A stretch of 64,000 nt of DNA from Cyanobium sp. NAT70 (GTDB lineage: Bacteria > Cyanobacteriota > Cyanobacteriia > PCC-6307 > Cyanobiaceae). The notes under the pieces were generated by a model. The model did not search any database and was not told the origin of the DNA. It saw only the letters and a program-made list of their open reading frames with translations. The position numbers were made by a program, and so were the translations under genes. The stretch spans positions 30,781-94,780 of the forward strand of contig NZVB01000064.1 of assembly GCA_002701375.1 (NCBI GenBank), written 5' to 3'. Position 1 is the first letter of the stretch, and each line of letters begins with the position of its first letter. This document shows, in pieces, positions 1 to 64,000 of the stretch.

Positions 1-68
1 GTGTTCCCCCATATTTCGAAGCGATCGGCGTTAGATCGGGACCAGAATGAATCCCCTTGCTGCTCTGA

Positions 69-1154
<1,086 letters not shown>

Positions 1155-1191
1155 GGCCCTTGCTACGTTCTCGCCACCCTGTGGCAGCTCT

Positions 1192-1911
1192 ATGGCAGAT
1201 CTACAAACTCAGATGAAACAGGCGGTTGCGGATGCCGCAGTTCAGCAGATCGAGGATGGCATGGTGCTTGGGCTTGGTTCCGGCTCCACTGCCGCGCTCA
1301 TGATCCAGGCACTGGGAGCAAAGCTTGCCAGCGGTGAATTGAAAGACATCGTCGGGGTGACCACATCCTTTCAAGGGGAAGTGATGGCAGCTGAGCTTCA
1401 AATTCCGTTGTTAAGCCTGAACGCAGTCCAGCAAATCGATTTAGCGATTGATGGGGCTGACGAGGTGGATCCAGGTTTTCAGCTCATCAAAGGCGGTGGT
1501 GCTTGTCACGTGCAGGAAAAACTCGTCGCAGCTCGGGCAGAACGCTTTGTCGTCGTGGTGGATTCCACCAAACTTGTTGATCGCCTTAATCTTGGTTTCC
1601 TTTTGCCGGTGGAGGTGCTCCCAGGAGCATGGCGACAGGTTCAGCAGCAGCTCTCTGCAATGGGTGGCGACGCAGAATTACGGATGGCTCAACGCAAGGC
1701 TGGGCCCGTCGTCACAGATCAGGGCAATCTTGTGCTGGATGTTCGAATGGACGCTGGAATTTCTGATCCAGCAGCGTTGGAGCTTGCCATCAACAACATT
1801 CCAGGTGTTCTCGAAAATGGCTTGTTCGTCAATCTGGTTGATGAAGTCCTGGTTGGCGAGATCACTGAGGGTGTTGCCGGTGTGCGCAGCCTTGAAAAAA
1901 GACTTAGCTGA
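1192..1911 (+). CDS. rpiA: Ribose-5-phosphate isomerase A
   Basis: [22 protein letters not shown] and [11 protein letters not shown] motifs; ATG at 1192 (MADLQTQ) preferred over ORF-track start 1144. Confidence 0.95.
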
Positions 1912-3235
1912 GGCGTAAACGCACGGACTCTGCATGGCTGTGGAGTCCTTCACTCATCGCGAGTTGGCGCACTGCTGATCCAGTGGCATCGAGGGCGGCC
2001 CGATTGAAGCCAATCAACGAGGTGTGGCGCATGAATGTTTCGACACTCAGCGCTCCACTGAATTTGGCAGCTCCGCACGTTGGCAACGTGTGATTTGGGC
2101 CAGCGAGATAGTCACCCACGGCTTCGGGTGACCAGGGCCCTAGGAAGATCGCTCCTGCATTTTGAATGCGCTCTGCTAGGGGTTCTGGACGCTCCACGAC
2201 CAGTTCGAGATGTTCTGGAGCGAATCCATCACTAAGCCTGGCGCAGGTTTCCAGGTCTTCGCAGATCACGGCCAATCCCCAGTCACGTAAGGACGCTTCG
2301 CAAATCTCTCGTCTCGGGTGATGTTCAAGTTGTTCGGCGATGGCGAATCCAATCGCCTCAGCCAAAGTTGAATCCGTTGTAATCAGAACAGCTGCTGCGA
2401 GGGGGTCATGTTCCGCCTGTGCAAGCAAATCAGCTGCGACGTGAATCGGGTCGGCACTGTGGTCGGCGATGACCAACACTTCGCTTGGACCGGCAAGTGA
2501 ATCGATTCCGACTTGGCCGTAGACGGCTTGCTTGGCCAATGTGACGTAAATATTCCCGGGGCCGCTGATCACATCAACTTTGGGCACAGTTTCCGTGCCG
2601 TAGGCCATCGCCGCAATGGCCTGGGCCCCACCGATGCGCAGCACTGTTCGGATGCCAGCAATATGAGCGGCAGCCAGGACGACAGGGTTGACCTGCCCGT
2701 TGGCTCCAGCAGGGGAGCAGATCAGGATTTCTTCAACGCCGGCCACTTTTGCGGGAACGGCGTTCATCAGCACCGTGCTCGGGTAAGCAGCACGACCGCC
2801 AGGGACGTATAAGCCTGCTGAGCGGACCGGGCGCCAGCGCCGACCCAACTTTTCACCATGCGGCCCCTCCATGTTGATGTCATGGGGCCGTTGGCGCTGA
2901 TGGAATTCCTGAATCCTGCGCAAGGCAAGTTCGAGGGCATCCCGTAAATCGAGGGGAAGCTGTTGCCAGGCTCGATAGAGATCCTCGGTTGGCACGGCGA
3001 TCGGGTCGGGACAGAAGCGATCAAATCGCTCGGTGAAGTCGCGAACAGCGGCATCGCCATGCGTTCGCACCGCTTCGAGGATTGAGTCGACCCGTCGTCT
3101 TGCGTCGAGCTGCTGTTCATTCAGCGTTCGCTCTTCCAGACGTTTCAGCTCTTGCTCAGCCTGGTCAGGATCAGTGATGACGCGCAGAGGGAAGGGTGCG
3201 GATTGAGGCACCTCGTCGGAGCTGCTCAGGGGCAA
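1904..3235 (-). CDS. hisD: Histidinol dehydrogenase
   Basis: Family-typical sequence [58 protein letters not shown]. Confidence 0.97.
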
Positions 3236-3306
3236 GTGAGGCCTAAACGATCGACAATCAAATTAGGCCCTGGAATCGGCGTTCGGCCTCGTCATAGGGC
3301 TCATGA

Positions 3307-3639
<333 letters not shown>

Positions 3640-3657
3640 TTGGCAAGGACAGGCAGA

Positions 3658-4476
3658 ATGGGGTCGAAAGCGCGTTTCGATCCTGCCGTGTCGTCTATTC
3701 CGACGCTGATCGACAGCCACTGCCACATTGTTTTTCGAAACTTCGATGACGATTTGGACGATGTGGCTTCACGTTGGCGTGATGCAGGTGTGAGTGCACT
3801 CCTGCATGCCTGCGTCGAGCCCTCTGAGATACCAGCGATCCGGGCGTTGGCAGATCGCTTCCCTGAGATGCGTTACTCCGTTGGTGTGCATCCACTTGAC
3901 ACAGAGCATTGGCAGCAAGACACAGTCAGCGTTTTGCGGCGGGCAGCTCTGGATGACGATCGTGTTGTGGCGATTGGTGAATTAGGCCTTGATCTGTTCC
4001 GTGACAAAAATCTGGACGAACAACTGGGCGTGCTGCGTCCACAGCTCGATTTAGCCGTGGAGTTGGATCTACCGGTCATCGTTCACTGTCGTGATGCCGC
4101 CGACCCGATGCTCGAGGAGTTGCGAGTCCGCAAAACTTCAGGTTCTTGCCCCGCAGGTGTGATGCATTGCTGGGGGGGGACGCCTGAGGAGATGGCAGGG
4201 TTTTTAGAGCTTGGCTTTTACATCAGCTTTAGCGGGACTGTCACCTTCCCGAAGGCGATTCCGACCCACGATTGTGCCAAGCAGGTGCCGGAGGATCGTT
4301 TTCTGGTCGAGACAGATTGCCCCTTTCTGGCGCCGGTGCCGCGTCGAGGTAAGCGCAATGAGCCTGCCTTTGTGGCAGCGGTTGCAGCCCGTGTGGCTGA
4401 GCTACGTGGTTCTGATCTCGAGAGTGTCGCGGCCATCAGCACGGCTAACGCTAGGCGGTTGTTTCAGCTTCCCTGA
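3658..4476 (+). CDS. tatD: TatD family deoxyribonuclease
   Basis: DSHCHIVF, GELGLDLF, PVIVHCRDA, LVETDCPFLAPVPRRGKRNEP motifs; ATG at 3658. Confidence 0.93.
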   Translation: MGSKARFDPAVSSIPTLIDSHCHIVFRNFDDDLDDVASRWRDAGVSALLHACVEPSEIPAIRALADRFPEMRYSVGVHPLDTEHWQQDTVSVLRRAALDDDRVVAIGELGLDLFRDKNLDEQLGVLRPQLDLAVELDLPVIVHCRDAADPMLEELRVRKTSGSCPAGVMHCWGGTPEEMAGFLELGFYISFSGTVTFPKAIPTHDCAKQVPEDRFLVETDCPFLAPVPRRGKRNEPAFVAAVAARVAELRGSDLESVAAISTANARRLFQLP

Positions 4477-4765
4477 CATGAATCCGTGGTCAGCTGTAAA
4501 GAGCAGTCGATAATGTAAGATGTTGTATTGGCCTGGCCATGAACCGGTATCACCGTGTTTGTGGAGCCCGAAGCGTCCATTTTCTTCCGGTGCACTTTGT
4601 CGTCGTCAGCTGATCTGACCCGCGATTGCTGAGCTCGATTGCAGCGCTGTCGTTCCTTTTGCGAGGGACGGCAGCCGCCGCTTTTAGGGCTCTATTCCGG
4701 TTGGTTTCGATGTTGACGTTCGTCCAGGTTTTTCGTTCCATTCGTCCTCTCAGTCGGGTTCCCGC

Positions 4766-7700
4766 ATGAGCAGCAGCGCGATTCAGGTCGCCAAGACCGC
4801 CACCTATCTTCCGGATCTTGTGGAGGTGCAGCGGGCAAGCTTCAAGTGGTTTTTAGATAAGGGTTTGATCGAGGAGCTGGAAAGCTTCTCTCCAATCACC
4901 GATTACACCGGCAAACTTGAATTGCACTTCATTGGGAGTGAATACAGGCTGAAGCGGCCACGGCATGACGTGGAAGAGGCCAAGCGCCGCGATGCGACGT
5001 TCGCGTCCCAGATGTATGTGACCTGTCGCTTGGTGAATAAGGAAACTGGTGAAATTAAGGAGCAGGAAGTTTTTATCGGCGAACTTCCTCTGATGACCGA
5101 GCGAGGCACGTTTATTATCAATGGTGCTGAGCGGGTTATTGTTAACCAAATTGTACGAAGCCCCGGAGTTTATTTTAAAGACGAACAGGATAAAAATGGA
5201 CGGCGTACATACAATGCTAGTGTTATACCAAATCGTGGTGCATGGCTGAAGTTTGAAACCGATAAGAATTCACTTCTGCATGTTCGTGTTGATAAGACCC
5301 GCAAGATCAACGCACACGTATTAATGCGTGCGATGGGTCTATCTGATAATGATGTGATCGATAAGTTGCGCCACCCAGAATTTTATAAGAAGTCGATTGA
5401 CGCTGCTAACGATGAAGGAATTAGTTCTGAAGATCAAGCCCTCCTCGAGCTCTATAAAAAATTGCGCCCCGGTGAGCCGCCTTCGGTGAGTGGCGGACAG
5501 CAACTGCTTCAAACCCGTTTCTTCGACCCCAAGAGGTACGACTTAGGCCGGGTTGGTCGCTACAAGATCAACAAGAAGTTGCGCCTCACGATTCCAGATA
5601 CGGTGCGCACCCTCACCCATGAGGATGTTCTTTCAACACTCGACTATCTGATCAATCTGGAGCTCGATGTTGGCGGTGCAAGCCTGGATGATATTGACCA
5701 TCTCGGAAACCGTCGCGTTCGTTCGGTTGGTGAGCTCCTGCAAAACCAAGTGCGCGTTGGTCTGAATCGCTTAGAGCGGATCATTAAAGAGCGAATGACG
5801 GTTGGCGAAACCGATTCGCTCACTCCCGCTCAACTGGTTAACCCCAAGCCATTGGTTGCAGCGATCAAGGAGTTTTTCGGTTCCAGCCAGCTGAGCCAGT
5901 TCATGGATCAGACCAATCCCTTGGCTGAGCTCACCCACAAGCGCAGGATCTCTGCGCTTGGGCCCGGTGGTTTGACCCGGGAGCGTGCAGGTTTTGCGGT
6001 TCGTGATATTCACCCTTCCCACTACGGACGTCTATGCCCGATCGAGACGCCTGAAGGTCCGAATGCAGGTTTGATTAATTCGCTCGCCACTCATGCTCGA
6101 GTGAATGAGTACGGCTTCATCGAAACTCCGTTTTGGAAGGTAGAAAACGGAGTGGTACTAAAAGATGGAGATCCGATTTATCTCTCGGCTGATCGGGAAG
6201 ATGAGGTTCGCGTCGCGCCTGGTGATGTTGCGACTGAAGATGATGGTCGCATTACCTCTGATCTCATTCCAGTTCGGTACCGCCAGGACTTTGAGAAAGT
6301 GCCACCGGAGCAGGTCGACTATGTGGCCCTATCTCCAGTTCAGGTGATTTCCGTCGCGGCATCTTTGATTCCCTTCCTGGAGCATGACGACGCGAACCGG
6401 GCCTTGATGGGATCAAACATGCAGCGTCAGGCCGTGCCGTTGTTGCGGCCCGAACGGGCTCTTGTTGGGACCGGTTTGGAAACTCAGGTTGCGCGTGACT
6501 CAGGCATGGTGCCGATTTCACGTGTTAACGGCACAGTGACATTTGTTGACGCTACAGCCATTGTTGTTCAAGACGAAGAAGGCAACGAACACACGCATTA
6601 TTTGCAAAAATATCAACGTTCTAATCAGGATACGTGCCTAAATCATCGCCCGATTGTCCGATTTGGTGATCCTGTGATCGTTGGGCAAGTGCTGGCTGAT
6701 GGCTCTGCTTGTGAGGGTGGTGAAATTGCTTTGGGACAAAACGTTTTAATCGCCTATATGCCTTGGGAAGGATACAACTTTGAGGATGCTTTGTTGGTGA
6801 GTGAGCGTCTCGTTACCGATGATTTGTATACGTCAGTTCATATTGAAAAGTATGAGATCGAAGCTCGTCAGACTAAGCTTGGTCCTGAGGAGATTACTCG
6901 TGAAATTCCAAATGTTGCTGAGGATAGTCTTGGTAACTTGGATGAAATGGGCATCATTCGCGTTGGCGCATTCGTCGAAAGTGGCGACATTCTTGTCGGT
7001 AAGGTGACGCCAAAAGGAGAGTCTGATCAGCCCCCCGAGGAGAAATTACTTCGTGCAATTTTTGGTGAAAAAGCACGAGATGTACGCGATAACTCTCTCC
7101 GTGTGCCCGGCACTGAACGAGGTCGCGTTGTTGATGTTCGCATCTACACGCGCGAGCAAGGTGATGAATTACCGCCTGGCGCAAATATGGTCGTTCGGGT
7201 TTATGTGGCGCAGCGTCGCAAAATTCAGGTTGGCGACAAGATGGCAGGCCGTCATGGCAATAAGGGAATTATTAGCCGCATTCTGCCCAGGGAAGATATG
7301 CCTTATCTCCCTGATGGCACTCCTGTCGATATCTGCCTAAATCCTCTCGGCGTGCCGAGCCGAATGAATGTTGGCCAGGTGTTCGAACTATTGCTTGGTT
7401 GGGCTGCATCCAATCTTGACTGTCGGGTGCGTGTCGTCCCCTTCGATGAGATGCACGGTGCTGAGAAATCACAACAAACCGTTGAAACCTTTTTGCGTGA
7501 AGCGGCTAAACAGCCAGGCAAGGGCTGGGTTTATTACCCCGATGATCCCGGCAAGCTTGTGTTGAGAGATGGACGCACCGGTCAGCCTTTTGATCAGCCT
7601 GTTGCAGTGGGCTACTCCCACTTCCTGAAGCTTGTGCATTTGGTGGATGACAAGATCCATGCCCGGTCGACGGGTCCGTACTCGCTTGTCACCCAGCAGC

Positions 7701-8059
7701 CGCTGGGGGGTAAGGCTCAGCAAGGTGGTCAGCGCTTGGGTGAAATGGAGGTATGGGCCTTAGAGGCCTATGGCGCCGCGTACACCCTTCAAGAACTGCT
7801 CACGGTGAAATCCGATGATATGCAGGGTCGAAATGAAGCTCTGAACGCCATTGTCAAAGGCAAGCCGATTCCACGTCCAGGTACACCCGAATCCTTCAAG
7901 GTGTTGATGCGTGAGCTTCAGTCCCTTGGCTTGGACATTGCGGTGTACACCGATGAAGGCAAAGAGGTGGATCTGATGCAAGACGTCAACCCCCGCCGAA
8001 GTACACCGAGCCGGCCCACCTATGAATCCCTCGGCGTTGCGGATTACGACGAGGACTGA
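4766..8059 (+). CDS. rpoB: DNA-directed RNA polymerase subunit beta
   Basis: 1097 aa, RpoB motifs ([36 protein letters not shown]). Confidence 0.99.
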
Positions 8060-8108
8060 CAGACCGATTGATCACAACGACTGACAGCTCTTCCTTCTTC
8101 CTCCGTCC

Positions 8109-10013
8109 ATGACCAACAGCAACCTCCGTACCGAGAACCACTTCGACTACGTCAAGATCACACTCGCTTCACCCGAACGGGTGATGGAGTGGGGGCAACG
8201 CACCCTTCCTAACGGCCAGGTGGTCGGTGAGGTCACCAAACCGGAGACCATTAATTACCGCACGCTGAAGCCTGAGATGGACGGGTTGTTCTGCGAAAAA
8301 ATCTTTGGTCCCTCCAAAGATTGGGAATGCCACTGTGGCAAGTACAAGCGGGTCCGTCACCGCGGCATTGTTTGTGAGCGTTGCGGTGTGGAGGTCACTG
8401 AAAGTCGGGTGCGTCGCCATCGCATGGGCTTTATTAAGCTCGCTGCGCCGGTATCTCACGTTTGGTATCTCAAGGGTATTCCCAGTTATGTAGCGATTTT
8501 GTTGGATATGCCTTTGCGCGATGTCGAACAAATTGTTTACTTCAATTGTTATGTCGTCCTCGATCCAGGTGATCACAAAGATCTGAAGTACAAGCAGCTG
8601 CTCACAGAGGACGAGTGGCTTGAGATCGAAGACGAGATTTATGCCGAGGAATCAGAGATTGAGAACGAGCCGGTTGTTGGTATTGGCGCAGAAGCTCTCA
8701 AGCAGTTGTTGGAAGATCTCAATCTTGAAGAGGTTGCTGAGCAGCTTCGTGAAGAGATTAATGGCAGCAAGGGTCAGAAACGAGCCAAGTTGATTAAACG
8801 ATTGCGCGTCATCGACAACTTCATTGCTACCAATGCTCGTCCCGAGTGGATGGTGCTTGATGTCATCCCAGTGATTCCTCCTGATCTGCGTCCAATGGTG
8901 CAGCTTGATGGAGGGCGATTTGCCACCAGTGATCTCAATGATCTCTATCGCAGGGTGATCAATCGCAACAATCGCTTGGCGCGACTTCAAGAGATTCTTG
9001 CCCCAGAGATCATTGTCCGCAATGAGAAGCGGATGTTGCAAGAAGCTGTTGACGCTCTGATCGACAACGGTCGTCGAGGTCGAACTGTTGTTGGTGCTAA
9101 TAATCGACCGTTGAAGTCACTCAGTGACATTATTGAAGGGAAGCAGGGTCGTTTCCGCCAAAACCTGCTCGGCAAGCGCGTCGACTATTCCGGTCGTTCC
9201 GTCATCGTGGTGGGTCCGAAGTTAAAGATGCATCAGTGCGGCTTGCCGAAGGAAATGGCGATTGAGCTGTTTCAACCATTTGTGATTCATCGCTTGATCC
9301 GTCAGAACATTGTTAACAACATCAAAGCAGCCAAAAAGTTGATTCAACGTGCGGACGATGAGGTGATGCAGGTGTTGCAGGAGGTGATTGATGGTCACCC
9401 AATCATGCTCAATCGGGCTCCAACCCTTCACCGTCTCGGTATTCAGGCTTTTGAGCCCAAATTGGTGGATGGTCGTGCCATACAGCTCCATCCCCTGGTT
9501 TGCCCAGCCTTTAACGCCGACTTTGACGGTGATCAGATGGCGGTACACGTGCCGCTTGCGATTGAGGCGCAGACGGAAGCACGCATGTTGATGTTGGCCA
9601 GCAACAACATCCTTTCTCCTGCAACCGGTGAGCCAATCGTGACCCCGTCTCAGGACATGGTGCTTGGTTCGTATTACCTCACAGCGCTAAAGCCAGAGTC
9701 AGTTAGGCCGGAATTTGGTGATCGAAGCCGCACATTTGCCAGCCTTGAAGATGTCATCCAAGCCTTCGAAGATGAGCGACTTTTGCTTCACGATTGGATT
9801 TGGGTTCGCTTCAATGGCGAAGTTGAAGATGACGACGATTTGGAAGAGCCGATCAAAACAGAATCGCTGAGTGATGGCACCCGTATTGAACAGTGGACCT
9901 ACCGCCGCGAGCGTTTTGATGAAGAGGGTGCGCTGATCAGCCGTTATCTCCTTACCACCGTCGGCCGAGTTGTGATGAATCACACGATTATCGAAGCGGT
10001 GGCCGTCGCCTGA
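8109..10013 (+). CDS. rpoC1: DNA-directed RNA polymerase subunit gamma (cyanobacterial split beta')
   Basis: 634 aa, [15 protein letters not shown] catalytic motif; split organisation typical of cyanobacteria. Confidence 0.99.
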
Positions 10014-10046
10014 TTCGACCGAATTTCTTTCGACCACATTCTCTGA

Positions 10047-14153
<4,107 letters not shown>

Positions 14154-14179
14154 CGGTTGCTCAGCTTTTTTGTCCTTAA

Positions 14180-15387
<1,208 letters not shown>

Positions 15388-15415
15388 GGGAGACTGCGGC
15401 CATCTACCCGGTCTT

Positions 15416-17215
15416 ATGGCCCCGATTGACTGGCTCATTCTGATCGCCTACATGGCGTGCACACTTGCTTTGGGGCTTTGGCTGTCCCGCCGCAACCGCA
15501 GTGAAGACGATTACTTTGTGGCCGGTCGCAGCCTCAGTGGATGGCTCGCGGGTGCCTCGATGGCGGCAACCACGTTTTCCATTGACACTCCCCTTTACGT
15601 CGCGGGTCTGGTCGGCACTCAGGGAGTAGCTGGTAACTGGCAATGGTGGAGTTTTGGTCTGGCGCATGTGGCCATGGCCGTGGTGTTCGCACCTCTTTGG
15701 CGACGCAGCGGGGTGCTGACCGACGCGGCCTTCACCGAGCTGCGTTATGGCGGTGCCCCTGCCGCCTGGTTGAGGGGAACCAAAGCCTTCCTACTGGCGC
15801 TTCCGGTGAATTGCATCGGGATTGGTTATGCCTTTCTCGCCATGCGCAAAGTCTGCGAGGCACTGGGCATCGTCTCGAATCAACCGATGTCGTCTTTGGC
15901 TGGCATGCCGGACACCGTGGCTCTTCTGGCAGTGGTGGCGGTGCTGGTGTTGATCTACACCGTTGCGGGAGGTCTCTGGGCTGTGGTGGTCACGGATTTT
16001 GTTCAGTTGGTGCTGGCCATGTTGGGTGCTCTGGCTGTGTCATGGGCGGCGGTTCATGCTGCTGGGGGCATGGAGGCGATGCTGACTCAGATCAATAATT
16101 TGGGGCGCCCGGAGCTGCTGTCGCTGGTGCCCTGGCACTGGACCGAGGCAGGGTTCGATTGGATCGGGGGCGCTGGGATTGGAGTCTCCACTTTTCTGGC
16201 TTATTTGACTGTGCAGTGGTGGAGCTTCCGCCGCAGCGACGGTGGCGGTGAATTTATCCAGCGCATGTTGGCGACGCGTGATGAACGTCAGGCCCAGTTG
16301 GCGGGGTGGGTGTTCTTGGTGGTGAATTACCTGTTGCGCAGCTGGTTGTGGGTGGTGGTGGCTTTGGCTGCCTTGGTTCTGCTTCCCCCCGATGGTGATT
16401 GGGAGCTCAGCTATCCGACTCTGGCCGTGCGTTATCTGCCGCCGGTCGTGCTTGGACTGGTGGTTGTGTCTTTGGTTGCGGCCTTCATGAGCACCGTGAG
16501 CACCGCAGTGAACTGGGGTGCTAGTTACCTCACCCATGACCTCTACCAGCGCTTTGTGCGCCCGAAGGCGAGCCAACGGGAACTGCTGCTTGTGGGCCAG
16601 ATGATCAGTGTTTTGCTGCTCTGTTTTGGGGTTCTTGTCGCACTGCTTGATCAGAGTATTGGCGACATTTTTCGCTTGGTTGTTGTCATTGGCACCGGTT
16701 CCGGCATCGTGTTGATCCTGCGTTGGTTCTGGTGGCGGATCAATGCATCTGCCGAGTTGGCAGCCATGGTCTGTGGATTCGTGGTGGGGTTGAGCACGTC
16801 GGGCAAGTTGGATCCGTTGCTTGGCCGACTTGATGTTGTGCCACCCCTTTTCATTGCTGATTACGGCGTTCGCCTGATGGTGACCACCGGGATCACAGCA
16901 CTGGTGTGGATTCTGGTGATGCTGGCCACCCCACCAGAATCCACCGAGGTGTTGGAGCGGTTTGTGCAGCAGGTGCAACCTCCCGGACCAGGCTGGAGCC
17001 GTTGGCGGGATCGGTTGGGTGTGCCAATAGTGGACTCACTCGCAGAACTTATCCGCCGCTTTTTGCTGAGCAGTGCTGTGCTGTTCGGTGCCTTGCTGGG
17101 GTCCGGCGGCTTCCTCTTGCATCAGTCGTTGAACGGCTGGCTGGGGCTCGTGGTAGCTGTTTTGTGCGGGATCGTATTGCTCCGCAGCTATGGACTGAGG
17201 GGCAGTGTCGGTTAA
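15416..17215 (+). CDS. Sodium:solute symporter family protein
   Basis: Multi-TM protein beginning MAPIDWLILIAYMACTLALGLWLSRRNRSEDDYFVAGRSLSGW, typical SSF; ATG at 15416. Confidence 0.88.
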   Translation: MAPIDWLILIAYMACTLALGLWLSRRNRSEDDYFVAGRSLSGWLAGASMAATTFSIDTPLYVAGLVGTQGVAGNWQWWSFGLAHVAMAVVFAPLWRRSGVLTDAAFTELRYGGAPAAWLRGTKAFLLALPVNCIGIGYAFLAMRKVCEALGIVSNQPMSSLAGMPDTVALLAVVAVLVLIYTVAGGLWAVVVTDFVQLVLAMLGALAVSWAAVHAAGGMEAMLTQINNLGRPELLSLVPWHWTEAGFDWIGGAGIGVSTFLAYLTVQWWSFRRSDGGGEFIQRMLATRDERQAQLAGWVFLVVNYLLRSWLWVVVALAALVLLPPDGDWELSYPTLAVRYLPPVVLGLVVVSLVAAFMSTVSTAVNWGASYLTHDLYQRFVRPKASQRELLLVGQMISVLLLCFGVLVALLDQSIGDIFRLVVVIGTGSGIVLILRWFWWRINASAELAAMVCGFVVGLSTSGKLDPLLGRLDVVPPLFIADYGVRLMVTTGITALVWILVMLATPPESTEVLERFVQQVQPPGPGWSRWRDRLGVPIVDSLAELIRRFLLSSAVLFGALLGSGGFLLHQSLNGWLGLVVAVLCGIVLLRSYGLRGSVG

Positions 17216-17265
17216 GGCAGTATTGACGAAGAAGGTTTCAGAATGGTGGTCAATATTTTGATCCT

Positions 17266-17391
17266 GTGGCGTTCTTCCGTTCCACCCTGTTGCCAGTGCT
17301 GATCGTGGTGCTGTTCGTTCTGGCGCTTGTGGCGGTGAGTGCTCGTATTTGGTTGCCAGGGGACATGCTGGCACCGGCCCCGATGGGATGA
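17266..17391 (+). CDS. Small single-pass membrane protein, 41 aa, unknown function
   Basis: Not in ORF track; GTG-start ORF VAFFRSTLLPVLIVVLFVLALVAVSARIWLPGDMLAPAPMG* with a clear TM helix, filling a gap between co-directional genes. Confidence 0.55.
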   Translation: MAFFRSTLLPVLIVVLFVLALVAVSARIWLPGDMLAPAPMG

Positions 17392-17422
17392 AGCCACTCA
17401 TGCCAGCTTTACGATCTCATTC

Positions 17423-18232
17423 ATGACTGACGCATCCGGGCCAAAGCGGGATCAAGGACTCGCTAATCTTTCCATCGATCCGGATCTGCTCGCGCAGGAG
17501 CTGGCTGCCGAAGAGGATGCAGATCCTCTCGACTCGATTGCGCTGGACGATGACGAAGATCATTCTCTTGAAGTAGCTCGAGCCTGTGATCAAGGGCTGA
17601 TTTGGCTTGCTCAGGGACACGATCAACGGCTACAAGCCTTGCGCGTGTTCTGTGAACATCGCGATCCGCGCGCAGTTCCTCAGCTGCTGCCTTTGCTCGA
17701 TCGCCCCTGCCCTGTCGAGAGGATGAGTGCCGTGTATGCACTGGGCCGCAATCCATCAGCACCAGCGGTTGAGCCGCTGTTGCAGTTGCTTCAGCTTGAT
17801 AGCAATGCCTACGTGCGCAAGGCGGCAGCTTGGAGTTTGGGGAATTACCCCAACGCTCCTGTTTTGAATCCATTGATCCGCTCGCTCCAGACCGATGTAG
17901 CGGCTGTGCGTTTGTGGTGTCCGGGATCCTTAGCCGAGGCTGGTCATGCTTCTAGGGCTCAAGCGGATCCTGCGGCGGATCAGCTTCTGGCCAGTCTGAA
18001 AATCGATAGCGAGCCAGTGGTTCGAAGCAACTGCATTTGGGCGCTTGGCCGCCTGTATGAGCAGTTGGTGGAACCGCGTCAGCAAGACATCATTGAGGCT
18101 TTTGTGGCAGCTCTTCTGCATGACGGAGAAGCCTCTGTCCGTGACGAAGCACGCACTGCATTGGAGCAGCTTGAGGACCCAGAGATTCTGGCGCGGTTGC
18201 AAACACTAATCGAGGATGGCTTTTTCGCCTGA
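17423..18232 (+). CDS. HEAT-repeat (PBS lyase-like) protein
   Basis: Repeated motifs AVYALGRNPSAPAVEPLLQLL, AAAWSLGNYPNAPVLNPLIRSL, CIWALGRL; ATG at 17423. Confidence 0.85.
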   Translation: MTDASGPKRDQGLANLSIDPDLLAQELAAEEDADPLDSIALDDDEDHSLEVARACDQGLIWLAQGHDQRLQALRVFCEHRDPRAVPQLLPLLDRPCPVERMSAVYALGRNPSAPAVEPLLQLLQLDSNAYVRKAAAWSLGNYPNAPVLNPLIRSLQTDVAAVRLWCPGSLAEAGHASRAQADPAADQLLASLKIDSEPVVRSNCIWALGRLYEQLVEPRQQDIIEAFVAALLHDGEASVRDEARTALEQLEDPEILARLQTLIEDGFFA

Positions 18233-18317
18233 ATGAACTGGTCCATCCAGGTGTTACAACCCCATCAACATCTTTTGATCATTCCCCTTAGCATTCGGCA
18301 CTAATCACCAAGTCGGG

Positions 18318-18521
18318 ATGCCCCAGCGAACGATCCGTTTCACGATTCGATCTGACGGTCGCGTTGAGGAGCTGGTTGAGGGGATCGCCGGCGACGGGTG
18401 CCAGAAGCTCACGGATCGTTTGGAAGCTTCTCTCGGTTCCGTTCAACGTCGTGAGCCCACCTCTGAAGCTTTTCTTCAGCAGGAAACTCAGTCACAGACC
18501 ATTTCTACACACCTGCACTGA
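18318..18521 (+). CDS. DUF2997-like small protein
   Basis: MPQRTIRFTIRSDGRVEELVEGIAGDGCQKLTDRLEASLG resembles DUF2997; abuts ycf35 by TGATG. Confidence 0.75.
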   Translation: MPQRTIRFTIRSDGRVEELVEGIAGDGCQKLTDRLEASLGSVQRREPTSEAFLQQETQSQTISTHLH

Positions 18522-18913
18522 TGTCGCACTTCAGCACTGTCAAAACCGAGCTGCGTCAGCTGGAGCCTTTGTTGCAAGCCCTGACTGATTTGGGCTTCAA
18601 GCCAGAGCAGGGATCACGCCCTGTTCGTGGATACCAGGGTCAAACCGTTACAGCTGAGTTGGCTGTGCCGATGGAGCAGGGCGGAGATTTGGGCTTCCGA
18701 TGGAATTCCGAATCCGGTGCGTATGAATTGGTCACTGATCTGGATCTATGGAAACAGCAAGTACCGATTGAGCGTTTTCTTGCTCAACTCACTCAGCGCT
18801 ACGCCTTAAACACAATTCTGGCAGCGACCGATTCGGAAGGTTTCCAAGTTGCTGAGCAGAAACAAACCCAAGATGGTTCGATTGAACTTGTCGTTACTCG
18901 TTGGGACGCCTGA
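18521..18913 (+). CDS. ycf35: Ycf35 / DUF1257 family protein
   Basis: MSHFSTVKTELRQLEPLLQALTDLGF... typical of Ycf35. Confidence 0.85.
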   Translation: MSHFSTVKTELRQLEPLLQALTDLGFKPEQGSRPVRGYQGQTVTAELAVPMEQGGDLGFRWNSESGAYELVTDLDLWKQQVPIERFLAQLTQRYALNTILAATDSEGFQVAEQKQTQDGSIELVVTRWDA

Positions 18914-19305
18914 CGCTGAACGATCCTTCACTTGCTTTTAGGGCCACAGCCCAACCTGAGGTTCAGCCAAACGGCAATGAACCCTTGTTGGGTGGTGCTC
19001 TTCGAGAAAAAGCGGTTTGGGTTGATGAATCGGTATGCATCGGTTGCCGATATTGTGCTCATGTCGCTACGAATACTTTTGTTGTCGAGGCCAGTTATGG
19101 CCGTTCTCGAGCAGTTCGTCAGGATGGAGACAGCACAGATCGCATTCAAGAAGCGATCGATACTTGCCCAGTGGATTGCATTCATTGGGTTGCATTTGAA
19201 AAGCTTGACGCTCTTCGTGCCGAACTCGACACGCAGATCATGCAGCCCCTCGGCTTCCCGCAACAGAAGCGTCATCGGCGTTTGAATCCACATCGAAACT
19301 CATGA
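18901..19305 (+). CDS. 4Fe-4S ferredoxin
   Basis: CIGCRYC...CPVDC cluster-binding cysteines; TTG start overlapping ycf35 end. Confidence 0.85.
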   Translation: MGRLTLNDPSLAFRATAQPEVQPNGNEPLLGGALREKAVWVDESVCIGCRYCAHVATNTFVVEASYGRSRAVRQDGDSTDRIQEAIDTCPVDCIHWVAFEKLDALRAELDTQIMQPLGFPQQKRHRRLNPHRNS

Positions 19306-20507
19306 TCGGGGCTCTGCCCACCCGTCGCTTTGGTCGTACAAATCTCAAGATGCCAGTGTTATCCCTAGGAGGGATGCGCTTTCAACAAAGTTGGTCTGAT
19401 TTGCCAGCGAAGGAGATTCAATCAGATCAACAAGACAAGCTTGAGGCAACGTTGAAACACGCTTTGCGTCGAGGCATGCATCATGTTGAAACCGCACGCC
19501 ACTACGGCACATCTGAACGACAGCTCGGTTGGGCTTTACCGAAAGCTCCTGATCCAAACAGAATCTTGCAAAGCAAGGTGCCACCTAGGGAAGATCCAGC
19601 CGAATTTGAAGCGGAGCTCCAGCTGAGCTTTCAGCGTCTTGGCTGCGAACGGTTGGATCTTGTGGCAATTCATGGTCTCAATCTGCCGGAGCACCTTGAC
19701 CAAACCATGCGTCCAGGGGGCTGTCTGGAGGTTGTTCGGCGCTGGCAAAGCGATGGCCGCATTGGGCATGTCGGTTTTTCGACCCATGGCCCGGTTGATC
19801 TGATCACAGAAACGATCGAGACGGGGGCCTTCGATTACGTCAACCTTCACTGGTATTACATCCGTCAAGACAACAATCCAGCCATCGACGCAGCCCGTCG
19901 TCAAGACATGGGAGTGTTCATCATCAGTCCTACTGATAAAGGAGGGCACTTGCACAGTCCGTCTGCACGATTGATTGATCTTTGTGCTCCTTTGCATCCA
20001 ATCGTTTTCAATGATTTGTTTTGTCTTCACGACTCTCGAATTCATACCATCAGCGTTGGTGCTTCTCAAGCATCTGATTTGGATTTACATCTTAAAGCGG
20101 TAGAATTGCTCCCTAAGGCATCCAAGCTTTTGCCTCCGATTCAGGCCCGTTTATATGGTGCTGCTCAAGCTTCTTTGGGATCTGAATGGTTGGCAACCTG
20201 GAGAGAAGGTCTGCCCGATTGGCATGCAACCCCTGGAGGGATCAACTTGCCTGTATTGCTTTGGCTATACAACTTGTTAGAGGCTTGGGATTTAGAACGT
20301 TATGCCCGCGCACGCTATCAACTTTTAGGACAAGGTAGTCACTGGTTCCCTGGAGCTAATGCTGATCTTTTCGACGTCAGTGTTTCGGAATTCGAACTCT
20401 CTGCTGCTTTGGTCAACAGTCCTTGGCAGACGCGTATTCCAGGAATCCTTCGTTGTTTAAGTGAGCGTCTTGGGGGACAAGCGCAGACGAGACTGACGAG
20501 TGTTTAG
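19302..20507 (+). CDS. Aldo/keto reductase family protein
   Basis: TRRFGRTNLKMPVLSLGGMRF, HVETARHYGTSERQLGWAL, IGHVGFSTHG; ATGA overlap with ferredoxin. Confidence 0.88.
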   Translation: MIGALPTRRFGRTNLKMPVLSLGGMRFQQSWSDLPAKEIQSDQQDKLEATLKHALRRGMHHVETARHYGTSERQLGWALPKAPDPNRILQSKVPPREDPAEFEAELQLSFQRLGCERLDLVAIHGLNLPEHLDQTMRPGGCLEVVRRWQSDGRIGHVGFSTHGPVDLITETIETGAFDYVNLHWYYIRQDNNPAIDAARRQDMGVFIISPTDKGGHLHSPSARLIDLCAPLHPIVFNDLFCLHDSRIHTISVGASQASDLDLHLKAVELLPKASKLLPPIQARLYGAAQASLGSEWLATWREGLPDWHATPGGINLPVLLWLYNLLEAWDLERYARARYQLLGQGSHWFPGANADLFDVSVSEFELSAALVNSPWQTRIPGILRCLSERLGGQAQTRLTSV

Positions 20508-20510
20508 TCG

Positions 20511-21254
20511 TTAAGTCTCAAAGATGTCGAGAGGAAATTTTGATGGAACTCCAATGGGCCTTGGATATTTTTTAGGGCAGGTTGAGAGAGAACTGATGCG
20601 CAGAATGTGGCGAATGCCCCGCTCCCCGGGAAGCTGACATTGCTGCACGTTCCGAATACAGCCCTTGAGTGGTTCTAAGGCACGTTCAAGCCCGTGGGTA
20701 TCCGTGTCACTCCATTGCCCTCGATACAGGAGCGCTTCACCATCGGGGCGAATCAGGGGAACGAGGTATTCCGCAACGACCGGCGCCGATGCCACGGCCC
20801 TGGCGACCGCTAGATCGAAGTGACCGCGGAAAGCTGGATCCCGTCCGGTTGCTTCGATGCGTTCGGTGCGGATCCGAACGCGTGGGGACAGACCTAGGGC
20901 CATGGCCATGGCAGCCACGGCTGCGGTTTTGCGACCAACCGAATCCAACAGAGTTAGTTGTGCCCCTGGCAGAGCGATGGCGATAGCAAGGCCTGGGAAG
21001 CCTCCACCAGTGCCAACGTCAATACATCGTCTTGGTTGGTCTGCGTGTTGCAATTCCTCCTGCAGAGGCCAGAGGCTGTCGAAGATTTGATTGATCCAGT
21101 AGTCCTCCCCCTCGACTAAACGGGTCAAGTTCACTCTCGTGTTCCAGTCTCGAAGCAGGGCTTGCAGCCTCGTCAGTTGTTCTTTTTGAGTTGCTGATGG
21201 CTGCCAGTTGAGCGCTTGCCAAAGATCGTCTCTGCGACCGATGGAATCAGACAT
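20511..21254 (-). CDS. rsmG: 16S rRNA (guanine-N7)-methyltransferase RsmG
   Basis: [35 protein letters not shown] typical of GidB/RsmG. Confidence 0.94.
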
Positions 21255-21280
21255 CGGTCACCGAGACAACTCTCCCTAGG

Positions 21281-21862
21281 ATGAAGGAACGGATGTCTCA
21301 ACCGTTGCAGATTTCACTCAGCCATTACGAACGGCTGGGCGTGTCGAGTTCAGCTGATGCAGAGACGCTGCGACAAGCCTTCCGCCGCCGCAGCAAAGAT
21401 TTGCATCCCGACACCACGATGTTGCCAGCTGAGGAGGCAGCGATTCAGTTTCAACTGCTTCGCGAGTCTTATGAGTTGCTGGCTGATCCTGAGCGCCGAC
21501 GCGTTTATGACGAGCAGAGGACCTCTGCGTCTGCAAGGCCCTCTCAGCCGACTCAACGGAATGATCGAGATGGTTGGCATGGCATTGGACAACGTCGACC
21601 ACTCTCTGGTGGCGAATGGTTTTCCTTGCTGCTTTTGTTGTTGGCTTTGCTGATTAGCCTGGTGTTTGGTTTGGGTGTTGCCTTCATCCAAGGCCGTGAA
21701 TGGCAGGTTTCCCCTGGTTGGCTGGATCTTGAGCAGACTCAGAGCGCACCTTCAGTCCCTCGTCGAGATGACAGCTCTGCCATCGGATCAGACCCCTTTA
21801 AATCAGCATTCTTTGCGCGCGTTGGAGCATTGGCTCCAGCAGATGGGGGCTCAACCCTTTGA
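21281..21862 (+). CDS. J-domain (DnaJ-like) membrane protein
   Basis: HYERLGVSSSADAETLRQAFRRRSKDLHPDT J-domain (HPD) followed by TM segment LLLLLLALLISLVFGLGVAF. Confidence 0.87.
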   Translation: MKERMSQPLQISLSHYERLGVSSSADAETLRQAFRRRSKDLHPDTTMLPAEEAAIQFQLLRESYELLADPERRRVYDEQRTSASARPSQPTQRNDRDGWHGIGQRRPLSGGEWFSLLLLLLALLISLVFGLGVAFIQGREWQVSPGWLDLEQTQSAPSVPRRDDSSAIGSDPFKSAFFARVGALAPADGGSTL

Positions 21863-22037
21863 GGGTGAACCGTGTCGATGGACTTTGGTGGAAAAGGATT
21901 GGACTGCGCATTTGGAGCTTGATCGGGAGGATCTTCGGGTGACATGGCACCAGACCGGTCGACCGGATCGTCATTGCAGCCTTCCCTATGGATTGCCGCG
22001 GGCTGATGTCGATGCGGCGATCCAAGCGGGGCCTTGA
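21768..22037 (+). CDS. DUF3143-like protein
   Basis: MTALPSDQTPLNQHSLRALEHWLQQMGAQPFEG... resembles DUF3143; ATG at 21768 lies inside the J-domain ORF in another frame. Confidence 0.75.
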   Translation: MTALPSDQTPLNQHSLRALEHWLQQMGAQPFEGEPCRWTLVEKDWTAHLELDREDLRVTWHQTGRPDRHCSLPYGLPRADVDAAIQAGP

Positions 22038-23324
22038 TCAAAGTTGATCGAGGGCGTGGCGAATGGTGGAGTAGCAGTGGCGCAGCTGCAGATCGGAAAT
22101 GCAAAGTGGGGGGAGCAGATACACCACCTGGCCCAGCGGACGCAAAAAGACGCCCTGCTCCATGGCGATCCGTTTGATGATCGGACCAATGGGATTGAGA
22201 TATCCAGTTGCACCCTCGACGGCAACATCGAAAGCAGCCACGCTGCCAAGCAGCCGTGGCCTTTGTACGCGAGGGTGAGACGCCAGATCTTCCAAATAAG
22301 GGCGGTGGCGATCCTCGAAGCAAAGAAAATGTTCCGGCTCTGCTTCCAATAAGTCGAAGCTTGCATTTGCCGCCGCACAGCCCAATGGGTTAGCGGTGAA
22401 GCTGTGGCCATGCCAGAAGGTCAGGTTTGGTTCAGCTCCAAGAAACCCAGCAAAGATTTTTTCGCTGGCCATCGTGACCCCCATGGGGAGGCAACCGCCT
22501 GTGAGCCCTTTGGAGAGGGCCATCAGGTCGGGTGTGATCCCGGCTCGATGGCTTGCAAACCAATCACCGCAGCGTCCGAATCCAGTCAGAACTTCATCCG
22601 CAATGAACAGGGCCTTCGATTGTCTAACCCGTTGTTCGACTTGCTTCAGGAATTCAGGACGCACCATGGTCATGCCTCCAGCGCCTTGAAGAAGAGGCTC
22701 CAGGATCACGGCCGCTGTTGGGCACTCCAGGCAGGATTCGAGCACGCGAAGTGCGTCCTGTTCCTTTGATTCCACGTCGTTGTCGCCCCACCAAGTCGCT
22801 GGCCAAGGCACGCGTGCAACCGGAAAAAGCTTGTCGTCGAAGGGGGCGCTGAACAGGTTGCGTTCCCCGACCGCCATGGCACCAAAGGTGTCACCGTGAT
22901 AGGCGCCGTCGAACGCAATGATTTGATGTCTGGGTTCGTTGTTGTTGTGCCACCACTGGCAAGCGATTTTGAGAGCCACTTCAACGGCCGTGGACCCGTT
23001 ATCTGAAAAAAACAGTCGCTCTAAACCCGTTTTTGTACTCAGGCGCTCCGCCAAACGCTCCGCTGGTGTGTGGCTGAAATCGGCGAAGATCACCTGCTCC
23101 AGTGATCGGGCCTGCTCTGCAATCGCTTCAGCCAGAACCGGATGTGCATGACCGTGCAGGGTCACCCACCAGCTGCTGATCGCATCAATTAAGGGCTCAC
23201 CTGATTCTCGCAGCAGTAAAGCCCCATCACCAGCCACAACCCGTTGTGGAGAGTCAGCGATCGCCAGCTGCGTGAATGGCGGCCAAAGATTTGGATGGTG
23301 TTTGAGCCGGACCTTGGGGGCCAT
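22038..23324 (-). CDS. bioA: Adenosylmethionine-8-amino-7-oxononanoate aminotransferase
   Basis: SWWVTLHGHAHPVL, FFSDNGSTAVEVALK, FDGAYHGDTFGAM, IADEVLTGFGR motifs; start uncertain (ORF open to 23387). Confidence 0.95.
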   Translation of the reverse strand: MAPKVRLKHHPNLWPPFTQLAIADSPQRVVAGDGALLLRESGEPLIDAISSWWVTLHGHAHPVLAEAIAEQARSLEQVIFADFSHTPAERLAERLSTKTGLERLFFSDNGSTAVEVALKIACQWWHNNNEPRHQIIAFDGAYHGDTFGAMAVGERNLFSAPFDDKLFPVARVPWPATWWGDNDVESKEQDALRVLESCLECPTAAVILEPLLQGAGGMTMVRPEFLKQVEQRVRQSKALFIADEVLTGFGRCGDWFASHRAGITPDLMALSKGLTGGCLPMGVTMASEKIFAGFLGAEPNLTFWHGHSFTANPLGCAAANASFDLLEAEPEHFLCFEDRHRPYLEDLASHPRVQRPRLLGSVAAFDVAVEGATGYLNPIGPIIKRIAMEQGVFLRPLGQVVYLLPPLCISDLQLRHCYSTIRHALDQL

Positions 23325-23377
23325 GGCCTTGCGCCGTTGTTTTGTCATATTGGAGGGTGAAGGAGCGGGATCCATCA

Positions 23378-23653
23378 ATGGCTCCAATGCGACCCAGGCG
23401 AATTTCCAAGCGTTTTGTCACGACTCCTCAGCAAGTGGGGCAAGCGGCTTCATCTGAATCTCTGAAAAGAGAGGTGTTTGCTGAAGGTTGCTGGCCTTCT
23501 ATTCGTGGTTTGCTCGAGGCAAGGGGTTGGTCTCCATCTCACGTGGAGCAAATTCATGAACAGCTTCGTCAAGGATGGCCGCTAACGATGGCGGTCAGAC
23601 ATGTAGCCCTACGTATGGGGACATGTCCTCTGCGCTCGCGATTCTTGGGATGA
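23378..23653 (+). CDS. Hypothetical small basic protein
   Basis: ORF MAPMRPRRISKRFVTTPQQ...CPLRSRFLG between bioA and bioD; no family recognised. Confidence 0.5.
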   Translation: MAPMRPRRISKRFVTTPQQVGQAASSESLKREVFAEGCWPSIRGLLEARGWSPSHVEQIHEQLRQGWPLTMAVRHVALRMGTCPLRSRFLG

Positions 23654-23661
23654 TCTGGGAA

Positions 23662-23817
23662 TCAGCGGCAGACTTCGCTTGATTTCTCCGCTTCTGTGGC
23701 GATTGGTCCGCAGTTGAACCAGCGCACAAGTTGAACTTCCACGTCTGTAAAGACCACCAGAACGCCTGCACAGAGCAAGATCACCAGTGCGCTTACCAAT
23801 GACTGACGACGGTTCAT
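23662..23817 (-). CDS. Small membrane protein (51 aa), last cistron of the biotin operon, unknown function
   Basis: Not in ORF track; MNRRQSLVSALVILLCAGVLVVFTDVEVQLVRWFNCGPIATEAEKSSEVCR*; ATGA overlap with the bioD stop. Confidence 0.65.
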   Translation of the reverse strand: MNRRQSLVSALVILLCAGVLVVFTDVEVQLVRWFNCGPIATEAEKSSEVCR

Positions 23818-24473
23818 CGCAAACCCTTATCCAGCAGCTGCCGGAATTTAGTGCCCAGGTCGTGGAGCTGCCACTGATTGGCCAAGGCTGGAGCTGTTAG
23901 TGGGTCTAGTCGGGGCAGCTGCGCCAGAACCGGGATCTCTCCAAATTGTTCCAGTGTTCTGGGATTATCGGCATGCAACGGGCCGTTCAAAACCAACCCG
24001 AGTGTTCGTAGTCCTCTTTTGTTGAGAGCCTCGAGACTGAGCAGGGTGTGGTTGAGCGTTCCAAGACCACTGCGGGCAACTAGCACGATCGGAAGTTGCC
24101 AGCGCAACAGCTGATCGATTTGCAACAGGTTTCGATTGAGCGGCACCATCAATCCACCGGCGGTTTCCACCACGAGCGGCCCCGAGTGATTCGGAATCAC
24201 TAGGTCCTCGGAGTGCAAGGTGGTGTGGTCCAGTTCAGCGGCCCAGTGGGGAGAAACAGGTGTTTGGAAGGCATGGGCCTCAGGAAGACAGCGAGCCGGG
24301 GGCAGCTGCAGCAGCCGTTGAACCCATCCGCTGTCCCCACCATGGTCGAGCCCGCTTTGGACTGGCTTCCAGTAGGTGGCTTGCAGCCCTTGCACCAGCA
24401 GGGCGCTCACAACAGTTTTGCCGACATCGGTGTCGGTACCGCACACCACAAGGCGATATGGGTGATGTGTCAT
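23814..24473 (-). CDS. bioD: Dethiobiotin synthetase
   Basis: MTHHPYRLVVCGTDTDVGKTVVSALL (P-loop), YWKPVQSG, VVETAGGLMVPL; ATGA overlap with bioC. Confidence 0.95.
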   Translation of the reverse strand: MTHHPYRLVVCGTDTDVGKTVVSALLVQGLQATYWKPVQSGLDHGGDSGWVQRLLQLPPARCLPEAHAFQTPVSPHWAAELDHTTLHSEDLVIPNHSGPLVVETAGGLMVPLNRNLLQIDQLLRWQLPIVLVARSGLGTLNHTLLSLEALNKRGLRTLGLVLNGPLHADNPRTLEQFGEIPVLAQLPRLDPLTAPALANQWQLHDLGTKFRQLLDKGLR

Positions 24474-25225
24474 CGCTGAAGCAGCAGCAGGAGAATGTTC
24501 CAGGTCAGAGCCATCTGGTGGCATGGTCCTTCACGCGGCCAGCATCGGAATAGTTTCCGTAAAGACGAGATGGATTGCTTGGGGGTCGGTGTTGTGCCGG
24601 CGCCAACTTGCATCATTGGTTTCAGTAGCTGCAAGGCGTGCTTTGAGCGTTGGGTGAACCGAAGCACAGAGCAGCGTCGAATCGCCGTTGGGGGAATTGG
24701 GCGGAGAAGATCAGATGGGCTGGGGAGAGGTAGCGCACTGCAAGGCAATTGGGCGTCTGAGGCCGCGGCGTTCCATTGCCGGAAGCTTCCTTGAACAGGA
24801 ACGATCAGTGCCAACCAACCCTTAGGTGCCAAAGCGCCGTACCACTGGTTCAACCGTTGCGCTGGTGAAGGCAGCCAGTGCAAGGCGAAGCTCGAGGCCA
24901 GCAGGTTGGGGGGCGTTGGCCAGTACGGCAGACCGTGACTCAGATCGATGCAGGCGGTGTCAGTTCCTCGTTGGTGTCGCCTCAGCATGGAAGCGCTGCC
25001 ATCGACTCTCAGCACGCGCTGACCTGGATGGTTGGCTTCAAGGGCATCGGCGAGTAGTCCGGTCCCACTGCCCAAATCCACCCAGAATCCGGGGGCGATC
25101 TTCAGCCTGGAGCAGTGGCCTGCCAAACGATGTGCCACCGCACGTTGCAGCATCGCGATGTCGTTGTAATTGGCTGCGGCTTCACTGAAGCCATGCAGCA
25201 CATCGCCTGTCCAGCGGCTGCTCAT
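24470..25225 (-). CDS. bioC: SAM-dependent methyltransferase, BioC-like (malonyl-ACP O-methyltransferase)
   Basis: VDLGSGTGLLADALEANHP motif, biotin operon context; start MSSRWTGDV at 25225 by ATGA overlap with upstream gene. Confidence 0.82.
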   Translation of the reverse strand: MSSRWTGDVLHGFSEAAANYNDIAMLQRAVAHRLAGHCSRLKIAPGFWVDLGSGTGLLADALEANHPGQRVLRVDGSASMLRRHQRGTDTACIDLSHGLPYWPTPPNLLASSFALHWLPSPAQRLNQWYGALAPKGWLALIVPVQGSFRQWNAAASDAQLPCSALPLPSPSDLLRPIPPTAIRRCSVLRFTQRSKHALQLLKPMMQVGAGTTPTPKQSISSLRKLFRCWPREGPCHQMALTWNILLLLLQR

Positions 25226-25923
25226 GAGGCTTGGTTCAGCCAAATCAACACATCGTCCACAACAGAAGGCGTCAGCAGAACGTGACCGCAGTTCGGAACA
25301 GCCTTCACGGTGGCAGGTGTCGCCAGATGACAGCTCAAATCCTGCAGGAGATATTGCTGTGTTTCCGATGAAACAATCGCGTCTTGATCCGCTTGGATGA
25401 CCAGAACTTTGGCGTGATGCGGGCATCCATCTGGCAACCCGTCGCAGCTCGCAAGGCGATCTAAATCGTCTCGCAGACGTTGACGTCCCAGCGGAGTTAA
25501 TCCTTTGAGCAGAGGGTTCGGAGGCAGCGCTGAGCAGGGCAGTGGAGCTGCGGAGCGTTCCCAGAACTGTTGCAGCATGGCCCTGTCTTGGTTGGTCTGA
25601 AGGGCGTCCGCCATGCCTTGTAGACCGACACGTACGGCCCGGCCTCTCCGGCCGATGGGCGTAAAGCGGCTAAAGCTGTTCAGCAGAACAAGGTCTGTAG
25701 CCATGTTCAAGACGTCGGCTTTGATCAGGTGGAAGCCAAGGGAGTGGCAGATGACCACACGACGCAGGCTGGATTCCAACCAAACGGGCTGATGAGGCGT
25801 TCGATTGCCATAGCCCCGTTCCAAGCTGCTCCAGGTCCACCCCTCTGGTTCAAATCGCCTCTGCCAGACCTGCCATTGGCTGGCGTCGCCAGCCCAACCA
25901 TGCATGGCGTTGATCTGCTTCAT
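25222..25923 (-). CDS. bioK: Alpha/beta hydrolase, probable pimeloyl-ACP methyl ester esterase (BioK type)
   Basis: MHGWAGDASQWQVW, CHSLGFH nucleophile elbow; between bioF and bioC. BioK is the picocyanobacterial esterase of this step. Confidence 0.78.
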   Translation of the reverse strand: MKQINAMHGWAGDASQWQVWQRRFEPEGWTWSSLERGYGNRTPHQPVWLESSLRRVVICHSLGFHLIKADVLNMATDLVLLNSFSRFTPIGRRGRAVRVGLQGMADALQTNQDRAMLQQFWERSAAPLPCSALPPNPLLKGLTPLGRQRLRDDLDRLASCDGLPDGCPHHAKVLVIQADQDAIVSSETQQYLLQDLSCHLATPATVKAVPNCGHVLLTPSVVDDVLIWLNQAS

Positions 25924-27050
25924 GCAGTGGAGATGGCGTCGAGCAGACGTTCCAATGTGTCATTGGGAAGATCACGACGCAAAACAACTCGAAGTCTTGC
26001 GGTTCCTTCTGGAACGGTTGGTGGTCGGATCGCCACACAGAGCAGTCCGGCCTGTTCAAGTTGGCGTTGAAGGGCCAGGGCGCTGTCGTCAGGTCCAACA
26101 ACCAGCGGAAGAATCGGTCCGATTCCTGCTGGGCGTTGCCAGCCCTGCTGGCCCAGCGCGTTGCGCCATTGCTTGCAGCGGGCGATCAGCGTTGTGCCCC
26201 AGTGTGGATGGCGTTCGATCAGTTGAAGAGCAGCGTGAGCACCAGCCACAAGGGGCGGCGCTAAGGCTGTGGTGTAGCGGAAGGCTCCGCTGGTCTGAAG
26301 CAGCAGATCCCCCATGGCAGCATCCCCGGCGAGGAAGGCTCCCCCACTCCCAAAGGCTTTGCCAAATGTTCCGCTGATCAGCTTCACAGGCTGGGTCGAG
26401 GCATGGCAAAGGCCTCGTCCCCCTTCACCGAGCACACCCAGAGCATGCGCTTCGTCGACCAGCAGGTTGGCACCATAGTGTTCACACAGGCGGGCTAGTG
26501 CTGGGACATCTGGACTGCTTCCTTCCATGCTGAACAGGCTTTCGCTGATCACCAGGGGTGGTGTGCTGTGTTTGCTCGTTTTGAGTCGTCTCTCCAGATC
26601 GTTCCAATCGTTGTGTGCGAAGCGCTGAAGCCGAGCCCCGCTCGCTTTCACACCCACGAGCAGGGAGTGATGAATTAATCGATCAGCAAAGACCGTGCCA
26701 TGGCGGTCTGTTAAGGCGATGACAGCGGCAAGATTGGCTTGAAAACCGCTTGGGAAAAGGAGGACGCGTTCTCGACCGAGAAAATGGGCTAAAGCTTGCT
26801 CGAGCTGGTCATGCAAAGGACGGCTACCCGTCACCAGCCTCGATCCACCAGCACCGACGCCATTGCAGCGTAAAGCTTCTGATGCTGCATGAATTAAGGC
26901 TGGATGACGGCTAAGACCCAGGTAGTCATTGCTGGCAAGATCCAGCAGGGGATTGGTTGCATGTGTCCCCTGCGGTTCCAGTTGCCAGGGCGTCGCACCA
27001 GGACGCCAGGTGCGCAAAATGCGACGACGTGCTGGTTGGATGTCACTCAT
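25920..27050 (-). CDS. bioF: 8-amino-7-oxononanoate synthase
   Basis: LASNDYLGLSRHPALI, GAGGSRLVTGSRPLHDQLE, LVDEAHALGVLGEGGRGL, GTFGKAFGSGGAF. Confidence 0.94.
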   Translation of the reverse strand: MSDIQPARRRILRTWRPGATPWQLEPQGTHATNPLLDLASNDYLGLSRHPALIHAASEALRCNGVGAGGSRLVTGSRPLHDQLEQALAHFLGRERVLLFPSGFQANLAAVIALTDRHGTVFADRLIHHSLLVGVKASGARLQRFAHNDWNDLERRLKTSKHSTPPLVISESLFSMEGSSPDVPALARLCEHYGANLLVDEAHALGVLGEGGRGLCHASTQPVKLISGTFGKAFGSGGAFLAGDAAMGDLLLQTSGAFRYTTALAPPLVAGAHAALQLIERHPHWGTTLIARCKQWRNALGQQGWQRPAGIGPILPLVVGPDDSALALQRQLEQAGLLCVAIRPPTVPEGTARLRVVLRRDLPNDTLERLLDAISTA

Positions 27051-27849
27051 TCGATCAGTCTGCGTTCCCTCCGCGTTGTCTTCCGTGTTCTCTCAGGGGT
27101 GAGCGTGATATTCCTTCAGCCGTTTGTTCTGCCGGCTACAAGAGTGTTTTGGTCTGAGGCAGACTCAGCACAGGCTTTGTCAGTGTGATTGGCCATGGTT
27201 TGAAAAAACACGAGCGTGGTGAAGTGTCGTGGTTAGATGTTGGATTGATGTTGATTGAATGGCTAGGGAGTTGAAGATTTCCTGCCACCCTGCCTCGTTG
27301 AAACGAAATCAATAATTCTGATGGTAAATGTTGTTAGGCGTCTAAATCTATTCGTCTGAATTGACGCTTCTATTGGCTTGCTTGCCGGTGATTGAGGCTT
27401 TTTCTGTATCGCTTTGTCCTTTGTCCGCCAAACTGCGTGCCGTTTGGGTCACGCTTGGCTAGTAGCTGATTGTGTTGGGAATGGGATGAATATGTCTACA
27501 TTCTATTGCTGTCCCATGTGACGTGTGGGTCGAATTTTGTGATTATCAGTTTGAAATCTCGACGTTGTGATGTCACCTTTTGCAGTCAATCAAGCGATGT
27601 GCCGTTGATGAATGTTTTCGTTAACGTTGGTGGTCAAAGAAGAAGAAAAGATCTGCTTCAACAAGATTCCATGCTTGGAACCGCTTGATCGCAACGATAC
27701 TCAGGAGACGTGTTGCTGATTGATTGCATGTCGTATTTACTCAGTGTATCTCTGTCAACACAGTAAAATTAAACCTTGAATAACGTGATTGGCTATCAAT
27801 GTTAATAAGGTTGCGGATTTGTGCAAACAGAGAGGCTTGTTTAGGTTGA

Positions 27850-27899
27850 CGGCGAGATCGAAAATTAATTTTGAGGGTAAGAATATCCAGATCTCGCCG
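27850..27899. repeat. Perfect 10-bp inverted repeat (CGGCGAGATC / GATCTCGCCG) with 30-nt loop containing the palindrome AAAATTAATTTT
   Basis: Read directly: arms 27850-27859 and 27890-27899; lies just 3' of the minus-strand gene ending at 27911. Confidence 0.8.
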
Positions 27900-27910
27900 A
27901 TTAAAGTGAG

Positions 27911-28231
27911 TTAGCTGTTCATTGCAGCGAATAAATCTTTGTGATAGTCAACTACATCTTGGCAGCTAATTACTGGAGTAAACTCGATCACGATTCCGAA
28001 TTGAGCACGCCATGGTGCAAAGTGAGCGAAAAGTTGTTTGTCGCTCTCGGCTCTGCACAGCACAACAACGCGTCCTTCGCCTGGAGCATGGACGCGAAAA
28101 AGAAGTTCAAATCCTTCGAATTTGTCTTCTTTGGCCATGGCACCACTCTCCCAAAGCTCAATAAACTTTGCATATGCGGACTTCTGCAGTTCAATATCTT
28201 CAAATTGACAGTCTGCTAGAAAGAGCTGCAT
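27911..28231 (-). CDS. DUF3303-like protein
   Basis: MQLFLADCQFEDIELQKSAYAKFIELWESGAM...GFELLFRVHAPGEGRVVVLCRAESDKQLFAHFAPWRAQFGI resembles DUF3303. Confidence 0.78.
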   Translation of the reverse strand: MQLFLADCQFEDIELQKSAYAKFIELWESGAMAKEDKFEGFELLFRVHAPGEGRVVVLCRAESDKQLFAHFAPWRAQFGIVIEFTPVISCQDVVDYHKDLFAAMNS

Positions 28232-28428
28232 GGTCGAAATGAGAACAACGAACCAGATTAGGCATCGAAACCAAGTATTGCTTGGCGTTGTGACATTTGA
28301 GTTGAATCATTTTTGACTTTCACTTCATCTGTGCGGAATGATCGTCAATTCATTCTTCTGTGCTTGATATGCCATGCGCAGTGAAGGCAGCAACGACGTC
28401 TCTTCCCGTAGCTAAGCAGCAGTAAGAA

Positions 28429-28530
28429 TTAAGTCTGTGATGGTTCGCTGACGATCAGTTTGTACAGCCACAGGGCACTGCAAGCCAGACTGAAGGATAG
28501 TAAAACGGTCAAGAGGTCAAGGGTCGTCAT
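28429..28530 (-). CDS. Putative small membrane protein, 33 aa
   Basis: Not in ORF track; ATG ORF MTTLDLLTVLLSFSLACSALWLYKLIVSEPSQT* with one TM helix in an otherwise empty spacer. Confidence 0.4.
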   Translation of the reverse strand: MTTLDLLTVLLSFSLACSALWLYKLIVSEPSQT

Positions 28531-28620
28531 GATTTGTTACATGCTTGTACCTTTATAGCGGCTAGGGCGCTTCTGCGTGTTTCAGCCTTGATTCCGAGAC
28601 GGCTTCTTTAGGATTAACCC

Positions 28621-31398
28621 ATGAGTTCAATGGCGCCGGTCACGACACTCCCCGACGCCAAGTTGCCTTCTCCGACCTCTGGCATCGATCCGAGCAGTAT
28701 CTATCCATTTCAATTGGATGGTTTTCAGCTTGAAGCCATTGATGCCCTGAATCAAGGCCAATCTCTGGTGGTCAGCGCTCCGACCGGCTCAGGCAAGACC
28801 TTGATTGGTGAGTACGCCATCCATCGGGCACTCGCGCATGGGCAGAAAGTGTTTTATACGACTCCTTTAAAGGCTCTCTCCAATCAGAAATTGCGTGATT
28901 TCCGTGATCAGTTTGGTGAGCATAACGTTGGTTTGATGACCGGAGATCTGAGTGTTAATCGGGAGGCCTCGATTGTGGTGATGACCACGGAGATCTTTAG
29001 AAACATGCTCTACGCAGAAGCTGATGAGCAGGATGACCCCTTAGCCGATGTCGAAGCGGTTGTTCTGGATGAGTGTCATTACATGAACGACTCTCAGCGG
29101 GGAACAGTTTGGGAGGAATCGATCATTCATTGTCCGCCTGTCGTGCAACTGGTGGCTCTATCTGCCACGGTCGCCAATGCCGGTCAGCTCACTGACTGGA
29201 TTGAGAAAGTTCATGGCCCAACACAGCTCATCTTGAGCGATCACAGGCCTGTCCCATTGCGGTTCAGTTTTTGCAGTGCTAAGGGCCTTCATCCCCTCCT
29301 GAATGACCAAGGCACGGGTCTTCATCCGAACTGCAAGGTCTGGCGAGCGCCCAAGGGCCATCAGCGCAAGGGTCGCTCGGCAAGACCGCCGCAGCCTGAG
29401 CCTCCTCCGATTGCATTTGTGGTCTCTCAAATGGCTGAGCGGGAGATGTTGCCCGCCATTTATTTCATTTTTAGTCGCCGCGGTTGTGACAAAGCAGTCC
29501 GTGATCTCGGCAAGCAATGTCTGGTCACCAGAGAGGAACAGGCTCGCATTCACGCTCGTTTGATGGCTTACAGCGAGGCCAATGTCGAAGCGGTTCGAGA
29601 CGGCATTCATGTCGATGCTCTCTTGCGTGGGATTGCTGCTCATCACGCCGGAGTTTTACCGGCCTGGAAGGAATTAATCGAGGAGTTGTTCCAACAGGGA
29701 CTTGTCAAAGTGGTGTTTGCCACGGAAACCCTGGCGGCTGGGATCAACATGCCAGCCCGCAGCACAGTGATCGCATCACTTTCCAAACGCACTGAGCGCG
29801 GTCATCGACCTCTGATGGGAAGTGAGTTTCTGCAAATGGCTGGTCGGGCCGGACGCCGTGGTCTGGATTCGAGAGGGTATGTAGTCACTGTCCAGAATCG
29901 TTTCGAGGGGGTTCGCGAGGCAGGACAACTCGCCACAAGTCCGGCAGATCCTCTGGTGAGTCAGTTCACGCCGAGCTACGGCATGGTGCTTAATCTTTTG
30001 CAGCGCCACGATCTTGAGAAGGCCAAAGAATTGGTGGAGCGCAGTTTTGGTCGCTATTTGGCCAGTCTTGATTTAGTGGATGAAGAGGAGACGCTTGCTC
30101 AATTGCGATTGCAGTTGGCCCAGTTGGAGGGTGTGGCTGGAGATGTCCCCTGGGAGGATTTTGAGAACTATGAAAAGGTTCGCGGCCGTTTGCGAGAGGA
30201 GAGGCGCTTACTGCGGATCTTGCAACAGCAGGCGGAAGAAACCTTGGCCAATGAACTCACACTCGCACTCCAATTCGCGAGTAATGGAACGTTGGTGAGT
30301 TTGAAGGCACCGCAGCTGCGCGGACGGGTCACTCCAGCTGTCATTGTCGACAAGGTGGATGGCCCTGGGCAGTTCCCACTGTTGCTTTGCCTCACCGATG
30401 AAAATCTCTGGATTTTGCTTCCCTGTCAGGCGGTCGTCAGCTTGCATGCTGAATTGAGTTGCCTGCAAGTGGATGGTGTCAGCTCCCCTGATTTACAGCG
30501 CTCAGGAGAACTGCGCCATGGCGATCAGCACAGTGGTGGACTGTCGCTTGCCGTTGCCCATATGGCTCGTCGACATGACATGACGACACCTCAATACGAT
30601 TTGGCTGGAGAAGTGCTCACTCAGGCTCGTTTGGTTCAGCAACTTGAGCAGGACCAGGAGCAACATCCTGCCCATCGCTGGGGTGACCGCAAACAGCTCA
30701 AGAAGCATCGCCGTCGGATGGAGGAGCTGGAGGGGGAAATCGAGGAGCGACAACGTGTGCTCCACCATCGGGCCAACCGCCACTGGGAGACGTTTTTGGC
30801 TCTCATTGAGATTTTGCGACAGTTTGGCTGTTTGGACGACTTAGTGCCAACAGAGATTGGGCGCACCGTTGCTGCGCTGCGGGGGGATAACGAGCTCTGG
30901 CTTGGTTTGGCATTAATGAGCGGTCATCTCGATGAATTGCAACCGTCTGAATTGGCGGCTGTGTTTGAGGCCATCAGCACCGAAGTCAATCGTCCGGACC
31001 TCTGGAGTGGCTTTCCGCCGCCCCCAGCGGCAGAGGAAGTGATGCACGATTTGGCTGGTCTTCGTCGGGAACTGTTGCGGGCGCAGGAACGGCGCGATGT
31101 TGTGGTGCCGGCCTGGTGGGAGCCTGAGTTGATGGGGCTTGTGGAGGCGTGGGCCAATGGTTGTGGTTGGGCAGATCTGATTGCAAATACCTCGCTTGAT
31201 GAAGGGGATGTGGTGAGAATCATGCGGCGCACCGTTGATCTGCTGGCTCAGGTTCCCTATTGCGAAGCAATCAGTGAACAGTTGCGGAGCCATGCTCGCG
31301 AGGCACTCAACGCGATTAATCGTTTTCCGGTTGCTGAGGCTGAGGATCTGCGCTCACAGTCCGGTGGCCTTAATCCAGCCACCGAGCGTCTGGTTTGA
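28621..31398 (+). CDS. Ski2/Mtr4-like DExH-box helicase
   Basis: SAPTGSGKTLIGEYAIHRAL, VVLDECHYMND, LSATVANAGQLTDWI, QMAGRAGRRGLD. Confidence 0.93.
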   Translation: MSSMAPVTTLPDAKLPSPTSGIDPSSIYPFQLDGFQLEAIDALNQGQSLVVSAPTGSGKTLIGEYAIHRALAHGQKVFYTTPLKALSNQKLRDFRDQFGEHNVGLMTGDLSVNREASIVVMTTEIFRNMLYAEADEQDDPLADVEAVVLDECHYMNDSQRGTVWEESIIHCPPVVQLVALSATVANAGQLTDWIEKVHGPTQLILSDHRPVPLRFSFCSAKGLHPLLNDQGTGLHPNCKVWRAPKGHQRKGRSARPPQPEPPPIAFVVSQMAEREMLPAIYFIFSRRGCDKAVRDLGKQCLVTREEQARIHARLMAYSEANVEAVRDGIHVDALLRGIAAHHAGVLPAWKELIEELFQQGLVKVVFATETLAAGINMPARSTVIASLSKRTERGHRPLMGSEFLQMAGRAGRRGLDSRGYVVTVQNRFEGVREAGQLATSPADPLVSQFTPSYGMVLNLLQRHDLEKAKELVERSFGRYLASLDLVDEEETLAQLRLQLAQLEGVAGDVPWEDFENYEKVRGRLREERRLLRILQQQAEETLANELTLALQFASNGTLVSLKAPQLRGRVTPAVIVDKVDGPGQFPLLLCLTDENLWILLPCQAVVSLHAELSCLQVDGVSSPDLQRSGELRHGDQHSGGLSLAVAHMARRHDMTTPQYDLAGEVLTQARLVQQLEQDQEQHPAHRWGDRKQLKKHRRRMEELEGEIEERQRVLHHRANRHWETFLALIEILRQFGCLDDLVPTEIGRTVAALRGDNELWLGLALMSGHLDELQPSELAAVFEAISTEVNRPDLWSGFPPPPAAEEVMHDLAGLRRELLRAQERRDVVVPAWWEPELMGLVEAWANGCGWADLIANTSLDEGDVVRIMRRTVDLLAQVPYCEAISEQLRSHAREALNAINRFPVAEAEDLRSQSGGLNPATERLV

Positions 31399-31598
31399 AG
31401 CATTTTGGGGCTGGACGCATCTTGCCAAGCAGCCAAGATTTGACCCAGCACGGTGAGTCTTTTGAGGCAATTGCGTTTGGCTGCGGATGACACAGCCAGC
31501 GGGGCGGCTGTCATGTCTATTCGGACTGTATTTGTCCAGGGTTCTTGAATTGACAAAGGCCCTGTAGCCGTTCGTCTTGTCATCGCCTGATTCGATCC

Positions 31599-32159
31599 AT
31601 GGCAGCATCAGTGCTTCAGTGCTCAGATCAACACCGTTGTGAGGTTCCACTCAAGGAGATCTCTCTGGATCAATTGCGATGTTTCTTCGCGGAACCATAT
31701 CGACCAATGGCTGCTTTGCTACATCGAAAAAAGCTTAAACATCTAGCTAATCATCGCTTTTTGTATTCATCTAGGCCGTATAAAATATTGCGATATGAGA
31801 TTCAGCCTCAAGTTGTTTTAGTGGTCAAATCCAATACAGATCGTATGGAGATCGAATTTGAAAGTTGCGAAATTTCTGGTCTAGGTGGGTTTGAAAAAAC
31901 TGTTCAATTCCGTTGTCATGCCACGTTGACTCTTGCTCCATTATTGGTGTCTGCTGATGCCGTGGCCAGTCTTCGCTTACAAAAGATTGGAGTCGCATCG
32001 GTCATTCCAGATGCGATGCTTTTAAAGATTGGTCGCAAAGCGTTGAGGCTGGTTTTTGCTCGTTTGCAAGATCGTTGTCAGCGTCGTCTCCCTAGAGCTC
32101 TCCATCAATGGGCTCAACAAGATGGCAAGACAAACGAATCAAGTCAGATTGATGTGTGA
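31599..32159 (+). CDS. DUF1997-like protein
   Basis: Single ORF of about 186 aa resembling DUF1997 (cyanobacterial); assignment by recall. Confidence 0.6.
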   Translation: MAASVLQCSDQHRCEVPLKEISLDQLRCFFAEPYRPMAALLHRKKLKHLANHRFLYSSRPYKILRYEIQPQVVLVVKSNTDRMEIEFESCEISGLGGFEKTVQFRCHATLTLAPLLVSADAVASLRLQKIGVASVIPDAMLLKIGRKALRLVFARLQDRCQRRLPRALHQWAQQDGKTNESSQIDV

Positions 32160-32250
32160 CTCGGTTGAATGTCTTCAATCTAGATTTGAAGCAATCTTCT
32201 TTTTGTTGAGAAGACTTTGTTTTTAATGGTATGATTCAGCCGTTCATAGC

Positions 32251-33057
32251 ATGAGTACCCGATTGAATGCCATCACTGGCGCCAACGTGTCTCTTGACGT
32301 TGAGAATGTTGTATTGCGTTGTAAGCGCAGGGAGACGGTGTTTTTGACACCACCTTGGACGATGTCATTTCGTCGGGGAGATCATGTTGCCATTCTCTCT
32401 AGCAGTCGCAGAATGAGAGATGTTTTTATCGGTTCTTTGTACGGTTTGGTTGCTCCAGTCTCAGGCTCGATTGTTAGTCATGGGACGGTTAGCTGGCCAG
32501 TTGGTTTGAAGGGCGGTTTGGATGGAAAGTTGACCTTAATTCAGAATTTGCGATTTTTAGCGGGTGTTTATGAGGAATTGTTGGCTCCATTGAATGTTGA
32601 AAGGTTTTTGCAAACATTTCTTGATCTTGCTGGCCTTTCTTCTGGTCAAATGTTGAAAGATTTGAAATCAAAAGATCAAAAGATGTTTTTCGCAATTGCC
32701 TCTCTTGCTTTCTCTTTCGATACGTTCTTAGTTCCTACGGCACAGTTTCTTCAAGGGGGAGTAAAGGATAAATTGGTTCAATGTATCAAGGCTGTGTTTG
32801 AGGATAGAATTGAAAATCGTTGTATGATTACATCGACAACCAATAAGGATTTTCAAAAACAGTATTGCAATAAAGGCATTGTTATTGATGAGGCAGGAGC
32901 GATGGCATTCCAGGGTGATTTGAATGAGTGTTATGGTTGGCTTGAAGCGGCCAGTGATTCTGTATCGAAAGAGGAGGATGATAGTGTCGATGAAAGTGTT
33001 TTCCTGGAAGAGCTTTCGAATGAAGACAGAGATCCTGAGCTCCTTGATATCATTTGA
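32251..33057 (+). CDS. KpsT-like ABC transporter nucleotide-binding-domain protein with degenerate catalytic motifs
   Basis: SGSIVSHGTVSWPVGLKGGLDGKLTLIQNLRFLAGVY matches the KpsT-family post-Walker-A region, but Walker A is SSSRRMRDV, Walker B FDTFLVPT, H-loop ST. Confidence 0.8.
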   Translation: MSTRLNAITGANVSLDVENVVLRCKRRETVFLTPPWTMSFRRGDHVAILSSSRRMRDVFIGSLYGLVAPVSGSIVSHGTVSWPVGLKGGLDGKLTLIQNLRFLAGVYEELLAPLNVERFLQTFLDLAGLSSGQMLKDLKSKDQKMFFAIASLAFSFDTFLVPTAQFLQGGVKDKLVQCIKAVFEDRIENRCMITSTTNKDFQKQYCNKGIVIDEAGAMAFQGDLNECYGWLEAASDSVSKEEDDSVDESVFLEELSNEDRDPELLDII

Positions 33058-33063
33058 TTCATC

Positions 33064-33912
33064 ATGTTTAACTTCTTGCGATTAGCTCTTACCAAGCTCC
33101 AAACCCAAATTTCTATTATTCTTGCGGTATCTGTTTATGCGCGAAATAGACGAGCTTCAGATAGTGCGTTTGGTTCTTGGGAGCCGGTTATTCAACCACT
33201 GCAATTATTGTTCTTTTTAATTGTATTGAGGGTTGGCTTGAAGCTTGTGTTCAAAGGAGGAGGCTTGATGACTCCTCAGGTTGGTGTGATTACATCTGAT
33301 TTGTTTTTCAATCCGATTCTCTTCCTTGGGACGGGCATATCCATAGTTTTTCTTTTCCGCATGATTGCTCTAAAAGCAATCAATGGGTTGAAGTTAAAAG
33401 CACCTCTTTTTTATGCGAGAATCAGTCCATTGGATATTGTTTTGGCTGAAGCGTTGAATGATGTTAGGGCATTGGCATCGATGGCTCTGATTATTTTATC
33501 TTTAACATGGTTTTTTACATGGAGCTTTCGATTTGATAGGCCTGGTCTGGCAATTAGCGCTTATCTTTTGACGGTAATCATGGCCGTTGGTTTCGGCATT
33601 TGTGTGTTGTTTGTTGGCCAATACTTGCCTGCGTTGAAAAGAATTGTCAAGCGTATTCTTCAACGCATCATTTTGTGGACCTCTGGTGTCTTCTTTGCAA
33701 CGTTTGAAGTGCCGGCTCAGCTTCGGCAATTCGTTACATGGAATCCAATTCTTCACGGTGTTGAGTTGTTTCGTTATTCCATTAATGATTCCTATCCAAT
33801 TCCTGGGATTTCCTTCACCTATTTGCTGACTTGTTCGCTTTTGTGTGCTAGCTTTGCTCTACTTTTATACCGTGTAAACGAATCCATGCTGCTCACAAGT
33901 AGCGATGATTAA
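33064..33912 (+). CDS. ABC-2 type polysaccharide export permease, KpsM-like
   Basis: Multi-TM ORF with WNPILHGVELFRYSI...YPIPGISF typical of capsule export permeases; 6 nt after the KpsT-like gene. Confidence 0.82.
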   Translation: MFNFLRLALTKLQTQISIILAVSVYARNRRASDSAFGSWEPVIQPLQLLFFLIVLRVGLKLVFKGGGLMTPQVGVITSDLFFNPILFLGTGISIVFLFRMIALKAINGLKLKAPLFYARISPLDIVLAEALNDVRALASMALIILSLTWFFTWSFRFDRPGLAISAYLLTVIMAVGFGICVLFVGQYLPALKRIVKRILQRIILWTSGVFFATFEVPAQLRQFVTWNPILHGVELFRYSINDSYPIPGISFTYLLTCSLLCASFALLLYRVNESMLLTSSDD

Positions 33913-35161
33913 AGCTCCGATACCGAAAGGTGAAAGTCCTAACGCCTGGGATTCCAACGATTCAGGCAAGGACCCTCAACCTTCAACACTACATTTTCCA
34001 CGTCATCTTGCTGGAGATTTGAGATCGCGTCTGCAAATCGGCTCTCCTGATTGGCTCAGAGTCGGTCGTTTTTTGAAGGGCTTGCTTTCAGCACGAACTT
34101 TTGTCCTGGTTTTTATCGGTCTGTCTGGTATTTATGCGTTCAGTATTGGTCGTAGTCGTTATACCACAACGTCTGAATTCTTTATTCAGCAACCAACGCC
34201 TCTGAATTCAACAGCGTCTTCCATCTTTGGAACGGGTGTTGCTGTGCCTCAGGTGATTAATTCTTTGGTTGATGGTCAATATCTTAGTGTTTACTTGACG
34301 TCACCAAGCATCAAGACAAGGCTTTATCCAAAATCTGATCAACTTGAGAAGCTCTATGCACCTGAAAGGCCAGATATTTTTGCTGGTTTACCTGCTAATA
34401 GTACCTCAGACCAACAACTAGCTTTCTTTAAAAAACAGATTAGTATTCAGCCTCAGCCAATCTCTGGTTCCCTGATCATCAGAACAACTGGTTATCAGCC
34501 TGAGCAGGCATTAAAGTTGAATCAATCATTGTTGACACAGTCTCAACGATTTGTTAATGAGGTTAATCAATCCATTAGTGCAGACCAGAAGCAGTTTGCT
34601 GAAAATGAATTGAAGATCGCAGAGAAAAATTTGTCTGAGGCGACTCAAAGTTTGCAGGATTTTCAAGATCGTTATGGTCAGCTAAGCCCCGAGGTTGAAC
34701 AGCAGACAACATCTACATTTATTGCTCAATTAGAATCCAATCTAGTTGATTTGAAGGTTGAGTTGGCAACACTCAAGCGTCGTTATATTGATCCAGATTC
34801 TCCTGAAGTGGCTTATCTCGCTGATCAAGTTCAAGAGCTAGAACGGCAAATACGTGAAGAGCGTCAGAAAGCTGTTGGGGCTAAAGGGAGAGATCTGAAT
34901 AAATTAACAGCACAATCAGAAGCTTTAAAAAGTGATGTTGAATTTGCGTCTAAATCCTATGAAGCTGCTCGTATTGCGGTGGACAATAGTCGGCGTGAAA
35001 GTCAGCGACAATTAAAATTTATTGTGATGCTTAGTAAGCCTCAGCTTCCATCTGGACAGGATATGAATTGGCGATGGCAATTCTTCCTTGCATCCATTGG
35101 TATTGTGATTGTTGGATGGGCTGTTGGAGGTTTCGTTGTGGCCGCAATTCGTAAGGAGTAG
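33905..35161 (+). CDS. KpsE-like capsule polysaccharide export inner-membrane protein (polysaccharide co-polymerase type)
   Basis: Two terminal TM segments flanking a periplasmic coiled-coil; TTTSEFFIQ, VDGQYLSVYLTSPSI, C-terminal LSKPQLP...; overlaps the permease. Confidence 0.82.
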   Translation: MIKAPIPKGESPNAWDSNDSGKDPQPSTLHFPRHLAGDLRSRLQIGSPDWLRVGRFLKGLLSARTFVLVFIGLSGIYAFSIGRSRYTTTSEFFIQQPTPLNSTASSIFGTGVAVPQVINSLVDGQYLSVYLTSPSIKTRLYPKSDQLEKLYAPERPDIFAGLPANSTSDQQLAFFKKQISIQPQPISGSLIIRTTGYQPEQALKLNQSLLTQSQRFVNEVNQSISADQKQFAENELKIAEKNLSEATQSLQDFQDRYGQLSPEVEQQTTSTFIAQLESNLVDLKVELATLKRRYIDPDSPEVAYLADQVQELERQIREERQKAVGAKGRDLNKLTAQSEALKSDVEFASKSYEAARIAVDNSRRESQRQLKFIVMLSKPQLPSGQDMNWRWQFFLASIGIVIVGWAVGGFVVAAIRKE

Positions 35162-35208
35162 TCAAGTCAGTGATGCAAATTAGGTCTGCATCTCAAGTTG
35201 ATCTAATC

Positions 35209-38130
35209 CTATGAATCTAGCTGCGTTTTGATTGATTTTAAGAGCTTGCCATTTTTTTTGCGCAATAGATGCTGCCAATGTTCAATATTTTGATTGCAAG
35301 GGTTCTCTTTCAGAAGACTTACCTTGATGAAAGGAAAATTGTTGTCTTCAATCAGTGTGCGCCATTGGAAGTGGAGAACATTTCCATTTGAATTTTTGGT
35401 ATAGATGCTTTCGAGACTCATATCTGCGTTGCTTAACAGTGTCGACAAGCCGACTTCGCAGGCCTTGACGAGCTCTCTTTTGCTATTGAACATGGGCAAG
35501 CTTTCCCAGAACGTCTGAAATGCCTGGCTGCAGATAGCCTTCTGTCGAAACACAAGGAATGACGATTGCAGGTGATAGCTGTACATCAGATCATCTGTTA
35601 GTCCTACCACATCTGCCGATGAAAGACGGATGCGTTTAAACAAGTGTTTGAGTGGATTGACGGGGCCCCAAAGACTGTCGTTGGTTAATATGATTTCGTT
35701 TCTTGTTTGAATATCTTCCTGGCAGAATCGGATGCCAGTTTTCCAGCTTCCGAAGTCATAGCCTTCATTGTCTCGAATAATAATGCTATGGCAAATGCCT
35801 TTTAGTCTCTGAATGATTTGTCGGTTTTGTTTAAGTGTTGGTGTGGCGCCAATGAAGACAACATCCGCATGGCCTTTGTAGGCACGTAGTAAGGGAATGA
35901 TGTCTGAGCGTAATTCACCATTGGCACTAAATTGTGCAAAAAACAACAAAGGTCTGTGGCTCTTAGTCGGACGCTTCTGTTCTGTCCAGCTATAAACTAT
36001 TTTTTCTTCGACTTTTCTGGCTGATTCTGTTTGTCGAGGTTGGATCCCAAAATGATTGGTGTGTGGATGGAGGTGTTGACTGGTTAATGGGTCGCCCTTG
36101 TCATAGAGATCAGCATGATGTTCCCGTAATAATCCTTGCTCACGCTGTTGACGAGCTAATGCTTCACCATCTAAATCCTTGCCTCGACTTTTTCCCTCGT
36201 GGTGAATGATTTTTGGATAGGGTGTGATCATGATCTTGTAACCAAGCTGGCGGATCCGAAGGCAAAGATCAACGTCATTAAAAGTGACTGCGTAGGCTTC
36301 ATTGAAACCTCCCACATCATCAAAAAGTTCCGCTCTCACCAAGAGGCAAGCCGCAGAGGCGGCGCTGACTTCTTCTTCAACACGTAAAGGGAGGTAGTCA
36401 TCCAAGATGGCTTGATCGCCAATGCTTTTGCCCGGTTCACGTAATGCTCTCCGTTCGCCTCGGATCAGAACAACCCCTTGGTGTTGAGTGGCACCATCCG
36501 GATAGAGGAGTTTGCTGCCAACGGCGCCTGTCGTTTTAAAAGCAAATGGGGCCAGTAGCTCTTCCAATATGTTGGCTGATTGAAACTCAATGTCGTTGTT
36601 TAGGAAGAGGAGGAAATTGCCAGAACAGTGCTTGCGTGCCACATTGTTAATTGTGGCAAAATTGAAGTCGATAGCAAGATCTATGATTTTGATGTCCTTC
36701 GTTGAATGTAAACTACTTAGCCATTCTTTTGTAGGCTCTTTCACGCTGCCATTATTGGCCAAAATAACTTCGTATTCTGTCTGGCCTGCGAAGGATCGAA
36801 TGGATGACAAACAGGTTTGCGTTAGCTCAACGTTGTCTTTGAAGGGAATAATGATTGATACTTTGATGTGTTGCTCTGGCTGAAACCGGAAGCGTTGACA
36901 ACCAGGAATCTCAGGATGCGGTTGGATCGCACCGCCTTCGGCGAGAAACCTGGCTGACTGGCTGGTCAGCATGTTGTTGATGGCATTGATTTGATTGTTG
37001 TTGAACCAATGTCGCTCCATCGGAGATCCGACATCAAGGATCGAGGGATTCAGTGCCGGTGTTCTGATTAATAATGATTCCCCACAATGTCCGCAGGACA
37101 CGTTTGAGTCGAGGAGCTGCAGCGTCAGGTTGACCAGCAGTTCATGCATGCTGTTGGTCGATGCAGGCCAATCAAGATTGGTCAAATGCCCGGCACGGAT
37201 GGTGATTAATCCACCCAGTGCTCCTCGCATAAGCAACCTTGGAGCTGTTGGCTCCACTCGGCATTGAGGGTTCCCGATCGCCTCCGGGTCCGTCAGCGTC
37301 CAGGCGATGAGTTCATCGCTGCTGCACAGGGCGAGATTTCGATGTTGATGCCAATAGATCGAGAGATGTTCGATGGCATGTAAGGCCAGTCGATCGCTCC
37401 GATGACAGAAACTCACCGGCGTGTCTGGGTGCAGCTCGGCCAGGCGTTGAGCTAATGGCGTGAGTGCTTGACTCTGGGCTGCCACAATCTTGTCCCAGCC
37501 GGCGGCTCTGCCGAGGCGGATGGCGTGCTGGATCTCAGCGTCGATCACAACAAGCCACGGCTGTTGTATCGGTCGCCGTGCTGCGCAGATCGGTTTGGCT
37601 TCGACCTGGATTCGATAGCGATCTAAACAGGTTGCGACGGCTTCTCCCTGATGGAACGCATCGCGGCCATAGCTGTTCAGATGCGCCAGAGCACTGAGTT
37701 GTTCGCGCTTGCAGATGGCACGATGCGAGCGACGCAGTTCGGCTGCATACGCATCGATGCTTAAAGCGGGTAGATCGTCATAGAGGGGGCGTTCCCCTCG
37801 CAGAATTTGATTCAAGATTCCGCTGCTGATCAGATGATCGGGTTCCTTCAGATCGGGATGTGCCGCTTGGAGAGCATCCAGATGAAAACCGGCTTGATCG
37901 GGGGTCCAACCGTCGGGATCCACCAGAAGCTCGACCGGTAGAAGCTGGGGATGGAGGAAGCGATGGTCGAGATGGCGATGCTGTGGCTTGAGAGCGTTGC
38001 GAATGGCCAGCCCATCCCATGGTTCGCGTCGGTAACGACGCAAGAGTCGCAGTAGTGGACCATGCTCACCGCGTTGTTGGCTGTTGTTCAGCGCTTTTTG
38101 AAGTCGTTCCGTGGCACGTTCCATCTCCAA
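35209..38130 (-). CDS. Large multidomain glycosyltransferase: degenerate N-terminal region, central GT2, C-terminal RgpF-like (rhamnan synthesis F) domain
   Basis: VSIIIPFKDNVELTQTCLSSI, LFLNNDIEF, FNDVDLCLRIRQLGYKIMITPYPKIIHHEGKSRG (GT2); NEGYDFGSWKTGI...ILTNDSLWGPV (RgpF). Confidence 0.85.
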   Translation of the reverse strand: MEMERATERLQKALNNSQQRGEHGPLLRLLRRYRREPWDGLAIRNALKPQHRHLDHRFLHPQLLPVELLVDPDGWTPDQAGFHLDALQAAHPDLKEPDHLISSGILNQILRGERPLYDDLPALSIDAYAAELRRSHRAICKREQLSALAHLNSYGRDAFHQGEAVATCLDRYRIQVEAKPICAARRPIQQPWLVVIDAEIQHAIRLGRAAGWDKIVAAQSQALTPLAQRLAELHPDTPVSFCHRSDRLALHAIEHLSIYWHQHRNLALCSSDELIAWTLTDPEAIGNPQCRVEPTAPRLLMRGALGGLITIRAGHLTNLDWPASTNSMHELLVNLTLQLLDSNVSCGHCGESLLIRTPALNPSILDVGSPMERHWFNNNQINAINNMLTSQSARFLAEGGAIQPHPEIPGCQRFRFQPEQHIKVSIIIPFKDNVELTQTCLSSIRSFAGQTEYEVILANNGSVKEPTKEWLSSLHSTKDIKIIDLAIDFNFATINNVARKHCSGNFLLFLNNDIEFQSANILEELLAPFAFKTTGAVGSKLLYPDGATQHQGVVLIRGERRALREPGKSIGDQAILDDYLPLRVEEEVSAASAACLLVRAELFDDVGGFNEAYAVTFNDVDLCLRIRQLGYKIMITPYPKIIHHEGKSRGKDLDGEALARQQREQGLLREHHADLYDKGDPLTSQHLHPHTNHFGIQPRQTESARKVEEKIVYSWTEQKRPTKSHRPLLFFAQFSANGELRSDIIPLLRAYKGHADVVFIGATPTLKQNRQIIQRLKGICHSIIIRDNEGYDFGSWKTGIRFCQEDIQTRNEIILTNDSLWGPVNPLKHLFKRIRLSSADVVGLTDDLMYSYHLQSSFLVFRQKAICSQAFQTFWESLPMFNSKRELVKACEVGLSTLLSNADMSLESIYTKNSNGNVLHFQWRTLIEDNNFPFIKVSLLKENPCNQNIEHWQHLLRKKNGKLLKSIKTQLDS

Positions 38131-38207
38131 TCCGGCGACGTTTAGACGCTAAGTCCGTTCTGGAGAACCACCCCTTACGCTCACGTCACAGCCGGACTGA
38201 CCGGCCG

Positions 38208-39050
38208 ATGTTGGAGTTTCCGATGCGCCGTCGACCCCTGGTGGAGTGTTGCAAACAGCAGGGATGGACTCCCCATTACCTCCATCAAAGTCCGGCAGAA
38301 GGGGAGACCCCAGTGGATCTTTTGGTGAAAGAACTCCAGGACTTAAGGGATGCGGGTCGGGGGGACCTTGCCGGTTGTTTATTGGAGGTTGCGGCCCAGC
38401 AGGGAGTAGAGGATGAGCGTTTGCAGCCGAAGTCCCAGGGGAATGGGGTTGAGCAGCAGTCCAGCCAGTCAGCAGATGTTCAGGCCCAGGACAGCGAGGC
38501 GAGGCAGGAGACAACTCGTGTTCTCGAAGCGCTTCGTAAGGTCTGTCGAAAAGCTGGCGTGACGCCTTTACGACTGACGGACTCCGTTGGCGATGCTGTA
38601 GAGCAAGCCTGTGCGAAGGAGATGCAGGCCGCTCGCCAGCAAGGCAATCATTCTTTGGTGATCGCGCTGGGTCGCAAGGCGCTTCGATTAGGTCTGGATC
38701 ACCCAAGAATTCACAGCAACCTTCAGCGTTCCGAACGGTTGTTGAGGCGTGAAACCCTTTTGGAAGAGGTCAATGCACTGCTCCAGGGCAAGCGATCCGC
38801 TAAGGAAAAGGCGGAGCACATGATGCTGGAGGCCCTGATTGATGATCCAGAGTTCAAGCTTTGTCGAACGTTGCTAAACAATCGATTGCGAGAGCGCCTC
38901 AGTCGTGGCAAAGGCGATTCTTTCGCGGATGAGTTATTAGATCATCGGATTGGTCTGGAATTTAATCGGCGACGTCTGGAGCTTCTCGAGCAACGACGCG
39001 GTGTTGGTTCTGATCGCGGTGTTGGTTCTGATCAAAGTGCTGATTCTTGA
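38208..39050 (+). CDS. Hypothetical helical protein in the polysaccharide cluster
   Basis: Long ORF, ATG at 38208 (MLEFPMRRRPLVECCKQQGW), charged helical sequence, no family recognised. Confidence 0.65.
   Translation: MLEFPMRRRPLVECCKQQGWTPHYLHQSPAEGETPVDLLVKELQDLRDAGRGDLAGCLLEVAAQQGVEDERLQPKSQGNGVEQQSSQSADVQAQDSEARQETTRVLEALRKVCRKAGVTPLRLTDSVGDAVEQACAKEMQAARQQGNHSLVIALGRKALRLGLDHPRIHSNLQRSERLLRRETLLEEVNALLQGKRSAKEKAEHMMLEALIDDPEFKLCRTLLNNRLRERLSRGKGDSFADELLDHRIGLEFNRRRLELLEQRRGVGSDRGVGSDQSADS
38998..39033. repeat. 18-bp tandem repeat, two exact copies (GCGGTGTTGGTTCTGATC)
   Basis: Read directly at the 3' end of the 38208-39050 gene; encodes repeated GVGSD. Confidence 0.9.
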
Positions 39051-41125
39051 ACCTGGTAGGCATGAAGGGAATGATCGCGTTGAGGCAGGTAGGACAACAC
39101 GCGTTCGTAGGCATGAGCCAGGGAGCCATCCCTGGCATGGCCAGGCTCGAAGGCTTCTGGGGTCGGTAAGGGGGTCTGGAGCAGGTTCGGGAGCAGGGCA
39201 GTCGCTCGGGTCCAAAACATGGTGCCGCGAACAAAGACACGGCTCGGATCAGGCGCGAGTCCGTAGATCGAGAGCAGGTTGTTAACGGCGGCATCGTTGG
39301 CGGCCACCACTTGATCCCTCTGGCTTTTGCGCATCAGAAATGGTTCCGGTGCGAGGAGACCGAGATCGGAGTCGCGTTCAAATCGGTTCAGAATTGTTTT
39401 TACATTGCGACGGTTTCCGAGTAAGCCATCGAGCAGTCCGCGCCGCCAGCGTTGCCCTTTGCTGGCGCCAGAAACTTGCAGTGATTTTTTGGTGTGGATC
39501 TTGAGGATCAAATCCACGGGAGCCCATGATTGATTGGAGAGATGCCGAATGGCCTCAAAGAAGGGGCTGATGTCCATACCTCGGTCTGGAACGGAAAGAA
39601 GACACAGGCTTCGGAATCGTTTTGAGAACATGCGCTCAAGGTTTGCTCTGAGTTCTGTGCTGTCTTTATGGATGGGAATGGTGATGTAGAGATCTGTTGA
39701 AGGGCCCGCGACGGCCTCAAGATGTCGTGAAAACTCAAAACCGAGATCGGTGTAATAGAGGTGAACGATCACTGCGATCGAGGGACACTTCTGATCGGTC
39801 TCCGTTGAGTCTTGCCGGGCCGGCATCGGTTGGATGGCGCGATGGCAGCGGTCGAGAAATGCTTCAAGGCCGAGGCGTTGGCTGATCACCTGCCTGTCCT
39901 TGGCCTCGGGTGCGGGCTGATCCTTTAGCTGTTGCAGTAACGGAACCACCGTGTCCACTTGGTGATCGTCGTAAATCAGCACACCGCTGCGTCCCTCGAG
40001 CACATCCACCAGACCAGTGCTGCGCGGCAGCAGAACTTTGCAGCCGTGCAGATAGGCCTCTATAGCGGCGAGAGGAAAAGTGTCCTCAATCGAGGAGAGG
40101 AAAAAGATCTCCGTGTTGCGTAGAACGCGCTGCAAGTCATGGCTGCTCAGATGGCCGTGATGGGTCACCACAGCATTGAGAGGAGTCGCCGTGTCCCTGA
40201 TCTGACCGGCCCAGTGAAATCGAAATCCTTCCGGAGTGAGTCGTTCCGCGCAGGCATTAAACAAGCCCACTCCTTTGCGCTCTTTGACACTGCCGCTCAT
40301 CAAGATTTGACCGCTGTTGCGTCGGGACAGTCGCGACGAGGTGGCCGGCAGGGTGGGGTTGTGAAGGATCGTGTGGCTTTTAGGTGTTCCGTAGGGAGCA
40401 AAATCAGCACACTGACGTTGACAGCACAACAGCAGATCTAAGTACGGAATGGTAGAACGAACGCGCTGTTTCTGGTCGTCCGGTAAACGATCAAGAATCC
40501 AACGCGTTTCATGCAGATAGCCATAGATTCGACCTTGTTTGCAATAACGCTGGACCGACTTGGCTAGATGTACAACGTTGCAAATCTGTTGAAGTCCATT
40601 GATGATAATGGCGTCATGGTTGTTGAACAGTGCGTCGATTACGTCCGGTTCGGCATTGTTGTCAAGTTGAACGGACCGGAGTCGTGGCCCGCCGTGGTGA
40701 TGCAGAAAGTTGAGATAGTGAGAGATCGGTCGGAAGACACCGGTGCTGAGACTGAAGTTGTTGCCCAGGACGAGGAGGGATCGAACCTCGCAGAGCATCG
40801 CTGGACGCGTCTTGGCGCTCCATTCCTTGATTAAGTATGCCTCCAGGTTGCTGTTGAAATACCAGTTGTGTTGATGATTTAGACGCTCTCTGATGATTCC
40901 AGTGTTGGTAGGTCGAGTTGTCGTAAGGCTGTCTTGATTGATATGGCTGGGAGCCAACAGAACTCCATTCCATTCCAATCGTTCCCGTTCGTTGGCAACG
41001 ATTTGCTGCATGGCGCCATTCGCCTCATGGCGTTGCTCGATCAAATCAAGAAGTTGCTTTGCTTCGCTAAATTGCGCCTCGGCAATATGCATCCGATAGA
41101 GTTGTAGCAAACTTTTGTTGCTCAT
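39032..41125 (-). CDS. Glycosyltransferase (GT4-like) with C-terminal RgpF-like domain
   Basis: ILMSGSVKERKGVGLFNACAERL, FFLSSIEDTFPLAAIEAYLHGCKVLLP (GT4-like); VIVHLYYTDLGFEFSRHL...LILKIHTKKS (RgpF-like). Confidence 0.8.
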   Translation of the reverse strand: MSNKSLLQLYRMHIAEAQFSEAKQLLDLIEQRHEANGAMQQIVANERERLEWNGVLLAPSHINQDSLTTTRPTNTGIIRERLNHQHNWYFNSNLEAYLIKEWSAKTRPAMLCEVRSLLVLGNNFSLSTGVFRPISHYLNFLHHHGGPRLRSVQLDNNAEPDVIDALFNNHDAIIINGLQQICNVVHLAKSVQRYCKQGRIYGYLHETRWILDRLPDDQKQRVRSTIPYLDLLLCCQRQCADFAPYGTPKSHTILHNPTLPATSSRLSRRNSGQILMSGSVKERKGVGLFNACAERLTPEGFRFHWAGQIRDTATPLNAVVTHHGHLSSHDLQRVLRNTEIFFLSSIEDTFPLAAIEAYLHGCKVLLPRSTGLVDVLEGRSGVLIYDDHQVDTVVPLLQQLKDQPAPEAKDRQVISQRLGLEAFLDRCHRAIQPMPARQDSTETDQKCPSIAVIVHLYYTDLGFEFSRHLEAVAGPSTDLYITIPIHKDSTELRANLERMFSKRFRSLCLLSVPDRGMDISPFFEAIRHLSNQSWAPVDLILKIHTKKSLQVSGASKGQRWRRGLLDGLLGNRRNVKTILNRFERDSDLGLLAPEPFLMRKSQRDQVVAANDAAVNNLLSIYGLAPDPSRVFVRGTMFWTRATALLPNLLQTPLPTPEAFEPGHARDGSLAHAYERVLSYLPQRDHSLHAYQVQESAL

Positions 41126-41826
41126 TAGTCACTGTCTACGGTTCCTTTGATGTCGCTGGCCAGGTGTAAAGCTCGATCTCCAATCTCGTTTTGTTCTTTC
41201 AACATCTGTTGCTGCTCACGGCTGAGTAAGACATAGTGCTCCAGTTCATGTTCAAGGCGTTGTAGGCGTTCAGCGTCATTGCCCCAACTTTGGTCTGCGC
41301 GTCGGGGTGAGCACCATTCCTCGAGCAATTCATTCGCATCGCAGCTTTGTTGCAGTCGCTGTTGCAGTTCACTATCCGCTTGGCTGCCGAACAACTCTGC
41401 ATGCAGTTCAAGATCTTGATAGAGATCGACCAATTCAGGCTGCGAACGAAATAGCTCCAGCAGCACCAAACGACAGAGTGGCGAGATGACAGACGGACGC
41501 GCGATCGTGGCCGGGGCTGCGCCGCCATCAAGCCAATTCAAGATTTGATCTGTCTTAAGCCCACGCAGTCGCCAATCTGCGACCAAATGGCCATGGGTTC
41601 TGTGTTCGAGCAGTTGCTTGTATCCCTTCTGAAGCGTGCTGATTTTCAATGGTTTTGCGTCACTGCATTGCCAGTGGCCCAGGATTGAGGCGGGATGTCG
41701 ATAGATCAACAGCAGCGACGAATCCTCCACGGCGCTTGGATCGCCTTTGTGCCGCTGGATGCCACAAACCTCAAGCTGTTTGCGTAAATCAGCACTGAGG
41801 GGAAAGGGGGACGACCAGTTGCTCAC
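41125..41826 (-). CDS. Hypothetical protein with C-terminal coiled coil
   Basis: Uninterrupted ORF co-directional with and adjoining the GT gene; no family recognised. Confidence 0.6.
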   Translation of the reverse strand: MSNWSSPFPLSADLRKQLEVCGIQRHKGDPSAVEDSSLLLIYRHPASILGHWQCSDAKPLKISTLQKGYKQLLEHRTHGHLVADWRLRGLKTDQILNWLDGGAAPATIARPSVISPLCRLVLLELFRSQPELVDLYQDLELHAELFGSQADSELQQRLQQSCDANELLEEWCSPRRADQSWGNDAERLQRLEHELEHYVLLSREQQQMLKEQNEIGDRALHLASDIKGTVDSD

Positions 41827-41865
41827 CTGAGGTCAGAGACTGCGCCAAGACCTTAAGTTGGCTCG

Positions 41866-42876
41866 GTGCAGGTGAGGCGGATGAATCCAGCCAAGCACTT
41901 TCATGTGCTCATCGGAGCTCCGACGTTGGCTGATCACCTCCCAGAGGGGCCATGCGTGGTGATCGATGCGGATGAAGGCTGTCTTCAGCGCTTGCGTGGG
42001 GATTTGGATCAGTTCCCCCACCACCACCCTTGCGTGCTTCTTTGTGCGGCAGTTAGCGCTGAGTCCTCTCAGCCTTTGCAGTGGTTCTCCTATAACGATG
42101 CTCGTTTTGATGGAATTCTGTCGCCGGAGCTTCGCTCGCGTTCTGTACCGAACCTGATCTGCTTGCAGCAGCAGACGTTGAACGGGAGAACGCTGGCAGA
42201 TCTTTTGGATCAAGCCGTTTTACCGATCGAGGAGTATCAAACCGGCCACCTTGTGTTGCGTCAGGGTGATCCCATGGCGGTTCTCTCAAGTGCAGGCAGC
42301 TGGATGGACACGCTGCAAATTGTTGAGTTGGCCGGTCCAGATTTGCCTGATTGCTGGGGCGGCATTGCTGGTCGCTATCTAGAACCTCTGGGTTTTCGGT
42401 TGCAACAGGCAGGGCAGGTTTGGCAACGGCCGAGTACGCAGATGCTTCGGCTGCTGCTGGAGAAGTTGCAAGATCAGCGGGAACAGCTTGTTGTGGAGCG
42501 CGACGATCAGATGAATGGTCGACGTCAGCTCGCTGAGCGCCTCGATCAGCAGAGCACGGATCATCGTGATGAATTGGCTCAGCTGAGAGAGACGATGCAT
42601 GAACAGATTGCCTCGATCAATCTCTCTCGTGAGCAAGTGATTGTCGAGAGAGATGAGTTGAAGCAGCACCTCAGCAACCTGGAAGCCATGCATGAGCAGG
42701 CCTTGCTAGAGCATCGACGCGAATGGGATCAGGAACGGCAGCGTTGGCAGGAGCGTGAAGCTGAATGGAACCGCCAGTTGCGGCAAGAGGAGTTGATGGC
42801 TGGTGCCTCAGCAGCACAGATGAATTTGCTCACCGACTTAGTGGCGCGTTGGCTGGCGGATCAGTCGGACCAATGA
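41866..42876 (+). CDS. FkbM-methyltransferase-like (degenerate) N-terminal region plus C-terminal coiled coil
   Basis: CVVIDADEGCLQRLRGDLDQFPHHHPCVLLCAAVS...GHLVLRQGDPMAVLSSAGSWMDTLQIVELAGP resembles the FkbM layout; coiled coil from about residue 205. Confidence 0.5.
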   Translation: MQVRRMNPAKHFHVLIGAPTLADHLPEGPCVVIDADEGCLQRLRGDLDQFPHHHPCVLLCAAVSAESSQPLQWFSYNDARFDGILSPELRSRSVPNLICLQQQTLNGRTLADLLDQAVLPIEEYQTGHLVLRQGDPMAVLSSAGSWMDTLQIVELAGPDLPDCWGGIAGRYLEPLGFRLQQAGQVWQRPSTQMLRLLLEKLQDQREQLVVERDDQMNGRRQLAERLDQQSTDHRDELAQLRETMHEQIASINLSREQVIVERDELKQHLSNLEAMHEQALLEHRREWDQERQRWQEREAEWNRQLRQEELMAGASAAQMNLLTDLVARWLADQSDQ

Positions 42877-44153
42877 CGTTCGACACGGATGTCTTGGAGG
42901 TTGTACAGCGGCTGTCGAAAGGGCAATGGTGTGACCAGACCAGCTCAGCCTTGATTCGGACGGCAGTCCAGCCGCCGCGATCGTTGATCGATTTGTTGGC
43001 AGCCATGCCCCCGCCAATGGTTGTTGAACCAGACCTTGACCAGCGATGGGTCGAGGGGCTGGATCACGATCAACAGTTGTTCGCTTTGATGATTCGCCAG
43101 CATTTGCAGTTGGCGTGTCGTTTCTTTCAGTTAGATCGCCCCAATCAGGCTGGTGAACAGCTGGAGCGAACTGTGGATGTGGTGTTGATGGCATCCAATG
43201 CCATGGGATGTCCCCTGTCGCAGGAGACGAGCCAAAGGGTCCGCGCTTTGTTCCTCAGTGAGCTTCCAGTGGTCCTTTCCGCTCAAGTTGCGCTGCAGGC
43301 TGCTGTGAGGTTCGGCGGGCTTCCTCGGCGGCTGTCGTTTGTTTTGGGGATGCATCGCAGCGGGACATCTGCACTCACCGGCATGTTGGCGAAGGCCGGT
43401 CTTGATGTTCCCGATGATCTAATGGATCGCCCAGATGATGTGATCAATTTAAGAGGATATTGGGAGTCGGAAGGTTTGATGCAGGTCAATGACCGTTTGT
43501 TTCGTGAGTTAGGACTGCATTGGTCCAGTAGCGATCAATTACCACGAGATTGGTCGAGAACAGAACAGGCAAAACAGTGGCGTCAACATTTGATTCGTCA
43601 GCTTGTTCGCACTTGCCAAGGCACTCAACATCCTGTGATCAAAGATCCAAGGATGTGCGTTTTAATGGAGGGCATGCAGCCCCTGATTGATGCTGGGGCA
43701 TGCCAACTATCGTTTTTTATTCCTGTACGAGACCCGTTGGAGGTCGCCCGTTCGTTGCAGGTGGCTCAGAACACAAGCTTGGGCCAGGGAATCGCTCTTT
43801 GGATGGCTCATGTGATTCAAGCTGAACGTTGGACCCGTGGTCTGCCACGTTTGATTATCGGCTTCCAGGATTTGATGCAGCGTCCTGATTCGGTGCTTGC
43901 ACGTTGCCGTCTCCTGTTGCATCAGGATGGAGATTCCCGTGATTTGGCCGAGGAGGCGAGTGGTTTCATTGATCCATCACTTCGACGCCAGCGAGGCGTG
44001 GAGTTGCAGGATCAGATGTCCTCTGAAGAACAGGTGTTATTGGCGAGGGCGAAAGACCTTTATCAGACGCTTGTGAGCCATCAAGAGAATGATGGTGAGG
44101 AACTTCGTTGCAAGTTAGATCTGTTCATGCCAACGGGTGTGACCAATGACTGA
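42873..44153 (+). CDS. Sulfotransferase family protein
   Basis: SFVLGMHRSGTSALTGMLAKAGL (5'-PSB-like) and HPVIKDPRMCVLM...VRDPLEVARSL; ATGA overlap with upstream gene. Confidence 0.83.
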   Translation: MTFDTDVLEVVQRLSKGQWCDQTSSALIRTAVQPPRSLIDLLAAMPPPMVVEPDLDQRWVEGLDHDQQLFALMIRQHLQLACRFFQLDRPNQAGEQLERTVDVVLMASNAMGCPLSQETSQRVRALFLSELPVVLSAQVALQAAVRFGGLPRRLSFVLGMHRSGTSALTGMLAKAGLDVPDDLMDRPDDVINLRGYWESEGLMQVNDRLFRELGLHWSSSDQLPRDWSRTEQAKQWRQHLIRQLVRTCQGTQHPVIKDPRMCVLMEGMQPLIDAGACQLSFFIPVRDPLEVARSLQVAQNTSLGQGIALWMAHVIQAERWTRGLPRLIIGFQDLMQRPDSVLARCRLLLHQDGDSRDLAEEASGFIDPSLRRQRGVELQDQMSSEEQVLLARAKDLYQTLVSHQENDGEELRCKLDLFMPTGVTND

Positions 44154-46710
44154 AGCTATTGTTTTGGTCAAAACGAATGTCACTGCTGCGAGGTTGATAG
44201 GGGGCAAAGCTTGTGGTTCTCTCGTGATAAGACAATGACAGTTGATCGAGCATTCTTTTGAAGCTATTGATTAACGATGCTGTGCTGAAATGCGTTGCGA
44301 TGAAGCTGTAGCCCTGTTGGGATAAGTGCTGATGTTCTGCTGCTGAAAGGTCGCATAGTTTGAAGATCTCAGTGGCAATTTGTTCAGCAGAGTCTGCAAC
44401 TCGAATGGCATCACATTGGCGTTCTGCATTGATAATTCCTTCGGCGCCGATGCTGGTGGTGACCATGGGCAAGCCATGGGCCAAAGCGCTTAAGACCTTG
44501 CCTTTAACCCCAGCACCTTCCAGGAGTGGCGCAATTGCGATTTGAACGTTGTTTAATAGGGTGCTCAGATCTTCAACGTATCCGAGGATCTGAACATTGT
44601 GATTTGTCTGGAGCGTTTCGGGTGGGTTTTTGCCTGCAATTAGAAGCTGAATGTCTGGACGTTGATGATGCACAATTGGCCAGATTGTGTCAACAAGCCA
44701 ATGTGCTGCTGTGATGTTCGGCGCATGGGCGAAATTGCCTACAAACAGCACTTTGAATGGTGGATCAGAGCTTCGGTTCAGATTGATTTGCTTGGCTGCT
44801 GATACCACAGGCGGTAGGACGACGGAGCGATGAGGGTGAAGCTCTTGGGCGATTTGTTCCTCTTGCTCGCTGATATGAAGAACCAAATCAACATCTTTGA
44901 AAATGTTGTGTTCGAGTTGTTTTAGGTTGGCCGACTTTCGCGTGATTTTTTTTCGTTCAAAGGGATCTTCAAGGTTGTCTGCTGTGCGTTCTGTGCGGAG
45001 GAAGTGAAGGTCATGCGTGAAATAGCTGACTGGTGTTTTGGGTGCCAGCCGTCGAATTGTGTCTAGGTGTCGGTAGTTGCCTGGTCGAGCCATAAGGATC
45101 AAGCTGTAATCAATCTCCTCTTTGGTGAAAATATCCTCAATTGATTCGATCTGTGGATGAGCTAAGACGCGGATCCCTCTTGAGCCCATCAGAAGTGCCT
45201 TGTCTTCGAGGCGGCAAAGATTGTCCATCGGCACATAGGTGATGGCGTATCCGAGTTCTTGTAGAGCTAAGCAATAATTCATCATGAACAAGGAGCCAGC
45301 ATCCCCTTCCGGATCGAGAAGGAGATTCTCAAGCACAAGGATATGTCCAACGATTCCACGGTGTTTTGCCTGGGAAATGGCTTCACCGTTGGCTTGATAA
45401 GTGCTGATTTGTTCTCTCCATTTCTCGAGGAACTTCAATTGATTCGCTACCTGATAAGCCTTGACCCCCTCGGCTAAGTCCGTACCGCAGGAGATTCCCT
45501 CGTGGTGGATAGCCTGTGAGCAGGGTTGATAAATGACCTTCAGGCCTTGCGCTCGGATGGTCAGCGCTAGGTCCGTATCTTCGTAGTAAGCAGGTCGGAA
45601 ACGGCGGTCAAATCCACCCACCATGTCCCAGGTGGATCGACGCAGCATGATTGAGGCCCCGGAGATGTAATCCGCGCTGCGGGCGTAATTGAAATCGGGA
45701 TGATCTGGGCGTTTGAGTCGTCCTAAATTCCAGGCCGAAGCGTCTTGCCAGACAATGCCTCCTGCTTCTTGGAGGCGTCCATCGGGATAGATCAGCTTTG
45801 ATCCCACCAAGCCGACATCGAGTTCCTGCTCAAATGTTTCCAATAAGCCGAGAAGCCAGCCAGGGAGGACTTCAATATCGTTGTTGAGTAAAACAACATG
45901 ACTGTTCTCTCGACTCTTGGAAACTGCTTGATTGCAGCTCTCAAGAAAGCCAAGATTGGTCGTATTGACCTGGAACTCAAGGCAACCTAGGTCTGCTAAT
46001 TGTTTAAGAACAAGATAGCCATCTTGTTGCGGATGAGCATCATCGACAACGATCAATTTCACATTGAAGTGAGAACGGATGTGCTCCCTATTGATGACAA
46101 GATCCTTAAGGACTGATGCGATGCAACGAAGAGTAAATTCTGGTTTTCCAAAGGTTGGGATAATGATATCGACGGCTTGTCCTTTGTTCCCCCCGAGCAC
46201 ACCCAGATCGGTTGTGCACTTGTATAGAACATGGCAGTAATGGGCTAGATCAACGATGTCATCCAGCACGGCATCTCTGGTTGTTGCCCGACAGCGAAGT
46301 TCAAAGGCAGCATCCGGTTGCCGTAGATGATTGAAATAAATGGTGTGGAGATTGGCAGCGAGCTCTTCTGTGTTGAAGCGTTCATCGATACGAAGCTGTG
46401 CGCATGACAACGGTGAATTCAGCCGTGAACTGCGCTGAAAGAGCCAATGACTCAACTCCAATAAGGTGACGGCAGGACTGAGATCGCATCGGATGCTGAA
46501 TCGATCGCTGCTGTCGCTGCTGGTGTGACCAAGGCATTCGATCTGGTAGTCATCCGGTGTCCCCGCTAAGACAATGCTTCGTTCTCCAACGGGAACAAAC
46601 AGAACGGCATCTATCGTCGCGCTTTGCAGCCAAAGCGGTTGATAGGCGGCTGCATTGGCATTGCTGTGCAGTTTGAGTTGGAAATAGCGTGAGAAGTCGC
46701 GATCGATCAC
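44125..46710 (-). CDS. Bifunctional glycosyltransferase: GT2 plus C-terminal GT4 domain
   Basis: VDIIIPTFGKPEFTLRCIASVLKD, VVLLNNDIEVLPGWL, AYYEDTDLALTIRAQGLKVIYQP (GT2); KVLFVGNFAHAPN, IAIAPLLEGAGVKGKVLSALAHGLPMVTTSIGAEG (GT4). Confidence 0.9.
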   Translation of the reverse strand: MIDRDFSRYFQLKLHSNANAAAYQPLWLQSATIDAVLFVPVGERSIVLAGTPDDYQIECLGHTSSDSSDRFSIRCDLSPAVTLLELSHWLFQRSSRLNSPLSCAQLRIDERFNTEELAANLHTIYFNHLRQPDAAFELRCRATTRDAVLDDIVDLAHYCHVLYKCTTDLGVLGGNKGQAVDIIIPTFGKPEFTLRCIASVLKDLVINREHIRSHFNVKLIVVDDAHPQQDGYLVLKQLADLGCLEFQVNTTNLGFLESCNQAVSKSRENSHVVLLNNDIEVLPGWLLGLLETFEQELDVGLVGSKLIYPDGRLQEAGGIVWQDASAWNLGRLKRPDHPDFNYARSADYISGASIMLRRSTWDMVGGFDRRFRPAYYEDTDLALTIRAQGLKVIYQPCSQAIHHEGISCGTDLAEGVKAYQVANQLKFLEKWREQISTYQANGEAISQAKHRGIVGHILVLENLLLDPEGDAGSLFMMNYCLALQELGYAITYVPMDNLCRLEDKALLMGSRGIRVLAHPQIESIEDIFTKEEIDYSLILMARPGNYRHLDTIRRLAPKTPVSYFTHDLHFLRTERTADNLEDPFERKKITRKSANLKQLEHNIFKDVDLVLHISEQEEQIAQELHPHRSVVLPPVVSAAKQINLNRSSDPPFKVLFVGNFAHAPNITAAHWLVDTIWPIVHHQRPDIQLLIAGKNPPETLQTNHNVQILGYVEDLSTLLNNVQIAIAPLLEGAGVKGKVLSALAHGLPMVTTSIGAEGIINAERQCDAIRVADSAEQIATEIFKLCDLSAAEHQHLSQQGYSFIATHFSTASLINSFKRMLDQLSLSYHERTTSFAPYQPRSSDIRFDQNNSFSHWSHPLA

Positions 46711-47822
46711 GTCACCGTCCCCAAACGCCCGCCGTCGTAGTGGGCACGTTCGCGCACTTGATCACACCAGTCGAGATGACTCAAATACCACTGCACGGTT
46801 TGCTGTAGTCCGGTTGCAATGTCATGGCGTGGCTGCCAGCCCAGTTCTGTGCTGATGCGGCTTGGGTCGATTGCATAGCGCCGGTCATGTCCTGGTCTGT
46901 CCTGGACGCGTTTGATCAGATTGCGATGAGGTGCGTTGGACGCGTGACATTGGTCCAACTGATGACAGATCTCTTCGACCACCTCGCGATTGGTGCGCTC
47001 GCCGTGGCCGCCGACGCAATAGCTGCTCCCCGACTGGCCTCGGCAGGCCGCGAGCAGTAGCGCATCGACATGATCTTCGACGTAGAGCCAGTCCCGCACG
47101 TTGAGTCCGTCCCCATAGAGGGGAATGGACTCCCCTGCGGCTGCTTTCAAGGTGACCACTGGGATGAGCTTTTCCGGGAATTGCCAGGGTCCGTAGTTGT
47201 TGGAGCAGTTGGTCAGCACAACTGGTAGATCGAAGGTGTGATGCCAGGCATTCACGAGATGGTCGCTGGCCGCTTTGCTGGCGGAGTAAGGGCTGCGGGG
47301 GTCGTAAGGCGTGTCTTCCGAAAAACGGCCCTCTGCGCCAAGCGAACCGAACACCTCATCGGTGCTGATGTGATGGAGTCGGAACTGCTCTTTTCGCTCT
47401 GTTTGAAGAGAGGCGTAATGGTTTCGAACCGCCTGCAACAGGTTGTACGTCCCGCAGATATTGCTGTCGATGAAGACCCCCGGTCCGGAAATGGAGCGGT
47501 CCACGTGACTCTCTGCCGCCAAATGCATCACCAGATCGGGATCGGCGGCCTGAATGGCCTGATCGACTGCTGCTGCATCAGTGAGATCGACGCGCAAAAG
47601 CTGATGCCGCTGCCCGCCTTGGTCTCCAAGACCGTTGACGACCTGCTCGATGCTGGTGAGATCACTGGCGTAGCCCATCTTGTCGAGGTTGAAGACCATC
47701 GCTTCGCTCTCTTGCAGCAGTCGACGCACCACAGCTCCTCCGATGAAGCCGGCTCCTCCAGTGACCAGAACCCGTTGTCTCGTCCCTAGCAATTCAGCAG
47801 CCGTGGGCATCGAAATCGTCAT
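46707..47822 (-). CDS. rfbB: dTDP-glucose 4,6-dehydratase
   Basis: VLVTGGAGFIGGAVVRRL, HLAAESHVDRSISGP, HISTDEVFGSLG, YSASKAASDHLV. Confidence 0.96.
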   Translation of the reverse strand: MTISMPTAAELLGTRQRVLVTGGAGFIGGAVVRRLLQESEAMVFNLDKMGYASDLTSIEQVVNGLGDQGGQRHQLLRVDLTDAAAVDQAIQAADPDLVMHLAAESHVDRSISGPGVFIDSNICGTYNLLQAVRNHYASLQTERKEQFRLHHISTDEVFGSLGAEGRFSEDTPYDPRSPYSASKAASDHLVNAWHHTFDLPVVLTNCSNNYGPWQFPEKLIPVVTLKAAAGESIPLYGDGLNVRDWLYVEDHVDALLLAACRGQSGSSYCVGGHGERTNREVVEEICHQLDQCHASNAPHRNLIKRVQDRPGHDRRYAIDPSRISTELGWQPRHDIATGLQQTVQWYLSHLDWCDQVRERAHYDGGRLGTVT

Positions 47823-48715
47823 GACTTAAGGCTGCTGGGTGGAATGACTTGCAAAATTTGTCGGAGGCTGCTCCGCCAGTGCTGGCCGCTGAGGCCCAAG
47901 GCGATCCGGCTGTTGACGCAATCCAACAGTGAGTAGGCGGGGCGTTGTGCCGGGGTTGGATAGTCCGCAGTGGCGATGGGTTGAACCAGGGCAGGTTGCT
48001 TCACGAGCCCCAACTCTTGACCGAGTTCACCCACGGCAACGGAGACGTCATACCAACTGGCGGCACCGGCATCGCTCCAGTGCAGCACGGGTGGCAGATC
48101 GGTTCGGGCTTTCTGGTCGAGGATGCGCCAGCAGGCGGTCGCAAGGGTCAAGGTGCTCGTCGGACAGCCCACCTGATCGGCCACCACGCCCAGTTCCTCT
48201 CGATCTCGATGCAGACGCAGCATGGTGAGGGCAAAGTTTCGTCCCACCGGTCCGATCACCCAACTGGTGCGCAGGATGACGGCGGTCCCCTCACTGCCGA
48301 GAGTTTGTTCGATCGCGTCCTCTCCCTTGGCTTTTGTGACTCCGTAAACACCTAAGGGGTTGCGTGCTTGATCGACTCGATAAGGCGAACCTTGGGATCC
48401 GTCGAAGACGAAATCGGTGCTGAGTTGGAGCATTTGTCCGCCGCTATCTCTCAACGCATCTGCAAAGGCCTTTGGCGCTCCTGCATTCACGGCCAGGGCG
48501 AGTTCGGGTTCACGTTCGGCTTGGTCGACAGCCGTGTAAGCACCAGCGTTCAACACCCAGTCCGGCCGGTGCTGACGGACCGAGTTTCGGCAGGCCATTG
48601 CATCGGCAAGATCCAGCTCGGATCGGCTCGTGGCAATCAGTTCCACGTTGGGCGGTGCTGCTGCTACGAGGGCTTGGCCAAGTTGTCCCGCGGCACCGGT
48701 TAAGAGCACTTTCAC
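47819..48715 (-). CDS. rfbD: dTDP-4-dehydrorhamnose reductase
   Basis: [42 protein letters not shown]. Confidence 0.94.
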   Translation of the reverse strand: MKVLLTGAAGQLGQALVAAAPPNVELIATSRSELDLADAMACRNSVRQHRPDWVLNAGAYTAVDQAEREPELALAVNAGAPKAFADALRDSGGQMLQLSTDFVFDGSQGSPYRVDQARNPLGVYGVTKAKGEDAIEQTLGSEGTAVILRTSWVIGPVGRNFALTMLRLHRDREELGVVADQVGCPTSTLTLATACWRILDQKARTDLPPVLHWSDAGAASWYDVSVAVGELGQELGLVKQPALVQPIATADYPTPAQRPAYSLLDCVNSRIALGLSGQHWRSSLRQILQVIPPSSLKS

Positions 48716-49302
48716 GGGAATACATCTCCTGCGGCTTGTGCCGTTGAGAAGGTTGGTGCTTCACCATCTTTCTCAGACAGGCTCACCGAAGCGGTGGCGA
48801 GTTGATCGAGGGGCCAAGCAATCGATAACTCGGGGTCATTCCAGCGGATGGCTCGCTCACATTCGCGGTTCCAGAAGCCTCTTGCTTTGTATTGCACCTC
48901 GGCCCAATCGCTGAGGGTCAGAAAGCCATGGGCAAAGCCCTCCGGGATCCAAAGTTGATGTTTGTTATCGGCATTGAGCTCTGCACCCACCCATTCTCCG
49001 AAGGTTGGTGATTGGCGGCGGATGTCAACGGCGACATCGAAAATGGCACCCACACTGGCTCTCACCAATTTGGCTTGAGGTTCGGGGCTTAATTGGTAAT
49101 GAAGCCCTCTTAAAACACCTTGAATAGAGCGTGAATGGTTGTCTTGGCTGAAGATCACATCTTCTCCGACGGCTTCATTGAAACCACGTTGATTCCAGCT
49201 TTCGTAGAACCAACCCCGGTCGTCTCCAAACACTCGTGGGCGGATTAACAATGGACCCTGCAAGGGATTTCCCTGGGGGCTCAGCAATGTTTCAAGTTGC
49301 AT
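48712..49302 (-). CDS. rfbC: dTDP-4-dehydrorhamnose 3,5-epimerase
   Basis: [55 protein letters not shown]. Confidence 0.95.
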
Positions 49303-50233
49303 TGTTCACCTCCAAGCTGCTCTGCAGAGCTGCATGGTCACTCACGTTTTCATCCAGCAGTTGCAAAAGGTAGGTTCCGTACCCGCTCTTTTTCAAAGGT
49401 TGGGCCAGCTTGTCGAGTTGGGCTGAATCGATCCAGCCCTGGCGCCAGGCCACTTCTTCCGGACACCCCACTTTGAGCCCCTGACGATGTTCCAAGGTGC
49501 GGATGTATCCACCGGCATCATTGAGAGAGTCGCAGGTTCCGGTGTCCAACCAGGCCATGCCGCGACCCATTAATTCAACCCGCAATAAACCTTCGTTTAA
49601 ATACATCCGATTCAGATCTGTAATTTCCAATTCGCCACGGGCCGAAGGCTTCACTAAGCGAGCACGATCCACCACAGATTCGTCGTAAAAATAGAGCCCA
49701 GTGACGGCGTAACGACTTTTCGGATGTTGCGGCTTTTCCTCAAGACTTAGAACGGTTCCATTGGAGTCGAATTCCGCCACGCCATAGCGCTTTGGATCAC
49801 GAACGGGGTACGCAAAGACGGTGGCCCCTTTGTCGCGGTCATTGCTGGAGGCCAATTGGGGCACAAGATCATGCCCATGAAAGAGATTGTCCCCAAGTAC
49901 GAGTGCAGCAGGAGCATCCCCAATGAAATCGGCTCCAATCAGAAACGCTTGGGCGAGACCTTCCGGCTTGGGCTGAACGGCGTAATCGATCACCATTCCC
50001 CAGGCAGAACCATCACCAAGAAGGCGGACAAAGGCGTCTCGGTCGTGAGGGGTTGTGATGATGAGGACTTCACGGATCCCGGCCAGCATCAATGTGCTGA
50101 GCGGGTAATACACCATGGGCTTGTCATACACAGGCAGGAGCTGCTTACTCACCGCCTGTGTGATGGGGTGAAGCCTGGTGCCACTGCCGCCAGCCAGAAT
50201 GATCCCCTTGCGGCAGCTGGGCCTGCGAGCCAT
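49292..50233 (-). CDS. rfbA: Glucose-1-phosphate thymidylyltransferase
   Basis: [45 protein letters not shown]. Confidence 0.97.
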
Positions 50234-50292
50234 CCGATCCCGGAAAGTCCGGGTATTTCAGCATGCAGGGTCTTCGGAGACGGCTGGCTTGT

Positions 50293-50814
50293 TCATTGAC
50301 GCCAGTCAAGCCCTACCACCCCGGGGATGATGGCGGGCGTGGTCGCTTGGTACGTGGCGTAGTCGGGATGAAGGGGAATTAGGGATCTCTCCTCACGGTG
50401 GGCTTTGCTGCGCAGCAGGACGGCCAGCGAGATCATCAGGACGAGATGCAAGATGCTGCCTAAGCCGATCACCATTCCCAACGAGCTGACGAGAATCGCT
50501 TGATAGAGGGGGTGGCGGCAATGGCTGTAAGGCCCTGTGATCACGAGATGGTTGTTGTGTTTCGGTGCGGGTAGAGGGGAGAGGCTCTCGCCTAAGGCCA
50601 GGAAGGCCTTCAGAGCTAAGGCCAGTCCGCAGAGCAAGATCACAGCACCGAGAACCAAAAGAGGCCTGGGCCAGATGGCGAGTCCCCAGACAGCTGGTGC
50701 TGGCCAAGCGGGCAGAAGGTGGGCACAGATCAGAAGAATCTGCGCCAACAGCCACCACTCGCCCCTCCGGTTGTCGAGCCAGCCTCCCCAACTCAATCCC
50801 CAGCCAGAGAACAT
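50293..50814 (-). CDS. Isoprenylcysteine carboxyl methyltransferase-like membrane protein
   Basis: Multi-TM ORF with LVITGPYSHCRHPLYQAILVSSLG typical of ICMT/PEMT-like methyltransferases. Confidence 0.75.
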   Translation of the reverse strand: MFSGWGLSWGGWLDNRRGEWWLLAQILLICAHLLPAWPAPAVWGLAIWPRPLLVLGAVILLCGLALALKAFLALGESLSPLPAPKHNNHLVITGPYSHCRHPLYQAILVSSLGMVIGLGSILHLVLMISLAVLLRSKAHREERSLIPLHPDYATYQATTPAIIPGVVGLDWRQ

Positions 50815-51341
50815 CAGTCTTTGACCAGAAGGGCGCGGATGTTGTGACGCTGGACCAGTGAGGCGAGTTGAACCATGTCTCGGTGATGGATCAGTCCCAC
50901 GCAGCCAAGCGTTCCACTGTTGGCATTGCGGTTAGCACTGGGATCGAGGTGAATGCCAAGGTGGCCTCGCCCTGTGGGGAAGAGGGGTTCGATCCCAATC
51001 CAGATTGGCCCGAGTTCGGCAGGGTCGGCGGGGCCTAATGGTTCGACGGGGCCGAGGCTGTAGTAGCCACTGGGCAGAGGTGCACGACTGCCGGTGCGGT
51101 CGCGATCTGCGTTTTGGCGATGGGCCCGACCACTCACAGCCTCAAATTGAATGACTTGTTTCCCCGGACGTTCAAGACGGAGTGTCCAGATCGGGTCACC
51201 CGTGTAGGAGAGGGATTTGGAGGTGCGTTCGAGTACGAGCAAGGATTCAGCGGGCTGCAAGACGGCCAACTCGTTGGCACAGACAGCGGTGTGCAGCGTC
51301 GGGATGAGTAGGGCAGCCACCACCGCACGGGCCGAATCCAT
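50814..51341 (-). CDS. L,D-transpeptidase (YkuD)-like secreted protein
   Basis: Signal-like N-terminus MDSARAVVAALLIPTLHTAV; HLGIHLDPSANRNANSGTLGCVGL resembles the YkuD catalytic region; ATG at 51341. Confidence 0.72.
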   Translation of the reverse strand: MDSARAVVAALLIPTLHTAVCANELAVLQPAESLLVLERTSKSLSYTGDPIWTLRLERPGKQVIQFEAVSGRAHRQNADRDRTGSRAPLPSGYYSLGPVEPLGPADPAELGPIWIGIEPLFPTGRGHLGIHLDPSANRNANSGTLGCVGLIHHRDMVQLASLVQRHNIRALLVKD

Positions 51342-51373
51342 TGGCAAAAGAAAAAGGACCCGCACCGTATGGA

Positions 51374-51403
51374 GACTTTTTTTTCTTTTCAGAGAAAAAA
51401 GTC
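51374..51403. terminator. AT-rich 9-bp inverted repeat (GACTTTTTT / AAAAAAGTC), terminator-like
   Basis: Arms 51374-51382 and 51395-51403 read directly; between two minus-strand genes. Confidence 0.45.
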
Positions 51404-51441
51404 GGTTGTTTAGGCGTCTCCCTCTGGACGCGCTGCGGGAC

Positions 51442-51834
51442 TCACAGCTCGTCGGCCACAAGTTTGCGGGCCTTGGCCTCGTCAAGGGCAGAGAGGCCAC
51501 AGTCAGCGTCGAGATGGGGCTTCAGCATCTGGGCTGCCTTGCGCACCTGAGGATTGTTGAGGACGGCCGTGCTGATTCCCATCTCCTCGAGAGCCATTGG
51601 CATGGCTTGGTTCGCCTGCTGCTGGCTCAGACGACCTCGCTCGACAAGGCATTCCCCATTGGCGAGCGTTGAGGCAGCGAAAGCACGAATGCTGCGAGCC
51701 AGTTCGATACGGGCGACCTTGCGAGCAATGGCTGGATCGAGGCGTTCGTTGGGCTGAGCATCCATGGGGATGGCTGAGCTGATCAGCATTACGGCCGTGC
51801 CAGCGACCAAGACCCAAGAACGATGGTGGCTCAT
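51442..51834 (-). CDS. Hypothetical secreted protein
   Basis: Signal-peptide-like MSHHRSWVLVAGTAVMLISSAIPMDAQ; paired Cys in the mature part; no named family recognised. Confidence 0.65.
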   Translation of the reverse strand: MSHHRSWVLVAGTAVMLISSAIPMDAQPNERLDPAIARKVARIELARSIRAFAASTLANGECLVERGRLSQQQANQAMPMALEEMGISTAVLNNPQVRKAAQMLKPHLDADCGLSALDEAKARKLVADEL

Positions 51835-51858
51835 GCAGCGCATTGCAGCTTGGACGAT

Positions 51859-52440
51859 CTAGTCAAGCCTGGGAAATCTTGAGGAGATGGCATCTCCTGT
51901 GAAATCGGCCACCCATCCCTGAGGGTTGTTGAAAAAGCGCAAGGCGCAGAAGCAGGGGGCATGACCCATATCGAACCAGTGACGCGTCCCGGCAGGAACG
52001 CTGATCAGATCGCCGCGCTCGCAGAGGGTGACGAGCACCTCTGCGCCGATGTGAAGCGAGAACAAGCCTTGCCCTTCCACAAAGAAGCGCACTTCGTCTT
52101 CAGCATGGGTGTGTTCTGAGAGGAATTTGAGGCGCAGCGCATCACGATCGGGATGGTCGGGCGTCATGCGGATGGCATCCACGGTTTGGTATCCACCCTT
52201 GGCTTGAATCCTGGCGACCTCTGCTTGGTAGGCCGCGAGGATCGTGTCCTGCTCCAAACCCTGCGTCAGCGCTTTGGCGGCCGGCCACTGTTCAAATGCA
52301 ATGCCGCGTCGGTCCAGCTCAAGCTGAATTCGCTTCGGCTCGTCGATCACCAGCACCGGCTGAGGTCCGTCTGCGTCCTCTGTGATCGACCGCTCTGGAA
52401 AGATGCTGAGACGACTCACCGTCTGGCTCCCGGGCGACAA
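51859..52440 (-). CDS. mtnD: Acireductone dioxygenase (ARD)
   Basis: SEHTHAEDEVRFFVEGQGLFSLHIG cupin motif and VSVPAGTRHWFDMG-like segment; start may be internal. Confidence 0.9.
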   Translation of the reverse strand: MSPGSQTVSRLSIFPERSITEDADGPQPVLVIDEPKRIQLELDRRGIAFEQWPAAKALTQGLEQDTILAAYQAEVARIQAKGGYQTVDAIRMTPDHPDRDALRLKFLSEHTHAEDEVRFFVEGQGLFSLHIGAEVLVTLCERGDLISVPAGTRHWFDMGHAPCFCALRFFNNPQGWVADFTGDAISSRFPRLD

Positions 52441-52445
52441 ATCTG

Positions 52446-53198
52446 TTGTCCATCATTGATCAGCCAGCGGTCGCCAGGCTCAGCTTGGTTGGTGTGGGGC
52501 CTGGTGATCCTGAGCTGTTGACCCTCGCAGCAGTCCGAGCGATTGAACAGGCCGATGTGATCGCCTGTCCTGTCGCGCGTACCAATGGGGAAAGCATGGC
52601 GATGCAGATCGCCCGGCGTTGGGTTCGAGCAAACCAGCGGGTCTTGCCCGTGTTGTTTCCCATGATTCAAGACGCGGAACCGCGTCGGCAGGCATGGAAT
52701 GCCGCCGCTGATGCTCTAGCGGCTCTGGTGGCAGAAGGACAGACGGTGGTGCTGCTTTGTGAGGGAGATGCATCCCTGTTTGCGACCGGCAGCTATGTGT
52801 TGATGGCTTTACGCCAGCGGCATCCGCTTTGTCCTTACAACGTGATTCCTGGTGTGACCTCCATTTCAGCGGCTGCTGCTGCTGCCGCATGGCCTTTGGC
52901 ATTGCAGTTGGACCAGTTCTTGGTGATGCCTTGCCCGGATGATCTGCAGCAACTTGAGGCTGTTTTGGATCGAGCAGCCATGCAGTCACGTGTGCTTGCC
53001 TTATTGAAGCTTGGACGGCGATGGCGCTGGGTTCGCCCCTTGTTGGAGCGGCGGCAATTGCTTGAGGATGCCCTTTTTGCGGAACGGGTCGGTTGGCCCG
53101 ATCAGACGCTCTGCCAAGCGTGTGATGTGGTGGAGGGAGAACGTTCTTACTTTTCCTTATTGCTGATCCGTCAGGACTGGCCCAACGTTCTGCCTTGA
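52446..53198 (+). CDS. cobI: Precorrin-2 C20-methyltransferase
   Basis: LSLVGVGPGDPELLTLAAVRAIEQADVIACP, VLLCEGDASLFATGSYV, VIPGVTSISAAAA; TTG start. Confidence 0.9.
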   Translation: MSIIDQPAVARLSLVGVGPGDPELLTLAAVRAIEQADVIACPVARTNGESMAMQIARRWVRANQRVLPVLFPMIQDAEPRRQAWNAAADALAALVAEGQTVVLLCEGDASLFATGSYVLMALRQRHPLCPYNVIPGVTSISAAAAAAAWPLALQLDQFLVMPCPDDLQQLEAVLDRAAMQSRVLALLKLGRRWRWVRPLLERRQLLEDALFAERVGWPDQTLCQACDVVEGERSYFSLLLIRQDWPNVLP

Positions 53199-53271
53199 AA
53201 TGGCAGAGAATTTGGCGTCGGATTGGGTTGCTTCAGCGTGAGTTGTTTCAGGTGCTGGGTAGCCCGCAGAT

Positions 53272-54291
53272 TCAACCCACGTTCAGGCACTGAGCGTCAA
53301 GCAAAGCGAGTGCGGCCGCCGGTGTTGGAGCCCGCATTAGGGCATGCCGTAGTCGCGGGGCTCCTGGGAATCCGCTGCAGGTCCAGCCCATATGTTTTCG
53401 TGCGATCAGCAAGCCGTGATCGCCCCGAGCCTCGACCAGGGCGAGCAGCTGCTCACGTGCCAGAGCTAGTCGTTCGGCAGGACCGGGGGTGCGTGGAACA
53501 GGCCTGCCCTGGAATGCGGCGTCAATCTGGCCGACGAACCATGGCGCTCCCATCGTGCCGCGTCCCACCATCACGCCATCAGCCTTGGTTTGCTCAAGGC
53601 AGCGGATGGCATCGTCTGGGGAATTGATATCGCCGTTGGCAATCACTGGGATGTTCAGAGCTTGCTTAATTGCCGCAATCGCGGTCCAGTCGGCGCGACC
53701 TTTGAACCCCTGTTCGCGGGTGCGACCGTGAATCGTGAGCAGTCGAGCGCCAGCATCTTGCAACTGAAGGCACCAGCTGACGGGATCGGCATCCGCTCCG
53801 CACCATCCCAAGCGGGTTTTTACCGTCACCGGTATCCGCACGGCAGCTGCCACGGTTTCAATAATTCGTGCTGCCAAGTCCGGTTCTCGGATGAGGCCTG
53901 AGCCGCCGCCTTTACGGGCGATTTTTCGCACCGGACAACCCATGTTGATGTCGATGAGAAAAGCACCGGCGTCCTCGGCCCGCCGGGCAGCTTCTGCCAT
54001 AGATGTCGGTCGGTGATCAAACAATTGCACCCCAATCGGGCCACTTTCCTTGGTCAGTTCTTCAACTTTGCGGCGGCCATGTCCTCGTTCCAGGCTGGTG
54101 GCGTTCACCATTTCGGTGAACAGCAGAGACTCTGGAGCCCAGCGACGTACAAGCTTGCGAAACACTTGATCGCTGACCCCGGCCAAAGGAGACTGAAAAA
54201 CTCTTGAGTTCAGTTGATGTGTATGGTCGCGTCCATGAATTACAAGTGGTTCGTTCAACGAAAGGGGCTGTATGGATGCTTTGTGGCTCAT
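53272..54291 (-). CDS. dus: tRNA-dihydrouridine synthase
   Basis: SPLAGVSDQVFRKLVRR, IDINMGCPVRKI, VTVKTRLGW, LTIHGRTREQGFKG, VIANGDI, GVMVGRGTMGAPW. Confidence 0.94.
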   Translation of the reverse strand: MSHKASIQPLSLNEPLVIHGRDHTHQLNSRVFQSPLAGVSDQVFRKLVRRWAPESLLFTEMVNATSLERGHGRRKVEELTKESGPIGVQLFDHRPTSMAEAARRAEDAGAFLIDINMGCPVRKIARKGGGSGLIREPDLAARIIETVAAAVRIPVTVKTRLGWCGADADPVSWCLQLQDAGARLLTIHGRTREQGFKGRADWTAIAAIKQALNIPVIANGDINSPDDAIRCLEQTKADGVMVGRGTMGAPWFVGQIDAAFQGRPVPRTPGPAERLALAREQLLALVEARGDHGLLIARKHMGWTCSGFPGAPRLRHALMRAPTPAAALALLDAQCLNVG

Positions 54292-54836
54292 AATCCCCGT
54301 TGGATGTGAATCGCAAGGATGAGAAGGCTTGGTATGTCTATTAAGAGTTTGCCCGAAATGTATAGCCTTAAACGAAGCCTACAACTCGTGGGGATTGGCG
54401 GAGTTCATGGCTCAGGATCAATGCTGGTAGGCCTGTTGATCTGGGTTGCTTCAGGGATTGGATCACTGCAGCCATGCAGTAATCGATTGCAAAAAGAGGA
54501 TGCAAATGAACCGCATTTGAAGAGGGTTGGAGTTTGTATTGGACTGGGTGGAGGCGGAATCAAGCGACAGCAATTGATGATGGGATCAGGGCGATGAGCG
54601 GATTTGGGTGTGATGAGGCGGTCGCTAATGATGATTGGTTTTGTTGAGATATTGTTGGCTTTGCTGTTGGTGGAGTAGTTGTATCTCTTCTTGAATTGTC
54701 TTGGTTGAATGGCTATCCTTGTTTGGGTTTGAGTGAATGCTTCGGTTGGTAAGTTTCCGATATTCCTAATGTTTTGTTTCTTGCATCCCCTAGTCAGCGG
54801 CCGCTCTTGTGTGTTCACATGGCATGACGACTGCTG

Positions 54837-55301
54837 TTGCTAGTGCACGTGCCTGCGTTCTGGTGTCTGAGTCGTTCTCTGCTTCTGCAAATTCTCGAAG
54901 ACCGTTGCAGTGATCGCTTCGTTTGTGAGCGCGTTTGGGAAAGATTGGGCTATTGCGAGATTGGCGGAGTTTGGTCTGCAGGCCAGACAACTCCACCCGA
55001 ATGGGCTGAAGCCTTCCCCGAAGCACCGCCGGTCATTTCCCAGCGCTCTGCGTCGGTGCGCCTGACGCGTTCGATCCCGAAACAGTTCAAGCAGTTGCTG
55101 AAGCAACAATTAGCGTTTGCGGGCTATCGCATCGGAGAGCTCTATCCACGCCGCACCCGCCGGGCCACGGCGGTGAGTTGGTTGTTGAGTTGGCTCGCCC
55201 AACGCGGTGAGTCCCTGCCAGAGCAGGGACCTATGGCGCCGGAATTGTCTCCACCCGTTGATCCGGTGCAGGGACACCCCGGTGATCTACCCGTGGTTTG
55301 A
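54837..55301 (+). CDS. DUF1823-like protein
   Basis: LSRSLLLQILEDRCSDRFVCERVWERLGY resembles cyanobacterial DUF1823; start uncertain. Confidence 0.7.
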   Translation: MLVHVPAFWCLSRSLLLQILEDRCSDRFVCERVWERLGYCEIGGVWSAGQTTPPEWAEAFPEAPPVISQRSASVRLTRSIPKQFKQLLKQQLAFAGYRIGELYPRRTRRATAVSWLLSWLAQRGESLPEQGPMAPELSPPVDPVQGHPGDLPVV

Positions 55302-55312
55302 TCAGGGTTGGC

Positions 55313-55696
55313 CTAGGCCTGGATCGAGATTGGTGTGCCTGTCGGCGTGTTTTGGAAGAGCCAACGGGCATGGTTTAAGGGCATTCGAACGCAGCCATTA
55401 CTCCGCGGCACGCCAAAGGCCTGGCCGGCGTTCTCTTGCCATGGAGCGGCGTGCATGCAGATCGCTTCATTGGCGCTGACGCACATGGTGTAGGGCACGC
55501 CATGAACCGTGTAGGTCCGCCCCCGCATCGTGGTGGAACGGTATTTGGTGAAGACCTTGCTGTCGAAAATTGGTGTGGGTGTTGAGGGTTTGCCGGTGCT
55601 GACGGGGATCACCCGAACCACCTCCTGATCACTGTTGTAAACCGTGAGTTTTTGGTCGGAGAGGTCGACCACGAGGCTGGCGACGAGCTCGATCAT
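55313..55696 (-). CDS. L,D-transpeptidase (YkuD)
   Basis: LVVDLSDQKLTVYNSDQEVVRVIPVSTGKPSTPTP...ICMHAAPW...VPRSNGCVRMPLNHARWLF. Confidence 0.9.
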   Translation of the reverse strand: MIELVASLVVDLSDQKLTVYNSDQEVVRVIPVSTGKPSTPTPIFDSKVFTKYRSTTMRGRTYTVHGVPYTMCVSANEAICMHAAPWQENAGQAFGVPRSNGCVRMPLNHARWLFQNTPTGTPISIQA

Positions 55697-55821
55697 GGGG
55701 CGCTGATGGATGGGGCCTGAACCATCAGCTAGCTGTCTCGTTTAAGACTCATTAGTCTCGCTTGGGAAAATTTTCGTTTCGGCGCCTTTGTAAGGTCATG
55801 CATTGATCGGAGCCTCGCCCT

Positions 55822-57189
55822 TTGGCGCGTCCCGTCGTCGCGATCATCGGACGTCCCAACGTCGGTAAGTCCACCCTGGTCAACCGGCTTTGCCGTAGCC
55901 GGGAGGCGATTGTCCATGATCAGCCCGGTGTCACGCGCGATCGCACCTATCAAGACGGTTATTGGGCGGATCGCGACTTCACAGTGGTCGACACCGGCGG
56001 CCTCGTGTTTGATGACGACAGTGAATTTTTACCGGAGATCCGCGAGCAGGCTGCTTTGGCCCTGGAAGAGGCCAGCGTTGCGCTTGTGATTGTGGACGGT
56101 CAGCAGGGCATCACAGCCGCAGATGAGTCCATCGCCGAGTTTTTGCGTAGCCATCGTTGCCCAACGCTTCTAGCGGTGAATAAATGCGAGTCACCTGAGC
56201 AGGGCTTGGCGATGGCGGCGGAGTTTTGGAGCCTCGGCTTAGGTGAGCCGTTTCCGATCTCTGCAATTCATGGGGCCGGAACAGGAGATTTGCTGGACAA
56301 GGTCCTCACCTTCCTGCCCCCCAAGGATGACGCGGCAGAGGAGGAGGAGCCGATTCAGCTGGCGATTATTGGACGTCCCAATGTGGGGAAGTCGAGCCTG
56401 CTCAATGCCATTTGTGGGGAGCAACGAGCGATTGTTAGCCCGATCCGTGGAACCACTCGCGACACAATCGACACTCGGATTGAACGTGAAAATCGCACCT
56501 GGCGATTGATTGATACTGCCGGAATTCGTCGTCGACGCAGTGTGAACTATGGCCCGGAGTTTTTTGGGATCAATCGCAGCTTTAAAGCAATTGATCGCAG
56601 TGATGTGTGTGTGTTGGTGATCGATGGCCTCGACGGCGTGACCGAGCAAGACCAACGCTTGGCCGGTCGTATTGAGGAAGACGGTCGTGCCTGTGTGGTT
56701 GTGGTGAATAAGTGGGACGCGGTCGAGAAAGACAGCCACACGATGACCGCGATGGAAAAATCCTTACGCGCCAAGCTTTATTTTCTCGATTGGGCTCCGA
56801 TGTTGTTCACTTCGGCCCTGACCGGTCAAAGGGTTGAGAGCATCTTTGCTTTGGCTTTACTGGCGGTGGAGCAGCATCGCCGGAGAGTCACGACTTCCGT
56901 GGTGAATGAAGTGTTGAAGGAGGCGCTCAGCTGGCGCAGTCCTCCAACCACCCGTGGCGGGCGCCAGGGACGCCTGTATTACGGCACGCAGGTCGCTAGT
57001 CGGCCGCCAAGTTTCACCTTGTTCGTCAATGATCCCAAGCTGTTTGGCGAAACCTATCGCCGTTATGTGGAACGGCAGATTCGTGAAGGTCTTGGCTTTG
57101 ATGGCACTCCGTTGAGATTGTTTTGGCGGGGCAAGCAGCAACGTGATGCTGAACGGGATCTTGCGCGTCAACAGACACGCAAGACGTAA
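55822..57189 (+). CDS. der: Ribosome biogenesis GTPase Der (EngA)
   Basis: Two G-domains: [16 protein letters not shown] and [24 protein letters not shown] motifs. Confidence 0.97.
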
Positions 57190-57192
57190 TCG

Positions 57193-58101
57193 ATGGATTG
57201 GCTGCGGCAGATCCCGATGGGGCAATACGTTGACGGCCGCCAGGGATGGTTGCGCCGCCTTGATCCCCGTTTAAAGCTGGCCTGGTCTTTAGTGTTTCTG
57301 CTCACCCCTGTCCTGGCCGGGCCGATCTGGCGCATCTCCCTTGTCGCGGCCCTCCTGTTGTTAACCGCTTGCAGTGGGCTTCCCGCTCGGTTGTGGTGGC
57401 GCTCTTTGCTGGTTCTGATCGTGTTGGCGAGCGCCGTTGGCGTGCTGGCGACGCTTTTGCCTGCAGTGGATCCACCGGCGACCTTGGCCTTGCGGCCTCC
57501 CCAGGAATTGCCCGGGGTCTCGGCGGAAGGGCCCGCTTGGGATTTGCTGAGGTTAGGGCCATTGCAATTGGGCTCTTTGAAACTGGGACCTCTGGTCGTG
57601 GATCGCGCCTCCGCACTGCTTGGCTTGCGGACTTCCACCTTGATCTTCACGGTCATCCACAGCGTCAATTTGGTCTTGATCACCACGACGCCAGAAGACT
57701 TGGTGTGGGCGTTGACCTGGTGCATGGCGCCGCTGCGATGGACAAAATTGCCGGTGGATCGTTTGGGGTTCCAGCTGTTACTCGCCCTGCGTTTTCTGCC
57801 TCTAGTTCAGGAAGAATTACAAAATTTGCTTCGATCACTGATTAGTCGAGCCGTGAGTCTTAGGCGTCTTGGCTTCAAAGCTGCGTTCGGACTGGTGCTT
57901 GCTCTCGGAGAACGACTGTTGGCCAATATCTTGCTTCGGGCGGAACAAGGTGCCGACGCGATGGTGGCTCGTGGGGGACTGATTTTGGGACCAGAACGTT
58001 TCCATATGCCGCCTTATCCAATTTCAAGGTGGCTGAACTTGCTATCAGCAATCACACTGTTGGCCGTTGTCTTCATGAGAGGTAAGTTCGGTGCTCTGTG
58101 A
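57193..58101 (+). CDS. Energy-coupling factor (ECF) transporter T-component, CbiQ-like
   Basis: MGQYVDGRQGWLRRLDPRLKLAWSLVFLL, ALRFLPLVQEEL...SRAVSLRRLG..., multi-TM. Confidence 0.85.
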   Translation: MDWLRQIPMGQYVDGRQGWLRRLDPRLKLAWSLVFLLTPVLAGPIWRISLVAALLLLTACSGLPARLWWRSLLVLIVLASAVGVLATLLPAVDPPATLALRPPQELPGVSAEGPAWDLLRLGPLQLGSLKLGPLVVDRASALLGLRTSTLIFTVIHSVNLVLITTTPEDLVWALTWCMAPLRWTKLPVDRLGFQLLLALRFLPLVQEELQNLLRSLISRAVSLRRLGFKAAFGLVLALGERLLANILLRAEQGADAMVARGGLILGPERFHMPPYPISRWLNLLSAITLLAVVFMRGKFGAL

Positions 58102-58116
58102 TCTCGGGTCGCGATG

Positions 58117-58383
58117 ATGACTGCCGAGCGTTATCTCAATCACCCCACGTTCGGAATGCTTTACCGCGTGGCTCCTGCTGGAACAGGGCGTGACGTCTAC
58201 GCCACGTTGTATGCCCAGCGCATGTTTTTTCTGGTCACCTTGCAACCCCGTGGTGCTCAGTTTGAGGTGATTCCCTATCAAGATGCTCGCCATCATGCGG
58301 AAGTGCATCTTTCCCGTTGTCGTCGCGATGCTCCGGATGAAGTGAGTTCCTGGCGACAATTGTTTGATCAGACCTTTATCTGA
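58117..58383 (+). CDS. pipX: PipX, PII-interacting NtcA co-activator
   Basis: ERYLNHPTFGMLYRV...LYAQRMFFLVTLQPRGAQFE matches PipX pattern; followed by pipY. Confidence 0.9.
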   Translation: MTAERYLNHPTFGMLYRVAPAGTGRDVYATLYAQRMFFLVTLQPRGAQFEVIPYQDARHHAEVHLSRCRRDAPDEVSSWRQLFDQTFI

Positions 58384-59044
58384 CTTGGTGCAGCACCCAT
58401 CTGCAGAACGCTGGCGTCAGTTGATGCAGCACTTACCGCCAACAGCGCGCTTGCTGGCGGTGAGCAAAGGCCATTCAGCTGAGGCGGTTCGAGAAGTCGC
58501 TTCCCTTGGACAGTTGGCTTTTGGTGAAAGTCGCCTTCAAGAGGCGGTGCCGAAGCAGCTGCAACTTGAAGACCTACCGCTGCAGTGGCATTACATCGGC
58601 CGTCTGCAGAGCAACAAAGTGCGAGGCGTCGTTCGTGCTTTCTCGATCATTCACTCGATTGATTCGCTTGCGTTGGCCGAGCGTGTGTCGCGGATTGCGG
58701 CAGAGGAAGGTTGTTCCCCAGATGTGCTGCTTCAGGTCAAATTGCGTCCAGATCCGGCTAAGGGGGGCTTTACAGAAGAGCTCCTGTTGGAGGTCTGGCC
58801 CCAACTTGTCAGCTTGCCGTCGATGCAGATTCAGGGCTTGATGACCATGGCCCCGCAAGCGCTGGAGGCAACAGAGCGGTTGTGCTTGTTTCAAGAATGT
58901 TCAGCGCTGGCTGAGCGGCTCGGTTTGCCGGAACGGTCTATGGGCATGAGTGGTGATTGGCGTGAGGCCGTCGAGGCCGGCAGCACTTGGTTGCGGCTTG
59001 GTTCTGCCTTGTTTGGGCCAAGGTCAGCGGTAACTGATGGTTGA
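58364..59044 (+). CDS. pipY: PipY, YggS-family PLP-homeostasis protein
   Basis: LLAVSKGHSAEAVREVASLGQLAFGESRLQEAVPK, WHYIGRLQSNK, MGMSGDWREAVEAGSTWLRLGSALFG. Confidence 0.93.
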   Translation: MIRPLSDLVQHPSAERWRQLMQHLPPTARLLAVSKGHSAEAVREVASLGQLAFGESRLQEAVPKQLQLEDLPLQWHYIGRLQSNKVRGVVRAFSIIHSIDSLALAERVSRIAAEEGCSPDVLLQVKLRPDPAKGGFTEELLLEVWPQLVSLPSMQIQGLMTMAPQALEATERLCLFQECSALAERLGLPERSMGMSGDWREAVEAGSTWLRLGSALFGPRSAVTDG

Positions 59045-59153
59045 AAGTGGCTTGCTTGCGGCAAGCTGAAACGCTATTCAGGAAGAAGGTTGCCTGGTTT
59101 AGTCCAGGGTTCGCTTCCGTTCGTCTCACGTCTCAGCCCGAGAGGATTCCAAG

Positions 59154-59723
59154 GTGTCGCTGATTTCCCGCCTACGTGCCGTCGTCGCTGGTGATGACTA
59201 TCTCGATGGCGAACTCGATGACTTTGCTTACGACGATGAGCAGCACGAGGATGATCAACGTGCCAGCCATGCGGAGGGAGGGGCATTAGCCACCATCTCC
59301 GATACCAGTAACCCTTTTGATCTTGGCGACAATCTGACTGGATCGAACGTCATCGGCATGCCCGGCATCAGTACGGCGGCAGCCGAGGTCAATCTGATGG
59401 AGCCCAGAAGCTTTGATGAGATGCCGAGGGCCATCCAAGCGTTGCGTGAGCGCAAGACGGTCATTCTCAACCTCACGATGATGGAGCCGGATCAGGCTCA
59501 GCGGGCTGTTGATTTTGTGGCTGGTGGCACCTTCGCGATCGATGGACATCAGGAACGGGTGGGCGAAAGCATTTTTCTGTTCGCGCCAAGTTGCGTCACG
59601 GTGACCAACACGAGCCAAGAGGAAACCTCCTCACCCACGGTGGTTGCTCGTGAGGCCGATGCTCCCGATCCTGAAACATCAGCAGCACCGTCACCGGCCT
59701 GGGGCAACACATCGTCCCTCTAG
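59154..59723 (+). CDS. sepF: Cell division protein SepF
   Basis: [74 protein letters not shown]. Confidence 0.94.
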
Positions 59724-59744
59724 AGCCGCTTTGCGGTTTGTTTC

Positions 59745-60563
59745 ATGGTCATGCGGTCAGCCTTTGGCGTGATCGGTTTGGGTCGGATGGCTTGGGCCAT
59801 CGTCGAACCGCTGCTCAAGCGTGGTGTGATTCCGCCTGAGCAACTCGTCACTGTCGTGGGTAGTGAACTCTCGGCCTCTCGTCTCAACAATGAGTTGCCT
59901 GATGGGATCACGGTGTATCCGGCCTCGTCTGCTGAGGCACGCTCGGTTTGGCAGGCTCCGGTTCAGTTGCTAGCTATCAAACCGCAGCAACTCGACGCTG
60001 TCGCTGCAGAGGTCCCTGCGGTCAATGGCCAGCCTCTCTTGATTTCAGTGTTGGCTGGTGTACGGCTTGAGCGTCTTCAGCGGTTGTTTCCAAGCCATCG
60101 CTGTGTTCGTTCCGTGCCGAATACTCCGGCTTTGGTGGGGTCCGGTCTTACAGCGTTGGCTTGGGGAGATTCCGTCCTGCCTGATCAGCGCCAGCAAGTG
60201 ACGGAGCTGTTTAGCCCCGTGAGTGAAGTGATGGAACTGCCGGAGGAGAAGCTTGATGCGTTTCTGGCACTCACCTCCTCAGGTCCCGCGTTCTTGGCAT
60301 TAGTTGCCGAGGCCATGGCCGATGGTGCTGTGGCAGCTGGATTGCCTCGCCCGTTGGCCCAACACCTCAGCCATCGAACCCTGGCGGGCACGGCGGCGTT
60401 GTTGCATCAGCGCAATCTGCATCCGGGAGAGCTCAAAGACATGGTGAGTTCCCCAGGGGGCACAACCATTGCTGGGATTCGTTGTTTGGAGCAGGCAGGG
60501 CTTCGCTCGGCTCTGATCGAAGCGGTGGTCGCTGCTGCCGAACGCAGTCGGGAGCTTGCTTAA
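59745..60563 (+). CDS. proC: Pyrroline-5-carboxylate reductase
   Basis: FGVIGLGRMAWAIVEPLL, RSVPNTPALVGSGLTAL, SSPGGTTIAGIRCLEQAGLRSALIEAV. Confidence 0.95.
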   Translation: MVMRSAFGVIGLGRMAWAIVEPLLKRGVIPPEQLVTVVGSELSASRLNNELPDGITVYPASSAEARSVWQAPVQLLAIKPQQLDAVAAEVPAVNGQPLLISVLAGVRLERLQRLFPSHRCVRSVPNTPALVGSGLTALAWGDSVLPDQRQQVTELFSPVSEVMELPEEKLDAFLALTSSGPAFLALVAEAMADGAVAAGLPRPLAQHLSHRTLAGTAALLHQRNLHPGELKDMVSSPGGTTIAGIRCLEQAGLRSALIEAVVAAAERSRELA

Positions 60564-60567
60564 GTCT

Positions 60568-61737
60568 CTAAGCGGCCATCGGCGTTGCTTCCATCACCTC
60601 GTCGTAAAGGGTTTCGATGGCGTCGATATTGCGGCTGAGGGTGTAGCGGTCCAGAACGCGTTGACGGGCCATGCGCCCTAATTCGCGGGTGAGTACGGGT
60701 TGATTGCGTAGGACGGGCAGCAAGGTGCGGAGTTGGGTGGTCACTCCTTGGGTGCTCATCACAATGCCTGCCCCTTCGTCCAGCACTTCGCCGTCGGCGC
60801 CAGCATCGGTGGCGACGCAGGCGGTGCCACTAGCCATCGCCTCCAACAGAGCGAGTGAAAGGCCCTCGACCAGGCTTGGCAGAACGAAAACCTCGGCGCA
60901 TTGAAGCAACGCCACTCTGGTCTCGAGGTCGGCTTCATAGCCCCACCACAAGATCTCTGCATCGTTGTAGCTGTTTTCCAACGTGACCCGAAGCGGGCCA
61001 TCTCCCACGATGACCAGGCGACAGCCTTCTGGGGAGATCAAGCGCCAGGCGCGCAGAAGGGCTTCGACATTCTTTTCGGTGGCGATGCGACCCATATAAA
61101 GAAAAATGCGTTGCGCCCCAAGCCGTTGACGAACCCGTTGCAGCACGAAGGAGCTGATGCCTTTGGGTGCAGGTTTCCAGCGCTCCACATCCACGCCGTT
61201 GGGGATGATTGCCAGTCGGTTCGCTGGGACGCCAAGTCGCTCGAGAACTTCTGCCTGCAGCTTGGAGAACACGATCACACGATCACAACGAGCTAGGGCC
61301 GGGGCATACAACTGATATGTGAGCTGTTGCGTGCCGGCCGTGAGGTTGCGTAGACCTGCATCGAAGGGAGGATGAAAGGTTGCAACGAGGGGGACACCGA
61401 GCTGCTGGCAGAGATCGGGTAGTCGGAAATCGAGTGGTGAAAGGGTGAGGCTGGCGTGCACCAGATCCGGTTTGAGTCGGCTGAGTGACTCACGCAGTTC
61501 CCTTTGCGCTCTTGGCGAGGGGATTGTGTAAACCTGAGATTTGACCAGGTACGGAAGGCTTACATCCGGATCGTTGGCCAGGAGCGATGCGGCGGCACTT
61601 TCTGGAAGACGTGGATTGTCGAAATGGATGAAGTGGGTTTGATGCCCTCGCAGGCGAAGAGCCTCCGTGGTGCTCAAGCCGTAGGAGACATTCCCGCAGA
61701 ACGGTGACTTCTTTCCCAGCCAGGCGATCTGCGCCAA
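60568..61737 (-). CDS. Glycosyltransferase family 4 (possibly a cyanobacterial glycolipid synthase)
   Basis: IAWLGKKSPFCGNVSYGLSTTEALRLRGH, IFLYMGRIATEKNVEALLRAW, VFVLPSLVEGLSLALLEAMASGTACVATDAGADGEVL. Confidence 0.87.
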   Translation of the reverse strand: MAQIAWLGKKSPFCGNVSYGLSTTEALRLRGHQTHFIHFDNPRLPESAAASLLANDPDVSLPYLVKSQVYTIPSPRAQRELRESLSRLKPDLVHASLTLSPLDFRLPDLCQQLGVPLVATFHPPFDAGLRNLTAGTQQLTYQLYAPALARCDRVIVFSKLQAEVLERLGVPANRLAIIPNGVDVERWKPAPKGISSFVLQRVRQRLGAQRIFLYMGRIATEKNVEALLRAWRLISPEGCRLVIVGDGPLRVTLENSYNDAEILWWGYEADLETRVALLQCAEVFVLPSLVEGLSLALLEAMASGTACVATDAGADGEVLDEGAGIVMSTQGVTTQLRTLLPVLRNQPVLTRELGRMARQRVLDRYTLSRNIDAIETLYDEVMEATPMAA

Positions 61738-61769
61738 CCGTGACGGCCCTCCTCAGGCGAGGCTGCAAG

Positions 61770-63146
61770 TTAGCAGCGCTTCCAAGGTCGCTCCAGTACT
61801 GCGGCTAATGCCGCCATGACGGCGAGAAGAATCAGGACGGGTTCGAGACCGATGCTGCTCACCAAAGTGCCGGCCAGCACCAGGGGAAGGCTCAAAGCGA
61901 TGTTGATCAGATTGTTCTGCAACCCGAAGACACGTCCGCGCTCGGTTTCTGGTGTGTCTTCCTGGATGGTCGTCTGGGCTGGGATAGCCACTAATGCGGC
62001 ACCAATGCCGAGGATTCCGCACAGGGTCAGGGTGAAGGCAAGAGACCCGCGCAGTTGACTGAGCAGCACAAGACACCAGGTGATGGTGCCCAGTCCGACT
62101 GCCGTCAGGCGGCGGCGGCTATAGCGATGACCAATCTGGGCGATGACAACAGCCCCAAGAGCCATCCCGATTCCACTCATCGCTAAGAGCATGCCGAATC
62201 CGGATGGCCCCAAGCTGCTAATTAGGGCAGCCAGCTGCAGAGCCAGGACATAAAGCGCCGCCAGGAGGCTGTAGAGCAAAACAAGGTGAACCATGGCGCC
62301 ACGCACAGTGGGGACGTGCTTCAGCACTTGCAGGCCTTCTCCAATCTCTTGCCAAAGACTGGTCCCACTTGGGGGGCGCGGTTGCTCCTTGAGGCGAATG
62401 GCGAGCAGGCTCACCGCAGCCATTCCATAGCAGAAGGGCAGCAGGAGGAATTCTCCCCCTTGAGCGCCGAAGTGGAGCGCGAGCTGATGCAACCCTTTGA
62501 GAATCGGTTCTCCCAGGGCGAAACCGACAATCGTGGCTCCCATGCTGGTCGCCTGATAGAGCGAATTGGCTGCGAGCAGTTGTTTGCTAGGAACCAGCAG
62601 GGGGATGGCGGCTTGTTCGGATGGGGCAAAAAATTGCGTGAGGATCGACTCGAAGAAGGTCATCAACACCAACCCCCAGTACCCCCAAGGCAGGCCGAGC
62701 CAGGTTGGTCCTGGTAACAGGCAAAAGGGCGCGAGAAGCACCAGTAAGGCGCGCAACGCATTGGACGCGACCATCACTGGGCGCTTCGGCCAGCGATCGG
62801 ACCACACACCAGCCACGGTGCCGAGCACCATTGCCGGGATCGTGTTGGCCACGAAGATGCCAGTGGCCAGCAAGGTGATCACCTGAGCCCGCGTGGTCAA
62901 ATCCATTCGGATTGCGGAAGCCACGCCAGCCAAGGCACCGTTTTGGGTGCTCAAAAGCAGGTGTTGATCGATCAAATAGACCATCAACACGATGTAGAAC
63001 TTATCCGCCAGTTGCGAAAAGATCTGGCCCACCCAGAGCCGCTTGAAATCGGTCAGTTGCAAGACGGCTTGCAGACCGTGCCCAGGCTCGGGATCGCTAT
63101 GGATGGGAACGGTTTGTTCCTGGCTGTTCAGTCTCGGGCCGCTCAA
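61770..63146 (-). CDS. MFS family transporter
   Basis: LWVGQIFSQLADKFYIVLMVYLI, VAGVWSDRWPKRPVMVASNALRALLV; about 12 TM segments. Confidence 0.85.
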   Translation of the reverse strand: MSGPRLNSQEQTVPIHSDPEPGHGLQAVLQLTDFKRLWVGQIFSQLADKFYIVLMVYLIDQHLLLSTQNGALAGVASAIRMDLTTRAQVITLLATGIFVANTIPAMVLGTVAGVWSDRWPKRPVMVASNALRALLVLLAPFCLLPGPTWLGLPWGYWGLVLMTFFESILTQFFAPSEQAAIPLLVPSKQLLAANSLYQATSMGATIVGFALGEPILKGLHQLALHFGAQGGEFLLLPFCYGMAAVSLLAIRLKEQPRPPSGTSLWQEIGEGLQVLKHVPTVRGAMVHLVLLYSLLAALYVLALQLAALISSLGPSGFGMLLAMSGIGMALGAVVIAQIGHRYSRRRLTAVGLGTITWCLVLLSQLRGSLAFTLTLCGILGIGAALVAIPAQTTIQEDTPETERGRVFGLQNNLINIALSLPLVLAGTLVSSIGLEPVLILLAVMAALAAVLERPWKRC

Positions 63147-63958
63147 GACGTATTCGCGTCGGCGTCATGATCGCTTACCTGCGGCGTTTGAAGACTGTTT
63201 CGCAACAGCGCCATGGCACGACTGCGCCGTGGCAGATGGGTCCGGATCCAGATTTCGACCACCGCGAGAAGACGCAGCCAGACCCGTTGCGGTCCCATCA
63301 GCTCACCGGTTGATCGACGCGGCAAATCGGCACGACTTAGTCGTTGCAACAGAGCCAGTTCTGATGGGTTGAGCTGCAGCGTCGCTTCTGGTTGGGATCC
63401 AATCGCAAAGCCATCCTCCGGCAGCAGACTGCAGCGCCAGTCCCACTGACCGATCGGTGGATTGAGGGCAGCGCCACTGATGCAGCAGCTCTGCAGCGGC
63501 AGGCTGTAACCGCCAAGGGTGAGGAGGTGAATGCTGGCCTGAACGGTGGAGGCCAAGACGATGTCTCGGTCGCCTGCTGTTTGTTCCAACCGTTCGAGAT
63601 GCAAGATCAGGGTCGGGAGCAGCCCTGGGATGGGGTGATCGTCCGTGCCGATCAGAAGGCAAAGGTCGGTGAGCGCCTGAGCGGCGGCAAGGGTTTCTAG
63701 TTGCCGTCCCAGCCTGGAAAAACTGCGCTCTACACGCAGTTGTCGCACCCGTGAAAGCCCACTACGACCACCCACTTGCAGCTCCAGCAGCGTCAAAGGA
63801 GCGGCCGCGGCGAGACTGCTTTTTGGTCGACGAGCACCAGGAACGGCAAGTCGCGTCACCCCTTCAGCCTCGCTGAGCAGGGTCAGAAGCCGATCGTGTT
63901 CTCCCAGTGGTCCCACCTTCAGGGCTAATCCTTGCAAGCGACGTTCGCCCATCACCAA
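63143..63958 (-). CDS. recO: DNA repair protein RecO
   Basis: RLQGLALKVGPLGEHDRLLTLLSEAEGVTRLAVPGARRPKSSLAAAAPLTLLELQ typical of RecO; ATGA overlap with MFS gene. Confidence 0.9.
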   Translation of the reverse strand: MVMGERRLQGLALKVGPLGEHDRLLTLLSEAEGVTRLAVPGARRPKSSLAAAAPLTLLELQVGGRSGLSRVRQLRVERSFSRLGRQLETLAAAQALTDLCLLIGTDDHPIPGLLPTLILHLERLEQTAGDRDIVLASTVQASIHLLTLGGYSLPLQSCCISGAALNPPIGQWDWRCSLLPEDGFAIGSQPEATLQLNPSELALLQRLSRADLPRRSTGELMGPQRVWLRLLAVVEIWIRTHLPRRSRAMALLRNSLQTPQVSDHDADANTS

Positions 63959-64000
63959 TGGATTAGTCGTGAGGTCGGCGCAAGGCCTGGAGCAGTTGCG

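Follow-up and report, generated by a model that had tools for sequence, protein, structure and literature searches.

What becomes of a capsule exporter when its motor subunit has lost every motif for using ATP? ABC transporters are defined by ATP-driven nucleotide-binding domains (NBDs), and the question is raised by an open reading frame (ORF) at 32251-33057 (+) of the window, the stretch of 64,000 nucleotides of cyanobacterial DNA that was analysed here. A first-pass annotation had described this ORF as a catalytically dead KpsT-like protein in an intact capsule-export operon and had offered three inferences: a scaffold or regulator, a partner of a second active NBD encoded elsewhere, or a part of an exporter driven another way. 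Sequence, trees and structure prediction establish that the ORF descends from KpsT, that its ATP motifs have been lost and that it is retained under selection; it has been inherited together with KpsM and KpsE. The altered gene order, the gained acidic tail, the one ancient origin and the intact relatives in sister genera, all described below, lay outside what the annotation could see. The scaffold-or-regulator option is the one that we favour: on balance, the ORF appears to be a pseudo-ATPase subunit, with a structural role, of a KpsM-KpsE group-2-type capsule exporter. In the literature searched, no account of a degenerate cyanobacterial KpsT was found, where absence is not proof of novelty.

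Homology, predicted fold and lost motifs of pseudo-KpsT

The ORF, termed pseudo-KpsT, comprises 268 codons with an ATG start and zero internal stops. A phmmer search of PDB sequences matched its residues 39-222 to the solved KpsT of Schlegelella thermodepolymerans (8tsi/8tsh) with E=3e-17, and TarH/TagH were the next matches; the KpsT homology claimed by the annotation was thus borne out, whereas its alignment "without gaps" was not, as a few gaps of 1-3 residues are present. With this match to KpsT and no match to Pfam ABC_tran (PF00005), even at E=1, the protein is homologous but degenerate. An AlphaFold2 model built with 23 sequences reached a pLDDT of 84 and a pTM of 0.81, and only residues 1-9 and 238-268 fell below pLDDT 50. 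When the model was compared with the PDB by Foldseek, the top matches were the NBDs of TarH, KpsT, TagH and Wzt, with E down to 6e-15 and, for the best matches, TM of about 0.7-0.8 by target. Combined, the model and these matches indicate that the NBD fold is retained in the prediction, as the annotation had supposed, and pseudo-KpsT has the homology and the fold of a KpsT-type ABC ATPase.

The motifs of such an ATPase are gone, at the positions first described. Alignment and site counts place SSSRRMRDV (residues 50-58, 32398-32424 (+)) at the Walker A position, where GxxGxGK[ST] is expected, FDTFLVPT (residues 156-163, 32716-32739 (+)) at Walker B, with Pro for the Asp and Thr for the catalytic Glu, and ITSTTNK (residues 193-199, 32827-32847 (+)) at the H-loop, which has lost its His. 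At the signature position (YSSGM/LSGGQ), phmmer, alignment and site counts all give KSKD (residues 139-142, 32665-32676 (+)), and the D-loop has disappeared as well. Site counts were made on 64 dead rows from 41 genomes, several genomes being entered twice, and on 21 intact rows. Neither the Walker B Asp nor the catalytic Glu occurs in any of the 64 dead rows, the column of the latter being Lys/Arg in 46; Lys is found in the Walker A column of 3/64, and His in the H-loop column of 0/59 rows listed for dead proteins. Every ATP residue is kept in all 21 intact KpsT rows. Judged by its sequence, pseudo-KpsT lacks the motifs for ATP binding and hydrolysis and is predicted to be an inactive NBD.

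Two segments stand apart from this loss. The SWPVGLKGGLDGKL block (residues 81-94, 32491-32532 (+)), which corresponds to the Q-loop of KpsT and the stretch that follows it, is retained; its W and P are nearly invariant across dead and intact proteins (Trp in 64/64 and Pro in 61/64 dead rows). The topology suggests that this block, with the residues that follow it, lies on the permease side of the NBD, and SWP..L would form a putative KpsM-docking block. The C-terminal tail (residues 238-268, 32962-33054 (+)) is acidic, predicted to be disordered and characteristic of the dead clade, in which it has a median length of 47 aa and a net charge of -9 over the last 30 residues, compared with 26 aa and -3 in intact KpsT.

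Distribution, selection and history of the motif loss

Homologues of pseudo-KpsT were found in 27/61 genomes, all 27 in the genus of the window, and none of these homologues retains Walker A, signature, Walker B or H-loop. A profile search of 401 genomes of the family yielded further homologues, the strongest of which were aligned. The motif loss extends to 41 genomes of several genera in one cyanobacterial family: those of the window's genus, ten g54 and two g69 genomes, one g33 and one g58. Intact KpsT proteins carrying GxNGAGKST, YSSGM, the Walker B Asp-Glu and the H-loop His were found in the sister genera g29, g41, g56, g61 and g75 and in a second g33 genome. Three g54 relatives (L219, L222 and L223) have a signature remnant, [ST/SS/SV]GMKDR, and have lost Walker A, Walker B and H-loop; they look like intermediates. 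One homologue (L088) comes from a MAG with the title "uncultured proteobacterium"; since all other named loci are Synechococcus, its contig is probably cyanobacterial and mis-binned. In a plasmid collection, only ordinary ABC ATPases with <60% identity were matched, the best among the matches listed at ~30%.

In the KpsT tree, a 100/100 branch separates all dead proteins from the intact proteins and the Schlegelella reference. Long-branch attraction could affect this tree, and less so the KpsM tree, which is free of the motif-loss artefact and in which the permeases of dead-KpsT loci all fall on one side (100/100). Multiple independent losses were rejected, one change being sufficient in both trees. 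The trees therefore point to a single, ancient origin of the motif loss, and the clade-wide loss that the annotation had made a touchstone is found in 41 genomes of one clade and is not recent.

Gene order also differs between the two groups. It is M-T-E (KpsM, KpsT, KpsE) in 21/21 intact loci and T-M-E in dead loci with KpsT inside the cluster; in the window's group, pseudo-KpsT opens a tight T-M-E cluster, and in group B of the same genus it is located about 16-19 kb from KpsM. The kps genes adjoin a DUF1997 gene in both dead and intact groups (14/21 of the intact loci). The change of order would be accounted for if the gene had been duplicated and its active copy then lost; no genome with both active and dead copies was seen.

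The reading frame is open in all 41 genomes, complete single-contig ones among them. Pairwise dN/dS (Nei-Gojobori, core region, codon bootstrap) was 0.09-0.19 for the dead proteins, the highest upper 95% limit being 0.32, and 0.02-0.05 for intact KpsT of the sister genera; the dN/dS<1 for which the annotation had proposed to look is observed and indicates purifying selection. Divergence of KpsT relative to that of KpsM was 1.23 among dead-clade members and 0.63 among intact ones. Combined, these estimates indicate that the constraint on the dead proteins is weaker but real.

The exporter locus and the search for another motor

A KpsM-like permease gene (33064-33912 (+)) starts after a gap of 6 nt, and a KpsE-like polysaccharide co-polymerase gene (33905-35161 (+)) overlaps it by 8 nt; these coordinates, like the open frame of 268 codons, agree with the annotation. 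The permease matches KpsM in sequence (E=3e-13) and its model (pLDDT 83) has solved KpsM chains as the five best Foldseek matches, 8tsh_C being the best, so that the locus possesses the KpsM-type permease of a group-2 capsule exporter, with an NCBIfam score (67) under the equivalog cut-off of 300. The KpsE-like protein matches the TIGR01010 family (E=7e-54) with 183 bits, below the curated cut-off of 437, and is a candidate for the PCP-3 type. The TM2-TM3 coupling loop of KpsM, FYARISPLD (33409-33435 (+)), is conserved with KpsM proteins of intact systems, and the alignment shows FYxx[IV]xP[LI]D to be retained in dead-KpsT loci. A joint loss of KpsM substrate residues and NBD was considered and rejected, as no clean signal was obtained: canyon positions 35, 94 and 187 are basic (Arg or Lys) in most dead-clade members, and Trp45, Arg89 and Gln181 vary also in loci with intact KpsT. 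Upstream, the cluster is preceded by the gene for a DUF1997 protein (31599-32159 (+)), a conserved neighbour of the exporter genes, and by a Ski2-like DEAD/DSHCT helicase gene (28621-31398 (+)), the anchor of the syntenic locus. Large glycosyltransferase-type genes adjoin the exporter at 35209-38130, with GT2 and RgpF domains, and 39032-41125 (-); homologues of both also adjoin the locus in G022, G025 and G028.

Of the genus's complete genomes (completeness of 98% or more), 16 carry the KpsT-type together with the KpsM-type gene and 4 carry neither (Fisher p=2e-4, uncorrected for relatedness), and pseudo-KpsT is tied to KpsM by linkage and co-occurrence as a KpsT would be. KpsC/KpsS-type (PF05159) and OPX (PF02563) genes were found in 10/10 complete carriers tested, and neither was present in the two complete non-carriers tested (G001, G021). 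The linker enzymes and OPX of a group-2 exporter are therefore encoded in the genome, with PF05159 and PF02563 over cut-off, and it is the active NBD that is missing by sequence. In the window's own genome (G000), contig C19 encodes a KpsS-like protein (NF050054, E=1e-83, under the equivalog cut-off), a Capsule_synth repeat, OPX, NeuB-like and PseF-like proteins, and no PF00005 domain. What had been called an intact capsule-export operon is intact as regards KpsM and KpsE, and the KpsC/KpsS-type and OPX genes are on another contig. The NeuB-like synthase, fused with CBS, SAF and TIM barrel domains, and the PseF-like cytidylyltransferase (L175:3963-6266 and 10012-10698) are encoded near the KpsS-like gene, and the capsule of this genome may therefore contain nonulosonic acid.

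One genome departs from this pattern. G002 (87% complete) keeps a dead KpsT with low dN/dS and a sulfotransferase-like gene in front of it, and KpsM, KpsE, KpsC/S and OPX genes were not found there. At the syntenic site, dTDP-sugar genes (rfbB/rfbD-like by eye; L250:1-3557 on contig C3) follow ski2-fumC in place of DUF1997-KpsM-KpsE, and pseudo-KpsT lies about 15 kb away. If real, the occurrence of KpsT without KpsM in G002 would imply a role independent of KpsM. The sulfotransferase-like gene, recognised by eye from HxGxHKTAST.IQ and without Pfam match, directly precedes pseudo-KpsT in group B (examples of such genes are L250:17174-18298 in G002 and L045:7801-8907 in G017). Its homologues flank KpsT in g54 and are present in most capsule-carrying genomes of the window's genus and in 0/4 of its complete non-carriers. 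A sialidase-like gene, again identified by eye, stands on the opposite strand beside pseudo-KpsT in g69 and g54 (L217:2146-3339 and L214:1013-2389).

A search of the window's genome with solved KpsT yielded, apart from the dead protein, only two generic ABC ATPases with E of about 3e-12, a value that intact NBDs attain in almost all genomes searched; on this basis, the presence of an intact KpsT in another part of this genome was rejected. As G000 is only 85% complete, the NBD inventory was repeated with G009, a 98% complete carrier with few NBDs and the smallest complete carrier genome, against G001, a genome that lacks a KpsM of this type. Each of the 27 PF00005 domains recognised in G009 has an orthologue in G001 (40-89% identity, most >58%), indicating that G009 contains no exporter-specific ATPase; a second intact NBD dedicated to the system, as in heterodimeric exporters, was not found in this comparison. 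Nor was a hidden NBD gene found in the g54 gaps beside KpsT in the two loci read, L214 and L217, where the gap genes are sulfotransferase-like and sialidase-like. Some dead-KpsT genomes of g54 and g69 encode NBD proteins of 420-500 aa, the size of Wzt.

Competing explanations and known systems

In the reading that we favour, pseudo-KpsT would most likely dock on the coupling loop of KpsM as a structural platform, probably homodimeric, and other factors could make contact with it through the gained acidic tail. ATP hydrolysis in this subunit would then not drive the cycle of KpsM, and export would draw on ATP-independent glycolipid migration plus another force, or on a borrowed ATPase. In KpsMT-KpsE, glycolipid binding in the KpsM canyon was reported and ATP-independent migration within the canyon suggested, and in this best-studied homologue one substitution in Walker B (KpsT E151Q) is enough to abolish the secretion of capsule (PMC11041684). 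From these findings, an exporter with a dead KpsT would need another energy source or a borrowed ATPase, and the best-studied homologue sets no precedent for an exporter that works when its own NBD provides no ATP-derived energy. Counting against an exporter subunit are G002, where KpsT was found without KpsM, and the 16-19 kb between the two genes in group B. It is possible, and we propose it only tentatively, that an entire lineage of abundant marine cyanobacteria exports capsule by an ABC transporter that does not use ATP at its own NBDs, the NBD serving as a structural clamp and the drive coming from glycolipids that migrate independently of ATP, from proton-motive force or from a coupling with polymer synthesis.

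Rather unlikely, in our view, is an exporter that is still driven by ATP, with the dead protein paired with or swapped for a shared housekeeping ABC ATPase. MsmK is shared in this way among bacterial carbohydrate importers (PMC4519317), and there are ABC exporters in which one site of the heterodimer is degenerate (PMC12038006). At least 27 intact NBDs are encoded in carrier genomes, and the Wzt-sized NBD proteins of some dead-KpsT genomes in other genera would also be available. However, each G009 NBD has an orthologue in a KpsM-less genome, which leaves no exporter-specific partner, and the best intact matches that the window's genome offers to KpsT do not surpass those found nearly everywhere. 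In the known degenerate-site exporters, one intact NBD is encoded with the system. Of the second active NBD suggested by the annotation, no dedicated candidate was found and it is this shared housekeeping NBD that stays in contention. It is improbable that pseudo-KpsT has left the exporter and now acts, coupled to the sulfotransferase-like gene next to it, as a regulator of capsule synthesis or sulfation or as an adaptor in these processes. In group B, where it is apart from KpsM, KpsT directly follows that gene, slightly overlapping or abutting it; homologues of the gene flank KpsT in a second genus, G002 has retained the pair where KpsM was not found, and the acidic tail has been gained. Against this, KpsT heads the tight T-M-E cluster of the window's group with its 6 nt gap, co-occurs strictly with KpsM in complete genomes, is dead in G009 where no such sulfotransferase-like gene is found, and has its best-kept residues in the block thought to face KpsM.

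Two further possibilities concern the protein itself. The retained fold, and a catalytic Glu replaced by Lys/Arg in most relatives, a change that is consistent rather than random, could suit a non-canonical active ATPase in which other residues have taken over nucleotide binding; this is very improbable given the loss of the P-loop glycines, Lys, Ser/Thr, Walker B Asp, signature and H-loop, in whose places different subclades carry different residues. A decaying pseudogene or a MAG sequencing artefact is barely credible. In the dead clade KpsT does outpace KpsM in divergence, and in the intact one it lags behind, but the frame is open in 41/41 genomes, several of them complete, residues are invariant and dN/dS is well below 1 (0.09-0.19), and a recent pseudogene or artefact was rejected on these grounds.

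Marine Synechococcus has been pictured as having lost most polysaccharide-export genes (PMC4594306); this picture is changed by carriers that hold a divergent KpsM/E/C/S/OPX set, the NBD of which escapes Pfam recognition. Marine Synechococcus-type cyanobacteria have long kept a dead capsule-exporter motor under selection, with no dedicated replacement found, and it becomes directly testable whether export by an ABC-2 type system is possible without an ATPase of its own. Among known systems, the heterodimeric exporters MsRv1273c/72c, MRP1 and TAP likewise have a selected NBD site with lost catalytic residues, but theirs is accompanied by one active site within the same complex, whereas the pseudo-KpsT system encodes no second intact NBD and the P-loop is also gone. 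The polysaccharide NBDs Wzt, TarH and TagH are structural neighbours of pseudo-KpsT by Foldseek and, unlike it, active ATPases; the gate helix of Wzt and TarH is missing from KpsT (PMC11041684). With KpsT of KpsMT-KpsE (8tsh/8tsi), pseudo-KpsT shares homology, the NBD fold, the SWPVG..GG..G.LT block and KpsM and KpsE neighbours, and it differs in lacking the nucleotide-binding and hydrolysis motifs and in having the acidic C-terminal tail. The intact KpsT proteins of g29, g33, g61, g75, g56 and g41 are likewise located beside orthologous KpsM and KpsE, but have kept their ATP motifs, the M-T-E order and a dN/dS of 0.02-0.05, and they provide a natural control for a selected, ancient and clade-wide loss of ATP motifs.
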